64,000 nucleotides of DNA from Brevundimonas sp. (lineage in GTDB: Bacteria > Pseudomonadota > Alphaproteobacteria > Caulobacterales > Caulobacteraceae), in assembly GCF_013912005.1 (NCBI RefSeq), contig NZ_JACESB010000003.1, forward strand, positions 1 to 64,000, in the 5' to 3' direction. This document shows positions 1 through 64,000 of the stretch, piece after piece. The position numbers and the translations under genes are program-made. The first letter of the stretch is position 1, and each line of letters starts with the position of its first letter. Under the pieces are notes generated by a model. The model searched no databases. It was not told the DNA's origin and saw nothing but the letters and a program-made list of their open reading frames with translations.

Positions 1-62
1 GCCCTCCCGTGGCCCCGCCGCCGGCGGCGGCGGCTCCGCCGGCGGCGGGGCCACGGGAGGGC
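1..62. repeat. 27-bp perfect inverted repeat at window edge
   Basis: Bases 1-27 are the exact reverse complement of bases 36-62, with an 8-base centre. The palindrome lies in the Pro-rich linker codons of the partial lipoprotein gene and would form a very stable all-GC hairpin. The left arm starts at the first base of the window, so it could extend further left. Confidence 0.85.
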
Positions 63-177
63 CGCCCGGGGCGGGGGGAGCGGCCGGGCCGGCCGGGCCG
101 GCCGGCGCCGTGGCGCAGGCGGCGACGGTGAGGGCGGCGAGGCCCCCGGCCGCCGCCAGGCGCAGGCCGCGGCTCAC
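1..177 (-). CDS. mltA: MltA-type lipoprotein, N-terminal fragment
   Basis: Partial gene: it runs off the window start, leaving 59 codons. It begins with GTG at 177, whose GTGA overlaps the stop of the Tim44-domain gene, so the two are probably translationally coupled. Residues 1-21 form a lipoprotein signal with lipobox VAAC (Cys21), followed by an Ala/Pro/Gly-rich linker typical of a periplasmic tether. No catalytic domain is inside the window. The assignment to membrane-bound lytic transglycosylase A (outer-membrane murein hydrolase) rests on my recollection that mltA follows the Tim44-domain gene in Caulobacter, so it is inference. Any other outer-membrane lipoprotein would fit the visible sequence equally well. 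A 27-bp perfect inverted repeat lies inside the linker coding sequence. Confidence 0.55.
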   Translation of the reverse strand, partial: MSRGLRLAAAGGLAALTVAACATAPAGPAGPAAPPAPGGPPVAPPPAEPPPPAAGPREG

Positions 178-812
178 GCGCTGGCGGGCTCGGTGCGGGC
201 CAGAACCCAGTTCGGGTCGCTGGCCCCCAGCCGGCGTTCGAACGTCCAGACCTCGGCCACGCGCCGTTCCTCCACCTGCTCCTCCGCGGCGGGATCGGCC
301 GGCTTCACCCGGTTGCGCAGCTCGGCCAGGAAACGGACCTTGGCGACGGCGCGGTCGCCCTCCGCCGTGGCCAGCTCCAGGTCGGCGCGGGCCGGATGGA
401 CGAATTCGGCGATCTCCGTCTCGCCGCGCGCCTCGCGGGCGGCGATGCCGGCCTCGAACGACTCCATCACCCGCGCGGTCAGCAGGGGCTTCAGGGTCTC
501 GCGGTCGCCGGAGGCGTAGGCGCGGACGATGGTCTCGTGCGCCTGGCGGGCGCCTTCGAGGAAGCGGACCGGGTCGAAATTCGGATCCCGGGCCTTCAGG
601 CCGGCGACGGCGGCGAGGGTGACCGCATCCAGCACGTTCGGGCGGGCGGCGGCCGCCTCTCCCGCCGAGGCAGGCGCGGCCGGAGCCGGAGGACGCGCGC
701 GCGCGTCGTCCTCGGGCTGCCGCCCGACCTTCTTGCCCAGCACATTGTAGAGCTGGAACAGCACGAAGGCGGCGATGACGGCGAAGACGACGATCTGGAC
801 CTGGACCGGCAC
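174..812 (-). CDS. Tim44/TimA domain membrane-anchored protein
   Basis: A 212-residue protein with one N-terminal membrane segment (about residues 4-22), an Ala/Pro-rich charged linker, then a soluble Tim44-like domain (about 70-210) of the kind found in mitochondrial Tim44 and in alphaproteobacterial inner-membrane proteins. GTG at 812 is chosen because it directly precedes the membrane segment and is in frame; the nearby ATG at 819 is out of frame. The gene is divergent from secB. This Tim44/secB pairing is, as I recall, conserved in Caulobacterales, which hints at a membrane-biogenesis role. Its stop codon overlaps the start of the downstream lipoprotein gene. Confidence 0.8.
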   Translation of the reverse strand: MPVQVQIVVFAVIAAFVLFQLYNVLGKKVGRQPEDDARARPPAPAAPASAGEAAAARPNVLDAVTLAAVAGLKARDPNFDPVRFLEGARQAHETIVRAYASGDRETLKPLLTARVMESFEAGIAAREARGETEIAEFVHPARADLELATAEGDRAVAKVRFLAELRNRVKPADPAAEEQVEERRVAEVWTFERRLGASDPNWVLARTEPASA

Positions 813-993
813 GGGGCATCCCTGGCTGGCGCCCCGGCGAGGGGCGCGGACGACGATTAGGGGCTGATATGGGAGGGCGCAAGGCGCGGCGGCGCCCCGG
901 GCGGGCGAGCCGCGTTGCCGCAGGGGGCGCCGCATGCTAGTCGCCGCCCCTCCCGGGCCGCCGGCCCGACCAGCCATTCTGCAGACCGATCCG

Positions 994-1509
994 ATGACCG
1001 ACGCCGCTCCGCCCGCCGACACCAACGCCGATCCGTCCGCGACCGGCGGACAGCCGCCGGCCGGCCCCGGCTTCCGGATCGTCGCCCAGTATGTGAAGGA
1101 CCTGTCGTTCGAGAACCCGCGCGCGCCCGACAGCCTGCGGGTCGACGGCAAGCCGGCCATCGACCTCGGGGTCGAGATGAACGCCCAGGGCCGCAAGGAC
1201 GGCCTGTTCGAGGTCGACCTGCGCCTGACCGTGAAGGCCTCGACCGACGCCATGACGGTGTTCAACATCGAGCTGCTGTACGGCGGCCTGTTCGCCCTGC
1301 AGGGCGTGGCCGAGCAGGACATCGAGCCGCTGCTGCTCATCGAGTGCCCGCGCTACCTGTTCCCCTTCGCACGCGAGATCATCGCCCGGGCCACCTCGGA
1401 CGGCGGCTTCTATCCGCCCTTCATGCTGGACCCGATCGACTTCGCCGGCATCTACGTGGCCCGCCAGCAGCAGATCGCCCGCGGCCCGGCGGAAACCGGC
1501 CAGGCCTGA
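994..1509 (+). CDS. secB: protein-export chaperone SecB
   Basis: Cytosolic tetrameric chaperone that keeps preproteins unfolded and hands them to SecA. The 171-residue product has a poorly conserved, Pro/Ala-rich N-terminus (1-26), then the SecB core starting at [11 protein letters not shown] (32-42), followed by conserved segments such as [12 protein letters not shown] and [17 protein letters not shown] at 994 is preferred over the in-frame ATG at 934, because the extra 20 residues look like non-coding GC-rich sequence. The gene is divergent from the Tim44-domain gene; the shared promoter region is about 813-993. Length and motifs are those of alphaproteobacterial SecB. Confidence 0.95.
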
Positions 1510-1522
1510 TCCCGGCCGCGGC

Positions 1523-2251
1523 TCAGGCCGCGGACGCCTGCTCCGTCTCCACCGACAGGCCGTAGGCCTCCCACAGCGAGCGGTCCTTCAGGGTCGCCCG
1601 CAGGAAGGCCGCGTGGGCGGCGCGTTCCGTCTCGCTGGACAGCGGCGCCAGCGGCCGGGGCCGAGGCCCGTAGCCGCCGACCGTCTGCGTCGCCACCTCG
1701 ACCGAGACGCGGGCGGCCGACAGGTCCAGGCGCCGCTCCTTGCCGCCCTTGAGCTCCAGATAGACGTCGGCCAGCAGGCGGGCGTCGATCAGGGCGCCGT
1801 GCAGGGTGCGCTCGACGAGGCTGATCCGGAAGCGCTTGCACAGGGCGTCGAGCGAATTGGCCATGCCCGGAAAGCGCTTCTGGGCCAGCTGCAGGGTGTC
1901 GATCCAGCGCGTCTCCTCGATCAGCGGATGGCCGCACAGGCCGCACTCGTGGTCGATGAAGCTGCGGTCGAAGGCGGCGTTGTGGGCGATCACCGGCGCG
2001 TCGCCGATGAAGGCCATCAGATCGTGGACCACCTCGCGGAATCTGGGGGCGTGGCGCACCTTGTCGTCGGTGATGCCGTGCACCCGGATGGCGTCCGGCG
2101 GGATCAGCCGCTCGGGATTGACGAGGCTGTGGAAGGTCCGCCCGGTCGGCAGCAGGTCCTCGATCTCGATACAGCCGACCTCGATCAGCCGGTCTCCGGT
2201 CTTCGGATCGAAGCCCGTGGTCTCGGTGTCCAGAACGATCTCGCGCGCCAT
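1523..2251 (-). CDS. dnaQ: DNA polymerase III epsilon subunit (3'-5' proofreading exonuclease)
   Basis: Proofreading subunit of the replicase core. The 242-residue protein has the DEDDh exonuclease pattern: Exo I DTETTG (Asp8, Glu10), Exo II HNAAFD (Asp95) and Exo III with His151 and Asp156, so all catalytic residues are present. The C-terminal part after about residue 180 should bind the alpha subunit. It is the last gene of the leftward ppsR-like/maf/aroE/coaE/dnaQ operon, 6 bases after the coaE stop, next to the predicted origin. I recall the same order in Caulobacter crescentus. Confidence 0.95.
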   Translation of the reverse strand: MAREIVLDTETTGFDPKTGDRLIEVGCIEIEDLLPTGRTFHSLVNPERLIPPDAIRVHGITDDKVRHAPRFREVVHDLMAFIGDAPVIAHNAAFDRSFIDHECGLCGHPLIEETRWIDTLQLAQKRFPGMANSLDALCKRFRISLVERTLHGALIDARLLADVYLELKGGKERRLDLSAARVSVEVATQTVGGYGPRPRPLAPLSSETERAAHAAFLRATLKDRSLWEAYGLSVETEQASAA

Positions 2252-2257
2252 GGCCCC

Positions 2258-2899
2258 TTAATGGCCCGGTTCGGACGCCGGCGGAAGACGGCGGCGGGGC
2301 GGCGTCCAGTGCGGCGACAGAACCGTCCCCACGATTTCCCGCACCTGCGCCCGGGCGGCCTCCAGCCCCTGGCTCGTGTCGACGACGAAGTCCGCGCGGC
2401 GGCGCTTCTCCGCGTCGGGCAGCTGCCGCGCGAGGATGGCGTCGAGCCGCTCCCGCGTCATGCCCGGCCGGGCCAGCACCCGCGCCGCCTGGACCTCCGG
2501 CGGGGCGGTGACCACGACCACCGCGTCGACGGCCGCATCGCCGCCGGTCTCGAACAGCAGCGGGATGTCGAGCACGGCCAGCCGGACTCCCCGCGCTTCC
2601 GCCGCCGCCAGATCCTCCACGCGGCCCCTCGCCACCAGCGGATGGACGATCGCCTCCAGCCGGCGGAACGCCGCGTCGTCGCCCCCCAGCGCCGCCGCCA
2701 GCCGCGTCCGGTCGACGGCCCCGTCGACCACCACGCCGGGAAAGGCTTCGCCCACCGGCCCGACCGCCGCTCCGCCCCGCGCATAGAGACGGTGCACCGC
2801 CGCGTCGGCGTTCCACACCAGGGCCCCCTCGTCGGCGAACATGGCGGTGGTCGTCGACTTGCCCATGCCGATCGATCCGGTCAGGCCGAGCACGATCAT
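2258..2899 (-). CDS. coaE: dephospho-CoA kinase
   Basis: Catalyses the last step of coenzyme A synthesis, ATP-dependent 3'-phosphorylation of dephospho-CoA. The 213-residue protein starts with the P-loop GSIGMGKST (residues 8-16) and has the conserved segment [11 protein letters not shown] in the middle. The ATG at 2899 is part of an ATGA overlap with the aroE stop, so the N-terminal extension open upstream is only the aroE region read in another frame. The C-terminal tail (about 190-213) is Arg/Pro-rich and probably not structured. Confidence 0.95.
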
Positions 2900-3696
2900 G
2901 GCCGCGCCTCCATGGCCGCCAGCGCCACGGCGCGTACGTCGACCGGCGGCGGCGGCCGACCGAACAGCGCCTCGAAGGACGGCCGGGCCTGGCCGATCAG
3001 CATGGCCAGGCCGTCCACCGTCGTCAGCCCCCGCGCCCGGCCGGCGGCGAGGAAGGCGGTCTCCAGCGGCCGGTAGGTCATGTCCATCAGCACGGCGCCG
3101 GCGGGCAGGGCGTCGATGTCGATCGCCGGCGGAACGCTGAGGGCGTTCACCACCAGCGCCGCCTCCGCCAGCGCCTCCGGCGCGCCCACCCGCGCGTCGA
3201 GCTCCGCGGCCAGCGCCTCGGCGCGCGCCTGGGTGCGGTTGATGACAGCCACGGCGGCGCCCGCCTCGCGCAGCGCCGCCACGGCGGCCCGCGCCGCCCC
3301 GCCGGCCCCCAGCACCACGGCTCCGGCGCCCCGCAGCCGGAGCTGCGGCGCCTGTTCCGCCAGGGCGGCGAGCAGGCCCGCGCCGTCGGTGCTGTCGGCG
3401 TGGATGCGGCCCGCCTCGAACAGCAGCAGGTTGGCCGAGCCGCAGGCGCGGGCCGCCGGCCCTGCGACATCCGCCCGGGCGAGGGCCTGTTCCTTGTACG
3501 GGGCGGTGACGTTCAGCCCGCGGATACGGCCCGCGCGCCCGGTCTCCAGCAGGCGGTCGAAGTCGGCGGCGTCCTCCGGCTCGAAGGGCCGGTAGTCGGC
3601 GTCGAGGCCGGCCGCCGCGATCCACGCCCGGTGGATGGCCGGGCTGAGCGAGTGGCCGATCGGACGGCCCGCCACGCCGGCGACGGCGCGGCTCAC
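2896..3696 (-). CDS. aroE: shikimate dehydrogenase
   Basis: NADPH-dependent reduction of 3-dehydroshikimate in aromatic amino-acid synthesis. The GTG at 3696 overlaps the maf stop (GTGA); the longer ATG form from 3741 would add 15 unconserved residues and is rejected. The 266-residue product shows the shikimate-binding SLSP (16-19), the catalytic Lys68 in VTAPYKE, catalytic Asp104 in DSTDGAG, and the nucleotide-binding GAGGAAR (130-136). It lies in the origin-proximal operon and overlaps coaE by four bases. Confidence 0.93.
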
Positions 3697-4295
3697 GTCC
3701 TCAGCACTCCGGCGCGCCGCAGCTCGGCCAGCACCGGCCACAACGGCATGCCGAGCACGGTGAAATAGTCCCCCTCGACCGCCTCGAACAGCTGGGCGCC
3801 CATGCCCTCGAGCCGGTACGAGCCGACGCAGGCGAGCAGGGCCTCGCCCTCCGCGGCGAGGTAGGCGTCGAGAAAGGCCTCGGAGAAGTCGCGCACCCGC
3901 AGGGTCGCCGTGTCGACCCCGGACCAGACGACCTGGCCGTTGCGGGCGAGGGCCGCGCCGGAATGCAGGTGGTGGGGACGGCCGCGCATCGACAGCAGCC
4001 GGGCGCGCGCCGCAGCGAGCGAGGGGGCCTTGGAGACGAGCCCGCCGTCGAAGGCGAGGGTCTGGTCGGCGCCCAGCACCCAGGCCTCGGGATCGCGGCG
4101 CGACACCGCCAGGGCCTTGGCCCGCGCCAGCTCCCCGGCCAGTCCGGCGGCGTCCGCCGGGTCGTGCATCGCCTTGACCGCGGCCTCGTCCACATCGGCG
4201 ACGTCGACGGAGAAGGGCACGCCGGCGTTCGTCAGCATGGCGCGGCGGGCGGCGCTCTTCGAGGCCAGCACCAGGCGTTCGCCGGACGGGCTCAC
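3693..4295 (-). CDS. maf: Maf-family nucleotide pyrophosphatase
   Basis: Maf/YceF/YhdE-family hydrolase of non-canonical or excess nucleoside triphosphates. The 200-residue protein has the family N-terminus [12 protein letters not shown] (about 10-21), close to the usual LASxSPRR, and the catalytic Asp77 in GADQTL. The GTG start at 4295 overlaps the stop of the upstream regulator gene (GTGA). The next gene aroE begins inside its stop codon. The subfamily (dTTP/UTP versus m7GTP type) cannot be decided by eye. Confidence 0.9.
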
Positions 4296-5161
4296 CAGGC
4301 GGTCCCCACGCGGTGGGTGCGCTTCTCGTTGAGCACGTTGATGATCGCCGCGGCGGTCTCCTCCACCGACCGGCGGGTCACGTCGATGACCGGCCAGCCC
4401 CGCCGTTCGAACAGCCGCCTCGCCTTCACCGTCTCCTCGCGCACCGAGTCATGGTCGACATAGGCGCTGGCGCGGTGGGCGTTGAGGCCGTCCAGCCGGT
4501 TCTTGCGGATCTGCACCAGCCGGTCCGGCGACACGGTCAGGCCGATGACCAGCGGGTTCCTGAGCTTGGTCAGGCGCTCGCCGTCCTCCTGTCCGGGCAC
4601 CAGCGGCACATTGGCCGCGCGGATGCCGCGGTGGGCGAGATAGATGCAGGTCGGGGTCTTGGAGGTCCGGCTGACGCCGCACAGCACCACGTCCGCCCCC
4701 TCCAGCTGGTCCGTCGTGCCCTGGCCGTCGTCGTGGGCCATGGCGAAGTCCAGGGCGGCGATGCGGTTGAAGTAGTCGGTGTCCAGGGCGTGCTGGGCCC
4801 CCACCCGGGTGGACAGGGCCGCGCCGAGGTACCGCGACAGGGCGCCGACCAGCGGATCGAGCGCGGCGATCTGCGGCGTGTCCAGCCGGCGGCAGCCCTC
4901 CTCCAGCTGCTCGCGCAGCTCGCGGTCGACGAGGGTGTGCAGCACCACGCCCGGGGCCGAGGCGATCTCCTCCAGCACCCGGTCCATCTGCCGCTCCGAC
5001 CGCACCAGGGCGTAGATGTGCTCGATGGGGATGACCCCGTCGAAGCGCGCGACGACCGCCTTGGCCATGGCGTTCAGCGTCTCGCCGGTGGAGTCCGAGA
5101 CGAGGTGGACGTGGAAGTAGGTCGCCAGCCGCGAGGGGCCGGAAGGACGGCCGGGACTCAT
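4292..5161 (-). CDS. PPDK/PEP synthase regulatory kinase-pyrophosphorylase (DUF299)
   Basis: Bifunctional Ser/Thr kinase-phosphotransferase family controlling pyruvate phosphate dikinase or PEP synthase by ADP-dependent phosphorylation and Pi-dependent dephosphorylation. The 289-residue form from ATG 5161 begins near the conserved FHVHLVSDSTGETL; the ADP-binding P-loop GVSRTSKTP lies at 162-170. An in-frame ATG at 5248 would add 29 Arg/Pro-rich residues that reach into the predicted origin and is rejected. In C. crescentus this gene (CC_0001, formerly RP001) directly flanks Cori, opposite hemE, exactly as here. It is the first gene of a five-gene leftward operon. Confidence 0.92.
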   Translation of the reverse strand: MSPGRPSGPSRLATYFHVHLVSDSTGETLNAMAKAVVARFDGVIPIEHIYALVRSERQMDRVLEEIASAPGVVLHTLVDRELREQLEEGCRRLDTPQIAALDPLVGALSRYLGAALSTRVGAQHALDTDYFNRIAALDFAMAHDDGQGTTDQLEGADVVLCGVSRTSKTPTCIYLAHRGIRAANVPLVPGQEDGERLTKLRNPLVIGLTVSPDRLVQIRKNRLDGLNAHRASAYVDHDSVREETVKARRLFERRGWPVIDVTRRSVEETAAAIINVLNEKRTHRVGTAW

Positions 5162-5655
5162 GGGGACGATCTGTCCATGACGCGGGGGACTCCTGTGGAC
5201 GGGGCGGGGCGCCGATCCGCCGGCGGCGGGCGCCGATTTCCATAGCAAGCGGGCGGCGCCCCCGCGAGCGGGGATGAGGGTGGAGGGACGGACCGCCTGT
5301 CCGGCGAGTCGTCCCGGGCGGACCGGGGTCGTCCTCCGGCCGCTGTGGAGGACTCCGGTTCGCCCGATCGGCGCCCGTCGGCCCGACCGGGGTCCCCTCC
5401 CGCAAGGACGGGCCCGTTAAGGTCTTGTTAGGACTTTTCCCCGGTTTCGACAGGGCCGACGAGGCTGTCGATCAGCCTGTGGGCGGTGCGGGCGCCGCCC
5501 CGCGACGGTCGCGATATGTTCCGCCGGTTGTCCCCGTCGTCCCCGGCCCAACCTCTTCCTTCGCCTTTCTTCAATTCGAATGATGGGAAGGGAAAGGGGT
5601 GCGACCTTGCTCCGGGCTTGAGCGCGGACCGGGCCGCCGGTAAGGCCAAGGGTGC
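5162..5655. other. oriC: predicted chromosomal replication origin (Cori-like)
   Basis: This 494-base gap between the DUF299 regulator and hemE is the Cori position of Caulobacter crescentus. It holds no credible gene. Visible features: a CtrA-type site TTAA-N7-TTAG at 5417-5431; CcrM methylation sites GANTC at 5188-5192, 5306-5310 and 5351-5355; degenerate DnaA-box-like motifs containing TGTGG at 5194, 5344 and 5479; and a locally AT-richer stretch at about 5550-5600 that could be the unwinding element. No perfect DnaA box is present. The assignment rests mainly on gene context, plus the CtrA and GANTC motifs. Four parS sites and parAB lie 4-9 kb to the right, in keeping with an origin region. 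Confidence 0.8.
5417..5431. promoter_or_regulatory. candidate CtrA-binding site in origin
   Basis: TTAA-N7-TTAG, one mismatch from the CtrA consensus TTAA-N7-TTAA. In C. crescentus CtrA sites within Cori repress initiation, and one overlaps the hemE promoter. Only this one near-complete site is visible in the gap, fewer than the five of C. crescentus. Confidence 0.55.
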
Positions 5656-6699
5656 ATGACCTCCCCTGACACGCCCCTGTTCCTCAAGGCCCTCGCCGGC
5701 GAGACGACGTCCCGGCCTCCGGTCTGGTTCATGCGTCAGGCCGGGCGCTACCTGCCGGAGTACCGGGCGCTGCGGGCCACCACGCCCGGCTTCATCGAAT
5801 TCTGCCTCGATCCGGAGAAGGCCGCCGAGGCGACCCTGCAGCCGATGCGCCGGTTCGGCTTCGACGCCGCCATCGTCTTCGCCGACATCCTGCTGATCCC
5901 CCGCGCGCTCGGCCAGGACGTCTGGTTCGAGGCCGGCGAGGGGCCGCGGCTCGGGGCCCTCCCGCCGGTGGAGGCGATGCGGGAGAAGACGGCCGGGGCC
6001 GGCGAGGCGCTGAAGCAGGTCGGCGAGACCCTGTCGATCGTGCGCCGGGAGCTCGAGCCGCACCGCGCCCTGATCGGCTTCGCCGGGGCGCCGTGGACCG
6101 TCGCCACCTACATGCTGGACGGCGAGGCGCGGACCATCGGCAAGGGCGAGCGGGCGCAGGCGCGGACCTACGCCTACGCCGAGCCGGACCGGGTCGACGC
6201 GGTGCTGGAGGCGCTGGTCGAGGCCACCGCCCATTATCTGAAGATGCAGGCCGACGCCGGGGCCCAGGCGCTGCAGATCTTCGAGAGCTGGGCCGAGGGC
6301 CTGCCCGACGATCTGTTCGAGCGGCTGGTGCTGCGGCCGCACCAGGCGCTGGTCAGGCGGGTGCGGGAGCTCGGCGTGACCGCGCCCCTGATCGGCTTCC
6401 CGCGCGGCTCGGCGGCGCTCGCCGAACGCTATGCGGCCGAGTGCGACGTCCAGGCCGTGGCGCTCGACACCGCCTGCCCGCTGGCGGTCGGCCGGCGGGT
6501 GCAGGCGATCAAGCCGATCCAGGGCGCGCTCGATCCGCTGTTGCTGCGGGCCGGCGGCCCGCTGCTGGACCGGCGGGTCGACGCGCTTCTGGAGGCGTGG
6601 GGCGACGGGCCCTGGGTCTTCAACCTCGGCCACGGCATCCTGCCCGACGTGCCGATCGCCCATGTGGAGCAGGTTCTGAAGCGGATCGGCGCGCAATGA
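5656..6699 (+). CDS. hemE: uroporphyrinogen decarboxylase
   Basis: Decarboxylates the four acetates of uroporphyrinogen III to coproporphyrinogen III in heme synthesis. The 347-residue protein has the signature PPVWFMRQAGRYLPEY (21-36, with substrate-binding Arg27 and Arg31) and the catalytic Asp77 in VFADILL. ATG at 5656 follows an AAGGG-like ribosome site. It heads a tight hemE-hemH-hemJ operon: its TGA overlaps the hemH ATG. As in C. crescentus it borders the origin, so its expression and origin firing may share CtrA control. Confidence 0.96.
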   Translation: MTSPDTPLFLKALAGETTSRPPVWFMRQAGRYLPEYRALRATTPGFIEFCLDPEKAAEATLQPMRRFGFDAAIVFADILLIPRALGQDVWFEAGEGPRLGALPPVEAMREKTAGAGEALKQVGETLSIVRRELEPHRALIGFAGAPWTVATYMLDGEARTIGKGERAQARTYAYAEPDRVDAVLEALVEATAHYLKMQADAGAQALQIFESWAEGLPDDLFERLVLRPHQALVRRVRELGVTAPLIGFPRGSAALAERYAAECDVQAVALDTACPLAVGRRVQAIKPIQGALDPLLLRAGGPLLDRRVDALLEAWGDGPWVFNLGHGILPDVPIAHVEQVLKRIGAQ

Positions 6700-7754
6700 G
6701 GGCGCTGGAGGGCCGCCGCATCGCCGTGGTGCTGTTCAACCTCGGCGGGCCCGACGACCAGGCGTCGGTGAAGCCGTTCCTGTTCAACCTGTTCAACGAT
6801 CCCGCCATCATCGGCCTGCCGGGGATCGCGCGCACGCCCCTGGCCTGGCTGATCTCGTCGCGGCGCGAGCGTTCCGCCCAGGCCAACTACGCCCTGATGG
6901 GCGGCGGCTCGCCCCTGCTGCCGGAGACGCGCCGGCAGGCGGAGGCGCTGGAGGCCGCCCTCGGCGCCCGCCTGGCCGGGGACGAGGTCCGGGTCTTCAT
7001 CGCCATGCGCTACTGGCGGCCGCTGACCGGGGAGACGGCGGCCGCGGTGGCGGCCTTCGGACCCGACGAGATCGTCCTGCTGCCGCTCTATCCGCAGTAC
7101 TCGACCACCACCAGCGCCTCCTCCCTGAAGGCGTGGAATGCGGCCTACACCGGGGCGGGGGACAGCCGCACGGTGTGCTGCTGGCCCGAGGCGTACGGCT
7201 GGGTCGACGCCCAGGCCGCGGCGATCGCGGAGAAGCTCGACGAGAGCGGCGAAGGTCCGGTCCGGGTTCTGTTCTCGGCCCACGGCATCCCCGAAAAGCT
7301 GGTGTCGGGCAAGGGCGATCCCTACCAGGAGCAGGTGGAGAGCACGGTCGCCGCCGTGGCGGCGCGCCTCGGCGAGCTGGGCCGGCCGGTCGACCATCAG
7401 ATCTGCTACCAGAGCCGCGTCGGCCCGCTGAAATGGCTCGGCCCCTCCACGCCCGAGGCGCTCGAGCAGGCGGCGCGGGACGGCGTCGGGGTCGTGGTGG
7501 CGCCGATCGCCTTCGTTTCCGAACACGTCGAGACCCTGGTCGAGCTGGACATAGAATACCGGGAACTGGCGCACGAGCTCGGGGTGGCCCCCTATCTGCG
7601 GGCGCCGGCGGTGGGGACGGCGCAGCCGTTCATCGACGCCCTCGCCGACGCCGCCGTGCACGCCCTCGGCCGCACCGGGGTGGCGCCCTACGGCCCGGGC
7701 TGTCGCGCGGACTGGAAGGCCTGCCCCTGCCAGAACGAGAGGAAAGCCGGATGA
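6696..7754 (+). CDS. hemH: ferrochelatase
   Basis: Inserts ferrous iron into the porphyrin ring at the end of heme synthesis. The 352-residue protein starts in an ATGA overlap with hemE. It shows the early FNLGGPD segment, the PLYPQYSTTTS segment, the metal-site His196 in SAHGIPEKL, and FVSEHVETLVELD. The C-terminus GCRADWKACPC carries Cys336, Cys343 and Cys345. The ferrochelatase of C. crescentus is reported to hold a [2Fe-2S] cluster, and these cysteines are the natural ligands, with an internal cysteine (Cys161, Cys162 or the one in HQICYQ) as possible fourth. The stop overlaps the hemJ ATG. Confidence 0.95.
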   Translation: MRALEGRRIAVVLFNLGGPDDQASVKPFLFNLFNDPAIIGLPGIARTPLAWLISSRRERSAQANYALMGGGSPLLPETRRQAEALEAALGARLAGDEVRVFIAMRYWRPLTGETAAAVAAFGPDEIVLLPLYPQYSTTTSASSLKAWNAAYTGAGDSRTVCCWPEAYGWVDAQAAAIAEKLDESGEGPVRVLFSAHGIPEKLVSGKGDPYQEQVESTVAAVAARLGELGRPVDHQICYQSRVGPLKWLGPSTPEALEQAARDGVGVVVAPIAFVSEHVETLVELDIEYRELAHELGVAPYLRAPAVGTAQPFIDALADAAVHALGRTGVAPYGPGCRADWKACPCQNERKAG

Positions 7755-8206
7755 GCTGGTACGACCTGGCGCGCGGGCTGCACATCCTGGCGGTGATCGC
7801 CTGGATGGCCGGCATGCTGTTCCTGCCCCGGCTGTACGCCTACGACGCCGAGCAGAACGACAAGCCGGAACCGCTGCGATCCGAGATGCAGGCGCTCCTG
7901 CGCGTCTGGCAGACCCGGCTGCTGCGCATCATCGTCAACCCGGCCATGACCGCGGCCCTTGTGCTGGGCCTGTGGCTGCTCCACATCCGCGGCTGGGAGA
8001 CCGCGCTGCAGCCGTGGATGGCGACCAAGCTGGCCGGCGTCGCGGCGCTCGGGGCCTGGCACGGCTTCCTCGCCGGCGAACGGAAGAAGATCGCCGCGGG
8101 GACCTCGACCCGCTCCGGCCGCTTCTGGCGGATGACCAACGAAATCCCGTTCCTGATCGCCATCGTCATGGTGCTGTCGGTGACCACGGAGTGGGCGTTC
8201 GGCTGA
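7751..8206 (+). CDS. hemJ: protoporphyrinogen IX oxidase HemJ
   Basis: Integral membrane protein that oxidises protoporphyrinogen IX, the step before ferrochelatase. The 151-residue protein has about four membrane helices, an early conserved His11 in LHILAVIAWMAG, the loop RLYAYD, and a Trp/Lys-rich cytosolic segment. This matches the UPF0093/HemJ family. It starts in an ATGA overlap with hemH, so three successive late heme enzymes are co-translated. The order decarboxylase, chelatase, oxidase is the one I recall for Caulobacter. Confidence 0.9.
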   Translation: MSWYDLARGLHILAVIAWMAGMLFLPRLYAYDAEQNDKPEPLRSEMQALLRVWQTRLLRIIVNPAMTAALVLGLWLLHIRGWETALQPWMATKLAGVAALGAWHGFLAGERKKIAAGTSTRSGRFWRMTNEIPFLIAIVMVLSVTTEWAFG

Positions 8207-8425
8207 GCTCCGGCGCGGCCGCGCTTGACCTGACCCCTGCGGCGTGGTTTCGCTGCTCCTGAACCGTTCCTGGCCGCGCCGGACGGTCCCTCTCTCCAGC
8301 GACGCCTGCCGGATCGACCCTGCGGGAGCCCGTCGCCCTTCCTGCCGGCCGCAAGGCCACCTATCGCCAGCCGCCTCGACCCCGCCTTGCGGGCGTCGGC
8401 GCGCACGCCTGAAGAAGACATCCCC

Positions 8426-9838
<1,413 letters not shown>

Positions 9839-9853
9839 CGGCGGCAGGGCCGC

Positions 9854-9869
9854 TGTTTCACGTGAAACG
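9854..9869. other. parS: parS site 1
   Basis: TGTTTCACGTGAAACG, 15 of 16 matches to the consensus TGTTNCACGTGAAACA bound by ParB. It lies between rho and the 74-codon gene, ending 11 bases before that start codon. Confidence 0.93.
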
Positions 9870-9880
9870 GAGAACGGCGA

Positions 9881-10105
9881 ATGAAGGTCAACGTCGAGAT
9901 CGACTGCACCCCGGCGGAGGCGCGGGCCTTCCTCGGCCTGCCCGACGTGGCGCCGCTGAACGAGGCCATGGTCGCCGAGATGCAGAAGCGCATGGCCGAC
10001 AATGTCGCCGCCATGCAGCCGGAGGAGCTGATGAAGACCTGGACCAGCTTCGGCCTCCAGGCCCAGGAGCAGTTCCGCAAGCTGATGGAGGCGGCGGTCA
10101 AGTGA
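9881..10105 (+). CDS. small conserved protein, DUF6489-like
   Basis: A 74-residue soluble protein with no signal or membrane segment. It begins MKVNVEIDCTPAEARAFLGLPDV, then an amphipathic helical region rich in Met/Ala/Lys/Glu. From memory this resembles the alphaproteobacterial DUF6489 family, whose function I do not know. Start ATG 9881 follows CGGAGAACGGCGA, a good ribosome site that overlaps the right edge of parS site 1, so ParB binding could affect its expression. It sits between rho and mnmE on the same strand. Confidence 0.75.
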   Translation: MKVNVEIDCTPAEARAFLGLPDVAPLNEAMVAEMQKRMADNVAAMQPEELMKTWTSFGLQAQEQFRKLMEAAVK

Positions 10106-10130
10106 CGGCGTGGCGGGGACGGGACGCGGC

Positions 10131-11438
10131 ATGACCGACACCATCTTCGCCCTCGCCACGCCCCCCGGGCGCGGCGCCGTCGCCATCCTCCGCCTCAGCG
10201 GTCCGGGAACGGATGCGGCCCTCGCCGCCCTCGGCGCGCCGGACCTCAGGCCCCGCCACGCCAGCCTGCGTCGCCTGTCCCACGACGGCCGCCGCATCGA
10301 CGAAGCCCTCGTCCTCCGCTTCCCCGCGCCGAACTCCTACACCGGCGAGGACAGCGCCGAGCTCCACCTCCACGGCGGGCGGGCGGTGGTCGAGGCTGCC
10401 GGCGAGGCGCTGATCGCCCTCGGCCTGCGCCCGGCGGAGCCCGGCGAGTTCACCCGCCGCGCCTTCGAGAACGGCCGGATGGACCTGGCCCAGGCGGAGG
10501 CGGTGGCCGATCTGGTCGACGCCGAGACCGCGGCCCAGGCAGCCCAGGCCTTGGGCCAGCTGGACGGCCGCCTCAGCCAGACCTACGCCGGCTTCCGCCG
10601 CGACCTGCTCCGCGCCCTGGCGCTGGTGGAGGCCGAGATCGACTTCCCCGACGAGGAGGTGCCGGACAATCTGGCGCGCACCGCCGGACCGGTGCTGGAC
10701 GGGCTGATCGCGGATCTGAAGGCGGCCCTCGCCGACGCGCGCCGCGGCGAGCGGGTGCGGGCAGGCTACCGGATCGTTCTGATCGGCGAGACCAACGCCG
10801 GCAAGTCTTCCCTGTTCAACGCCCTCGTGGCGCGCGAGGCGGCCATCGTCACCCCGATCGCCGGCACGACCCGCGACGTGCTGGACGCCGACCTGGTGAT
10901 CGGCGGCTATGCGGTGACCCTGTCCGACACCGCCGGCCTCCGCGACTCCGAGGATCCGGTCGAGGCCGAGGGAGTCCGCCGCGCCCGCGCCCGCGCCGCC
11001 GAAGCCGACCTGCGCCTGTGGGTGCGCGGGCCGGGCGACCCGGACGGCGCGGCGGCGGACTTCGTCCGGCCGGACGACCTGCTGGTGCTCACCAAGGCCG
11101 ACCTCGACCGCGCCGCGCCGCCGCCGGACCGGCCTGCGATCGTGGTCAGCACGGCGACCGGGGAGGGGCTCCCCGCCCTGCACGACTGGATCGCCGCCCG
11201 GCTGGCGCGGGATCTGTCCGGCGCCGACTTCCCGGCCGTGACCCGCGAGCGGCACCGGCGGCGGCTGGAGGAGGCGCTGGCGGCGGTCGAGGCGGGCCGC
11301 CGCGCCCTCGACCTCGCGCCCGAGATGGCCGGCGACGATCTGCGTCGGGCCGCGGATGCGCTCGCGCGGGTCACCGGGGCGATCGGCGTCGAGGACATCC
11401 TCGGCGAGGTCTTCGCCAGCTTCTGCATCGGCAAGTAG
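10131..11438 (+). CDS. mnmE: tRNA modification GTPase MnmE
   Basis: With MnmG it forms the complex that installs 5-(carboxymethyl)aminomethyl groups on wobble uridine of tRNAs. The 435-residue protein has the N-terminal tetrahydrofolate-binding domain, a helical domain interrupted by a G domain (G1 GETNAGKSS at 219-227, G2 GTTRD, G3 DTAG, G4 TKAD), and the hallmark C-terminal FCIGK with Cys432. G1 has Thr where Pro is common before NAGKSS, and G4 has Thr for the usual Asn; both are conservative. mnmG follows after a parS site, with 60 bases between the genes. Confidence 0.95.
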   Translation: MTDTIFALATPPGRGAVAILRLSGPGTDAALAALGAPDLRPRHASLRRLSHDGRRIDEALVLRFPAPNSYTGEDSAELHLHGGRAVVEAAGEALIALGLRPAEPGEFTRRAFENGRMDLAQAEAVADLVDAETAAQAAQALGQLDGRLSQTYAGFRRDLLRALALVEAEIDFPDEEVPDNLARTAGPVLDGLIADLKAALADARRGERVRAGYRIVLIGETNAGKSSLFNALVAREAAIVTPIAGTTRDVLDADLVIGGYAVTLSDTAGLRDSEDPVEAEGVRRARARAAEADLRLWVRGPGDPDGAAADFVRPDDLLVLTKADLDRAAPPPDRPAIVVSTATGEGLPALHDWIAARLARDLSGADFPAVTRERHRRRLEEALAAVEAGRRALDLAPEMAGDDLRRAADALARVTGAIGVEDILGEVFASFCIGK

Positions 11439-11445
11439 GGCCCCG

Positions 11446-11463
11446 GCGTTTCACGTGAAACGC
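11446..11463. other. parS: parS site 2
   Basis: An 18-base perfect palindrome GCGTTTCACGTGAAACGC in the mnmE-mnmG gap. The 16-base core (11447-11462) matches the consensus at 14 positions, differing only at the two outermost bases. Confidence 0.9.
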
Positions 11464-11498
11464 TGCGGCTCCGGTGGCGGGCGAGAGGGAAATCGACT

Positions 11499-13367
11499 AT
11501 GTCCCCGCCCATGCATACCTTCGACGTCATCGTCATCGGCGGCGGGCACGCCGGCTGCGAGGCCGCGGCCGCCTCCGCGCGCGCCGGCGCGCGGACCCTG
11601 CTGCTGACCCAGAAGCTCGAGACCATCGGCGAGATGTCGTGCAACCCGGCCATCGGCGGCCTCGGCAAGGGGCATCTGGTGCGCGAGATCGACGCCCTCG
11701 ACGGCGTCATGGGCCGGCTGGCGGACGTCTCCGGCATCCAGTTCCGCCTGCTGAACCGCTCCAAGGGGGCGGCGGTGCAGGGCCCTCGCAGCCAGATCGA
11801 CCGGCGCCTCTATCGTGAGGCCATGCAGGCCGAAATGGCGGCCACCCCGAACCTGACGCTGATGGCGGGCACGGCGGAAAGCCTCCGCCTCGAGGGACAA
11901 AAGGTCGCCGGCGTGGTCACCGGCGACGGCCTTGAGCTGCGCGCGGCCGCGGTCGTCCTGACCACGGGCACCTTCCTCAACGGCGTGATCCACAAGGGCG
12001 ACCAGCGCATCCCCGCCGGTCGTCACGGCGAGGCGCCGTCCACCGGCCTCGCCGCCGACCTCTACGGCGCCGGTCTCCGGATGGGCCGGCTGAAGACCGG
12101 AACGCCGGCGCGGCTCGACGGTCGGACCATCGCCTGGGATCGCCTCGACCGGCAGGAGGCGGACGCCGACCCGGTTCCGTTCAGCTTCCTCACCGACCGC
12201 ATCGCCGTCCCCCAGATCGCCTGCGGCGTCACCCACACCACGGAGGAGACGCACCGCATCATCGCCGCCAACCTCGGCGAAAGCGCGGTCTACGGCGGGC
12301 ATCTGTCGGGACGGGGCCCGCGCTACTGCCCGTCCATCGAGGACAAGGTGGTTCGCTTTGCCGACAAGACCTCGCACCAGATCTTCCTCGAACCCGAGGG
12401 TCTCGACGATCCCACCGTCTATCCGAACGGTATCTCGACCTCGGTCTCCGACGCCACCCAGCTCGCCTTCCTCCGCACCATCCCGGGGCTGGAGGCGGTG
12501 GAGGTGTTCCGCTTCGGCTATGCGATCGAGTACGACTACGTCGACCCGCGCGAGCTGACGCCGGCGCTGGAGGTCAAGCGGCGGCCGGGCCTGTACCTCG
12601 CCGGCCAGATCAACGGCACCACCGGCTATGAGGAGGCGGGCGCCCAAGGCCTGATCGCCGGACTCAACGCCGCCCGGGCCGCGGCCGGATCGGACCCGCT
12701 CGTCCTCGGCCGGGATCAGGCCTACATCGGCGTGATGATCGACGATCTGGTCACACGCGGCGTGACCGAGCCCTACCGTATGTTCACCAGCCGGGCGGAG
12801 TACCGGCTCAGCCTGCGCGCCGACAACGCCGACCAGCGCCTGACCCCCCTCGGCCTCGCGGCCGGGGCGGTCGGGTCCGCCCGCGCCGCCGCCTGGGCGG
12901 CGAAGGCGGCCGAGCTCGCGGCGGCCCAGGCCGTTTCACGTGAAACCCTCTTCACGCCCAAGGAGGCGGGGCAGCTGGGCGTGAAGGTCAACGCCGACGG
13001 TCAGCGCCGCTCGATCCGCGATCTCCTGTCCTTCCCCGGGGTGACGCTCGACACCTTCCGGTCGGTGCGCCCGGAGATCGCCGGCTGGTCGCGCCAGGTG
13101 CGGGAGCAGATCGAGATCGACGCCGCCTACGCCGGCTACCTCGACCGCCAGGCGGCGGACGCCGAGGCCCTGCGCCGCGAGGAGGCCCTGGCCCTGCCGG
13201 TCGACCTCGACTATGCGGCGATCGGCGGCCTGTCCCACGAGGTGCGCGAGAAGCTGGCCCTCGTGCAGCCCCGCACGCTCGGCCAGGCAGGCCGCATCGA
13301 GGGCATGACGCCGGGGGCGCTGACGGCGCTGCTGTCGCACGTCCGGAAGGCGAAGGTCGCCGCGTGA
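11499..13367 (+). CDS. mnmG: tRNA uridine-5-carboxymethylaminomethyl modification enzyme MnmG
   Basis: FAD-dependent partner of MnmE in wobble-uridine modification (formerly GidA). The 622-residue protein begins with the dinucleotide-binding motif GGGHAGCE (14-21), followed by the conserved [14 protein letters not shown], the second signature [10 protein letters not shown], and [20 protein letters not shown] 11499 has a GAGAGGGA ribosome site 9 bases upstream; ATG 11511 is an alternative 4 codons later. A parS site lies in the coding sequence at 12932. Confidence 0.95.
12932..12947. other. parS: parS site 3 (inside mnmG)
   Basis: CGTTTCACGTGAAACC, 14 of 16 matches to parS with the inner 14 bases exact. 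It lies inside mnmG (about residues 478-483), so the protein has to tolerate these codons. Confidence 0.88.
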
Positions 13368-13383
13368 GGAGTCTCCAATCTCT

Positions 13384-13504
13384 CTCCTCCCCGCAAGGCG
13401 GGGAGGGGGATCGCGTAACGGTGGAGGGGCGCCGGGCCGGGCCTCTCGCTGACTCCTGCACCACCCTGCGGGCGGTCGCCCTCCCCATCCTCGATGGGGA
13501 GGAG
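13384..13504. repeat. intergenic double-hairpin repeat candidate
   Basis: The mnmG-rsmG gap holds two short perfect hairpins: arms 13386-13394/13398-13406 with a 3-base loop, and arms 13480-13489/13493-13502 with a 3-base loop. The CCTCCCC...GGGGAGG style is like the dispersed intergenic elements I recall from Caulobacterales. There is no T-run, so it is not a classical terminator. Only one copy is in this window. Confidence 0.5.
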
Positions 13505-13512
13505 ACGCCCCG

Positions 13513-14133
13513 ATGACTCCGTCCGGGTTCCAGACCCTCACCGGGGCCTCCGACGCGCGGCTCGCCGATCTGGAGACCTTCGCCGTCCGCCTCGCCGAGG
13601 CCAATGCGGTGATGAACCTCGTCGGCCCCGACACCCTGCCGGACATCTGGAACCGGCACTTCTGGGACTCCGCCCAGCTGCTCGCCCTCGCGCCCGAGGC
13701 CAGGACCTGGGCCGACCTCGGGGCCGGGGCGGGGTTCCCCGGCGTGGTTCTGGCGATCCTGCTGAAGGACACGCCCGGCGCCCATGTCTGGCTGATCGAT
13801 TCGCTCGGCAAGCGCTGCCGCTTCCTGCAGCAGGTGGTGGAGGAGCTCGACCTGCCGGCGACGGTGATCAACGGCCGCGCCGAGGCCCAGACCCTCGCCG
13901 TCGACGTCGTCACCGCCCGCGCCGTGGCGGCGATGGACAAGCTCCTCGCCTATGCACAGCCTTATCTACAACGGGGCGCGCGGGGCCTGTTCCTGAAGGG
14001 GGAAAAGGCGGAGCTTGAGGTGGCGGAGGCCCGTCGCCTCTGGCAATTTGAGTCCGACCTCTCCGTCTCGCGCAGCGATCCGCGCGGCCGCATCGTATCC
14101 GTCCGGAGCCTTCGCCGTGTCAAAAGCCGGTAA
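13513..14133 (+). CDS. rsmG: 16S rRNA (guanine-527 N7) methyltransferase
   Basis: SAM-dependent methyltransferase modifying G527 of 16S rRNA (formerly GidB). The 206-residue protein has the RsmG N-terminus with NLVGPD and WNRHFWDSAQLL, SAM motif I DLGAGAGFPG (68-77) and the downstream IDSLGKRCRFLQ. Its TAA overlaps the parA start by 17 bases, so the genes are transcribed together, the standard gidB-parA-parB arrangement of alphaproteobacteria. Confidence 0.94.
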   Translation: MTPSGFQTLTGASDARLADLETFAVRLAEANAVMNLVGPDTLPDIWNRHFWDSAQLLALAPEARTWADLGAGAGFPGVVLAILLKDTPGAHVWLIDSLGKRCRFLQQVVEELDLPATVINGRAEAQTLAVDVVTARAVAAMDKLLAYAQPYLQRGARGLFLKGEKAELEVAEARRLWQFESDLSVSRSDPRGRIVSVRSLRRVKSR

Positions 14134-14932
14134 GACCCGCGTCCTCGCCGTCTCCAACCAGAAGGGCGGGGTGGGCAAGACCACCACGGCGATCAACCTC
14201 GGCACCGCCCTGGCGGCGATCGGCGAGAAGGTGCTGATCGTCGACATGGACCCGCAGGGCAATGCCTCCACGGGACTGGGTGTTCCACGTGAAACACGCC
14301 GGGTGACCATCTACGACGTGGTGGTCGACGGCCGGTCCGTGGACGACGCGGCGGTGCAGACGGCGGTGCCGGGCCTCTGGATCATCCCCGCCGACGCGGA
14401 CATGTCCGGGGTCGAGATCGAGCTCAGCCAGGCCGATCGCCGCTCGTTCCGCCTCCGCGACGCCCTCGCCGCCCAGGGGGGCAAGGGTCAGACCCGGTAT
14501 GACTATGTGCTGATCGACTGCCCGCCGTCCCTGAACCTGCTGACCCTCAACGCCATGGCCGCCGCCGACGCGGTGCTGGTGCCGCTGCAGTGCGAATTCT
14601 TCGCGCTCGAGGGCCTGACGCAGCTGATGAAGACCGTCGAGATGGTGCGCCAGAGCCTGAACCCGGCGCTGGAGATCCAGGGGCTCGTCCTGACCATGTA
14701 CGACCGGCGCAACGCGCTGTCCGGCCAGGTCGCCAACGACGTGCGGGCCCACTTCGGGGACAAGGTCTACGACAGCGTCATCCCGCGCAACGTTCGGGTG
14801 TCGGAGGCGCCGTCCTTCGGCAAGCCCGCCCTGATCTACGACCTGAAATGCGCCGGCAGCCAGGCCTACCTGCGGCTGGCGCGCGAGGTGGTGGCGCGCG
14901 AGCGCAAGCGCCGCGAACAGATCGCCGCCTGA
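14117..14932 (+). CDS. parA: chromosome partitioning ATPase ParA
   Basis: Walker-type ATPase whose DNA-bound gradient pulls the ParB-parS complex to the opposite pole. The 271-residue product from GTG 14117 has the deviant Walker A QKGGVGKTT (15-23, signature Lys16 and catalytic Lys21), Walker A' IVDMDPQG, and DYVLIDCPPS. The GTG is the only reasonable start before the motif; the open frame further upstream is the rsmG region in another frame. A perfect-consensus parS lies inside the gene at 14281. ParA is essential in C. crescentus. Confidence 0.96.
   Translation: MSKAGKTRVLAVSNQKGGVGKTTTAINLGTALAAIGEKVLIVDMDPQGNASTGLGVPRETRRVTIYDVVVDGRSVDDAAVQTAVPGLWIIPADADMSGVEIELSQADRRSFRLRDALAAQGGKGQTRYDYVLIDCPPSLNLLTLNAMAAADAVLVPLQCEFFALEGLTQLMKTVEMVRQSLNPALEIQGLVLTMYDRRNALSGQVANDVRAHFGDKVYDSVIPRNVRVSEAPSFGKPALIYDLKCAGSQAYLRLAREVVARERKRREQIAA
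14281..14296. other. parS: parS site 4 (inside parA)
   Basis: TGTTCCACGTGAAACA, a full match to TGTTNCACGTGAAACA, within parA shortly after the Walker A' motif (about residues 56-60). Confidence 0.95.
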
Positions 14933-14959
14933 AACGAATAGAAGAACGGAATCAGTATC

Positions 14960-15850
14960 TTGAGCGAACGACAGCGCGGATTGGGCCGGGGCCTTTCGGC
15001 CCTTCTGGGCGAGCAGGCGGCGGAGGGCGTCGCCGTCGACGGGTCGCCGGCGCCGACCGGCGTGCGCATCGCGCCGATCGAGACCCTCAAGCCCAACCCG
15101 GACCAGCCGCGCAAGCGCTTCGAGCCGGCGGACCTCGACGAACTGGCCGCCTCCATCCGCGACAAGGGGGTGCTGCAGCCGATCCTCGTGCGGCCGCAGC
15201 CGGGCCAGGACGGCGTCTGGCAGATCATCGCCGGCGAACGTCGCTGGCGCGCGGCCCAGCAGGCCCGGCTCACCGAGGTGCCGATCGTCGTCCGCGAGAT
15301 GGACGACGTCGAGGTGTTCGAGGTGGCGATCATCGAGAACGTCCAGCGCGCCGACCTGACGCCGCTGGAGGAGGCCGACGCCTACCGGATGCTGATGGAG
15401 CGCTTCGGCCGCACCCAGGACGCCGTCGCCGGGGTGGTCGGCAAGAGCCGGAGCCATGTCGCGAACACCCTGCGCCTGCTGCAGCTGCCGGAAGAGGTGC
15501 TGGAATATGTGCGCGCGGGCCAGCTCAGCGCCGGGCACGCCCGCGCCCTCGTCAACGTCCCCGGGGCGCCGGCGCTGGCGAAGCAGATCGTCGAGGAGGG
15601 GCTGAACGTCCGCCAGACGGAGGCCCTGGCCCGGCGCGCCGCCGAGGGGCCGAGACCGCAGCGCAAGGCCGCCGGCGCCGCCGCGCGCGGGGAGGGCTCC
15701 GCGGACGTCGCGGCCCTCGAGCAGGATCTCGCCGACGCCCTGGGCCTGAAGGTGCAGCTGGCCGACCGGGGCGGGCGCGGCGAACTGACCATCCGCTACG
15801 GCTCGCTGGAGCAGCTCGACGACCTCTGCCGCCGTTTGATGCGCGGTTAG
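14960..15850 (+). CDS. parB: chromosome partitioning protein ParB
   Basis: parS-binding CTPase that spreads along DNA as a clamp. The 296-residue protein starts with TTG at 14960; no ATG or GTG fits, and MSERQRGLGRGLSALLG is the classical ParA-stimulating N-terminus. The CTP-binding motifs GERRWRA (92-98) and ENVQRADL (126-133) are intact, a helix-turn-helix lies at about 150-175 (VVGKSRSHVANTLRLL), and the C-terminal dimer domain ends in LDDLCRRLMRG. It follows parA after 27 bases. The rare start codon may limit ParB dosage. Confidence 0.95.
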   Translation: MSERQRGLGRGLSALLGEQAAEGVAVDGSPAPTGVRIAPIETLKPNPDQPRKRFEPADLDELAASIRDKGVLQPILVRPQPGQDGVWQIIAGERRWRAAQQARLTEVPIVVREMDDVEVFEVAIIENVQRADLTPLEEADAYRMLMERFGRTQDAVAGVVGKSRSHVANTLRLLQLPEEVLEYVRAGQLSAGHARALVNVPGAPALAKQIVEEGLNVRQTEALARRAAEGPRPQRKAAGAAARGEGSADVAALEQDLADALGLKVQLADRGGRGELTIRYGSLEQLDDLCRRLMRG

Positions 15851-15876
15851 CCGGGGCGGCGTGCTATAGAGGCGGC

Positions 15877-16062
15877 ATGACCGAAAAGCCCGTGAACCCC
15901 ACCGCCGAATCCCTGAAGAAGGCGCTGGCCGCCAGACGGGACCAGGCCGCTGCGGCGCGCGCCTCCGACGTCCGCCCGGGCCGCCATCCGGAGCAATCGG
16001 TGTCGCAGCGGAACACGGCGTTGAACAAGCCCGCCTTCCGTCGCGCCTCGAAGCGCGGCTAA
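15877..16062 (+). CDS. small basic protein downstream of parB
   Basis: A 61-residue open frame with ATG at 15877, 26 bases after the parB stop, preceded by a -10-like GCTATAGA at 15862-15869. The product is Lys/Arg/Ala-rich and soluble, with no signal, membrane segment or cysteine. It begins MTEKPVNPTAESLKKALAARR and has a Ser/Arg-rich tail. The second and third codon positions look coding and the stop lies 4 bases inside holA's 3' end (convergent). I do not recognise a domain. It may be a conserved Caulobacterales protein. Confidence 0.6.
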   Translation: MTEKPVNPTAESLKKALAARRDQAAAARASDVRPGRHPEQSVSQRNTALNKPAFRRASKRG

Positions 16063-17111
16063 AGGCCGAGTCGCCGCGCCCGCGCGGCGATCTCCAGCAA
16101 CAGGCGTTCCGCGATCAGCTGGTCGGGCGAGCCCGTCGTCTTCGTGGCCACGTCCGCCGCATTGACGCTGTCCAGCACGGCGTCGAGGTCCGTCAGCCGC
16201 CAGCTGCGCGCCTGCCGCAGCATCTCGGCCTCCTGCTTCCAGAACACACCCGCCGCCTTGGCGGCCTCCCGCGCATTGGCCCCGCTGGCCTGCAGCACGT
16301 TGATCCGGCGCAGCTTGCCGAGATGGATCGAGGCCTGGCGCACCGCCATCACCGGACTCTCGCCCTCGGCCAGGGCCCGGCGGAGCCCCGCCTGGGCCGG
16401 CGTGGCGCGGCCGCCGAAGGCCTGCAGGGCGGCGTCCTGCAGCGAGGCGTCGGGCTCCACGCCGAGGTGTCGCTCCAGGTCCTCGACGTCGAGGGTGCGG
16501 CCGCTGCCAGGGCCGATGTAGAGCGCGAGCCGTTCGATCTCCTGCCGCATCAGCCCGCGTTCGCGGGGCAGGCGGGCCACGAAGCGGTCCAGCGCGTCCT
16601 GGGTCAGCCCCACCTTGTCGGCGGCGAGCGCCTCCCGGGTCATGCGGGCGACGTCGCCGACCTCGTCCTCGTAGCAGGCGATGCCGACCGCCGCCTTGTC
16701 CGCCTCGGCGGCCTTGCGCAGGGCCGAGTCGCGGCCCAGGGCGCCGGCCTCGATCACCAGCATGGCGTCGGGATTGTAGGACCCGGCGGCGTGGGCCTTG
16801 AGGGCCGCCGCCAGCGACTTGTCGATCGAGGCCTTCTCGGCCGACAGGCGAACCCGCACCAGTCGGCGCCCGCCGATCATCGACAGGGCGGTCAGGGCCT
16901 CGTCCAGCCGGCGTTCGTCGCCGTCGAGGTCGCTGTCGGTGAGGACCGTGACGTTGAACGGGTCGTTGAGGTCGGGCGTGATCGCCCGGCACAGCGCCTC
17001 GGCGCGCTCGGCCACGCCGGACCGGTCCTTGCCGTGGATCACCGCGGCCCGGACCCCCGGGTCCGGCGACCTGAGGAAGCGTTCGACCTCGGGCCGCTTC
17101 GACAGGATCAC
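16059..17111 (-). CDS. holA: DNA polymerase III delta subunit
   Basis: Clamp-loader subunit that opens the beta sliding clamp. The 350-residue protein from GTG 17111 (GTGA overlap with the lptE stop) begins ILSKRPEVERFL and has the HolA segments VIHGKDRSGVAERAEAL, GGRRLVRVRL and the C-terminal helical collar, with conserved LMRQEIERLALY. The frame continues open upstream through lptE, but that is lptE read in another frame. It is the last gene of the leftward leuS-lptE-holA operon. Confidence 0.9.
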   Translation of the reverse strand: MILSKRPEVERFLRSPDPGVRAAVIHGKDRSGVAERAEALCRAITPDLNDPFNVTVLTDSDLDGDERRLDEALTALSMIGGRRLVRVRLSAEKASIDKSLAAALKAHAAGSYNPDAMLVIEAGALGRDSALRKAAEADKAAVGIACYEDEVGDVARMTREALAADKVGLTQDALDRFVARLPRERGLMRQEIERLALYIGPGSGRTLDVEDLERHLGVEPDASLQDAALQAFGGRATPAQAGLRRALAEGESPVMAVRQASIHLGKLRRINVLQASGANAREAAKAAGVFWKQEAEMLRQARSWRLTDLDAVLDSVNAADVATKTTGSPDQLIAERLLLEIAARARRLGL

Positions 17112-17584
17112 GGGCGTGACAGGGCCCGGAGCAGGTCGAGCCGGATCAGCCGCGCCAGCTCGGCGGCGGCGCGTTCCTCGCCGTCCTGCTGGGCGGCGAT
17201 GGCGGCGTAGGGCTGGTCGGCGGCGGCGTAGGTGGTGGTCACCGTCTCGACCCCGGCGATCGCCTCCCCGCCGTTGAGTGGGGTCAGGGTCCAGGCGCCG
17301 CGCACCGTCAGCTCGTAGCGGGCGGCGGTGTCGTCGATGCGCCGGCCCAGCGGCCGCCGCGACTGGTCGATGGTGGTCTCCAGCCGCCACAGCGGGGTCT
17401 GGCCGCCGTCGCGGCCGAGGGCGTCCTCGAGCTGCTCCCGGACGCGGTAGCCGAGGCGGTCGTCCTGGGTCGTCACCGCGATGCGCGACAGGGCCGAGCC
17501 CGCGCCGGCGTCGCCGTAAAGCGGGGTGAAGCCGCAGCCGGCCAGTCCCATCAGCGCGACAGCGGCGAGGGCGAGGCGGCGCAT
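17108..17584 (-). CDS. lptE: LPS assembly lipoprotein LptE
   Basis: Outer-membrane lipoprotein that plugs the LptD barrel for lipopolysaccharide insertion. The 158-residue protein has a signal peptide with lipobox LAGC (Cys17) followed at once by GFTPLYG, the classic LptE/RlpB mature N-terminus. ATG 17584 overlaps the leuS TGA and its own TGA overlaps the holA GTG. The order leuS-lptE-holA is widely conserved in proteobacteria, which supports the call. Confidence 0.9.
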   Translation of the reverse strand: MRRLALAAVALMGLAGCGFTPLYGDAGAGSALSRIAVTTQDDRLGYRVREQLEDALGRDGGQTPLWRLETTIDQSRRPLGRRIDDTAARYELTVRGAWTLTPLNGGEAIAGVETVTTTYAAADQPYAAIAAQQDGEERAAAELARLIRLDLLRALSRP

Positions 17585-20133
17585 CAGTTGGCCACCAGGT
17601 TGACGATGCGATCCTTGACCACCACGACCTTCCTCACCGTCAGCCCCTCCAGGCGGCTCCGCACCTCGGCGTCGGCCAGCACGATGGCCTCGACGTCGGC
17701 CGGCTCCAGCCCGCGCGCGACGCGGATCTCGCCGCGGCGCTTGCCGTTGATCTGGATCGGCAGCACCACCTCGTCGTCCGCCGCCAGGGCCGGATCATAC
17801 ACCGGCCAGGGCGCGTCGAGGATCATCCCCGTCTCGCCGAGGCGCGTCCAGCCTTCTTCCGCCACGTGCGGGGTGAAGGGGGCGACCAGGCGCAGCAGGG
17901 CCGAAAGGGCCTCCCGCTTCGCCGTCCCGCCGGCGGCGCCGTGCTCGCGGATGGTGGCGAGGAAGGCGTAGAGCTTGGCGATGGCCGAGTTGAAGCGGAA
18001 GCCGTCGATGCCCTCCGACACCGCCTTGATCGCCTTGTGGGTCTCGCGGACCAGGGAGGCGTTGGCGGCCTCGTCGCCCGGATTGGCCGGATCGAAGCCG
18101 TCCACCTCGGCCCAGACCCGCTGGACGAAGCGGGCCGCGCCCTCGACGCCCCCGGTGGTCCACTGCACGTCCCGCTCGGGCGGGCTGTCGGAGAGGACGA
18201 ACAGCCGGCCCGCGTCGACGCCGTAGGTGTCGACGATCTCCTGGGGGGCGACCACGTTCTTCTTCGACTTGGACATCTTCTCGATGTCGCCGATGACCAG
18301 GGTCTCGCCGGTCGAGAGCTGGCGCGCCGCCCGGCGGCCCCCGTCGTTGGTCAGCTCGACGTCGGTCGGCTCGACCCACAGGCCGTCGGCGCGGCGGTAG
18401 GTCTCGTGCACCACCATGCCCTGGGTGAACAGGCCGGCGAACGGCTCGCGCACGTCCATCAGCCCGGCGTCGGAGAGGGCGCGGCTGATGAAGCGGGCGT
18501 AGAGCAGGTGCAGCACCGCATGCTCGACGCCGCCGATGTACTGGTCGACCGGCAGCCAGTGGTCGGCGGCGGCCCGGGCGATCGGCTCGGACGCGATCGG
18601 ATCGGTGAAGCGGGCGAAGTACCAGCTGGAGTCGACGAAGGTGTCGAGGGTGTCGGTCTCGCGTGTCGCATCGCCGTGACAGGACGGGCACTTCACGTGC
18701 TTCCACGTGGGATGGCGATCGAGCGGATTGCCGGGCGTGTCGAAGGTCACGTCCTTCGGCAGTTCCACGGGGAGCTGGTCCGCCGCGACCGGCCCGCAGG
18801 CGGGACAATGGATGATGGGGATCGGGCAGCCCCAGTAGCGCTGGCGGCTCACGCCCCAGTCGCGCAGGCGATAGATGGTCGCGCCCTGGCCCTGGCCGGC
18901 GGCCTCGATGCGCCGGATCGCCTCGGCCTTCGCCGTCTCGATCTCCATCCCGTCAAGGAAGTCGGACCGGAACAGCACGCCGGGACCGGTGTAGGCCTCG
19001 TCCTCGACGGCGAAGTCCTCGCCGGCGCCCTCGGGCCGGACGACGGGCAGGACGGGGAGGCCGTACTTGCGGGCGAACTCGAAGTCGCGCTGGTCGTGGG
19101 CCGGGCAGCCGAAGATCGCCCCCGTGCCGTACTCGGACAGGATGAAATTGGCGATCCACACCGGAACCTCGGCGCCGGTGAAGGGGTGGCGGACGCGCAG
19201 GCCGGTGTCGAGGCCGACCTTCTCCGCCTGCTCGATGTCGGCCTGGCTGGCCCCGCCCTTGCGGCACTCGGCGACGAAGGCGGCCACGTCCGGCCGCGCC
19301 GCCGCCAGCTCGCGCGCAACCGGATGGTCAGGCGCCAGGCCCATGAAGCTGGCCCCGAACAGGGTGTCGGGGCGGGTGGTGTAGATCTCCAGCCCGTCCG
19401 GGGCGGCGGCCGGCGCTTCGCCGGCCCAGGCCCAGGTCATCTGCAGCCCCTTCGAGCGGCCGATCCAGTTCTCCTGCATCAGCCGGACCTTCTCGGGCCA
19501 GCGATCCAGCGTCTTCAGCCCCTCGATCAGCTCGTCGGCGTAGGCGGTGATGCGCAGGAACCACTGGTTCAGCTTGCGCTTCTCGACGATCGCGCCCGAC
19601 CGCCAGCCGCGCCCGTCGACCACCTGCTCATTGGCGAGCACGGTGTTGTCGACCGGGTCCCAGTTGACCACCGAGTCCTTGCGGTAGACGAGGCCGCGCC
19701 GGAACAGCTCAAGGAACCACGCCTGCTGCTTGCCGTAGTAGGCCGGGTCGCAGGTCGCGAACTCGCGGCTCCAGTCCAGCGACAGCCCCAGCAGCTTCAG
19801 CTGGTCGCGCATCGCGGCGATGTTCGACCAGGTCCAGTCGCCGGGATGGATGCCCCGCTCGATGGCGGCGTTCTCGGCCGGCAGGCCGAAGGCGTCCCAG
19901 CCCATGGGGTGCAGAACGTCATAGCCCTGGGCGCGCTTGGACCGGGCCACGACGTCGCCCATGACGTAGTTCCGGGCGTGGCCCATGTGGATGTTCCCGG
20001 ACGGGTAGGGGAACATCTCGAGCACATAGTACTTCGGCCGGCCCGTGCCTCCGGTCGGCGTGCGGAAGGCGTCGGCGGCCGCCCAGCGGGCCTGCTGGCG
20101 GGGTTCGGCGGTCTTGGGCTCGTAACGGGCCAC
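17584..20133 (-). CDS. leuS: leucyl-tRNA synthetase
   Basis: Charges tRNA-Leu. The 849-residue protein has the class I HIGH motif as HMGH (49-52) within [15 protein letters not shown], a long CP1 editing domain (about 220-420), KMSKS at 619-623 and the C-terminal anticodon-binding domain. The start is GTG at 20133, giving [13 protein letters not shown], a common LeuRS beginning. It is first in an operon with lptE and holA. Confidence 0.96.
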
Positions 20134-20197
20134 GGGAGTCCTTGAGGCTGCTCCTGAAGGGCGCGGCCTTAAGGAGGCGGAGATCGAAAAACGGGAG

Positions 20198-20638
20198 TTA
20201 GCGGGTCGTCGACAGGTTGAGCTGACGCGCCTTGGTGAGAATGGCGTTCTCGAGGTCGGTCTCGGTCTGGGCCGAGACCGCCGCGCCGACCCACTGTCCG
20301 GCCTCGTCGCGCACTTCCTTGGTCACCGTCACGTTCAGCGCGTCGGCCCGCAGGCGGGTGTCGAGGATGAACACCGTCGCCTTGAAGCGCTCGTTCGGGG
20401 TGCGGGGATCGGTGTACCAGTCATAATTCACCACGCCACCCCACGGATCGGCGCTGGCCAGCGGCATGAAGCTCAGGGTGTCGAGGGTGGCGCGCCACAG
20501 GAAGGCGTTGACGCCGATACCCGTCTGGGCCGCCGGCTCCGTCCGGGAGCCGCCGCCCATGCCCGGCAGGCCGCCGCAACCGCCGAGCATCAGACCGGAG
20601 GCGATCAGGGCGACCGTCGCGCCGCGTACCAGCACCAT
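20198..20638 (-). CDS. DUF3576 family lipoprotein
   Basis: A 146-residue lipoprotein: signal peptide 1-20 with lipobox LGGC (Cys21), then a Gly-rich tether and a domain with the DUF3576 landmarks [32 protein letters not shown] and the closing [10 protein letters not shown]. Function is unknown; I recall the family as widespread in alphaproteobacteria. ATG 20638 is chosen over ATG 20656 because GGAGA sits 7 bases before it. It lies 64 bases upstream of leuS on the same strand. A promoter candidate is at 20725-20755. Confidence 0.85.
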
Positions 20639-20724
20639 CGAAGCATCTCCATGCACCGTGACCGGCGCCGGACCCTCCGGCGCAGGCGTCGGCCCCCCGA
20701 ACCGGGTTGAAGCCGAAGCGAGGC

Positions 20725-20755
20725 TCTATAACACGCGGAAAAGGGGCGATGACAA
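20725..20755 (-). promoter_or_regulatory. sigma-70-type promoter candidate
   Basis: On the minus strand TTGTCA and TTATAG are spaced about 18 bases, upstream of the DUF3576 gene. The 311-base gap 20639-20949 that contains it otherwise shows no gene; it separates the divergent DUF3576 and ntrZ genes. Confidence 0.4.
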
Positions 20756-20949
20756 GGCGCGGCTCCCGCGAGGGCCGCATCGCGGCGGGTCGATCGCGCG
20801 GGAAGAGTCGTGACGCTCGCGCCACAGGAGTCCCGGGACTCGCACGGAACCGGAGCTTCCGGCCGCCGTTCGGTTGACCGGGCTGACAGGCGGCGCCTAC
20901 TTGCAGTCAAGGACGCACGGTCAACGCCGTCCCATTCGAAGGGCAGGAC

Positions 20950-21342
20950 ATGCGCACAGGCGCACGCATCGCCGGGATCATCGCCGGAGCGGCGCTCGCC
21001 GCCACGGCGGGCGCGGCCGCAGCCCAGAGCCCGTCGCGCAGCCAGGCGCCCGCCGTCTCTCTCTCCGAGGCCCAGTCCGTGCGCAGCACGCCGGCCGGCG
21101 AAAGCCGCCTGCGCTTCACCGAGCGGGGCCGCTGGGGCCTTGACCTGAACCTCAGCCAGCCGGTCAGCCGCGAGAGCAATCTCGGCGACGTCGAGGCGGG
21201 CGCCTACTACCGGGTCAATCCGCGGCTGCGCGTCGGCGCCGCCGCCGGCCTGGCCGAGCCCGACCGCGACCCGGGCCGCGGCCCCCAGACCGATCGCCGC
21301 GCCGCGCCGCGCTTCCGGCTCGAGTCCATCTTCCGCTTCTGA
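20950..21342 (+). CDS. ntrZ: NtrZ-like periplasmic regulatory protein
   Basis: A 130-residue exported protein: signal peptide with cleavage expected after residue 25 (AAAAQS), a disordered Ser/Pro/Arg stretch, then a compact domain with RWGLDLNLSQP and GDVEAGAYYRVNPRLRVG, ending in the Phe-terminated LESIFRF, which looks like an outer-membrane-protein-style C-terminus. In C. crescentus NtrZ is a periplasmic inhibitor of the sensor kinase NtrY and lies at the matching place after leuS. The identification is from memory of the family pattern and location. NtrY itself is not in this window. The start follows GGGCAGGAC. Confidence 0.75.
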   Translation: MRTGARIAGIIAGAALAATAGAAAAQSPSRSQAPAVSLSEAQSVRSTPAGESRLRFTERGRWGLDLNLSQPVSRESNLGDVEAGAYYRVNPRLRVGAAAGLAEPDRDPGRGPQTDRRAAPRFRLESIFRF

Positions 21343-21345
21343 GCC

Positions 21346-21999
21346 TCAGTCCGGGCCGAAGGCCGCCCGGATCGCGCCCACGCCCGCCAGGCCGTAGGCG
21401 CCGCTGCCGGCGAGTTCGTGCGCGTTCGTCGCATCGATCCCGCCGAGGGCGTAGGCCGGCGCCGGGGCCCCCGCGACCAGGGTCCTGAACCGTTCAAGTC
21501 CCAGGGCGGGCCGGTCCCCGGACGCGCCCCCGGCCGGAAACACCGGCGACAGCACCACCGCGTCCAGCGCCCCCGCGCGCGCCAGGCCCCCGGCCCCGTG
21601 GGCGGCGCCGGTGATCCACCAGTCCGGGTGCGCCGCGGCCAGCGCCGCCGCCTCGTCCAGCGCCCGTTCCGGCAGGTGCACGCCGTCCGCCCCCACCTGC
21701 GCGGCCAGGGGCGCGTCGAGGCCGACCAGCAGGCGGACGCCGGCGCGGCCCGTGGCCTCGCGCAGGCGCCGCGCCGCATCCCCCGCATCCGCCGCGCCGA
21801 AGTGGCGGTAGACCACCGCCGCCCCGGCCGGCAGGCGGGCCGCCGTCTCCCACGGGCGGGGCGTGCGCAGGGGGTCGGTGAAGAACAGCAGCGGCGGCGG
21901 GGCGTCCGCACGCCGTCGTCCGCCGCGGCTGACAGACTCCGCCGTCCGGGCTAGACCGCAGGCCGCCTGCCACAGGATCTCGGCGTCGGATGCATCCAT
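21346..21999 (-). CDS. thiamine phosphate synthase-like protein
   Basis: A 217-residue (beta/alpha)8 protein of the ThiE/TenI type: LLFFTDP, GADGVHLPE, LSPVFPAGG and the phosphate-loop region YALGGIDATNAHELAGSGAYGLAGVGAI correspond in order to ThiE segments. The N-terminal half is diverged, and the pyrophosphate-binding Thr-rich loop is replaced by PVFPAGGASGD, so true thiamine phosphate synthase activity is uncertain. ATG 21999 has GGAG/GGGG upstream on its strand. Its start codon overlaps that of the divergent yggS gene. Confidence 0.75.
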   Translation of the reverse strand: MDASDAEILWQAACGLARTAESVSRGGRRRADAPPPLLFFTDPLRTPRPWETAARLPAGAAVVYRHFGAADAGDAARRLREATGRAGVRLLVGLDAPLAAQVGADGVHLPERALDEAAALAAAHPDWWITGAAHGAGGLARAGALDAVVLSPVFPAGGASGDRPALGLERFRTLVAGAPAPAYALGGIDATNAHELAGSGAYGLAGVGAIRAAFGPD

Positions 22000-22717
22000 G
22001 ACGACCCCATCTCCCGATCTTCCCCCGGCGTCCAGCGCCGTCGCCGGCAATCTCGAGGCCGTGCGGCGCCGCATCGCCCGCGCCTGTCGCGCGGCCGGGC
22101 GCGACCCGTCCGCCGTGACCCTGACGGCGGTGAGCAAGACCCAGCCGGACGCGGCCGTCGAGGCCGCGCTCGCCGCCGGGCAGCGGGTGTTCGGCGAAAA
22201 CCGGGTGCAGGAGGCCCAGGGGCGGTGGCGCGAACGCCGGGATGCGATCTCCGGCCTCGAATTGCGGCTGATCGGGCCGTTGCAGACGAACAAGGCGGTC
22301 GACGCCGTCGCCCTGTTCGACGTGATCGAGACCCTCGACCGGCCGCGGCTGGCCGAGGCCCTGGCCGCCGCCGTGGCCAGGATCGGCCGGAGTCCCCGGG
22401 TCCTCATCCAGGTCAACACCGGGGCCGAGCCGCAGAAGGCGGGCGCCGCGCCCGCCGACGTCCCGGCGCTCGTGGCGCGGGCCCGGGCGCTGGGACTGCG
22501 CGTCGAGGGCCTGATGTGCATCCCGCCCGCCGGGGAGGCCGCCGGGCCGCACTTCGCCCTGCTGCGCAAGCTGGCGCGGCGGGAGGGGCTGGAAGGCCTG
22601 TCGATGGGGATGAGCGCGGACTACGAGACGGCGATCCGCTTCGGCGCCACCCATGTGCGGGTGGGATCGGCCCTGTTCGGGGAACGAAACCCGCTCCCCG
22701 CGCCCTCTAGCCCCTGA
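21998..22717 (+). CDS. YggS family pyridoxal-phosphate homeostasis protein
   Basis: Cytosolic PLP carrier protein (PLPBP/PROSC family) that keeps vitamin B6 and amino/keto-acid pools balanced. The 239-residue protein has the PLP lysine Lys47 in TAVSKTQP, then FGENRVQEAQ, LIGPLQTNK, IQVNTG and the C-terminal SMGMSADYETAI with HVRVGSALFG. ATG 21998 is the only plausible start; it has no good ribosome site and overlaps the start of the divergent ThiE-like gene, so the mRNA may be leaderless or start inside that gene. Confidence 0.92.
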   Translation: MTTPSPDLPPASSAVAGNLEAVRRRIARACRAAGRDPSAVTLTAVSKTQPDAAVEAALAAGQRVFGENRVQEAQGRWRERRDAISGLELRLIGPLQTNKAVDAVALFDVIETLDRPRLAEALAAAVARIGRSPRVLIQVNTGAEPQKAGAAPADVPALVARARALGLRVEGLMCIPPAGEAAGPHFALLRKLARREGLEGLSMGMSADYETAIRFGATHVRVGSALFGERNPLPAPSSP

Positions 22718-22778
22718 AAACCTTCGCCGCAGGGCTGCGCCCTTGGCGAAGCGCCCAAGCCTCGCCATTCTTGCAGAC

Positions 22779-23465
22779 ATGCCCACGCCCAAGACCATCC
22801 TGATCATCGACGACGACGACGACCTGCGCGAGGCCCTCGCCGAGCAGCTGGCGCTGCACGAGGCCTTCCGCCCGGTGCAGGCCGCGACCGCCGCCGAGGG
22901 GGTGAGGCTGGGGCGCGAGACCCGCGCCGATCTGATCCTGCTGGACGTCGACCTGCCCGACATGGACGGCCGCGAGGCCTGCCGGCTGCTGCGCAAGGAC
23001 GGGGTGTCGACGCCGATCATCATGCTGACCGGCCAGTCGTCCGACGCCGACACGGTGCTGGGACTGGAGTCGGGGGCCAACGACTACGTCACCAAGCCCT
23101 TCCGCTTCGCCGTGCTGCTGGCCCGCATCCGCGCCCATCTGCGCAGCCACGAGCAGTCCGAGGACGCGGTCTTCCGCATCGGGCCCTACGAGTTCCGGCC
23201 GGCCGCCAAGGTCCTGGTCGACGACAAGGGGCGCAAGGTCCGGCTGACCGAGAAGGAAACCAACATCCTCAAGTATCTCTATCGCGCCGGGGCCAAGGCG
23301 GTGTCGCGCGAGGAGCTGCTCACCGAGGTGTGGGGCTACAACGCCGGGGTCACCACGCACACGCTGGAGACCCACATCTACCGGCTGCGCCAGAAGATCG
23401 AGCCGGAGCCGGGGCAGGCGCGGCTGCTGCTCACCGACGCCGGCGGCTATCGCCTGCAGCCCTGA
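22779..23465 (+). CDS. cenR: OmpR-family response regulator, CenR-like
   Basis: A 228-residue two-component regulator: receiver domain with acidic pocket DDDDD (11-15), phospho-acceptor Asp56 in LLDVDLPDMDG, the Thr in MLTGQS and Lys in VTKPFR; then a winged-helix DNA-binding domain (about 130-228) with VRLTEKETNILKYLYR and THTLETHIYRLRQKI. It closely resembles, from memory, CenR of C. crescentus, the essential envelope regulator paired with the kinase CenK, and sits in the corresponding neighbourhood. No histidine kinase gene is adjacent. ATG 22779 is 61 bases after yggS. Confidence 0.8.
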   Translation: MPTPKTILIIDDDDDLREALAEQLALHEAFRPVQAATAAEGVRLGRETRADLILLDVDLPDMDGREACRLLRKDGVSTPIIMLTGQSSDADTVLGLESGANDYVTKPFRFAVLLARIRAHLRSHEQSEDAVFRIGPYEFRPAAKVLVDDKGRKVRLTEKETNILKYLYRAGAKAVSREELLTEVWGYNAGVTTHTLETHIYRLRQKIEPEPGQARLLLTDAGGYRLQP

Positions 23466-23475
23466 GCCGGGCGGC

Positions 23476-24312
23476 TCAGCCGGTGCGCCACTCGCCGAGC
23501 ACCGCGCCCCCGGCGTCCTGGAAGGCCACCCGGTCCATCTGCACCGCGGCGACGCAGACCGGTCGCTGGTCCGGGCCGGCGGCGCGGCAGCGGATGGCGC
23601 GCCCGCCCGGGAAGGCGGCGAAGCGGCCCTCGAGCACCACCCGCCAGCCTTCGACCGGCCGGACCAGCGGCGCATCGCCGTCGCCGCGGACGGTGAAGCT
23701 GTAGGCGCGGCCGTTGCGGCGGCCCAGCCGGGAGCCGCCGGTCTCGAACACGGCCGCGAGGCCGGCGGTCTGCGGCGAGGCCGCGGTCGGCCCGGCCAGC
23801 GGATCCGGCTTCACCTGCGGGCAGCCGTCGGCCGTCATCCACGGCCGCGGAATCCAGAAGCCCTCGACCGCCTCCCATTCGCCGTCCACCGCCCCGGCGA
23901 TGAGGGCCGACTCCGACCAGTCGCCGGGCGTCAGGGAAAGCTGGATCGTCTCGCGGCCCTCGCCCCACGACCAGCGGGCCAGCCCGTCGCCGGCGGCGTC
24001 GGCCGGGCGCGGGTCCGGGGCGGTGCAGCCGAAGGCGAGGCGGATCGAGAACTGACGGCCGACCAGCGGGTCGGAGCCTTCGACGGGCCGGCCGGCGGCG
24101 TAGGCCCCGGCGGCGGCCTCAAGGGCCTCGAGCAGCGCCGCCCGGTCCATCGTCGGGGTCAGCACCGGCGGCGGCGCGGCCGCGGGAGCGGGCTCGGCAG
24201 GCGGGTCGCCGTCGGGCGGCGGCGGGGCCTCGCGATCGCAGGCGGCGAGGATCAGACCGGACGCCGCAAGGGCGGCGAGCGGCCGGCGAGGCAGGGAGAC
24301 CGGCTTCAACAT
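23476..24312 (-). CDS. hypothetical lipoprotein
   Basis: A 278-residue lipoprotein: signal peptide with lipobox LAAC (Cys25), then an Asp/Pro/Ala-rich tether (about 28-55) and a globular domain of about 210 residues containing four or more cysteines (FGCTAP, DGCPQV, IRCRAAG, RPVCVAA), which may form disulfides in the periplasm. I recognise no domain. ATG 24312 starts the signal peptide; a -10-like GCTAGGGT lies just upstream. It is convergent with cenR, 10 bases apart. Confidence 0.75.
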   Translation of the reverse strand: MLKPVSLPRRPLAALAASGLILAACDREAPPPPDGDPPAEPAPAAAPPPVLTPTMDRAALLEALEAAAGAYAAGRPVEGSDPLVGRQFSIRLAFGCTAPDPRPADAAGDGLARWSWGEGRETIQLSLTPGDWSESALIAGAVDGEWEAVEGFWIPRPWMTADGCPQVKPDPLAGPTAASPQTAGLAAVFETGGSRLGRRNGRAYSFTVRGDGDAPLVRPVEGWRVVLEGRFAAFPGGRAIRCRAAGPDQRPVCVAAVQMDRVAFQDAGGAVLGEWRTG

Positions 24313-24413
24313 GGGAACCACCCTAGCACGCGATCCGCTGGAGGCGACGCCGGCGGATGCGTCGGCGACTGAAATGGGTTGACCGGAGCGGCGGGGGAGG
24401 GTCTGCACCGTTG

Positions 24414-25808
24414 ATGACTTTCGATCAGATCGCCGCGCTGGTCGTGCTCGTCGCCGTGGTCGGCGTGCTGATCCACGGGCGGGCCCGCGCCGACGTCACC
24501 GCCCTGTGCGGCGCAGCGGCCCTGCTGCTGATGGGCGTGGTGCGTCCGGTCGAGGTGCAGGCGGCGTTCGCCAGCCCGGCCATCATCGCGCTGGCCGGCC
24601 TGTTCGTGATCGCCTACGCCATCGAGCTCACCGGCCTCCTCGGCCTGATGATCCGCCAGGCCACCCGGCTGTGCGGCCGGCTCGGCGCGCGGGGGCTGTG
24701 GCTGGTGATCGGCATGTGCGGCCTGCTGGGCGGCTTCCTCAACAATACGCCGGTGGTGGTGCTGGCCGCCCCGGTGGTGCGGGACGTGGCCAAGTCGCTG
24801 GACCTGTCGCCCAAGCGCTTCCTGATGCCGCTCAGCCATATCTCCGTGCTCGGCGGTCTCCTGACCCTGATCGGCACCTCGACCAACCTGCTGGTCAACG
24901 ACATGGCCCGCAACGCCGGCCAGCCGGTCTTCGGCATCTTCGAGATCACCCCCGTCGGCCTCGTGATCGCCGCGGCGGGGGCCCTGTGGCTGTACGTGGT
25001 CGGCGCCCGTCAGCTGGGACGCAGCGTCGCGGCGGATGAGGCCGAGGCGCGCCGGCTGAAGGCGGAGGCGGAGGCCAAGGCGGCGCGCGAGGCCCGCCGC
25101 CAGATCCTGCCCTTCCGGCTGCCGCGGCTCGGCGAGGCCCGCTCGAACGAGGACGGCTCGGGCGACGCCCACCTCGGCGACGTCAAGCTGTTCGGCGCCG
25201 CCGACCGGCCCTTCCAGCTGAAGCCGGCGCTGGCGGCCCTGGGAATCTTCGTGGCCGTGGTCGCCGCCGCGGGCCTCGGCCTCGCGCCGATCGCGGCCTC
25301 GGCCTTCGCCGGGGCGGTGGCCCTGATCCTGCTGCGCATCCTCACCGCGGACCAGGCCTACGCCGGCCTGCGGCCCGACATCCTGCTGCTCATCGCCGGC
25401 ATGGTGGTGATCGGCATCGCCATCGAGGTCACCGGCCTGGCCCAGATCGGCGCCGACGCCCTGATCGAGGTGATCCGGCCGCTCGGCCCGCTCACCGCGC
25501 TGATCATCCTGTACGGCGTGACCCTGTTCGCCACCGAACTGCTGTCCAACGCCACGGTGGCGGTGCTGATCACCCCGATCGCCGTCGCCCTGGCCGAGAG
25601 CTTCGGCGTCGATCCGCGGCCTTTCCTGGTCGGGGTTATGATGGCCGCCTCGGCGGCCTTCGCGACGCCGTTCGGCTACCAGACCAACGTCCTCGTCTAC
25701 AACATGGCCGGCTACAGCTACCTGGACTTCGTCCGCGTCGGCGTGCCGCTGAATCTCGTCACCTGGGCGGCGGCCATGGTGGCCATCCCGATCTTCTTCC
25801 CGTTCTAG
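24414..25808 (+). CDS. SLC13/ArsB-type permease
   Basis: A 464-residue inner-membrane transporter with two homologous halves, each with the family hairpin motif: NNTPVVVLAAPVV in the first half and SNATVAVLITPIA in the second, plus GTSTNLLV and GYQTNVLVY. The family moves anions (sulfate, dicarboxylates, arsenite) with sodium or protons; the substrate cannot be read from the sequence. The central linker (about 205-265) is highly charged, with an Ala/Glu/Arg helix, and replaces the RCK/TrkA-C domains found in many SLC13 relatives. Its stop overlaps the xthA stop from the opposite strand. Confidence 0.88.
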   Translation: MTFDQIAALVVLVAVVGVLIHGRARADVTALCGAAALLLMGVVRPVEVQAAFASPAIIALAGLFVIAYAIELTGLLGLMIRQATRLCGRLGARGLWLVIGMCGLLGGFLNNTPVVVLAAPVVRDVAKSLDLSPKRFLMPLSHISVLGGLLTLIGTSTNLLVNDMARNAGQPVFGIFEITPVGLVIAAAGALWLYVVGARQLGRSVAADEAEARRLKAEAEAKAAREARRQILPFRLPRLGEARSNEDGSGDAHLGDVKLFGAADRPFQLKPALAALGIFVAVVAAAGLGLAPIAASAFAGAVALILLRILTADQAYAGLRPDILLLIAGMVVIGIAIEVTGLAQIGADALIEVIRPLGPLTALIILYGVTLFATELLSNATVAVLITPIAVALAESFGVDPRPFLVGVMMAASAAFATPFGYQTNVLVYNMAGYSYLDFVRVGVPLNLVTWAAAMVAIPIFFPF

Positions 25809-26599
25809 ACGTCCAGATCCATGGTCACGGGCGCGTGGTCGCTGGGCCGCTCCCACGCCCGGACGTCGTCGTGGATGCGGGCCGTGCCGGCGAGCACCGC
25901 CGGCGTCAGGCCGGGCGAGGTCCACAGGTGGTCGAGGCGCAGGCCGCGGTTCGACTTGCGGAAGTCGGCGGCGCGGTAGCTCCACCAGCTGGCCAGCTTG
26001 GCCGGCTCCGGGATCTGCGCGCGCACCACGTCGGCGAAGCCGCCGGCGGCCTGCAGCCGGCGCAGGGTCTCCACCTCCACCGGCGTGTGGCTGACGATCT
26101 TCGACATGTAGCGGTGGTTCCAGACGTCGTTCTCGCCCGGCGCGATGTTGAAGTCGCCGGCCAGCACCAGCGGCCGCTGGCGGTCACGGGTCGCCATCTC
26201 GGCGGTCAGCCGTTCGTAGAAGTCGAGCTTGTGGTCGAACTTCGGGTTCAGCGTCCGGTCCGGGGTGTCTCCCCCGGCCGGGATGTAGAAATTCTGGATC
26301 TCGACGCCCTCGACCACGGCCGAGACGCAGCGGGCGTGTCCCTCGCGGCAGACGTCCAGGGCGGGCCCGTCCGCAAGCGGCCGCCGGCTGGCGATGGCCA
26401 CGCCGTGCCAGCCCTTCTGCCCGCCGACGCGCAGGTGGGGCAGGCCCATCGCCTCGAACTCGGCCCGGGGAAACTGGTCGGCCGTGCACTTGATCTCCTG
26501 CAGGCACAGCACGTCCGGCGCGGCCTCGGCCACGAAGCGGGCGACCTGGTCGACGCGCAGGCGGACCGAATTGATGTTCCAGGTGGCGATGCGAAGCAT
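25805..26599 (-). CDS. xthA: exodeoxyribonuclease III (AP endonuclease)
   Basis: Base-excision repair nuclease cutting 5' of abasic sites. The 264-residue protein has the family residues Asn10 in TWNINSVR, Glu35 in CLQEIK, the AGDFNIAP catalytic Asp/Asn, RLDHLW and His255 in SDHAPV. All metal-site and catalytic residues are present. A -10-like GCTAGAGG at 26606-26613 ends only a few bases before the ATG, so the message could be nearly leaderless. Confidence 0.95.
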   Translation of the reverse strand: MLRIATWNINSVRLRVDQVARFVAEAAPDVLCLQEIKCTADQFPRAEFEAMGLPHLRVGGQKGWHGVAIASRRPLADGPALDVCREGHARCVSAVVEGVEIQNFYIPAGGDTPDRTLNPKFDHKLDFYERLTAEMATRDRQRPLVLAGDFNIAPGENDVWNHRYMSKIVSHTPVEVETLRRLQAAGGFADVVRAQIPEPAKLASWWSYRAADFRKSNRGLRLDHLWTSPGLTPAVLAGTARIHDDVRAWERPSDHAPVTMDLDV

Positions 26600-26632
26600 G
26601 GGCGGCCTCTAGCAGGCGGGGGGCCGCCGGCG

Positions 26633-26664
26633 CAAAAAAGCGCCCGGTCGGGGGACCGGGCGCT
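26633..26664 (-). terminator. Rho-independent terminator after lolA
   Basis: Perfect 11-bp stem (26639-26649 with 26654-26664, 4-base loop), followed on the minus strand by TTTTTT at 26633-26638. It lies between lolA and xthA and would stop lolA transcripts before xthA. Confidence 0.85.
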
Positions 26665-26784
26665 GAAGGTTCGTCTCTCTCGCCACCGGAAGGGGATGAT
26701 CTCCGAAGCGGGTCAGACCGGCTCCCGCCGATCTGTGGCGAAAGTGCCACTCATCTGAAAAAAAGTCAAACGTCGGCCGGGGGC

Positions 26785-27417
26785 CTAGTTGCGGCGGGGC
26801 CGGCGGGTCGGGTCGCGCAGCTGGAACAGGCTGGCCGACAGGCCGGAGGCCGGGCGGAGCGAGGTCAGCTGGGTGCGGGTGCGGCCGCCCTGGGCGTCGA
26901 CGATGGTCCATTCGTGCAGCCGCATCGGGTCGCCGGCGAAGGACAGGATCACCTGGCCGTCGTCGGGCCGCCGCGAGTCCCGGGCCACGATGGCGAAGGC
27001 GCCGGACTGCATGCGGGTGATGCGGTCGATGCGCACCCCCTGGTCCAGGCGCACGTTGCGGGCGAGGAAGGTCGACAGCGGCGTCTGGCTGAGCGGCACC
27101 TGGCGGAAGACCTCGAGGCGGGGGTCGTAGCGCTTCACGTTGGAGCCGTCCGACACCACCAGCAGGCCCGCCGGACTGGTGTACTCGAAGCGCATCTTGC
27201 CCGGGCGCTGCAGCCAGAAGCGGCCCTCGCGGCGCTGCGGACCCGAGGTTTCGACGAACGTCCCCTCGGCCGAGGTCAGGTTCTGCAGATAGGTCTGGGC
27301 GCGCTGGAGGACGGCGCGATCCTCGGCGGACAGGTTCGACTGGGCCGAGGCCGGCAGGGCGGCCACCGCGGCGAGGGCGGCGGAGCCGAGGGCGAAGGCG
27401 CGGCGCGAGACGGTCAT
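26785..27417 (-). CDS. lolA: outer-membrane lipoprotein carrier protein LolA
   Basis: Periplasmic chaperone carrying lipoproteins from LolCDE to the outer membrane. The 210-residue protein has a signal peptide (cleavage about after residue 25, ASAQ); the signal starts SRRAFAL, so a Tat route is possible. The mature part matches LolA: LSAEDRAVLQRAQTYLQNLTSAEGTF is the typical start, then GRFWLQRPGKMRFEY, VSDGSNVKRYDPRL and the beta-rich C-terminal half. The gene is followed by a clear terminator. The 173 bases between it and ftsK (27418-27590) hold no assigned gene. Confidence 0.9.
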   Translation of the reverse strand: MTVSRRAFALGSAALAAVAALPASAQSNLSAEDRAVLQRAQTYLQNLTSAEGTFVETSGPQRREGRFWLQRPGKMRFEYTSPAGLLVVSDGSNVKRYDPRLEVFRQVPLSQTPLSTFLARNVRLDQGVRIDRITRMQSGAFAIVARDSRRPDDGQVILSFAGDPMRLHEWTIVDAQGGRTRTQLTSLRPASGLSASLFQLRDPTRRPRRN

Positions 27418-27590
27418 GGCTTCTCTCCCGTTCGGGATGGTTGTCGATCAGGCCGTCTTGCCGGAGCGGTCGGGCAGGGCGATGACCCGAGCCTGACCAT
27501 ATTCCGGCGCCGCGATGAAGCCCTGTTCATCGGGCTCCGCGGCCGGCGGCCTGAACGAACGCGGCCGGGGCCGCTCCGTTGCCTCGCGCC

Positions 27591-29975
27591 TCAGACCATC
27601 GGCGGCGGGCCGGCGAGGATGTCGCGCTTGCCGGCGTGGTTGGCGGGACTGACCACGCCCTCCTGCTCCATCCGCTCGATCAGCGAGGCGGCGCGGTTGT
27701 AGCCGATCTGCAGCCGGCGCTGGATGTAGCTGGTCGAGGCCTTGCGGTCGCGGGTGACCACGGCCACCGCCCGGTCGTAGAGGTCGTCGCCCGAACCGCC
27801 GCCCTCGTCGTCGCCGAAGGCGTTGTCGCCGTCGCCGTCGGGGTCGTCGGTGATCAGGTCGAGGTAGTCGGGCTCGGCCTGGGCCTTCAGGTGGTTGCAG
27901 ACGGCCTCGACCTCCTTGTCGTCGACGAACGGCCCGTGCAGGCGGGTGATCCGCCCGCCGCCGGCCATGTAGAGCATGTCGCCCTGGCCCAGCAGCTGCT
28001 CGCCGCCCTGCTCGCCGAGGATGGTGCGGCTGTCGATCTTGGAGGTGACCTGGAAGCTGATCCGGGTTGGGAAGTTGGCCTTGATGGTGCCGGTGATGAC
28101 GTCCACCGAGGGGCGCTGGGTGGCCATGATCAGGTGGATGCCGGCGGCGCGCGCCATCTGGGCGAGGCGCTGCACCGCGCCCTCCACGTCCTTGCCGGCG
28201 ACCAGCATCAGGTCGGCCATCTCGTCCATGACCACGACCAGGTAGGGCATGGGCTCGGGGCGGATCTTCTCGCTCTCGTAGACCGGCCGGCCCTGCTCGT
28301 CGAAGCCGGTCTGCACCGTGCGCTCGAAGTGCTCGCCCTTGGCCTGGGCCTCGCGGGCCCGGTCGTTGTAGCTGGCGATGTTGCGCACGCCGAGCTTGGA
28401 CATCCGCCGGTAGCGGTCCTCCATCTCGCGCACGGTCCACTTCAGGGCGACGACCGCCTTCTTGGGGTCGGTGACCACCGGCGCCAGCAGGTGCGGGATG
28501 CCGTCATAGACCGACAGCTCCAGCATCTTGGGGTCGATCATGATGAAGCGGCACTGCTCAGGCGTCAGCTTGTACAGGATCGACAGGATCATGGCGTTGA
28601 CCCCCACCGACTTGCCCGAGCCGGTGGTGCCGGCGATCAGCAGGTGGGGCATGCGCGCCAGGTCGGCGACGTAGGGCTCGCCGCCGATGGTCTCGCCCAG
28701 CGCCAGCGGCAGCAGGTGCGAGGGCTTGTCGTACTCGGTCGAGGCCAGCAGGTCGCGCAGGTAGACCGTCTCGCGCTTGGCGTTGGGCAGTTCGATGCCG
28801 ATGGCGTTGCGGCCCTGGACGACGCTGATGCGGCAGGCGCGCGCCGACATCGAGCGGGCGATGTCGTCCGACAGGGCCACGACCCGGCCGTGCTTGACCC
28901 CCGGCGCCGGCACCAGCTCGTACAGGGTGACCACGGGGCCCGGGCGGATCTGGTCGATCACCCCGCGCACGCCGAACTCCTGCAGCACGCCCTCCAGCAT
29001 CTTGGCGTTCTGCTTCAGCGCCTCCTCGTCGACGGCGGCGACCCGCTTGCCCGGCTTGGACAGCATGCCCAGCGGCGGCAGGTCGAAGTCGCCTTCGGGG
29101 CGGGCGAAGTCGAAGGCGGCCTGGGCGTCGTCCACTTCGCGGCGCGAGGCCTTGGCCGGACGGGCCGCGGCCACCTTGGGCTCGGGCGCGGCGCGGGCCG
29201 GGCGCGGGGCGGGAGCCGGCGTGGGATCGTCCCACGGCGGAGCGGGTTCGTCGTCCGGCGCGAGGCTGACCGGCGCATAGTCGGCGACCGGCTCCGGCTC
29301 GGGCGCCGGGCGCCGGCGACGCGGCGGGGCGGCGGCGGGCGGCGGGGCCGGCGCCCGTCGACGGCTGCGGCTCCACGCCAGGGTGTCCGACAGGTCGCTG
29401 GCGCGCAGGCCGACCGCATAGCCGAGCCCCCACAGGGCCAGCGGCAGGAACAGCGCGCCGGCGATGATCGCCGCGCCGCCCAGGCGCAGGGCGTCGCAGG
29501 CCATGCGGACGAGGGCGACGATGGCGTCGCCCCACAGGCCCCCGAGGCCGGCGGCCAGCGGCCAGGCGGCTGGCGGGGCCAGCGCCGACAGGGCGGTCGA
29601 GAGGGCGAGCACGCCCCCGGTGGCGGCGAGCGCCTTCACCGGCGTCGGCTTCAGGCGCTGCTGCAGGGCGTCGCCGACGGCCCGCGCCAGGCCGAAGGCC
29701 CCCAGCAGCAGGGCGGCCGGCCAGGCGGCGAGGCCGAGGGACTGCATGAACAGGTCCGCGAACAGCGCGCCATTGGCCCCCAGCCAGTTGGTCGGCGCGG
29801 CCGCCGAGGCGGCGTTCAGGCTCGGGTCGGCCGGGTTCCACGACAGCAGGGCCACCAGCAGCAGGGCCGCCAGCAGGGCCTGCAGCACGCCGCGGAAGCG
29901 CACCACGAAGGGCGCGTCCCACAGGATGCGGGCGCCGTGCCAGGCGCGCTGGCCGAGGACGAGGGCGGCGGACAT
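27591..29975 (-). CDS. ftsK: DNA translocase FtsK
   Basis: Divisome-anchored DNA pump that clears the terminus and activates dimer resolution. The 794-residue protein has four membrane helices (about 25-190), a Pro/Ala/Arg-rich linker (about 200-330), the RecA-like motor with Walker A GTTGSGKS (449-456) and Walker [12 protein letters not shown], and the C-terminal gamma winged helix (about 730-794; [17 protein letters not shown]) that reads KOPS. ATG 29975 is chosen because the upstream frame is Arg/Pro-rich low-complexity sequence. A CtrA-like site lies 57-72 bases upstream of the ATG. Confidence 0.95.
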
Positions 29976-30031
29976 GGCGGGCGGCGACTCCGGGCGGGCG
30001 GGACTCGGCCGCCGTTGTCGCCCCGTCAGGG

Positions 30032-30046
30032 TTAAGGGGGCATTTA
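30032..30046. promoter_or_regulatory. candidate CtrA-binding site upstream of ftsK
   Basis: TTAA-N7-TTTA, one mismatch from TTAA-N7-TTAA, in the 191-base divergent gap between ftsK and the FAD hydroxylase gene. Such TA-rich half-sites are rare in this GC-rich window. Confidence 0.4.
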
Positions 30047-30166
30047 CCCCGAGGGGTGCGGCGCGCGTGGAGCCCCCGGGGCCGCCACGCGCCCGCGACC
30101 TCACACCCCACCCCCTGCGCTTGCGCCGCACTGGACGCCGCCGCCCGCCGGCGCGACAACCGCGGC

Positions 30167-31417
30167 ATGAGCAGCGAACCGTACGACGTCATCATCGCGG
30201 GGGCCGGACTGGTCGGCGCGACCTTCGCCCTCGCGGCGGCCCAGGGCGGACTGCGGGTGGTGATGGTCGATCCGCAGCCGTTCGAGGCCCAGCTGGCCCC
30301 CGCCTTCGACGGCCGCTCCACGGCCATCGCCTTCTCGACCTTCCGGCTGCTCGACGCGGTGGGCGCCGGGGCGGGGCTGCGGCCCCACGCCTGCCGGATG
30401 GACCACATCCTGGTGACCGACGGCCGGCGGCCGGGCGCCGCCTCGCGGCCGGCCTCCGCCGCCTTCCTGCGGTTCGACGCCGACGAGATCGCCGACCGCA
30501 CCGCGGGCGAGCCGCTCGGCTACATGGTCGAGAACCGCCGCATCCGCTTCGCCCTCGCGGAAGCGGTGGAGGCGGCGGGGATCGAGGTCCGCGCGCCGGT
30601 CTCGGTGACGGGGGTCGAGACCGGGCCGGGCCGGGCGCGAGTGACGCTCTCGGACGGGACTGCGCTCGAGGCGCCGCTGGTGGTCGGGGCCGAGGGGCGC
30701 GGCTCGGCCGTGCGCAAGGCCGCGGGCATCGACACCTTCGGCTGGGGTTACGGCCAGAGCGGCGTCGTCGCCACCGTGTCCCTCGGTCGGGACCACGGCA
30801 ATGTGGCCCACGAATACTTCCTCCCCGCCGGGCCCTTCGCCATCCTGCCGCTGACGGACCGCCGCGCCAGCCTGGTGTGGACCGAGACCACCCGCCGGGC
30901 CGAGGCCCTGAAGGCGGCTTCCGACGCCGCCTTCCACGCCCACCTGATGCGCCGTTTCGGCGACTTCCTGGACGATGTCACGGTGGTGGGGCCGCGCTTC
31001 GTCTATCCGCTGTCGCTGCTGCTGGCGGAGAAGCTGACCGCGCCGCGCATCGCCCTCGTCGGCGACGCGGCCCACGGGGTGCACCCGGTGGCGGGGCAGG
31101 GCCTCAACCTCGGCCTCAAGGACGCCGCCGCCCTCGCCGAGGTGCTGGTCGAGGCCGTCCGGCTGGGCGAGGACATCGGGGCGGAGACGGTGCTGGAGCG
31201 CTACGCCCGCTGGCGCCGCTTCGACAACGCCACCCTGGCGGCCGGCTTCGACGGCTTCGTGCGCCTGTTCTCGAACGACCTGCCGCCGGTGCGGCTGGCC
31301 CGGGACCTCGGCATGGCGGCGGTCAACCGGATCGCCCCGCTGCGCCGCGCCTTCATGCACGAGGCCGGCGGCGCGACCGGCGACCTGCCGCGGCTGCTGC
31401 GGGGCGAGGCCCTGTAG
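30167..31417 (+). CDS. UbiH/UbiF-family FAD-dependent hydroxylase
   Basis: Class A flavin monooxygenase of the ubiquinone-synthesis type, hydroxylating a polyprenylated phenol ring. The 416-residue protein has the FAD fingerprint IIAGAGLVG (9-17), the [15 protein letters not shown] segment, and the second motif [22 protein letters not shown] (from about residue 300), diagnostic of the UbiH/COQ6 family. Which ring carbon it hydroxylates cannot be told. ATG 30167 is the natural start; the upstream open frame is non-coding. It is divergent from ftsK. Confidence 0.88.
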
Positions 31418-31419
31418 CC

Positions 31420-31614
31420 TCAGTCCAGCCTGCGGGCCTCTTCCGGCAGCATGATCGGCACCCCCTCGCGGATCGGATAGGCCAGCTTCGCGCCCTCCGA
31501 CACCAGCTCCTGGCGTTCGCGGTCGTAGCTGAGCCGGCCGCGGGTGACCGGGCAGACCAGCACCTCGAGCAGGCGCGGATCGACGGCGGCGGGGGTGTTG
31601 AAGGCGTCGGACAT
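31420..31614 (-). CDS. Trm112 family protein
   Basis: A 64-residue protein of the UPF0434/YcaR (Trm112-like) family: [19 protein letters not shown] followed by [25 protein letters not shown]. Eukaryotic Trm112 activates methyltransferases; the bacterial role is unclear. Only one cysteine of the zinc knuckle remains, as is common in short bacterial members. ATG 31614; a -10-like GCTATAAT sits at 31673-31680. It is convergent with the hydroxylase gene, 2 bases apart. Confidence 0.88.
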
Positions 31615-31672
31615 CGGACCCAGGGGGCAGGAAATACGCGGGAGGCGGCCGGCCGCAGGGGCCGGCGGCGGC

Positions 31673-31680
31673 ATTATAGC
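31673..31680 (-). promoter_or_regulatory. -10-like element for the Trm112 gene
   Basis: GCTATAAT on the minus strand, close to the Caulobacter vegetative -10 consensus GCTANAWC, 59 bases before the ATG; CCGACG upstream is a weak -35 candidate. Confidence 0.35.
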
Positions 31681-31711
31681 CGGATTTCGCGTCGGCGGTC
31701 GCCCCGGCGGT

Positions 31712-32380
31712 CTACTGGATCGAGCCGGTTTCGCCCTCGCCGTCGCTCGCCGCGCCGATGCGCATCAGGGCGGTGAGCACCGAGGCGCGGGCGTCGAGGT
31801 CGACCGCCTCCAGCAGGGCCTGCTTCTCCGGCGGGTCGAACGGCAGGGCCATGGCCAGGCTGTTGACCAGCGCCTCGGGCGGCGCCGTCTCCGCCGTCTC
31901 CCAGTCGATGTCCAGTCCGCGGCTCTCGAGAAAGGCGCGCAGGGCGTCGAGCAGGGACTCGCGCTCCAGCCCGCCCTCGCCGGCCGCGGGCGCGGTCAGG
32001 TCCGCCTCGAACGGAGCGAACTGGGCCCGCACCTGCCGGTAGGGCGTCTGCACCGGCAGCTCGGCCTGCACCCGGAAGCGGGAACAGCCGGTCAGGGTGA
32101 TCAGGTAGCGGCCGTCCGAGGTCTCGGCGAAGCTGGTGATGCGGCCGGCGCAGCCGACCGGCGACAGGGCCGGCAGCCGCCGCGGCCCGCCCGTCGGCTG
32201 GATCATGCCGATGATGCGCTCGCCGGCCATGGCGTCGTCGACCATGTTGAGATAGCGCGGCTCGAAGATGTTCAGCGGCAGCTGGCCGCGCGGCAGCAGC
32301 AGCACGCCGGCCAGCGGAAACACCGGAATGACCTGGGGCAGGTCGGCGGCCCTGACGTATCCCTGAGCCACCGGCGCCAC
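31712..32380 (-). CDS. Lon substrate-binding (LAN) domain protein
   Basis: A 222-residue protein made of the Lon N-terminal domain alone: [28 protein letters not shown] is the family signature, followed by [20 protein letters not shown] and a helical second half. No ATPase or protease part is present, so it is a stand-alone substrate-binding protein of unknown function, possibly an adaptor. GTG start at 32380, one base after the stop of the upstream thioredoxin-like gene; this pair is common in alphaproteobacteria, which suggests a shared proteostasis role. Confidence 0.88.
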
Positions 32381-32381
32381 C

Positions 32382-33278
32382 TCAGGCGAACAGCAGGGAG
32401 GAGAGGCGGCGACGGCCGTCGCGCGCCACTTCGGACGAGGGTCCGGCCGCCTCGAAGATGGTCAGCAGCTGCTTCCGCGCCGCCTGCTCGTTCCACTCGC
32501 GATCGGCGGCGACGATCTTCAGCAGCTGGTCCACCGCCCCGGACAGGTCTCCGGCCGCGGCCCGGGCCTGGGCGAGGTCGAACCGCGCCTGATGGTCGTT
32601 CGGGTCGGCCGCCAGCCGGGCCTCGAGCTCGGCGTCCGCGCCGGCGGGCGCGGCCGAGGCGAGGGCCAGCTGGGCCCGCACCGACTGCACCCCCGGCTCC
32701 TTCGAGTCCGCGGGGGCCATGGCGATGGTCTGCCGCGCCTGGTCGGCGTCGCCGTCGGCGAGATACACGCGGGCCATGCCGGCGATGGCCTTTTCGTTGC
32801 CGGGCTCGAGGGTCAGCACCTGGGCGAAGGCCTGGGCGGCGCCGCCGAGATCATTGAGCGACAGCGACTCCTCGCCCAGCGAGAGCAGCTGCTCGACGTC
32901 GGAGTTCCCGGACGCGCCGCCGGTCAGCTTGTCGATGAAGGCCTGGAGCTGGCTCTCCGGCAGCGCCCCTTGGAAGCCGTCCACCGGCTGGCCGTTGACG
33001 AAGGCGTAGACGGTGGGGATCGACTGCACCCGCAGCTGGCCGGCGTAGGCGGGGTTCTTGTCGACGTCGATCTTGACCAGCTTCACAGCCCCCCTGGCGG
33101 CGCGGACCGCCTTCTCGAGGGCCGGGGTCAGCTGGCGGCACGGACCGCACCAGGCGGCCCAGAAGTCGACCAGCACCGGCTGCGTTCGCGAGGCCTCGAC
33201 GACGTCCTTCATGAAGCCGGCGTCGGAGCCGTCCTTGATCAGGTCGTCGGGCAGGGCGGTCGGGTCGGCGAAGCTCAT
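32382..33278 (-). CDS. CnoX/YbbN-like thioredoxin-TPR co-chaperone
   Basis: A 298-residue cytosolic protein with a thioredoxin domain (about 15-115) holding the active site WCGPC (Cys44, Cys47), followed by tetratricopeptide-like helices (about 130-298). This is the architecture of CnoX/YbbN, a holdase that protects clients from oxidation and passes them to GroEL and DnaK. Unlike E. coli CnoX, which lacks a CXXC with redox activity, this one keeps the full CGPC, as does C. crescentus CnoX to my knowledge. It forms an operon with the Lon-domain gene. Confidence 0.9.
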   Translation of the reverse strand: MSFADPTALPDDLIKDGSDAGFMKDVVEASRTQPVLVDFWAAWCGPCRQLTPALEKAVRAARGAVKLVKIDVDKNPAYAGQLRVQSIPTVYAFVNGQPVDGFQGALPESQLQAFIDKLTGGASGNSDVEQLLSLGEESLSLNDLGGAAQAFAQVLTLEPGNEKAIAGMARVYLADGDADQARQTIAMAPADSKEPGVQSVRAQLALASAAPAGADAELEARLAADPNDHQARFDLAQARAAAGDLSGAVDQLLKIVAADREWNEQAARKQLLTIFEAAGPSSEVARDGRRRLSSLLFA

Positions 33279-33349
33279 GGCGGTCCTTGCATCGGTCAGT
33301 CGTAACGCGGCAGCGGCTCAGATGGTCCCGGGAACGCGCCGGCTCAAGG

Positions 33350-35157
33350 TCAGGTCGGTTCCCCGGCGGCGCCGGCGGGGCTCAGCTTCCAGCGGATCCG
33401 CGTCTCGGCGTCGGTGCGGGCCGAGCCGCGCACCACGATCTGCAGCGAGCGGCGGGTCAGTCCGTCGTCGATGTGCACCGACGGCTCGATGGCCACGTCC
33501 GGCCCGTCGGTCCGGAACCACCAGCCCCGGCCGGAGTGGCCGCGCAGCAGGATGGAGCGGCGATCCCGCGCCAGCGACGCCTGCACGCCCGGCTCCAGCT
33601 GGAAGCGGACGGCGTAGGGCGCGGCGATCTGGCGCACGACGTCCTTCTGCCCCGGCGCCGGGTGCAGCCGCTCCTCCGCCCGCAACTCGTCCAGCCGCTG
33701 GTCGAGGTACAGCCGGCGCTGGTGCAGCAGTCCGAAGTCGTGGACCCAGCCGTCGTGCTCGATCTCCAGCCAGACGGCGCCCTCGCCGTCGCGCTGCTGG
33801 ACGTCCACGTGGAGCGGCCGCCCCACGAGGCGCGGCCCCAGCAGGCCGGCTCGCCAGCCGCCCAGCGGCTCCGCGGTCGACGCCTCGCCGAGGGTCAGGG
33901 TGGAGTGACCGGGCGGCAGACGCAGGCCCTGCCGATCCGCGGCGCGCGGCGTCCAGCCGCAGCCGGTGATCAGCCGGTCGCGGCCGCACAGCACCTCCAG
34001 CGCCAGCGGCTGGGCGCAGGCGGCGGGCGACCACGGCCCCCGCGCCGGCGGGGCCGCATCAGCGATCACCGTCAGGAGGGGCGTGCGCAGGCGGACGAGG
34101 CCGCCGACGGCGCCGGAGCCGCCGGGCTCGGGCGCCTCGGCCGCGTCGCCGAGGGCCGCGGCGACGCGCGCCGCGGTCGAGGGGCTGCCGCCCTGGAAGG
34201 TCGCCAGCCGCCCGTCCGGCAAGGTGTTCCGGCGCAGGACCTGGTGCAGGCGGCCGATCGCGGCGCGCAGCGCGTCCGGCGCCGGCTCCGACACCTGGCC
34301 GAGCGCGTCCTCCAGCGTCAGCAGGTCGAGGAGCAGTTCCAGTCCGGCCTCGGGGCTGCGGCTGGCGTGGCTCCCGTCCGCAAGGACGGCGCGCTCCAGC
34401 GCCCGCGGCAGGCGGCGCAGGGCGGCGCGTCGCAGGCCGGCGCCGGGCGATCCGGCGACCGCGCACCCGGCCACGGCGGCGGCCGTCAGCCGCTCGGCGA
34501 GCGTGGCGACCCCGCCGGGCGGCCTCAGCAGCTGCCGGCCCTGGCGTCCCACCACGTCGGCCAGCCGCACCCGTTCGGCCTCGCTGGCCACCTGCCCCAT
34601 GCGGCGGGCGGCGCAGGCCAGGTTGAAGGCGCGGCGCGCGAGAATGTCCGGATCCCAGGCGAACGGCGACCAGCGGGTGAAGATCTGCGCCCAGGCCAGG
34701 GTCAGCCGCACCGCCTCGCGCGCGCCGCGCTCGCCCTGCTGCATCAGCGAGGGCAGCCAGTTGAAGGCGTGCAGCTCGACGGCGAAGGCGCGGGTCGGGC
34801 TGGGCCGGTTGAACGGATCCTCCGGCGCGGGCGCGTCCAGGCCGGCGCCGGCGAGGCTGAAGCGGCCCGACAGCACGCCCTTGCCCGCGGCCGGGTCGAC
34901 CGGGCGGAAGTCGCGGGGGGTGGAGGCGAAGCCCTGCGCCGGGCGGCTCCTCAGCGTCTGGGCGTAGCCCGGCAGGCCGTAGAGCTCGATCCACAGCTGG
35001 CGCGTCAGCAGCCGGCCGGCGATGGCGGGCCACAGGGACGGCCCGGCGGCCGCGCCGGCCGACCGCACCGGCGTCCGCATCGGCGCGCCGCGCAGGCCCG
35101 GGATCTCGCCCGGCGGCGGGGCCGAACCTTCGGTGCGGGCGAAGGGGCCGAGCGGGC

Positions 35158-35161
<4 letters not shown>
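33350..35161 (-). CDS. heparinase II/III family protein
   Basis: A 603-residue protein with an alpha/alpha-toroid N-terminal region (about 50-330, including AWDPDILARRAFNLACAAR) and a beta-sandwich C-terminal heparinase II/III domain (about 340-600; GHSTLTLGEASTAEP, WLEIEHDGWV). Family members are polysaccharide lyases; the natural substrate in Caulobacterales is unknown and an envelope polysaccharide is a guess. No signal peptide is evident at the GTG start 35161, which overlaps the rpe stop (GTGA), so it is translated together with rpe. Confidence 0.82.
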
Positions 35162-35817
<656 letters not shown>

Positions 35818-35917
35818 GGCTCCCGGATACGGCGGCGCGGCCGCAGGGGCAAGCCGGGCGGTCTGGTCAGACCCCGGCCCGGAGCTTAACAGTGGAGGCG
35901 CTGTCAGGGAGATCCTC

Positions 35918-36385
35918 ATGAGCGAACACCTCGCCACCGTCGAATGGCGTCGCGGCGACCAGCCCTTCCTCGACAACCGCTACGACCGCGCCCACGAGTG
36001 GCGCTTCGACGGCGGGGCGGTGGTGCGCGGCTCGTCCGCCCCGTCCAGCGTTCCGGCGCCGCTGTCCGACCCGGCCGCGGTCGACCCGGAGGAGGCGCTG
36101 GTGGCGGCGGTCTCGAGCTGCCACATGCTGTTTTTCCTCGCCTATGCGGCGCGGGCGGGCTTCGTCGTCGACAGCTATCGCGACGAGGCGGTGGGGGTGC
36201 TGGGCAAGGACGAGCGCGGCAAGGTGTCGATCACGGCGGTGACCCTGCGGCCGGCGGTCGCCTTCTCGGGCGAGACGCGGCCCGACGCCGCGGCGCTGGA
36301 AGACCTGCACCACCGGGCGCACGAGGCCTGCTACGTCGCCAACTCGATCCGGGCCCCGGTGGCGGTGGAGCCGGTCGCGGCCTGA
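35918..36385 (+). CDS. OsmC/Ohr-family peroxidase-like protein
   Basis: A 155-residue OsmC-fold protein with both redox cysteines in context: Cys68 in SSCHMLFFLAYAARAG and Cys138 in ACYVANSI. The family reduces organic hydroperoxides through these cysteines. Motifs point to the OsmC-like rather than the Ohr subgroup, but this is not firm. ATG 35918 follows CAGGGAGATCCTC. The last 55 bases overlap the 3' end of the convergent hydrolase gene. Confidence 0.88.
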   Translation: MSEHLATVEWRRGDQPFLDNRYDRAHEWRFDGGAVVRGSSAPSSVPAPLSDPAAVDPEEALVAAVSSCHMLFFLAYAARAGFVVDSYRDEAVGVLGKDERGKVSITAVTLRPAVAFSGETRPDAAALEDLHHRAHEACYVANSIRAPVAVEPVAA

Positions 36386-37131
36386 GGCGCGACGGCGACG
36401 TCCTCCAGCAGGGCGGCGAAGCGTCGCACCGCCTCCCCGGCCAGTTCCGGGTGGTAGCGCATCGGCGGGGCGGTCATCGGCTCGTCGAAGCTGTGGGTGC
36501 CGTCGGCGATCCAGGTCTCCACCTCGGCGCCGCAGTTGCGCACCATCTCGTACACCCGCTCGGCGTTGCGCACCGTGGTCAGGTGGTCGGTGCGGGCGAT
36601 CACCGCCAGGGTGCGCGGGCAGTGCCGCCACGGCCGCATGCGGTTCAGCGCCGCGACGCCGACGTAGGGGTAGGCGAGGTAGGTCGCCAGCACGCCGTCG
36701 AGGGCGATGTCTCCGGGGTTGGCGAGGCCGAGCATGCCCGGCCGGCGTTCGGAGCTCATCGCCTCCATGATGCCCCAGCCGCCGTGGCTCCAGCCGGCCA
36801 GGGCGATCTTCGAGGAATCCACGTCCCGGCGCCGGGACACGCTGTCCAGCGCCGCCAGCACGTCGCCCGCGCGTTCGTGGCCGCGCAGCAGCAGACCGGT
36901 GCAGACCGTGGCTATGGCGAAACTCCGGCTCCAGCCGCGCGGGCCGTAGGAGTCCACGATGAAGGCGCGCCAGCCGATCGCCTTCGCCGCCGCCGCATAC
37001 CGGGGCAGGTGATCGCGCAGGCCGCCGCAGCCGTGAAACAGGATCACCGCCGGGCGCGGCCGGTCGTCGTCGGGGCCGACCACTGTGGTGTGCGGCTCGA
37101 GGCGGGCCCAGCGCTGGGAGAGGGTGTCCAT
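36331..37131 (-). CDS. dienelactone hydrolase-family alpha/beta hydrolase
   Basis: A 266-residue alpha/beta hydrolase: oxyanion segment LFHGCGGLRDHL, nucleophile elbow GWSHGG (Ser115), late acid in ARTDHLT and catalytic His in GTHSFDEP. The nucleophile is Ser rather than the Cys of classical dienelactone hydrolases, so an esterase-type role is likely; the substrate is unknown. There is no signal peptide. The 3' end overlaps the OsmC gene by 55 bases on the other strand; the overlapping C-terminal 18 residues look unstructured and an earlier end would not harm the fold. Confidence 0.82.
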   Translation of the reverse strand: MDTLSQRWARLEPHTTVVGPDDDRPRPAVILFHGCGGLRDHLPRYAAAAKAIGWRAFIVDSYGPRGWSRSFAIATVCTGLLLRGHERAGDVLAALDSVSRRRDVDSSKIALAGWSHGGWGIMEAMSSERRPGMLGLANPGDIALDGVLATYLAYPYVGVAALNRMRPWRHCPRTLAVIARTDHLTTVRNAERVYEMVRNCGAEVETWIADGTHSFDEPMTAPPMRYHPELAGEAVRRFAALLEDVAVAPQAATGSTATGARIELAT

Positions 37132-37244
37132 CGGCGCGTCCGGATCGGGTGAAAGGGGCTGGCGGGCGAAGGGGGGAGCAGGGTGGTTCAGGCGGCCTTG
37201 CAGGGCCTCGCTGCTGGCTCACTAGCACTCTTCACCCCGTCGCC

Positions 37245-38849
37245 TCAGTGCCGGAACACCCGCACGCCGGTGAAGGCCATGGCGACGCCCTGTTCGTCGG
37301 CGGCGGCGATGACCTCGTCGTCGCGGATCGAGCCGCCGGGCTGGATCACCGCCGTGGCCCCGGCGGCGACCGCTTCCAGCAGGCCGTCGGCGAAGGGAAA
37401 GAAGGCCTCGGACGCGCAGGCGGAGCCCTGGGCCAGCGAATGGGCCAGACCCTTGGCCTCGCCGGCCTCGCGGGCGCGGATGGCGGCGATGCGGGCCGAG
37501 TCGCGGCGGTTCATCTGGCCGGCGCCGATGCCGGCGGTCTGGCCGTCCTTCGCATAGACGATGGCGTTGGACTTGACGTGCTTGGCCACGGTGAAGGCGA
37601 ATAGCATGTCCTGGATTTCGGTCGGGGTCGGCTGGCGGCGGGTGACGATCTTCAGGTCGGCCGCGGTGATCCGCGAGCGGTCGCGGCCCTGCACGAGGAA
37701 GCCGCCGGCCACCGAGCGGAACACCTCGCCCTCGGCCAGCGGGTCGGGAAGTCCGTCGGTAAGCAGCAGGCGCAGGTTCTTCTTGGCCGCGAAGACGGCC
37801 TGGGCCTCCGCGTCGGCGCCGGGGGCGATCACCACCTCCGTGAAGATGCCGGTGATGGCGCGGGCGTCGGCGCCGGTCAGCGGGCGGTTGACCGCCACCA
37901 CCCCGCCGAAGGCCGAGACGGCGTCGCATTCGAGGGCGCGGGCGTAGGCCTCCTCGAGGTCGTTCCCGACCGCCACGCCGCAGGGGTTGGCGTGCTTGAC
38001 GATGACGCAGGCCGGAGCCTCGAACTCGGCGACCAGCTCATAGGCCGCGTCGGCGTCGGCGATGTTGTTGTAGCCCAGCTCCTTGCCCTGCAGCTGGCGG
38101 GCGTTGGCGACGCCGGGGCGGGACTCGCCGGTGCGGTAGAAGGCGCCGGTCTGGTGCGGGTTCTCGCCGTAGCGCAGGGTCTGGGCCAGCGAACCGCTGA
38201 TCGACTTGCGGGCCGGGGCGGCGTCGCCCAGCTGGCCGGCGAACCAGCCGGAGACGGCCGCGTCATAGGCGGCGGTGCGGGCGAAGGCGCGGGCGGCCAG
38301 CCGCTTGCGCAGCGCCAGGGTCGTGGCCCCGTCGGCCTTCAGCGCCTCGACGATCAGGCCGATGGACTCGCCGTCGACGGCGACGGCGACGTAGCCGTGG
38401 TTCTTGGACCCCGAGCGGATCATGGCCGGGCCGCCGATGTCGATGTTCTCGATCGCCGCCTCGAAGCCGCCGCCGGACGCCACCGTCTGCTCGAACGGAT
38501 AGAGGTCGATCCAGAGGATATCGACGCCGCCGATGCCGTGCGCCGCCATGGCCTCGGCGTGGGCCGGGGCGTCGCGCACGCCCAGCAGGCCGCCGTGCAC
38601 CACCGGGTGCAGGGTCTTGACCCGGCCGTCCATCATCTCGGGGAAGCCGGTCAGGTCGGCGACGTCCTTCACCGGCAGGCCGAAGCCGGCGATGGCGGCG
38701 CGGGTGCCGCCGGTCGAGACCAGCTCGACGCCCAGCCCATGCAGGGTGCGGGCGACCTCCTCCAGACCGGTCTTGTCCGACAGCGAGATCAGCGCGCGCT
38801 TCGGCGCCACGCGGTCGGGCGCGGGAGGAAAGTCGGGAGCGGCGGGCAT
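37245..38849 (-). CDS. purH: bifunctional AICAR transformylase / IMP cyclohydrolase
   Basis: Last two steps of IMP synthesis. The 534-residue protein has the N-terminal cyclohydrolase (MGS-like) domain ([31 protein letters not shown]) and the C-terminal transformylase domain with the catalytic KHANPCG (Lys-His), [11 protein letters not shown] and [15 protein letters not shown]-like segments, all intact. ATG 38849 lies downstream of a -10-like GCTAGAGC at 38890-38897. The 113-base gap to the hydrolase gene (37132-37244) shows nothing notable. Confidence 0.96.
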
Positions 38850-38889
38850 GGCGGCGTCCGTATGTCAGGGGCGGGGAGGGTTGCGGCGG

Positions 38890-38897
38890 GCTCTAGC
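38890..38897 (-). promoter_or_regulatory. -10-like element for purH
   Basis: GCTAGAGC on the minus strand, 7 of 8 matches to the Caulobacter vegetative -10 consensus GCTANAWC, 41 bases upstream of the purH ATG. No good -35 is seen. Confidence 0.35.
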
Positions 38898-38935
38898 ATT
38901 GTCCGCGCCGGGATAGAACCGGCCGCGCCGAAGGA

Positions 38936-39499
38936 TCAGGCCCCTCCGCCGGTCACTGCGAGCCCTTCGAAGTCCACCACCACCGGTTCCCGCCGCAGCA
39001 GCTGCAGGAAGCGCCGGAACTCCGCCTGCCTCAGCGCCGTCGTCGCCGTATTGGTCAGCGGGTGGAAGTTGACGATCTCCGCGTCCCACAGGGCCTTGTC
39101 GAGGATGAAGGTCACCCGGTGGTCCGGGTCGTTGATGAGGCCCAGCGCGGTGACCGAGCCGGGGCGGACGCCGAGGGTCTCGTACAGCAGGGTCTCGTTG
39201 CCGAAGCTCAGGCGGGCGGAGCCGATCCATTTGTCAGCCCGCTTCAGGTCGATCGCCGTGTCCTGACGGGCCGAGATCAGCCAGAGCTTCCCCTTCTTGT
39301 CCTTGAGGAACAGGTTCTTCGTGTGGGCGCCGGGCATGGCGGCCTTGAGCTCCAGCCCCTCCTCGACGCGGAACACGGCCGGGTGCTCGTGGGTGACGTG
39401 CGGGAGGTCCTTCTCCGCCATCCAGGCGAGCAGGCGGTCGCGGTCATATGCGGGCGCGGGGAGAACGGCCGCAGCGGCCGTCGGCTTGTGTTCGGTCAT
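38936..39499 (-). CDS. prolyl-tRNA editing deacylase (ProX/YbaK type)
   Basis: A 187-residue free-standing editing domain related to the INS domain of prolyl-tRNA synthetase, expected to hydrolyse mischarged tRNA-Pro (Ala or Cys). Family marks: [28 protein letters not shown] (with the substrate Lys), [25 protein letters not shown] and [12 protein letters not shown]. The arrangement best fits ProXp-ala/PrdX. The gene stands 86 bases upstream of purH on the same strand, probably with its own promoter in the short gap before the divergent DUF6065 gene. Confidence 0.88.
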
Positions 39500-39552
39500 C
39501 GGGCGAAGCTAGGGGTGAAGACCTGTCGCGACCAGCCTGCCGGAGATCGCCC

Positions 39553-40293
39553 GTGGAGCTTGAATGCTATCCGATGACGCCGCAGCCGCCGGACCTCGTG
39601 CCGGGGCGGCAGTCGCGCAACTGGATGGACGCCTTCGCCAGCCGGCACCCCTACCGCTGCCTGCCGCTGACCATGGCCAACACCACGGGCTGGGAGATCC
39701 TGTGCCCGATCACCTTCACGGCCGAATGGAACGGCGGGCCGAGTCAGGACGACATCGTCATCACGCCCGAGCGGCCGACGCCGAACCTCAAGCACATCGT
39801 CACCTCGCACTTCTCGCGCGGGGTGCTGACCCTGCATCCGCAGTACCTGTTCCGGACGCCGCCGGGCTGGGGCCTGCTGGCCGGCGGCTCGCCCAATCAC
39901 GTCAAGGACGGCATCCAGCCGCTGACCGGGCTCATCGAGACCGACTGGCTGCCCTTCCCCTTCACCATGAACTGGATCTTCACCCGGCCCGGGCGGGTGA
40001 AGTTCGAGCGCGGGGAGCCGTTCTGCTTCATCACGCTGATCGAGCACCGCAAGGTGGAGGCGTTCCAGCCGGTCATCCGCTCCCTGGAGTCCAATCCCAA
40101 CATGCACGGCCAGTTCGAGGCGTGGAACCGCGCGCGGACGGACTTCAACCAGCGCCTCGCCGCCGGCGATCCGGAGGCGGCCAAGGAGGCGTGGCAGCGC
40201 TACTACTTCAAGGGCGAGGTGCCCGAGGACCTCGGCAAGGCCCCCGAGACTCACGTCAACAAACGGCGGCTCAACGCGCCGAGGATCGGCTAG
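39553..40293 (+). CDS. DUF6065 family protein
   Basis: A 246-residue soluble protein of unknown function. Landmarks RNWMDAFASRHPYRCLPLTMAN, GWEILCP, NHVKDGIQPLTGLIETDWLPFPFTMNW and FERGEPFCFITLIEH agree with what I remember of DUF6065, found in proteobacteria, often close to secondary-metabolite or sulfotransferase genes. The start is GTG 39553, with GGAG seven bases upstream; the longer frame from 39448 is antisense to the deacylase gene. Trp/His/Tyr-rich composition suggests an enzyme, perhaps with a metal, but no cofactor motif is certain. Confidence 0.8.
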   Translation: MELECYPMTPQPPDLVPGRQSRNWMDAFASRHPYRCLPLTMANTTGWEILCPITFTAEWNGGPSQDDIVITPERPTPNLKHIVTSHFSRGVLTLHPQYLFRTPPGWGLLAGGSPNHVKDGIQPLTGLIETDWLPFPFTMNWIFTRPGRVKFERGEPFCFITLIEHRKVEAFQPVIRSLESNPNMHGQFEAWNRARTDFNQRLAAGDPEAAKEAWQRYYFKGEVPEDLGKAPETHVNKRRLNAPRIG

Positions 40294-40303
40294 GGAAGGG
40301 ACC

Positions 40304-40364
40304 AGGTTCCAGGGATTAGGTTCTAGGGAGCGCCGGATTCTCAGATCCCTAGCCCCTGGAACCT
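40304..40364. repeat. imperfect inverted repeat between convergent genes
   Basis: Bases 40304-40321 pair imperfectly with 40347-40364 (11 bp perfect at the outer end, then two mismatches and 4 more pairs; loop about 25). TAGG/CCTA units recur within it. It fills the gap between the convergent DUF6065 and lipoprotein genes and may act as a bidirectional terminator; there is no T-run. Confidence 0.5.
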
Positions 40365-40380
40365 AGCCCCCAGCACCTGC

Positions 40381-40929
40381 TCACATCGCCCGCGGCACGC
40401 GCGGCCCGAGGTTGTTGATCACCTCACGGGCGTCGAAGGCGTTGGGGTCGCCGGCCGGCTTGGGGCCGCGGCCCATGACGATCTCGGCCGTGGCCTCGTA
40501 GCGATCGATCTCGCGCACGTCGAAGTCCGGACCGAACGGGTCATACCACGGGCTCCAGTAGCCGCGGCGGTAGTAGCGCCAGCGAGGACCCCAGAACGGG
40601 CTGTACCGGTCGTAGTAGAACGGGTCCGGCGTGGCCTGGTAGCGCACGTCGCGGTCGGTGGCGCGGTTCACGGTGGCGAACCAGTCGGCGCCGCTCTGCA
40701 CGGTGAGTTCGGCGGCGCGCAGCAGCAGGCCCATCTCGACCTGTTCGCGGGTGGTCACCGAATTACCGGCGAAGCTGATGCGGTAGCGGTCGGCGTCGAT
40801 GCGCTGTTCCGAATAGCCGTAGCGGCTGCCGCCGCCGGCGGGCCCGTAGGGCGTGGCCGTCGCGCAGGCGGACAGCGCCAGCGCCGCCGAGACCAGCACG
40901 GCCGCGGACTTGATGAAGCGAGGTTTCAT
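40381..40929 (-). CDS. CC0125/CC1285-type lipoprotein
   Basis: A 182-residue lipoprotein: signal peptide with lipobox LSAC (Cys22), then a domain with YRISFAGNSVTTREQVEMGLLLRAAELT, a Tyr/Trp/Arg-rich stretch (about 105-135) and a C-terminal EIVMGRG. This is how I remember the CC0125/CC1285 lipoprotein family of Caulobacterales, of unknown function and distantly like DUF4136 proteins. ATG 40929; the 51-residue-shorter signal start is clear and the upstream frame is not coding. Confidence 0.8.
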   Translation of the reverse strand: MKPRFIKSAAVLVSAALALSACATATPYGPAGGGSRYGYSEQRIDADRYRISFAGNSVTTREQVEMGLLLRAAELTVQSGADWFATVNRATDRDVRYQATPDPFYYDRYSPFWGPRWRYYRRGYWSPWYDPFGPDFDVREIDRYEATAEIVMGRGPKPAGDPNAFDAREVINNLGPRVPRAM

Positions 40930-41010
40930 GGACGGGCTCCTTGTCGCGTCATATGGCGCCATCCTGCATGAACCCGCCATGAACGGCGCGGGTTCCGTTG
41001 TCGCAACCCC

Positions 41011-41643
41011 TTAGAAACGTGAAACTATAAGCGCGGCGGCGGCGAGCAGAAGGAGGCCCGTCAGGACCGCGAAACCCCGCCGGAACCGGGGCTCGGTCAT
41101 CCGGCGGGCGAGGGCCGCGCCGCCCAGGCCGTAGGCGGACATGCTGAGCACGTCCATGCCGATGGTGGCCAGGGCGAACAGGGCCAGCTGCGGCGCCGCC
41201 GGGCGGTTCATATCGAGAAACGGCGGCAGGACGGCCGAAAAGAACAGCACGATCTTGGGGTTGGCGATCTGCACCATGAAGCCGTCGACGAAGGCGCTGC
41301 GGCCGAGGCGGATCGACGCATGCGCCGTCTCCGGCGCCTCCCCGAAGGCGCTCCGCAGGGCCTTCAGCCCCAGCCAGGCCACATACAGGGCGCCGGCGAT
41401 CGAGACGAGGCGGAAGGCCTCGGGAAAGGCGACGACCAGGGCGCCGAGGCCGAGGGCGGCGGCGGCGAACCAGACGAGGGTGGCGCTGTTCATTCCCGCC
41501 ACCCCGGCCAGGGCGCCGGCGCGGCCGCGCTGCACCCCGTTCGCCACGGAAAAGACGTTGGCCGGCCCGGGCGTGATCGCCATCACGGCCATGACGCCGA
41601 GGAAGGTGGCGTAGAGATGCGGGTCGACGGGCAGGGCGGGCAT
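41011..41643 (-). CDS. LysE/RhtB-family amino-acid exporter
   Basis: A 210-residue inner-membrane protein with about six helices. The N-terminal ITPGPANVFSVANGVQRGRAGALAGVAG (about residues 23-50) is the RhtB/LysE signature and NPKIVLFFSAVLPPFL the second conserved loop. The family exports amino acids such as homoserine, threonine or lysine; the substrate is not predictable here. ATG 41643, 43 bases after the end of the upstream exported-protein gene. Confidence 0.9.
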   Translation of the reverse strand: MPALPVDPHLYATFLGVMAVMAITPGPANVFSVANGVQRGRAGALAGVAGMNSATLVWFAAAALGLGALVVAFPEAFRLVSIAGALYVAWLGLKALRSAFGEAPETAHASIRLGRSAFVDGFMVQIANPKIVLFFSAVLPPFLDMNRPAAPQLALFALATIGMDVLSMSAYGLGGAALARRMTEPRFRRGFAVLTGLLLLAAAALIVSRF

Positions 41644-41686
41644 GGGCCGGTCCTCTCGGGCCGGCCGCCGGCGCCGTCAAGCCGGA

Positions 41687-42262
41687 TCAGTCGGCGGGCG
41701 GAGCCGGTTGCGCGGGCGCGGCCGGCGCGGCGGCGGCGGCGATCTCCGCGTTCGCCTCGGTCATGGCGGCGTCGACCTCGTCGAGGGCGCCGCCGAGGGC
41801 GTATTCGGCCACGAGGCCGTAGGTGGCCATGTGCTCCGGGTCATTGGAGGCCCAGGCGCCGTTCTGCGCGATGCCGGCGCCGGCGGCCATGGCCCCGGAG
41901 AGGTCGACCTCGGACATCGCCTCGGCGACGATCGCCTCGACGTCGATCTCGGCCAGGGCCTGTCCGGCGATGGCGGCGGCGTGCTCCGTCACGACCGCGG
42001 TGAAGGCCTGCACGTCCGGGGCATACTCGCCCCACAGGGCGGCGATGCGGGTCTCGCGCTGCTCTTCGGTGAGGGACGTGTCGGCGCCGAGGGCTTCGGC
42101 GCGCTCGCCGAACTCCTCCATCCGGGCCTCGAAGCGGCTGGCGGCGGCTTCGATGGCCGCCTCGGCCGGGGCGGCCCCGGCGGCGGCGTCCGGTTCCTGG
42201 GCGGCGGCGGCCGAGAGCGGCAGGACGGCGAGGGCGGCGGCGAGGGACAGGGCCTTGATCAT
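41687..42262 (-). CDS. exported Ala/Glu-rich protein A
   Basis: A 191-residue protein with a signal peptide (about 1-21, AAAAQE) and a mature part that is almost wholly helical and Ala/Glu-rich, with a Pro/Ala tail at the C-terminus. It contains RFEARMEEFGERAEALG and YAPDVQAFTAVVTEHAAAIAGQ, which resemble a segment of the next gene upstream, so the two are probably paralogues from an old duplication. I recognise no domain. A predicted periplasmic coiled-coil protein of unknown role. Confidence 0.72.
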   Translation of the reverse strand: MIKALSLAAALAVLPLSAAAAQEPDAAAGAAPAEAAIEAAASRFEARMEEFGERAEALGADTSLTEEQRETRIAALWGEYAPDVQAFTAVVTEHAAAIAGQALAEIDVEAIVAEAMSEVDLSGAMAAGAGIAQNGAWASNDPEHMATYGLVAEYALGGALDEVDAAMTEANAEIAAAAAPAAPAQPAPPAD

Positions 42263-42371
42263 GGCGGGGCTCCTTGGCGAGGCCCGCAAGGTCCGCCCGA
42301 CGCCGTCCGACCTCAAGTGAAATCGCGGTAAGGCGGCGGAGCGGGGCTCCGCCGCCCGGGGGCGAGGGCGG

Positions 42372-42827
42372 TTACTCGCCCGCGGTCGCGCCGGCGGCGG
42401 CTCCGGCTTGGGCGCCCATGACCTCCCCCTTGATCTGGACCGGAATGGCGCGGATCTGGGCGTCGATGACCGGACCGGCCGCGGCCGCCTGGCTCTGGGC
42501 TTCCGGCGGCATGCTGGCCATCTGCGACGCGATGAAGGCCTTCAGCTCCTCGGCGAAGGCGTCGACCTCGGGCTGGTAGCGGGCGGCGACAGCGTCGAGG
42601 TCGGCCGACAGCCGGTCGCGGTCGGCGCCGGCGGCGGTCGCCGCGGCCTGCATCTCCGACTTCATCTGCTCCATCCGGCCCTGGAAGACCTCGGCGCGCG
42701 CCTCCAGCTCGGCTTCGGTGGTCGGGGCCTGGACGGCGGCGGGATCGGCGGCCGGCGCTTCCTGGGCGAGAGCCGGGGAGGCGAGGGCGAGGGCGGCCGA
42801 GGCGGCGAGGACGAGGCGAAGGGACAT
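42372..42827 (-). CDS. exported Ala/Glu-rich protein B
   Basis: A 151-residue protein with a signal peptide (about 1-21, PALAQE) followed by a helical Ala/Glu/Met-rich region including VFQGRMEQMKSEMQAA and YQPEVDAFAEELKAFIASQM, and ending in an Ala/Gly tail. It resembles the downstream gene at 41687-42262 (shared pattern RME...YxPxVxAF...AxIAxQ). No domain is recognised. ATG 42827 starts the signal peptide. The 85 bases up to argG hold no gene. Confidence 0.72.
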   Translation of the reverse strand: MSLRLVLAASAALALASPALAQEAPAADPAAVQAPTTEAELEARAEVFQGRMEQMKSEMQAAATAAGADRDRLSADLDAVAARYQPEVDAFAEELKAFIASQMASMPPEAQSQAAAAGPVIDAQIRAIPVQIKGEVMGAQAGAAAGATAGE

Positions 42828-42912
42828 CGGGATTTCCTGAAGAGGGAGCCGCGCCGGCGGCGCGCGCCGGAGCATGGCGCCGGGCGGCCTCCGGGGCGAG
42901 CGGAATCCGTCG

Positions 42913-44151
42913 TCAGTCGCGCCCGCGGGCGTCCCGCTTGCCGAGCACGCGCAGGCGCAGGGCGTTCAGCTTGATGAAGCCCTCGGCGTCGCGGTGGTCG
43001 TAGGCCACGGCGCCCTCCTCGAAGGTCACCAGCTCCTGGTCGTACAGGCTGTCGGGGCTCTCGCGGCCGATCACCGTCGCATTGCCCTTGTACAGCTTGA
43101 GCCGCACGGTCCCGTTCACCCGCTGCTGGCTGTGGTCGATCGCCGCCTGCAGCATCTCCCGCTCGGGCGAGAACCAGAAGCCGTTGTAGATCAGCTGGGC
43201 GTACTTCACCGCCAGCTCGTCCTTCAGGTGCATGGCCCCTCGGTCGAGGGTGATCGACTCGATGCCGCGGTGCGCCGCCAGCAGGATGGTCCCGCCCGGC
43301 GTCTCGTAGACGCCGCGCGACTTCATGCCGACGAAGCGGTTCTCGACCAGGTCCAGCCGGCCGATGCCGTTGTCGTGGCCGAGCTGGTTGAGGCGGGTCA
43401 GCAGGTCGGCGGGCGACAGGGCCTCGCCGTCGATGGAGACGGCGTCGCCCTTCTCGAAGCCGATGGTGACGATGGTCGGCGAGTCGGGGGCGTCCTCGGG
43501 GGAGATGGTGCGCTGGTGCACGAACTCCGGCGCCTCGACGGCGGGATCCTCCAGCACCTTCCCCTCGGACGAGCTATGCAGCAGGTTGGCGTCGACGCTG
43601 AACGGCGCCTCGCCGCGCTTGTCCTTGGAGATCGGGATCTGGTGCTTCTCGGCGAAGTCCAGCAGGGCCTCCCGCGAGCGGAACTCCCACTCCCGCCAGG
43701 GCGCGATGACCCGGATGTCCGGCTCGAGCGCATAGTAGCCGAGCTCGAAGCGGACCTGGTCGTTGCCCTTGCCGGTGGCCCCGTGACAGACGGCGTCGGC
43801 GCCGACCCTGCGGGCGATCTCGATCTGTCGTTTGGCGATCAGCGGCCGGGCGATCGAGGTGCCCAGCAGGTACTGGCCCTCATAGACGGTGTTGGCCCGG
43901 AACATCGGGAAGACGTAGTCCCGCACGAACTCCTCGCGCAGGTCGTCGATGAAGATGTTCTCCGGCTTGATGCCCAGCTTCAGCGCCTTCTCCCGGGCCG
44001 GCGCCAGCTCCTCGCCCTGGCCGAGGTCGGCGGTGAAGGTGATCACCTCCGCCCCGTACTCGGTCTGCAGCCACTTCAGGATGATCGAGGTGTCCAGGCC
44101 GCCGGAATAGGCGAGCACCACCTTCTTCGGGGCGGGGGCGGTAGACGGCAT
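42913..44151 (-). CDS. argG: argininosuccinate synthase
   Basis: ATP-dependent condensation of citrulline and aspartate in arginine synthesis. The 412-residue protein has the N-type ATP pyrophosphatase loop AYSGGLDTS (14-22), [30 protein letters not shown] and the conserved [16 protein letters not shown]. Length and motifs are typical of the family. ATG 44151. It is divergent from the aldo/keto reductase-like gene across a 170-base gap. Confidence 0.96.
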
Positions 44152-44321
44152 CGGCGGAGTCCTTCGGCGTGCACGGGGAGGCGCTGGCGTTCGGGGGGCT
44201 TAAAGGACCTGACGCCCGGGGATGCAAGGGCGCGATTGCGACGAAGATCGTCGTTCAGCGGGTAAGGTTCGGGCAAGGAGTTGGAAGGGGCGCCTTAAGC
44301 TTTGCCCGTCAGACTCCGCCG

Positions 44322-45215
44322 GTGATCCCGAACCGCGCCCCGTCTCCGGTCGACAAGCTCGCGCTCGCCGTCGTGCACGCGCCCGAACGCGCCATGCCGG
44401 CGCCGGTCGGCGCCCGCGAGGAATCGCTCCGTTTCCTGCTCCAGACCGCCGCCGATGCGGGGGTCACGGTGGTCGCCACCCGGCCCGAGGGCGACGGCGA
44501 GCGCCTGCTCGGCCAGGCCTGGCCCTTCCCCTCGCCGTTCCAGGTGACGGTGCGCACCGTGCCGCTGGCCGAAGGGGTCGATCGCGTCGAGGCGCGGGCC
44601 CGCCGCTCGCTCGAGCGGCTCGGCCTGCCCCGCGGCGACGCCCTGCTGGCCGCCAGCGCCGCCGACCTCGCCGGGGCCGAGGGCCGCGACCTGTGGGCCC
44701 GGATGCAGGCCCTCAAGGACCGGGGCCTGTTCCGTCGAATCGGCTTCTGCGCGTCCATGGAGGACGGTCCGGTGCTGCTGGCCCGGCGCTTCCAGCCCGA
44801 TCTGGTGCAGCTGCCTTGCAGCCTGCTGGACCAGCGCGCCCACCGGACCGGCGTGCTCGACGAACTGGCCTCTCTCGGCGTGGATATCCACCTGTCCTCG
44901 GTGTTCGCCGGCGGCCTGCTGTTCATGAGCGGCGACGCCCTGCCGCCCGAGATGAACCGCTACGCGCCGCAGCTGTCGCGCATTCGCCGGCGTCTCGCCG
45001 AGGCGCGGGTCGATCCGATGCAGGCGGTGCTCGCCTACACCCTCGGCCTGCCCCAGGCCTCGGCGGTGGTGGCCTCGGCCGCCTCGGCGGCGGAGCTGCG
45101 GGCCATGCTGGCCGCCGCCCACGCCCCCGCGCCGGATCTGGACTGGGGCCAGCTGCAGCTCGAGCAGCCGGCCCCCGTCCTCGCCACCGTGCGCCGGCTC
45201 AGTAGCGCAGCCTGA
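44322..45215 (+). CDS. aldo/keto reductase-fold protein, catalytic residues apparently lost
   Basis: From GTG 44322 a 297-residue protein with the AKR barrel pattern in its second half: LWARMQALKDRGLFRRIGFCAS, FQPDLVQLPCSLLDQR, GVDIHLSSVFAGGLLFM and QAVLAYTLGLPQASAVVASA. In the first half the catalytic motifs are absent: where active enzymes have DTA..Y before G-D-x-E-x-L-L-G, this protein has VATRPEGDGERLLG; the Lys strand reads VTVRTV; and the His position reads ALLAAS. So Asp, Tyr, Lys and His all appear replaced. The in-frame start at 44169 would add 51 implausible residues. The 3' end overlaps btuB by 17 bases on the other strand. Function unknown; possibly a binding protein. Confidence 0.72.
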   Translation: MIPNRAPSPVDKLALAVVHAPERAMPAPVGAREESLRFLLQTAADAGVTVVATRPEGDGERLLGQAWPFPSPFQVTVRTVPLAEGVDRVEARARRSLERLGLPRGDALLAASAADLAGAEGRDLWARMQALKDRGLFRRIGFCASMEDGPVLLARRFQPDLVQLPCSLLDQRAHRTGVLDELASLGVDIHLSSVFAGGLLFMSGDALPPEMNRYAPQLSRIRRRLAEARVDPMQAVLAYTLGLPQASAVVASAASAAELRAMLAAAHAPAPDLDWGQLQLEQPAPVLATVRRLSSAA

Positions 45216-47037
45216 GGCCGAGGTAGCCCGAGCGGCCCGGCTCGCCGTAGCCGAACACCTGCTGGTAGGCCTCGTCCGTCAGGTTCTCGACCCGGCCCGT
45301 CAGCGTCACCGCCTCGTTCAGGGCCCAGGAGCCGGCGAGGTGGGCGACGACGAAGCCTTCGCGCACCCCGCCGGCGTCGTCCTGGTCGCTCTCGGCCCGC
45401 ACCGTCAGGGCCGCCGACAGGCGCCGACCGGTCCAGGCGAGGGTCGCCGAGCCGGCCTGGTCCGGGACGCGCAAGAGACGGGCGCCGGTGGTCTCGTCCC
45501 GGGCGTCGGTCCACGCCCAGGCGGCCGTCAGGTCGAAGCCGCCGCCGAGCGCCGCCCGGCCCTCCAGCTCCACGCCGTCGGTCGCCGTCCGGGCGACGTT
45601 GACATAGACGCTCTCGAAGCTGGCCGGGTCGAAGACGTAGGTGATCTGGTCCTCGACCTTCAGCCGGTAGACGGTGGCGCGACCCTCCAGCCGGCCGTCG
45701 CCGGAGCGCCAGCCGAGCGCCGCCTCGAGCCCCTCCGCCGTTTCCGGCCGCAGGGCCGGGAAGGGCCGGGTCGAATAGCAGAAGTCGCACACCGCCTGGC
45801 TGATCGAGGGCGCCTTGAAGCCCGTGCCCCAGGCGGCCGACAGGGTGGCGCCGGCCCCCGCGTCGAAGGCCGCGGACAGCCGGCCGGTGGTCTTTGACCC
45901 GAAGTCGTCGGTGGCGTCGTGGCGCACCGCCCCGGTGAGGCTGAGACGGTCGACCGGCCGGACCCGGGCGGTGGCGAGGGCCGAGGTGGTCCCCAGCTCG
46001 CCGGTCAGGCCGGTGGAGAGCCGCCCCTCCGTGTCCTCGCGCTCGGCGCCGACGACGAAGTCGACGCCGCGCGCCGCCCCCGCCGCCTGCCAGCGCCAGG
46101 TCTGCCGCGACCCGTCGAACAGCGAGGGGAAGTCGGAGACGGTCTCGCGGCTGAGGTCGTGGGCGGACAGGCTGAACTGGTGGTCGAGGCCGAAGGCCGA
46201 CAGGCGCAGCCGCCCGAAGCCCGACCACTGCTCGCTCGACTGGGTGTCGGGCGTGTCGGCCAGCACGAAGGCGGGGGCGGGGTAGCCGTCGAGATCGACC
46301 TCGGCGTCGGTCCAGCGCAGCGAGCCGTCGACCACGACTCCGGCCGGAAAGGCGTAGCGGCCTTTCGCCCCGACGGTGGTGGAGGCGAGGCCGTCGCGCT
46401 CGCGCGCCCCGTCGCGGGCGTCGGCGGCGGAGACGCCGTCGGAGGCGAGGTGCGACACCCAGGCGCCGAGGGCGCGGTCCGCCGTCACGGTCCCGACCGC
46501 CAGCCGGCCCCGGCGGCTGTCGAAGGCGCCGGCCTCGAGATCCAGCGCCACGCCGTCGGTCTCGCGCGTCGTGAAGGCGATCACCCCGCCGATGGCGTCC
46601 GAACCCCACAGCGACGACTGCGGCCCCGACAGCACCTCGATGCGCTCGACGTCGGCGAGATCGAAGCCGCCGAAGTCGAAGGCGCCGTTGACCTCGGCCG
46701 GATCGTTGACCGGCGCCCCGTCGACCAGCACCAGGGTCTTGCCGGGTCCGGCGCCGCGCATGCGCACCTGGGCCACGCCGCCGAAGGCGCCCGAGCGCAC
46801 CACCGACAGGCCGGGCACATCGGCGAGGATGTCGGCGGCGAACACGGCGCCGCGGCGGTCGATCGCCTCCCGGTCGATCACCCGGGCGCCGGGCGTGTCC
46901 TGGACGATGGTCGGCAGCCGGGTGGCGGTGACCACCACCTCCGGCAGCGGATCGGCGGGCTCGTCCGGCGTGCGGGCGAGAGCGGGCAGGGGCAGAAGCA
47001 CGGCCGCGGCCGTGGTCAGGAGAAGGGTTCGCGACAT
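45199..47037 (-). CDS. btuB: TonB-dependent vitamin B12 receptor
   Basis: Outer-membrane barrel for cobalamin uptake. The 612-residue protein has a signal peptide (1-21), the TonB box PEVVVTAT, a plug domain (about 45-155: VRMRGAGPGKTLVLVDGAPVND, VERIEVLSGPQSSLWGSDAIGG) and a 22-strand-type barrel ending in LRLRY with a terminal aromatic residue. The B12 assignment comes from BtuB-like plug motifs and above all the cobalamin riboswitch just upstream. Cysteines in CDFCYS (barrel) are unusual and may form a disulfide. Confidence 0.9.
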   Translation of the reverse strand: MSRTLLLTTAAAVLLPLPALARTPDEPADPLPEVVVTATRLPTIVQDTPGARVIDREAIDRRGAVFAADILADVPGLSVVRSGAFGGVAQVRMRGAGPGKTLVLVDGAPVNDPAEVNGAFDFGGFDLADVERIEVLSGPQSSLWGSDAIGGVIAFTTRETDGVALDLEAGAFDSRRGRLAVGTVTADRALGAWVSHLASDGVSAADARDGARERDGLASTTVGAKGRYAFPAGVVVDGSLRWTDAEVDLDGYPAPAFVLADTPDTQSSEQWSGFGRLRLSAFGLDHQFSLSAHDLSRETVSDFPSLFDGSRQTWRWQAAGAARGVDFVVGAEREDTEGRLSTGLTGELGTTSALATARVRPVDRLSLTGAVRHDATDDFGSKTTGRLSAAFDAGAGATLSAAWGTGFKAPSISQAVCDFCYSTRPFPALRPETAEGLEAALGWRSGDGRLEGRATVYRLKVEDQITYVFDPASFESVYVNVARTATDGVELEGRAALGGGFDLTAAWAWTDARDETTGARLLRVPDQAGSATLAWTGRRLSAALTVRAESDQDDAGGVREGFVVAHLAGSWALNEAVTLTGRVENLTDEAYQQVFGYGEPGRSGYLGLRLRY

Positions 47038-47171
47038 GGCGAAGGCTCCGTCGCTCCCCGCCTGCGCGGCGGAGAGGATATGGGGCGACCGACCCGTTCG
47101 GAAGGAACGGCGCAGGGGTCGGGTCGCCTCGACGGATCACCGCGCCCCTGTCTGGTCCCGGACAGCGACGG

Positions 47172-47330
47172 ACGACGTCGGCGGCCAGGTCTCCTGGCTT
47201 GCGGGTCGACAGCCGCCGTTCACGCCTTCCCGGTTGCCCAGTGGCGCCGGAGCAAGCTCCGGATCGAACGACGCCCTCGCCGCCTACAGTTGCGGGCACA
47301 GCCGCGGTGTTCGACCGCGTTCCCTTAACC
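47172..47330 (-). promoter_or_regulatory. cobalamin riboswitch upstream of btuB
   Basis: Read on the minus strand, the classical AdoCbl elements occur in order: AAGGGAAC then GGTCGAACACC, GCTGTGCCCGCAACTG (47286-47303 region), GCCACTG (about 47239-47245), CGGGAAGGC (about 47224-47232) and the B12 box AAGCCAGGAGACCTGGCC at 47183-47200. It precedes btuB by about 135 bases, which include a hairpin-forming stretch near 47086-47127 that may be the expression platform. The gap 47038-47424 also serves mutS on the other strand. Confidence 0.93.
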
Positions 47331-47424
47331 GCCTGCCGCGCTTGTCGCAGGGCCCCGAAGCCTGTGCAAGACGCCGCGCCGCCGCTTGAGCCGACCGGCG
47401 CAATCCTTCACCCTGCGGCGCTCC

Positions 47425-50123
<2,699 letters not shown>

Positions 50124-50127
<4 letters not shown>

Positions 50128-52814
50128 GCGACGACCTCGACGCCCGGCTGGCGGCGGCGGCCTCGGCCGCGGACGTGCGCCGGGCGACGGCGGAAATCCT
50201 GCGCGAGAGCTGGGACGCGGCGCGGGCCCGGGCCGCCCGCCGGCTGGAGGCGGGCGCCGACGGGGTGACGGTGGCGCGCCTGTACGCCGCCGCCGCGGAC
50301 GAGACGCTGCAGGCGCTGTGGCGGCTCGCCGCCGAGACCCTCTACCCCGCCCCCAACCCGACCGAGGCCGAGCACCTGTGCCTGCTCGCCGTCGGCGGCT
50401 ACGGCCGCGCGGTGCTGGCGCCCTTCTCGGACCTCGACCTGCTGTTCCTGCGCCCTTGGAAGCCGACGCCGCGCAGCGAGCAGGTCACTGAATTCATGCT
50501 CTACGTCCTGTGGGACCTGGGCGTGAAGGTCGGCGCCGCCTCGCGCTCGGTGGAGGAGAGCCTCGCCCTGGCGAAGCGGGACATGACCGTCCGGACCGCC
50601 CTGCTGGAGGCCCGTCCCCTCGCCGGGGACCTCGCCCTCGCCGAGGCCTTCATCGACCGGTTCCGGGCCCTGGTGCGGAAGGCGGACCCGCGGCCGTTCA
50701 TCGCGGCCAAGCTCGAGGAGCGCGACGTGCGGCACCGGAAGGCCGGCGCGGTGCGCTACCGGGTGGAGCCCAACGTCAAGGACGGCAAGGGCGGCCTGCG
50801 CGACCTCAACACCCTGTTCTGGATCGCCCGCTCGCTGGCGCCCGACAGCCCGCTCGGCGCGCGGGTGATGGACGACCTCCTGACCGCCCGCGAACGCCGC
50901 ACCTTCGAGGAGTCGTTCGACTTCCTGTGGCGCACCCGCGCCCACCTGCATCTCGTCGCCGGCCGCGCCGAGGAGAAGCTGACCTTCGACCTGCAGCCCG
51001 AGGTGGCGCGGCGCATGGGCTGGCGCGGGCGCGGCGACGAGCCGGCGGTGGAGCGCTTCATGCGCCGCTATTTCATCGTCGCGCGGGACGTCGGCGCCCT
51101 GACCCGGGCCATGTCGGCCAAGCTGGAGGCCCGGGAGCAGAAGAAGGCGCTCAGCCTGTCGCGGCTGATCCGGGGGCGCCGCCGCAAGCTGGGAGTCGAG
51201 GGCTTCGTCCGCGTCGCCGGGCGGCTGTCGGTGACCGGGCCGCAGGTGTTCACGGAGGACCCGGTCAAGCTCCTCGCCCTGTTCCGCAGCGCCGACGAAC
51301 ACGACCTCGACCTGCACCCGGACGCCTTTTCGGCGGTGACCCGGTCGCTGTCGCTGGTGACGCCGTCCCTGCGCCGCGACCCGGAGGCGGCGCGCACCTT
51401 CCTCGACATCCTCGCCCACGGCCAGCGCCCCTACCGCACCCTGACGCTGATGAACGAGACGGGTCTCCTCGGCCGCTTTTTGCCCGAGTGGGGGCGGATC
51501 GTCGGCCAGACCCAGTTCAACATGTACCACGCCTACACGGTGGACGAGCACACCCTGCAGGCCATCGGCATCATCAACGACATCCAGCGCGGCAAGCTGA
51601 CGGCCGAGCACCCGACCGCATCGGAGATCGTCCACCGCATCGACGACTTCGAGGCCCTGATGCTGGCCATGCTGCTGCACGACGTCGGCAAGGGCGGCGA
51701 CCGCGGCCAGCTGGAGGACGGGGCCATCGCCGCCCGCCGGGCCTGCGACCGGCTGGGGCTGGATCCGCGGCGGACGGAGTTCGTGGTCTGGCTGGTGCGG
51801 CATCACCTCGCCCTCTCCGACTACGCCCAGAAGCGCGACGTGTCCGACCCGGCCACCATCCGCGCCTTCGCCGCCCTCGTCGGCGACCGGGAGCGCCTGC
51901 GCACCCTGCTGATCCTGACCGTCGCCGACATCCGCGCCGTCGGGCCGGGGGTGTGGAACGGCTGGAAGGGGCGGCTGATGCGCGACCTCTACCTGGCCAC
52001 CGAGGCCGTGTTCCGCGGCGAGGCCGTGCGCCGCGACGATCCGCTGGCCGAATACCCGGCCCTCGTCGAGCGGGCCCGCGCCGCCGGCGCCGCCGCCGAA
52101 CTCGTGGAGGCGCGCGATCCGGAGGAGGGGCCGGAGGCGCATCCGGCCGCCCGGGTGGCGGTCGCCGCCCGCGACCGGCCGGGCCTGTTCGCCGACCTCG
52201 CCGCCGCCATCGCCGCGGCGGGCGCGGACGTCGTGGGGGCCCGGGTGGCGACGGCGGCCGACGGGACGGCGCTGGACGTCTTCGAGCTGCAGGACGGCGC
52301 CGGCGCCCCCTACGGCCGGGCCGAGCCGCGCCGGCTGTCCCGGCTGATCGCCCGGCTGGAGGCGGCCGCCCGCGGCGAGATCGCGCCGCAGCCCCCGGCC
52401 GACCGGCCCAGCGTCCGGCGCGCCACGTTCGACGTCCGGCCGGTCGCCCTGGTCGATCTCGACGAGTCCCCCGACGCGGCCGTCATCGAGGCCTCCGGGG
52501 CCGACCGCCCCGGCCTGCTGGCCGACGTGGCCCGGGTGCTGGCGCGGCACGGGCTGTCGATCCGGTCGGCGCACATCGCGGGCTTTGGCGAGCGGGCCGT
52601 GGACAGCTTCTACGTCACCGACGCCGGCGGTCGGAAGCCGCGGCCGGGGCCGGCGCTGGAGCGGCTGCGGGCGGATCTGGAGCGGGTGCTGGACCGCCCC
52701 GAGCCGCCGGTGGCGCCGGTCTCCGCCCCGGTTCGCGCCAGCCAGCGGGACGTCACCGAATTCGCCCGCCGCCGCCCGGCCCGGCCCGTATCGCCGACGG
52801 CGGAAGCAGGCTAA
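50124..52814 (+). CDS. glnD: PII uridylyltransferase / uridylyl-removing enzyme GlnD
   Basis: Nitrogen sensor that uridylylates PII proteins when glutamine is low. The 896-residue protein from GTG 50124 has the nucleotidyltransferase motif GGYGRAVLAPFSDLDLLF (about 91-108), the following PII-UT segment NVKDGKGGLRDLNTL, the HD hydrolase with HDVGKG (about 519) and two C-terminal ACT domains (about 677-760 and 787-860; ARDRPGLFADL, GADRPGLLADV). It is complete and directly coupled to mutS. The order mutS-glnD-murJ-trpS is one I recall for Caulobacter. Confidence 0.95.
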
Positions 52815-52848
52815 GCCTCGTCCGTCCTCCCCGCCTTTCGAGTTCCGG

Positions 52849-54444
52849 ATGAGCCTGGCCCGCAACACCCTGGTGCAGTCGTCGCTGACGCTCGGCAGCC
52901 GCCTGCTCGGCTTCGCCCGCGACATGGCGCTGGCGGCGCGCTTCGGCCAGGGGCCGATGATGGACGCCTTCACCACGGCGTTGATGCTGCCCAACATGTT
53001 CCGCCGGCTGTTCGCCGAGGGCGCTTTCGCCCAGGCCTTCGTGCCGGTCTACGGCGGCGTTCGGGCGCGGGACGGCGAGCCGGCGGCGGCGGTCACCGCC
53101 TCGGAGGCCCTGTCCTTCATGCTCGCGGTGGTGGCCGGCTTCACCATCCTGCTGCAGGTGCTGATGCCGTGGATCATGCCGTGGCTGCTGTCGACCTACC
53201 GCGACGACCCGGCGGTGCTGCGGGTGGCGGTGACGGCCACCCAGCTGGCCATGCCCTACCTCGCCTGCATGACCATCGCCTCCCTGCTGTCAGGGGTGCT
53301 GAACACCGCCGGCCGCTTCGCCCTGTCGGCGGCGGTGCCGATCTTCCTGAACCTGTGCACCCTCGCGCCGCTGCTGGCCTCCTGGGTCATCCCCGCCAGC
53401 CAGCCGACGGTGCTGCTGTGGGTGACCGCGGCGGTGACGGCGTCAGGCGTCATCCAGGCGGGCCTGCTGTGGCGCGGGGTGCGCCGGCTGGGCGTGCGGC
53501 TGAACCTGTCCTGGCCCCGGCTGACGCCCAGCGTGCGCCGCACCCTGGCCCTCGCCGTCCCCGGGGCGCTGGCGGGCGGCGCCATGCAGATCAACTCGGT
53601 GGTGAGCCAGGTGCTGGCCGGCTCGGACGAGGGCGCGCGCTCGGTGCTCTACAACGCCGACCGCCTGTACCAGCTGCCGCTCGGCCTGATCGGCGTCGCC
53701 ATCGGGCTGGCGCTGGTGCCGCGGCTGACGCGGGCCTTCGTCGCCGGCGACCACGACGGCGGCCGCCGCACCCTCGACGACGGCGTCTCCCTCGCCATGG
53801 TCTTCACCCTGCCGGCCGCCGTGGCCCTGTTCGCCATCCCCTTCTTCCTGATCGACGCGACGGTGACGCGCGGCGCCTTCACCTCGGCCGATGCGGCCCG
53901 CACCGCCGACGTGCTGCGCCAGTTCGCCTGGGGCGTGCCCGCCTTCGTGCTGGCCAAGGTGCTCACCCCGCCCTTCTTCGCCCGCGAGGACACCCGGCGG
54001 CCGATGGTCTATGCGGTGACGGCGGTGATCTTCACCGTCATCGTCGGCACGGGCCTGTTCTTCTGGATTTCGCGCAGCGGCGGCGACGGGGTGATCGGCC
54101 TCGCGATCGCCACCAGCCTGTCGGCCTGGCTGAACGTGGCCCTGCTCGGCGGCACCCTCGTGCGCGAGCACGTCTGGGCCCCCTCGCCGGCCTTCCTGGG
54201 GCGAATGGCGCGGGTGCTGGCGGCCAGCGCCGCCATGGCGGTGGTCCTGATCGCCGCCGGGGTGGGCTACGAGACCCTCAGCCGGCTGCTGCTGGCCAAG
54301 GAGGTCGCCGTGCTGGCGGTCTGCGCCGTCGGCGGCGCCGTCTATGGCGCGGCCCTGCTCCTGTTCCGCGCCGTGTCGATCCGCGAGCTGAAGGGGGTCC
54401 TCCGGCGCGAGCCGGGGGGAGCCCCGCCCTCCGGTCTGGACTGA
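52849..54444 (+). CDS. murJ: lipid II flippase MurJ
   Basis: MOP-superfamily membrane protein flipping lipid II for peptidoglycan synthesis (MviN). The 531-residue protein has about 14 membrane helices. Family marks: LVQSSLTLGSRLLGFARDMALAARFG at the N-terminus, LPNMFRRLFAEGAFAQAFVPV (Arg-rich conserved loop), LYNADRLYQLPLGLIGVAIG and FFAREDTRRPM. ATG 52849 is 34 bases after glnD. The 141 bases to trpS (54445-54585) show no gene. Confidence 0.94.
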   Translation: MSLARNTLVQSSLTLGSRLLGFARDMALAARFGQGPMMDAFTTALMLPNMFRRLFAEGAFAQAFVPVYGGVRARDGEPAAAVTASEALSFMLAVVAGFTILLQVLMPWIMPWLLSTYRDDPAVLRVAVTATQLAMPYLACMTIASLLSGVLNTAGRFALSAAVPIFLNLCTLAPLLASWVIPASQPTVLLWVTAAVTASGVIQAGLLWRGVRRLGVRLNLSWPRLTPSVRRTLALAVPGALAGGAMQINSVVSQVLAGSDEGARSVLYNADRLYQLPLGLIGVAIGLALVPRLTRAFVAGDHDGGRRTLDDGVSLAMVFTLPAAVALFAIPFFLIDATVTRGAFTSADAARTADVLRQFAWGVPAFVLAKVLTPPFFAREDTRRPMVYAVTAVIFTVIVGTGLFFWISRSGGDGVIGLAIATSLSAWLNVALLGGTLVREHVWAPSPAFLGRMARVLAASAAMAVVLIAAGVGYETLSRLLLAKEVAVLAVCAVGGAVYGAALLLFRAVSIRELKGVLRREPGGAPPSGLD

Positions 54445-54585
54445 CGGCCGGGGCCGCGATAAGCGGGCGCCATGACGCTTTCGGGACAGATGCCCGCCGG
54501 TCGGCGATGGCGCGGCTGATCCGCTGCAACCCCCCTGGCGCGCCCGCGCGCGCCTGACCCTGCCCTCCTCCCGAGTTCACGACCC

Positions 54586-55635
54586 ATGACCGACCAGACC
54601 CCGGCCCCCTCCGTTCCGGCCTATGGGGGCCCCCGCCGCATCCTGTCCGGCATCCAGGCCTCCGGCGCCCTGCACCTGGGCAACTATCTCGGCGCCCTGA
54701 AGCGCTTCACCCAGCTGCAGGACCAGGGCGCGCCCTGCTTCCTCTTCGTCGCCGACCTGCACGCCATCACCGTGTGGCAGGACCCGGCCCTGCTGACCGC
54801 CCAGACGCGCGAGATCGCCGCCGCCTATCTGGCCTCCGGCCTCGACCCGGCGAAGTCGGTGATCTTCCCGCAGTCGGCCGTGCGGGCCCATTCGGAGCTG
54901 GCGTGGATCTTCAACTGCGTCGCCCGCCTCGGCTGGCTGGACCGGATGACCCAGTTCAAGGAGAAGTCCGGCAAGCACAAGGAGCGCTCCTCGGTCGGCC
55001 TCTACACCTATCCGGTGCTGCAGGCGGCGGACATCCTGCTCTACAAGGCCACCGAGGTGCCGACCGGCGAGGACCAGAAGCAGCACCTCGAGCTGACCCG
55101 CGACATCGCCGCCAAGTTCAACAACGACTTCGGCGTCCCCGGCTTCTTCCCCCTGCCCGAGCCCCTCACCCAGGGGCCGGCCCCGCGGGTGATGAGCCTG
55201 CGCGACGGCGCGGCCAAGATGTCCAAGTCCGACCCCTCGGACCAGTCGCGCATCAACCTGACCGACGACGCCGACGCCATCGTCGCCAAGATCCGCAAGG
55301 CCCGCACCGACCCGGAGGTCCTGCCCGAGACGCTCGAGGGGCTGGAGACCCGCGCCGAGGCGAAGAACCTGGTGACCATCTACGCCGCCCTCGCCGACAT
55401 CAGCCGCGAGCAGGTGCTGGCGCAGTTCGCCGGCCAGGGCTTCGGCCAGTTCAAGCCGGCGCTGGCGGAGCTGGCGGTGTCGGCCCTGGCCCCGGTCTCG
55501 GCCGAGATGCGCCGGCTGATGGCCGAGCCGGCCGAGGTCGACCGGGTGCTGAAGGACGGGGCCGAACGCGCCGCCGCCATCGCCGACCCGGTGGTCGACG
55601 AGGTGAAGAAGATCGTCGGCTTCTGGCGCGCCTGA
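54586..55635 (+). CDS. trpS: tryptophanyl-tRNA synthetase
   Basis: Charges tRNA-Trp. The 349-residue class I enzyme has [18 protein letters not shown] with the HIGH variant HLGN (30-33), the Trp-pocket region and KMSKS at 211-215 in [11 protein letters not shown]. Length is usual for the bacterial short form. ATG 54586 is the first Met in the frame. No trp leader or T-box is visible. Confidence 0.96.
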
Positions 55636-55688
55636 TCGCGACTTCCGGACCCTGCGTCGACGGAGGGGTGGCGTCGCCGGCGCCAGGC

Positions 55689-55696
55689 GCTAGAGC
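55689..55696 (+). promoter_or_regulatory. -10-like element for GNAT gene
   Basis: GCTAGAGC, 7 of 8 to GCTANAWC, ending 6 bases before the ATG of the GNAT gene. If used, the message would be essentially leaderless. No properly spaced -35 is seen. Confidence 0.3.
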
Positions 55697-55702
55697 GAAG
55701 CC

Positions 55703-56380
55703 ATGCACGCGACCCACCCCCTCGACCGTCCGGCCCTCAGCGCCCTGACGACGCGGCAGGCCCGTCTCGCCCTCGCGGACGGCCCGGCCGTCCGTTTCGA
55801 CCCGGCGTATGCCCTGTTCGCAGCCGTGCAGGGCGAGACCCCCGACTGGGGCGCGCTCCGGCGGCTGGCGCGGGCCACCGGGCCGGTCGCCCTGTTCGAG
55901 GCGGCCGCGCCGGAGCCGCCCGGACTGGCGCCGGTCGACCACATCCCCTGCCTGCAGATGGTCTGCGATGGCCTCGCCGCGGGCGGATGCGAGGTCGCGT
56001 TCGAGGACCTGACCGACGCCGACGGGGCCGAGATGCTGGCGCTGGCCACCCTGACCCGCCCCGGCCCCTTCCTGGAGAAGACGCATCGGCTCGGCGCCTT
56101 CGTGGGCGTGCGGCGCGAGGGCCGGCTGGTGGCCATGGCGGGGGAGCGGCTCAGCCTTCCCGGCCACACCGAGGTCAGCGGCGTCTGCACCCACCCGGAC
56201 TTCCGCGGCCAGGGCCTGGCCGGGGCGCTGATGCGGATCGTGACGGCCCGGATCCTCGGGCGCGGCGACATCGCCTTCCTCCACGCCCGCGCCGCCCACG
56301 CCGAAACCATCGCCTTCTACGAAACCCTGGGCTTCCGGCCGCGGGCGCGGATCGACTACCGCGTGCTGGCCGCCGCCTAG
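55703..56380 (+). CDS. GNAT-family N-acetyltransferase
   Basis: A 225-residue protein whose second half is a GNAT domain: GVCTHPDFRGQGLAGALM (about 158-175) is the acetyl-CoA-binding motif A, and HAETIAFYETLGFRPR is the typical motif B end. The N-terminal half (about 1-100) is a poorly conserved alpha/beta region, as in FR47-type members. The substrate is unknown. It ends 4 bases inside the 3' end of rsmB (convergent). Confidence 0.85.
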   Translation: MHATHPLDRPALSALTTRQARLALADGPAVRFDPAYALFAAVQGETPDWGALRRLARATGPVALFEAAAPEPPGLAPVDHIPCLQMVCDGLAAGGCEVAFEDLTDADGAEMLALATLTRPGPFLEKTHRLGAFVGVRREGRLVAMAGERLSLPGHTEVSGVCTHPDFRGQGLAGALMRIVTARILGRGDIAFLHARAAHAETIAFYETLGFRPRARIDYRVLAAA

Positions 56381-57780
56381 GCGATCCGGTCGAGGCGGGC
56401 GACGAAGAAGCCGTCCAGCCCGCCCTTCTCCGCCCACATCGAGGGCAGGATGCGCAGCCAGCCCTCGGGCGTGCGCGATTCCGCCGGGGCGCCGAGCGCG
56501 GCCGGATCGGCCGGGGCGGTGCGGAAGGCGGGATTGCGGCGCAGGAAGGCGATGATCTGGGTCTCGCCCTCCTCGCGCTCCAGCGAACAGACGCAGTAGA
56601 CCAGCCGGCCGCCCGGCTTCACCCGTTCAGCCGCGGCGTCGAGCAGCCGGTGCTGCACGTCGGCCAGCTTGGCCACGTCGGCGGGGCGGGTGGCGCGCAG
56701 CACCTCGGGGTTGCGCCGGAAGGTGCCGGTGGCGGTGCACGGCGCGTCGAGCAGGACGGCGTCGAAGACGCGCGGGTCGTCCCATTCTTCGGCCGGGGAA
56801 ACCACGATCTCCGCCGCCAGACCGGTGCGTTCGAGGTTCTGGCGCAGGCGGTTGAGGCGCTTGTCGGAACGGTCCAGGGCGACGACCGACGCGCCGGCGG
56901 CGGCCAGCTGCAGGGTCTTGCCGCCGGGGGCGGCGCACAGGTCGGCCACGGTCTCGCCCGGCTGCGGGTCCAGCAGGCGCACCGGAACCGCCGCGGCGGC
57001 GTCCTGGACCCACCAGCCGCCCTCCGCGAAGCCCGGCCAGCCGGCGATGTCGCCGCGCCGGCCGGTGCGCACCGTCCCTCCGGGCAGCACCTCGCCGTCG
57101 ACGGCGTCCGCCACGGCCGCCGGGTCGACCCCCGGCTTGAGGCTCAGGTCGGTCGGCGGCTCCTCGCGGGCGGCCAGCGCGAGGCCGGCCAGCGCCGCCT
57201 CGCCCCAGGTCGCGCGCCAACGGGCGGCGATCCAGTCGGGCAGGTTCGATTCCGCCGTGGTCAGCCCCGGCCCGTCGCGGCCGACGCCACGCAGCACGGC
57301 GTTGACGAGGTTCTTGTAGGGCCGGGTCTTCGGGTCCCGTTCGGCCAGTTTGACCGCGGTCGACACGGCGGCGAAGGCCGGAGTCTCCAGCACCAGGGTC
57401 TGGGCCAGGGCCACGCGCAGGATGGTGCGCACGGCGGCGGGCGGCGCCTTCTGCAGGCGGCGGTCGAGGATCTGGTCGATCTCGCCGAGCCGCCGCAGCG
57501 CGGCCATGGCCACCGCCCGGGCGAAGGCGCGGTCGGGCGCTGGCAGGCCGGCCACCTCGCGGAAGGACAGGGCGGCGTCGAGCCCGCCGCGGCCGTCCAG
57601 CGCCGCCTCGAGCAGCACGCCGGCGGCGAGCCGTGCCTCGACGCCGATGTCGGCCGCCTCGTCGCGCGGCGCGTCCGGGGCGGACGGGCGGGGGCCGCGC
57701 GCCTGCTCGGCGACGCGGCGGCCGCGGGCGGCGGAATTGCGTCCCTCGGTCGCCGGCCCTCGACCCCTGTTCCCGGCCAT
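56377..57780 (-). CDS. 16S rRNA (cytosine-5) methyltransferase RsmB-like
   Basis: SAM-dependent m5C RNA methyltransferase. The 467-residue protein has an N-terminal NusB-like domain (about 45-175) and a C-terminal Rossmann methyltransferase with CAAPGGKT (Lys288), DAPCTATGTFRRNPE (Cys348, motif IV) and VYCVCSLE (Cys398, the catalytic motif VI cysteine). NusB plus m5C domain is the RsmB/Fmu layout; the exact target base (C967 in E. coli) is inferred. ATG 57780 overlaps the kup stop (ATGA). The open frame continues upstream through kup out of frame and is not coding there. Confidence 0.9.
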   Translation of the reverse strand: MAGNRGRGPATEGRNSAARGRRVAEQARGPRPSAPDAPRDEAADIGVEARLAAGVLLEAALDGRGGLDAALSFREVAGLPAPDRAFARAVAMAALRRLGEIDQILDRRLQKAPPAAVRTILRVALAQTLVLETPAFAAVSTAVKLAERDPKTRPYKNLVNAVLRGVGRDGPGLTTAESNLPDWIAARWRATWGEAALAGLALAAREEPPTDLSLKPGVDPAAVADAVDGEVLPGGTVRTGRRGDIAGWPGFAEGGWWVQDAAAAVPVRLLDPQPGETVADLCAAPGGKTLQLAAAGASVVALDRSDKRLNRLRQNLERTGLAAEIVVSPAEEWDDPRVFDAVLLDAPCTATGTFRRNPEVLRATRPADVAKLADVQHRLLDAAAERVKPGGRLVYCVCSLEREEGETQIIAFLRRNPAFRTAPADPAALGAPAESRTPEGWLRILPSMWAEKGGLDGFFVARLDRIA

Positions 57781-59756
57781 CAGACCGAGACCTGCGTGCC
57801 GAGCTCGACCACGCGTCCGGGCGGGATGCGGAAGAAGTCCGTCGGATTGGCGGCGTTGCGCATCAGGAAGATGAAGATGCGGTCCTGCCACAGGGGCATG
57901 CCCGCCGCCGCCGAGGCCACCACCGACCGCCGCCCGAGGAAGAAGCTGGTCGACATGATGTCGAACTTCAGCCCCTGCTTGCGGCACAGGCCCAGGGCCT
58001 TCGGCACGTTCGGCTGCTCCATGAAGCCGTAGGACAGGGTCAGCTTCTTGAAGTCCTCGGAGATCGGCTCGATGGCGATGCGTTCGCTCTCGGGCACCCG
58101 CGGCCGGTCCGTCGTGCGCACCGTCAGGATTACGTTCTTCTCGTGCAGCACCTTGTTGTGCTTGAGATTGTGCATCAGGGCGACCGGCGCGACGTCGGGG
58201 TCCGAGGTCAGGAAGATGGCCGTGCCGGGGGCCCGGTGCGGCGGCCGCGCCCGCAGCATCTCGATCAGGTCGGTCAGCGGCAGGCTGTCCTTGCGGGTCT
58301 TGTCGGTCAGGATCTGGGTGCCGCGCACCCAGGTCCACATCAGCAGCAGCAGGGACACGCCCAGCACCAGCGGGAACCACGCCCCCTGCGGGATCTTGAG
58401 CAGGTTCGAGGTCAGGAACACCAGGTCCAGCGCCACCAGCGGCGCGATGACCGCCAGCGACAGCGCCGCCGACCACTTCCACAGCTTCCGCACCACGAAC
58501 CAGGCCAGCAGGCTGTCGACGAACATCGAGCCGGTCACCGCGATGCCGTAGGCCGCGGCGAGGTTGGAGGAGGTCTGGAACAGCACCAGCACGAAGATCA
58601 CCCCGACCATCAGCATCATGTTGACCGCGGGCACGAAGATCTGCCCGGCCACGGTCTCGGAGGTGTTGAGGATGCTGATCCGCGGCAGCAGCCCCAGCTG
58701 CACCGCCTGCTGCGTCACCGAGAAGGCGCCGGTGATCACCGCCTGGCTGGCGATGATGGCGGCGATGGTGGCGATGATGAACACCGGCCAGTAGGCCATC
58801 TCCGGCACCATCATCCAGAACGGGTTCTCGGCCGCGGTTCGGTCGGACAGCACCAGGGCCCCCTGGCCGAGGTAGTTCAGCGTCAGGCACGGCAGGACGA
58901 AGTACAGCCAGCCCTGCCGGATCGGCGCCTTTCCGAAGTGCCCCATGTCCGCATACAGGGCCTCGGCCCCGGTGACGGCGAGGAAGACGCTGCCGAGAAT
59001 GATGAAGCCGAGGAAGCCGTTGTCGACCAGGAACAGCACCCCGTAGTGCGGCGACAGGGCGCGCAGGATCGACACGTCGTCGAAGATGTGGATCAGGCCC
59101 AGCGCCCCCAGCACCAGGAACCAGATGGTGGTCAGGGGTCCGAACCACTTGGCGACGCTGGCCGTGCCGCGCGACTGGATCATGAACAGGAAGACGAGGA
59201 TGCCGACCGCGAGCGGCAGGACGAAGCCGTCGACCCGCCCGGCCATGCCCGGCGCGTCCTTCAGCCCCTCGACGGCCCCCAGCACCGACACCGCCGGGGT
59301 GATGATGCCGTCGCCGTAGAACAGGGCCGCGCCGCAGACGCCGAGCAGGAAGATCAGCCCGCTGCGCCGGCCGACCGCGTGCTGCGCCAGGGCCATCAGC
59401 GACAGGGTGCCGCCCTCGCCCTTGTTGTCCGCCCGCATCAGGAAGACGACGTACTTGAGGGTGACCACGAGGATCAGCGCCCAGAACATCAGCGAGACGA
59501 CGCCGAGCACCGCCAGCTCCGCCTGGCCGCCCGAGCGGCTGTGCGCCAGCGCTTCGCGCATGGCGTAGAACGGGCTGGTGCCGATGTCGCCGAACACGAC
59601 GCCGATGGCGCCGACGATCAGACCGACCTTGCCCGCGCCCGGACCGTGGCCGCCGCCGTGCGACGCGCCGGAAGCGGCCTTCGGGTCGGAGGTTGCGGTG
59701 CTGCTGCCGGCGAGGGCGGACGTGGCGTCCGCGTCCTGGGGAGAAACCCCGGCCAT
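57780..59756 (-). CDS. kup: low-affinity potassium transporter Kup
   Basis: Proton-coupled potassium importer of the KUP/HAK/KT family. The 658-residue protein has a short Ala/Ser/Gly/His-rich cytosolic N-terminus (1-40), about 12 helices starting with VGAIGVVFGDIGTSPFYAMREA, GEGGTLSLMALA, GDGIITPAVSVLGAVEG and GAEALYADMGHFG, and a C-terminal cytosolic domain (about 450-658). ATG 59756 is favoured over the in-frame 59837, which adds Arg/Pro-rich sequence. It heads an operon with rsmB and is divergent from the Rrf2-type regulator. Confidence 0.95.
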   Translation of the reverse strand: MAGVSPQDADATSALAGSSTATSDPKAASGASHGGGHGPGAGKVGLIVGAIGVVFGDIGTSPFYAMREALAHSRSGGQAELAVLGVVSLMFWALILVVTLKYVVFLMRADNKGEGGTLSLMALAQHAVGRRSGLIFLLGVCGAALFYGDGIITPAVSVLGAVEGLKDAPGMAGRVDGFVLPLAVGILVFLFMIQSRGTASVAKWFGPLTTIWFLVLGALGLIHIFDDVSILRALSPHYGVLFLVDNGFLGFIILGSVFLAVTGAEALYADMGHFGKAPIRQGWLYFVLPCLTLNYLGQGALVLSDRTAAENPFWMMVPEMAYWPVFIIATIAAIIASQAVITGAFSVTQQAVQLGLLPRISILNTSETVAGQIFVPAVNMMLMVGVIFVLVLFQTSSNLAAAYGIAVTGSMFVDSLLAWFVVRKLWKWSAALSLAVIAPLVALDLVFLTSNLLKIPQGAWFPLVLGVSLLLLMWTWVRGTQILTDKTRKDSLPLTDLIEMLRARPPHRAPGTAIFLTSDPDVAPVALMHNLKHNKVLHEKNVILTVRTTDRPRVPESERIAIEPISEDFKKLTLSYGFMEQPNVPKALGLCRKQGLKFDIMSTSFFLGRRSVVASAAAGMPLWQDRIFIFLMRNAANPTDFFRIPPGRVVELGTQVSV

Positions 59757-59912
59757 GAACTTCCTCCGGGGCGTCCGCACCCGCGGTCCCCACCAAACGA
59801 GCGGCGAGCCTTTAGGCCCTTTCATCGGCCGGTTCAATCGCGCTGCACCTGCGAAGGCCGCCGTGGTTTGAGAAACCCGCGGCGCGTGCTTATCTTGGAT
59901 CTGGAACCCGCC

Positions 59913-60383
59913 ATGTCAGACAGCCAGAGATTTCCCGTCGCCGCCCACGCCCTGGCCTATCTGGCCCACAAGGGCGCCTATTCGCCGGCCGAGGCCGCGG
60001 CGAGCGCGGTGCTGGCCGCCTCGGTGCCGACGAACCCCGTGGTCGTGCGCCGGGTCACCGCCATGCTGGCCCGCGCGGGCCTGATCGCCACCCGCCCCGG
60101 CGCCGCCGGCGGCGCCTGGCTGCTGCGGCGGCCCGAGGAGATCGGGCTGGACGAGGTGCTCAAGGCCGTCAACGGCTGCGCCCACCTCGGCTCCCCCCCG
60201 GCGGGGGCCAAGGGCTGTCCGGTCAGCGAGCACATTCCGCGCCAGGTGGCCAAGGCCCTCACCGCCGCCGACCAGGCCGCCTCGGCCGCCCTCGCGAAGA
60301 TCACCATCGCCGACCTGCTGGCCGAGAACCCGCCGTCGCTGGCCGCCTTCGCGCCGCACGCCGCCTGTCCGGTCGCGGCCTGA
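59913..60383 (+). CDS. Rrf2-family transcriptional regulator
   Basis: A 156-residue regulator with a winged helix-turn-helix (about 5-75; ASVPTNPVVVRRVTAMLARAGLIATRPGAAGG is the Rrf2 recognition region). The IscR/NsrR Fe-S pattern of three close cysteines is not present: only Cys89 and Cys102 remain, plus one near the C-terminus (about 153), so it looks like the YwnA-type subgroup that does not bind a cluster in the usual way. It is divergent from kup (156-base gap) and directly upstream of an SDR gene, either of which may be its target. Confidence 0.87.
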   Translation: MSDSQRFPVAAHALAYLAHKGAYSPAEAAASAVLAASVPTNPVVVRRVTAMLARAGLIATRPGAAGGAWLLRRPEEIGLDEVLKAVNGCAHLGSPPAGAKGCPVSEHIPRQVAKALTAADQAASAALAKITIADLLAENPPSLAAFAPHAACPVAA

Positions 60384-60393
60384 GGGCGGAGGC

Positions 60394-61200
60394 TTGAGGG
60401 CCGGCGCCCGCCCTGTCGCCCTCGTCACCGGCGCCTCCGCCGGCATCGGCGCGGCCCTGGCGCGGGTCTACGCCGCCCACGGCTGGGACCTGATCCTGAC
60501 CGCGCGTCGCGCGCCGCCCCTGCGCGCCCTGGCGGCGGAGCTGGCCGGCCTCGGCGCGACCGCCAGCGTTCTGCCGGAGGACCTCGCCGGGCCGGACGCG
60601 CCGCTGCGGCTGGCGGCGCGGATCGAGGCCCTCGGCCTGGGCGTCGACGGCTTGGTCAACAACGCCGGCTTCAGCCGCACCGCCGGCTTCCTGCGCACCG
60701 ATCCGGCCGAACACGCCGCCATGATCCGGGTCATGCTGTCCGCCCCGGTCGAGCTGTCGCGCCGGTTCGCGCCCGGGATGGCGGAGCGGGGCTTCGGCCG
60801 CATCCTCAACGTCGCCTCGCTCGCCGGCCAGATGCCGGCCACCGGCGGGGACACCCTGTACGGGCCGATCAAGAGCTTCCTGATCAAGGCCTCCCAGGGA
60901 CTGCACCTCGAGCTGGCCGGGACCGGCGTGCACGTCACCGCCCTCTGCCCCGGCTACACCCTGACCGAGTTCCACGACGTCAACGGCACGCGGGAGGAGG
61001 TCTCGTCGGCCTATCCGCGCTGGATGTGGCAGACCGCGGCGCATGTGGCGGAGGTCGGCTACCGCGCCTGCGAGGCGAACCGGCCGAAGGTCACGCCCGG
61101 GCTGATGAACAATGTGCTGGCCGGCCTTGGCAAGCACCTGCCCGACGCGCTGGCCCTGCGCATGGTCGGCGGCCACGCGCGACGGCTGAAGCGGATCTGA
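60394..61200 (+). CDS. short-chain dehydrogenase/reductase
   Basis: A 268-residue Rossmann-fold oxidoreductase with TGASAGIG (12-19), VNNAG, the catalytic Ser in LNVASLAG and Tyr-x3-Lys in LYGPIKSF. Arg in TARR after strand 2 suggests NADP. TTG start at 60394, 10 bases after the Rrf2 stop; no better start is in frame. Likely co-transcribed with the regulator. The C-terminal half resembles SDRs of the DltE/HSD type; the substrate is unknown. A terminator follows at 61211. Confidence 0.85.
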   Translation: MRAGARPVALVTGASAGIGAALARVYAAHGWDLILTARRAPPLRALAAELAGLGATASVLPEDLAGPDAPLRLAARIEALGLGVDGLVNNAGFSRTAGFLRTDPAEHAAMIRVMLSAPVELSRRFAPGMAERGFGRILNVASLAGQMPATGGDTLYGPIKSFLIKASQGLHLELAGTGVHVTALCPGYTLTEFHDVNGTREEVSSAYPRWMWQTAAHVAEVGYRACEANRPKVTPGLMNNVLAGLGKHLPDALALRMVGGHARRLKRI

Positions 61201-61240
61201 AAACAAGAAAGGCCCGGCGCGAACCGGGCCTTCTTCGTGT
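61201..61240. terminator. bidirectional Rho-independent terminator
   Basis: Perfect 7-bp stem GGCCCGG/CCGGGCC (61211-61217 with 61224-61230), followed by TTCTTCGTGTTT to the right and, on the other strand, TTTCTTGTTT to the left. It ends the SDR transcript on the plus strand and the tRNA-Gly transcript on the minus strand. Confidence 0.85.
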
Positions 61241-61247
61241 TTCCGAC

Positions 61248-61322
61248 TGGAGCGGGCGAGGCGATTCGAACGCCCGACCCTCACCTTGGCAAGGTGATGC
61301 TCTACCCCTGAGCTACGCCCGC
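61248..61322 (-). tRNA. tRNA-Gly (GCC)
   Basis: A 75-nt cloverleaf on the minus strand: acceptor stem GCGGGCG/CGCCCGC, D-arm TAGCTCAGGGGTAGAGC, anticodon stem-loop CACCTTGCCAAGGTG giving anticodon GCC, T-loop GTTCGAATC, and an encoded CCA end (61248-61250). It lies between the bidirectional terminator and the second SDR gene. Confidence 0.97.
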
Positions 61323-61386
61323 GCTTCAGTCGAGGGCGGGCGTATAGCGGACCCGCCAAGGCCCCCGCAAGCCCCCTTCGGAGAAT

Positions 61387-62169
61387 TTAGCGCGGCGCGA
61401 GGCGGATGGCCCCGTCGAGCCGGATGCATTCGCCGTTGATGTAGACGTTGCGGGCCAGCTCCAGCACCAGCGAGGCGTAGTCGGCGGGCGTGCCCAGCCG
61501 GCTGGGGAAGGGGATCATCGCCGCCAGGGCGTCCTGGATCTTCTGGTCCATGCCGGCCATCATCGGCGTCCACATGATGCCCGGCAGGATGGTGTTGCAG
61601 CGCACCCCCTCCTGGGCGAGGTCGCGGGCGACGGGCAGGGTCATGGCGTAGACGCCGCCCTTGGAGGCCGAATAGGCGGCCTGGCCGATCTGGCCGTCCT
61701 GGGCCGCCACCGAGGCGGTGTTGACGATCAGGCCGCGCTCGCCGTCCTCCATCCGGTCCAGCGTCACCATGCCGGCGGCGGACTGCGACAGCACGCGGAA
61801 GGTGCCGAACAGGTTGACCCGCACCGTGCGCTCGAACTGGGCCATGTCGTGGGCCTTGATCTCGCCGGTGTCCTTCTTCCGCGAGACGGTCTTCATGCCG
61901 GTGGCGATGCCGGCGCAGTTGACGGTCAGCCGCTCCTGGCCGTGGGCGGCGCGGGCCTTTTCGAAGCCGGCGGCGACCGAGGCGTCGTCGGTGACGTCGA
62001 CCTTGCAGAACACCCCGCCGATCTCGGCGGCGATGCGCTCGCCGGCCTCCTCGTTGAGGTCGAACAGGGCGACCTTCACCCCCTGCGCCGCCAGCGCCCG
62101 GGCCGTGCCCTCGCCGAGGCCCGAGGCCCCGCCCGTCACCACCGCCGCGATCGACCCGTCGAGTTTCAT
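61387..62169 (-). CDS. SDR family dehydrogenase, 3-hydroxyacyl-CoA dehydrogenase type
   Basis: A 260-residue SDR with TGGASGLG (12-19), Asp in LFDLN after strand 2 (NAD preference), VNCAG in place of the usual NNAG, Ser in VNTASVAA and Tyr-x3-Lys in AAYSASKGG. LPGIMWTPMM and the long insert KTVSRKKDTGEIKAHD resemble type-2 (HSD17B10-like) 3-hydroxyacyl-CoA dehydrogenases, suggesting a role in fatty-acid or branched-chain oxidation. ATG 62169. The tRNA-Gly lies downstream on the same strand. Confidence 0.87.
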   Translation of the reverse strand: MKLDGSIAAVVTGGASGLGEGTARALAAQGVKVALFDLNEEAGERIAAEIGGVFCKVDVTDDASVAAGFEKARAAHGQERLTVNCAGIATGMKTVSRKKDTGEIKAHDMAQFERTVRVNLFGTFRVLSQSAAGMVTLDRMEDGERGLIVNTASVAAQDGQIGQAAYSASKGGVYAMTLPVARDLAQEGVRCNTILPGIMWTPMMAGMDQKIQDALAAMIPFPSRLGTPADYASLVLELARNVYINGECIRLDGAIRLAPR

Positions 62170-62223
62170 GGCCTCAGCCCCTATGTTGTCAGAACCTTGA
62201 GAGTGCCGCGGGGTTTAGCCGCC

Positions 62224-62646
62224 ATGACCGCCAAATCCAAACCCGCCTCGCCGCAGGACGCGCTGGACCCGTCGCGCGCCCTCGTGCCGTCGGTGCAGAA
62301 GGTCAACGAGATGCGGGTCAACCGCGGCTTCTGGCCCAAGGTGCGGCGCACCGCCGCACGCCTCCCCTTCGCCGACCAGCTGCTGTCGGTGTGGTTCGCC
62401 GCCCGTGATCCGCAGACGCCGACGACGGCCAAGGGGATCATGCTCGGGGCCCTGGCCTATTTCGTCCTGCCCACCGACGCCATTCCGGACGTCTTCGCCG
62501 GCATCGGCTTCACCGACGACGCGGCGGTGATCGCCGCCCTGCTGGCGACCCTCGGCGCCCATGTGAAGCGCCGCCATCGCGACCAGGCCGAGGCGGCGCT
62601 GGAGCGGCTGAAGGGCGACGGCGACGGGCCCGTCAGTCAACGGTGA
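62224..62646 (+). CDS. YkvA/DUF1232 family protein
   Basis: A 140-residue protein with the DUF1232 core TTAKGIMLGALAYFVLPTDAIPDVFAGIGFTDDAAVIAALLA (about 75-120), including the conserved LxPxDxIPD signature. One or two short hydrophobic helices suggest membrane association. Function is unknown in this family. ATG 62224 lies in the 54-base gap from the divergent SDR gene. The last 14 bases overlap the quinone oxidoreductase gene (convergent). Confidence 0.87.
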   Translation: MTAKSKPASPQDALDPSRALVPSVQKVNEMRVNRGFWPKVRRTAARLPFADQLLSVWFAARDPQTPTTAKGIMLGALAYFVLPTDAIPDVFAGIGFTDDAAVIAALLATLGAHVKRRHRDQAEAALERLKGDGDGPVSQR

Positions 62647-63631
62647 CCACGACCTTGCCGAGGGCGTTGCGCTCGCCCAGCGCCCGGATCGCCTCCCCCG
62701 CCTGCGCCAGCGGCCAGGTCGCGCTGATGCGCGGCCGGATCCGGCCCTCGCCCCACAGGCGGAACAGGTCGGCCATGTTGGCGGCGTGGCCGGCGGGGTC
62801 GCGCATCACCGCCGCGCCCCAGAAGACGCCGACGATCGACGTCGACTTCAGCAGGGTCAGGTTCAGCGGCGGCGCCGGAATGCCGGCCGGGAAGCCGACC
62901 ACCAGGTAGCGCCCGTCCCAGTTCATGGCCCGCAGCGCCGGCTCGCAGTAGTCGCCGCCGACGGCGTCGTAGACCACGTCCGCGCCCTCGCCGCCCAGCA
63001 CCCGCTTCAGGTCGGCCGACAGCGCCTTCTGCTGGTCCCGGTCCAGCGGCCCGCGCGGATAGATCACGCAGTCGTCGGCCCCGGCCTCGCGGGCGAAGGC
63101 GGCCTTCGTCTCGCTCGACACCCCGGCCACGACCCGGGCGCCCATGGCCTTGCCCAGCTCCACGGCGGCGATGCCGACGCCGCCGGCGGCGCCCAGCACC
63201 AGCAGGGTCTCGCCGGCCTTGAGCCGCGCCCGGTCCTTCAGGGCGTAGTAGCTGGTGCCGTAGGTCATGGTCAGGGCCGCGGCGGTCGGGAAGTCCATCC
63301 CGTCCGGAATTTTCATCAGCCGGCCGGCGTCGATCGCCAGCTTCTCGACCATGCCGCCCCAGCCGGGGACGGCGATGACCCGGTCGCCGACGGCGACGCC
63401 CCGGGCGTCCTCGCCCAGCGCCTCGACCACGCCCGCCAGCTCGCCGCCCGGCGAGAAGGGCCGCGGCGGCCGGAACTGGTAGCGGTCCTCGATGATCAGG
63501 GTGTCGGGGAAGTTCACCCCCACCGCCTTCACCGCCACCAGCGCCTCGCCGCGGCCGGGCGCCGGATCGGCGACCGTCTCCAGCGTCAGGGTCTCGGGAC
63601 CGCCGGGGGCGGTGGACAGGATGGCGCGCAT
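62633..63631 (-). CDS. NADPH:quinone oxidoreductase (zeta-crystallin-like MDR)
   Basis: A 332-residue medium-chain reductase without the structural or catalytic zinc cysteines. It has VGVNFPDTLIIEDRYQ, PGGELAGVVEALG, ALTMTYGTSYYAL and the nucleotide fold LVLGAAGGVGIAAVELGKAMG. Belongs to the quinone oxidoreductase subgroup; the actual acceptor is unknown. ATG 63631; the frame continues upstream to 63796 but that part is antisense to the next gene. Confidence 0.88.
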   Translation of the reverse strand: MRAILSTAPGGPETLTLETVADPAPGRGEALVAVKAVGVNFPDTLIIEDRYQFRPPRPFSPGGELAGVVEALGEDARGVAVGDRVIAVPGWGGMVEKLAIDAGRLMKIPDGMDFPTAAALTMTYGTSYYALKDRARLKAGETLLVLGAAGGVGIAAVELGKAMGARVVAGVSSETKAAFAREAGADDCVIYPRGPLDRDQQKALSADLKRVLGGEGADVVYDAVGGDYCEPALRAMNWDGRYLVVGFPAGIPAPPLNLTLLKSTSIVGVFWGAAVMRDPAGHAANMADLFRLWGEGRIRPRISATWPLAQAGEAIRALGERNALGKVVVTVD

Positions 63632-63724
63632 GAAAAAATCTCCGGCGACGCCCCGTGGCGCCCTTCGCGCCGGAACGCTAAGCAGCGCCCCGGCCTTTGC
63701 AAGGGCTTGAGGAGATCCCGCCGC

Positions 63725-64000
63725 ATGACCGCTCTCATCCTCCACGGCGGCGCCGGCGCCCGGCGCGGCGTCAACTACGACCGCGAGGTCGTGCACATGC
63801 GCGAGGTGGTGGAGGCGATGAAGGCGCGGCTGGACGCCGGCGCCCCGGCCCTCGACGTGGCGGTCGAGGCGGTGGTCCGGCTCGAGGACTCCGGCCTGTA
63901 TGTCGCCGGGCGCGGCGCCTCGCCGAACCTGGCCGGCGCCTACGAGCTGGACGCCAGCCTGATGGACGGCCCGACCCGGCGGGCCGGCGCGGTGGCGGCG
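63725..64000 (+). CDS. isoaspartyl peptidase / L-asparaginase, N-terminal fragment
   Basis: First 92 codons of a plant-type (Ntn-hydrolase) asparaginase/isoaspartyl aminopeptidase, cut by the window end. It starts ILHGGAGA, the family's conserved beginning, then LDAGAPALDVAVEAVVRLEDSGLYVAGRGASPNLAGAYELDASLMDG, where the usual NAGxGS loop is GRGASPN. The catalytic Thr (self-cleavage site) lies beyond the window. The 93-base gap from the oxidoreductase gene should contain divergent promoters. Confidence 0.88.
   Translation, partial: MTALILHGGAGARRGVNYDREVVHMREVVEAMKARLDAGAPALDVAVEAVVRLEDSGLYVAGRGASPNLAGAYELDASLMDGPTRRAGAVAA

Follow-up and report, generated by a model that had tools for sequence, protein, structure and literature searches.

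Our subject is a 64,000-nt stretch of DNA (the window) from the 2.89-Mb draft genome of a Brevundimonas near Brevundimonas viscosa, the species with the closest named HemE (95%). The window is the start of contig C23, and its first base is the first base of that contig. A DUF299/COG1806 gene, which we take to be ppsR, and hemE flank a gap of 494 bp, an arrangement that the initial annotation had recognized as the surroundings of the Caulobacter crescentus origin (Cori); the coordinates given there are exact. The DUF299 family name comes from that annotation and from the literature (PMC1914354), rather than from a family search. The locus is laid out as follows:

4292..5161, minus strand: DUF299/COG1806 gene, origin flank (start codon ATG at 5161)
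5162..5655, 494 bp: predicted chromosome replication origin (Cori-type), the ppsR(DUF299)-hemE gap, based on its flanks, the parS cluster and the GC skew of relatives
5656..6699, plus strand: hemE, origin flank (ATG at 5656)
9854..14296: four parS-like sites (9854, 11447, 12932 and 14281), ~4-9 kb from the gap

A consensus scan of 5100-5700 revealed neither a sigma-70-type promoter nor a terminator (other promoter types escape such scans), and no Rfam family matched in an Rfam check of the locus.

The four parS-like sites are all that the genome contains (4/4) at up to two mismatches from a parS consensus. Such sites also lie less than 10 kb from hemE in nine out of nine other genomes searched, and G168 and G171 have additional ones ~17 to 165 kb away. 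The window's contig starts there; GC skew was sampled in three complete relatives, G190, G229 and the diminuta-type G113 (26, 20 and 20 stretches of 20 kb, respectively); these samples are coarse and noisy. In G190, 11/14 samples of the right arm are positive and 9/12 of the left arm negative, and no tested position outscores hemE. The corresponding values are 10/11 and 5/9 in G229, where 7.7% of positions score above hemE, and 9/10 and 8/10 in G113, where 6.0% do. This strand-composition switch, which the initial annotation had proposed as a check, fits an origin at or near hemE in all three relatives. The dnaA gene was not found in the loci of 13 relatives (up to ~21 kb each), which speaks neither for nor against origin status. 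The gap is very probably the chromosome start of replication in this Brevundimonas, a conclusion well supported by the parS-like sites ~4-9 kb away and by the skew of the relatives; from these observations and the gene context, we infer that the gap fires as an origin.

Within the gap, several sites resemble binding sites of the initiator DnaA and of CtrA. Two recurrent CtrA-like positions of the genus, designated S1 and S2, serve as reference points in the following list:

5194..5199, minus strand: TCCACA core in GACTCCTGTGGAC, in a block (5188-5200) that is 98% identical over 27 gaps
5269..5274, minus strand: W-box-like TCCCCG, from a motif scan
5344..5352, minus strand: DnaA-like box TCCTCCACA, where relatives have the box beside S1; it apparently outlived the loss of S1
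5356..5371: former position of CtrA site S1, now lost (from alignment and classification)
5417..5431, plus strand: CtrA-like site S2, TTAAGGTCTTGTTAG, TTAA-N7-TTAG, a 7/8 match
5435..5443, plus strand: DnaA-like box TTTTCCCCG, 3 nt after S2, identical in the three closest relatives
5466..5474, minus strand: G-box-like TGATCGACA, an 8/9 match to the C. crescentus G-box
5528..5545, plus strand: pair of W-box-like DnaA sites, TTGTCCCCGTCGTCCCCG, 88% identical over 27 gaps
5550..5595: AT-richest stretch and candidate unwinding element beside hemE (40-mers at 42.5% GC)

DnaA-like sites exceed shuffle expectation in the gap (TCCCCG four times, TCCACA twice), and the individual boxes look weak. An 8/9 match to TTATCCACA occurs nowhere in the gap, and the G-box and W-box types are present only as the 8/9 G-box-like site and as TCCCCG, in agreement with the initial description of the boxes as degenerate. 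The G-box-like site is not conserved in the genus, as its identity over 27 gaps is 53%; the five gaps of the window's group together hold three 8/9 matches of this type. In G086, a member of the same family and probably a Caulobacter, the end corresponding to the 5194..5199 core carries an exact G-box, in CTCCTGTGGATCA. The AT-rich stretch is the local G+C minimum, where unwinding is predicted, and it is 88% identical to three close relatives and 44% identical over 27 gaps. No IHF-like site scored above threshold in the gap with a loose consensus.

S2 stands out from its background. The pattern TTAA-N7-TTAA with at most one mismatch occurs at two places in the window, S2 among them, against 0.10 expected from shuffles, and at 56 places in the genome, against 14 for a reversed control pattern. 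The other place in the window is 30032-30046, TTAAGGGGGCATTTA. The gap has no second site, its runner-up 15-mer matching at 5/8. In G086, the positive control, the same scan recovers five CtrA-like sites (four of them perfect) together with an exact G-box, all within the 700 nt preceding hemE. Thus, the earlier finding of a single CtrA-like TTAA-N7-TTAG holds, both for the site and for its number. The same genome has the TTAA-N7-TTAG form again 48 nt before its CcrM-type gene (ccrM) starts; in C. crescentus, CtrA targets ccrM. In B. subvibrioides, sciP transcription is described as requiring a CtrA site with a TTAG half (PMC7987155). Compared with the three closest relatives, S2 is 91% and its DnaA-like box 100% identical, whereas the place of the lost S1 is at 79% (gap mean 82%); over 27 gaps, S2 reaches 81% and the S1 place 44%, with a gap mean of 57%.

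How many CtrA sites a Brevundimonas origin typically has can be judged from 144 loci, which give 129 distinct gaps once 14 identical copies are merged and L197, with the DUF299 gene missing from its piece, is set aside. The Brevundimonas set consists of the 107 gaps with HemE of at least 77% identity; gaps below that value, including L193 of the same genus (HemE 73%), and the more distant loci L035 and L037-L084 were left out, and genus genomes with hemE are sampled in part. A metagenome bin labelled Bordetella (L007) has a hemE-DUF299 locus of Brevundimonas type that belongs with the diminuta group, and the label of this bin looks wrong. Sites were classified by a position-and-pair rule at a match of at least 7/8, with S1 ~255-320 nt and S2 ~187-258 nt before hemE. 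Both are present in 65 of the 107 gaps, S2 only in 15, S1 only in seven, and neither in 20, so that S2 is found in 80/107. The usual state of the genus is therefore two CtrA sites, not five as in C. crescentus. Since Brevundimonas mostly has two, five sites do not define such origins across the family. The single site seen here was initially measured against the five of C. crescentus; the count stands, and the origin does look to be of Caulobacter type, but the proper yardstick is the genus with its two sites.

The S2-only gaps include those of the window, B. viscosa (L005), L032, L087 and L088. Parsimony on the 107 gaps requires eight changes for S1 and nine for S2. It puts one S1 loss within a group of nine tips, along with a regain in L092, but support for the nodes of that group is weak, so that S1 may have been lost once or twice. 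The lineage of the window has lost one of the two genus sites, S1. Both sites are typically paired with DnaA-like boxes. A DnaA-like 9-mer of the form T[TC]NTCC[CA]C begins exactly 3 nt after S2 in 66 of the 80 gaps with S2 (most commonly TTATCCCCG, 34 gaps), and a TG[TG]GG core, representing a box in the opposite orientation, ends 5-6 nt before S1 in 68 of 72 S1 sites. In gaps lacking S2, DnaA-like boxes persist in many cases, though not all. The spacing and conservation of the S2-box pair would fit CtrA excluding DnaA, as published for the competition of the two proteins at C. crescentus Cori (PMC4468827, PMC3885167).

Some deep-branching gaps (L185, L189 and L014) contain multiple CtrA-like sites whose registers overlap, with spacings of 11 or 22 nt. 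We considered a shared TTAAGGTCGTATTAAC site as a possible conserved CtrA target and rejected it: in L241 it coincides with the beginning of a dehydrogenase-like reading frame, and a comparable site of the window's genome, in L225, does the same. Among the matches listed from the open-licence literature, no publication deals with CtrA sites at Brevundimonas origins, and none with GGCGCC, a palindrome described below, at a replication origin.

A clade around B. diminuta (18 distinct gaps) has no CtrA-like site at 7/8 or better, nor an excess at 6/8 (0.33 per gap, with 0.62 expected), and the flanking coding ends (up to 400 nt) of the window and these 18 gaps hold no CtrA-like match. Two gaps outside this clade, L094 and L129, also lack a CtrA site. 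The protein itself is widespread: CtrA was detected in 120 of 131 genus genomes (E up to 1e-100), and of the 11 without a match, six are less than 90% complete and five are not, with a strict limit that may miss split genes. The window's genome encodes a CtrA with 88% identity to a C. crescentus CtrA sequence, sharing 97/108 positions of the DNA-binding part. In six diminuta-clade genomes, this domain equals that of the window's genome at 105-108 of 108 positions. The ctrA genes of six genomes of this clade (L279-L282, L288 and L291) all have a 7/8 CtrA-like site 170-172 nt upstream. No such site lies in the ~440-500 nt examined upstream of six ctrA genes from outside the clade, among them that of the window's genome. 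The near-unchanged domain and the site upstream of ctrA indicate that, within what was examined, the loss of CtrA sites is specific to the origin. This raises the question of what restrains re-initiation in the CtrA-free clade, and two candidate methylation motifs suggest themselves, GANTC (CcrM-type) and GGCGCC. In the window's gap they lie at the following positions:

5188..5192: GANTC, from a motif scan
5306..5310: GANTC, from a motif scan
5351..5355: GANTC, from a motif scan
5208..5213: GGCGCC palindrome 1 (block 5207-5214, 96% identical over 27 gaps)
5229..5234: GGCGCC palindrome 2, 21 bp from palindrome 1 (block 5228-5235, 76% over 27 gaps)
5255..5260: GGCGCC palindrome 3, from a motif scan
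5370..5375: GGCGCC palindrome 4, adjoining the lost S1 (block 5369-5376, 94% over 27 gaps)
5491..5496: GGCGCC palindrome 5, from a motif scan

The three GANTC sites were already on record, and the scan finds them at the same positions. The window as a whole is poor in GANTC (72 sites, where shuffles give 251). Three or more occur in 2.6% of the 6242 overlapping 494-bp segments outside the gap, which makes the cluster a mild enrichment. The CtrA-free clade has 5.9 GANTC per gap against 2.4 in shuffles; other gaps have 2.45, with 2.46 expected. Flanking DNA is poorer in GANTC than the gaps in 15 of 15 loci compared.

GGCGCC is prominent alongside the CtrA and DnaA motifs in a k-mer comparison of 55 representative gaps with shuffles, and palindromes 1 and 4 are conserved far above the 57% mean over 27 gaps. 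Per kb, it occurs 7.6 times in the window's group, 16.3 times in gaps devoid of CtrA sites, 4.3 times in the remaining Brevundimonas gaps, 3.4 times in outgroups and 1.9 times in the mostly coding flanks, while seven other palindromes of only G and C stay at or below 2.0 per kb in the gaps. Both motifs are most frequent in the CtrA-free clade, where diminuta-type gaps that have lost both CtrA sites contain up to 11 GGCGCC and up to nine GANTC. For G113, the 7429 overlapping segments of sampled DNA include none that reaches the seven GGCGCC or the seven GANTC of its gap. None of 7800 in G229 reaches five GGCGCC, whereas three GANTC (3.2% of segments) and a single GGGCGCCG-type 8-mer (9.1%) are unexceptional there. 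In the window, five GGCGCC are reached by 2.3% of segments and are unexceptional alone, while the five 8-mers GGGCGCCG/CGGCGCCC of the gap are exceptional (at most four elsewhere). Two 500-bp bins of the window, 46501-47000 and 63501-64000, have seven GGCGCC each, more than the five of the gap, possibly from coding Gly-Ala runs.

GGCGCC is the reported target of the C. crescentus cytosine methyltransferase CCNA_03741; for its ortholog in B. subvibrioides, the same source reports no partner nuclease, and that study was unable to detect m5C (PMC7987155). The G086 enzyme is presumably an ortholog of CCNA_03741, with homologs presumed to share its GGCGCC specificity, and a homolog is present in 124 of 131 genus genomes. 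Gaps are available for six of the seven genomes without the enzyme and hold 0, 0, 0, 1, 2 and 3 copies of GGCGCC, while 99 others average 3.46 (one-sided p 0.007, or 0.02 without CtrA-free gaps, kinship being ignored); the enzyme status of these 99 is assumed from the locus list, and relatives with the enzyme can also be low in GGCGCC. The window's genome encodes a pair of paralogous cytosine-5 methyltransferases that presumably belong to the GGCGCC type (G000:C27:13268-14377 and G000:C39:4988-6112), while most genus genomes have one match. A CcrM-type RAMA protein is found in 12/12 genomes.

We consider it probable that the gap is a Brevundimonas chromosome origin at which one CtrA-DnaA pair restrains initiation, S1 having been lost and its box kept. 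DnaA would load on the weak boxes, of TCCCCG or TCCACA type, and unwind the AT-rich DNA beside hemE. Phosphorylated CtrA on S2 would block DnaA at the adjacent box, as suggested by the conserved DnaA-like box 3 nt away, and thereby restrain initiation. Most of the genus has two such CtrA-DnaA pairs, and the window's lineage has given up S1 while retaining its DnaA-like box. The presence of the motifs, their conservation and the pattern of loss are observed, and from these we infer that DnaA and CtrA bind the predicted sites and exclude each other. Most likely, the one remaining pair still restrains initiation, which would make this a reduced layout, not a new system. The simplification suggested in the initial annotation applies to the CtrA sites, which are fewer, but not to the other parts, given that W-box-like sites, GANTC and GGCGCC are all present.

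Two other explanations concern what the CtrA-like site does. The gap might mainly serve as a promoter region from which DUF299 and hemE are transcribed divergently, the site being transcriptional and replication starting elsewhere. It does sit between divergent genes, CtrA regulates promoters too, and a CTATAG-type block shared by many relatives may represent a promoter element. However, the adjoining parS cluster, the skew of the relatives, the excess of DnaA-like sites, the negative sigma-70-type scan and the gene order shared with the mapped origin of C. crescentus (PMC1914354) make this highly improbable. Alternatively, the gap is the origin and S2 is a decaying remnant, with high-G+C mutation eroding AT-rich sites and CtrA irrelevant there; we regard this as unlikely. 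The window's gap (0.71 G+C) and those of the three closest relatives (0.69-0.70) are indeed among the G+C-richest and lack S1, L116 and L129 (0.70) have also lost one or both sites, and 20 of the 107 gaps do without any. Lowering CtrA affinity in all five C. crescentus sites is reported to have only a mild effect on the replication cycle under laboratory conditions, and the sites are described as becoming essential once cells encounter nutrients and antibiotics together (PMC4468827). Yet S2 is conserved above the gap mean and at fixed spacing from its DnaA-like box, and the CtrA-free clade is not especially G+C-rich (0.54-0.65 in all 18 gaps), so composition alone does not account for site loss. 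The surviving S2 is not clearly a weak remnant, since both it and the box 3 nt away are kept in the three closest relatives and since its TTAA-N7-TTAG form recurs upstream of ccrM.

A further possibility looks beyond CtrA: where its sites are lost, the origin might be timed by DNA methylation, through GANTC (CcrM, m6A) and GGCGCC (m5C enzyme). The enrichment of GGCGCC in Brevundimonas gaps, the peak of both motifs in the CtrA-free clade, the conservation of palindromes 1 and 4 and the wide distribution of both presumed enzymes would all agree with this. Nevertheless, the expansion of the motifs is mostly confined to one clade and thus mostly one evolutionary event, and the CtrA-free gaps outside it, L094 and L129, hold just three and two GGCGCC, while L139 has seven despite a CtrA site. 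Neither the three GANTC of G229 nor the five GGCGCC of the window's gap are exceptional, GANTC matches shuffles outside the CtrA-free clade, some close relatives with the enzyme are as GGCGCC-poor as enzyme-less genomes, and in Rhizobium leguminosarum GGCGCC is described as belonging to restriction-modification loci (PMC8709438). We rate methylation timing as quite improbable, and find it equally doubtful that Brevundimonas origins drifted from CtrA control towards two DNA methyltransferases. If they did, GGCGCC and GANTC could play the part that GATC clusters have in E. coli oriC, holding back a new round of initiation until they are remethylated, and the window (one CtrA site, five GGCGCC, three GANTC) would be an intermediate.

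CtrA at the origin is the textbook link of cell fate to replication in Caulobacter. Within one genus, Brevundimonas offers a natural series of origins in which DnaA-like boxes are accompanied by two CtrA-like sites, by one or by none, with a near-unchanged CtrA DNA-binding domain where examined, so that species comparisons can probe the role of origin-bound CtrA. Origins with few CtrA sites were already known; the CtrA-free clade is a testable lead.

Returning to the preferred reading of one remaining CtrA-DnaA pair, the gap shares with C. crescentus Cori the flanking hemE and DUF299 genes, weak DnaA boxes with CtrA sites close by, an AT-rich stretch and parS nearby, at ~8 kb there (PMC1914354, PMC4468827, PMC6399470). 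It differs in having one CtrA site instead of five, an 8/9 match instead of the exact G-box TGATCCACA, and TCCCCG where the reported Cori W-box is TCCCCA (PMC4285127); an IHF-like site was not found in the gap at the threshold used. For intracellular alphaproteobacteria, origins with few or no predicted CtrA sites have been described (PMC1914354). In Hyphomonas neptunium, CtrA is likewise found at a site adjoining the origin, its binding being measured by ChIP-seq there and predicted here (PMC7200025). With other Brevundimonas origins, the gap shares the S2-DnaA-like pair, weak DnaA boxes and, as is usual, GGCGCC palindromes, but S1, kept beside S2 in 65/107, is gone in the window's lineage. 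Work by Shaheen from 2009 is said to describe, for a marine Caulobacter (Maricaulis MCS10), an origin whose only CtrA site overlaps a DnaA box, which would resemble the window's gap in coupling one CtrA site to a DnaA box. CtrA use in marine Caulobacter has been described as probably independently evolved (PMC4468827), whereas the single site of the window would be what is left of two.
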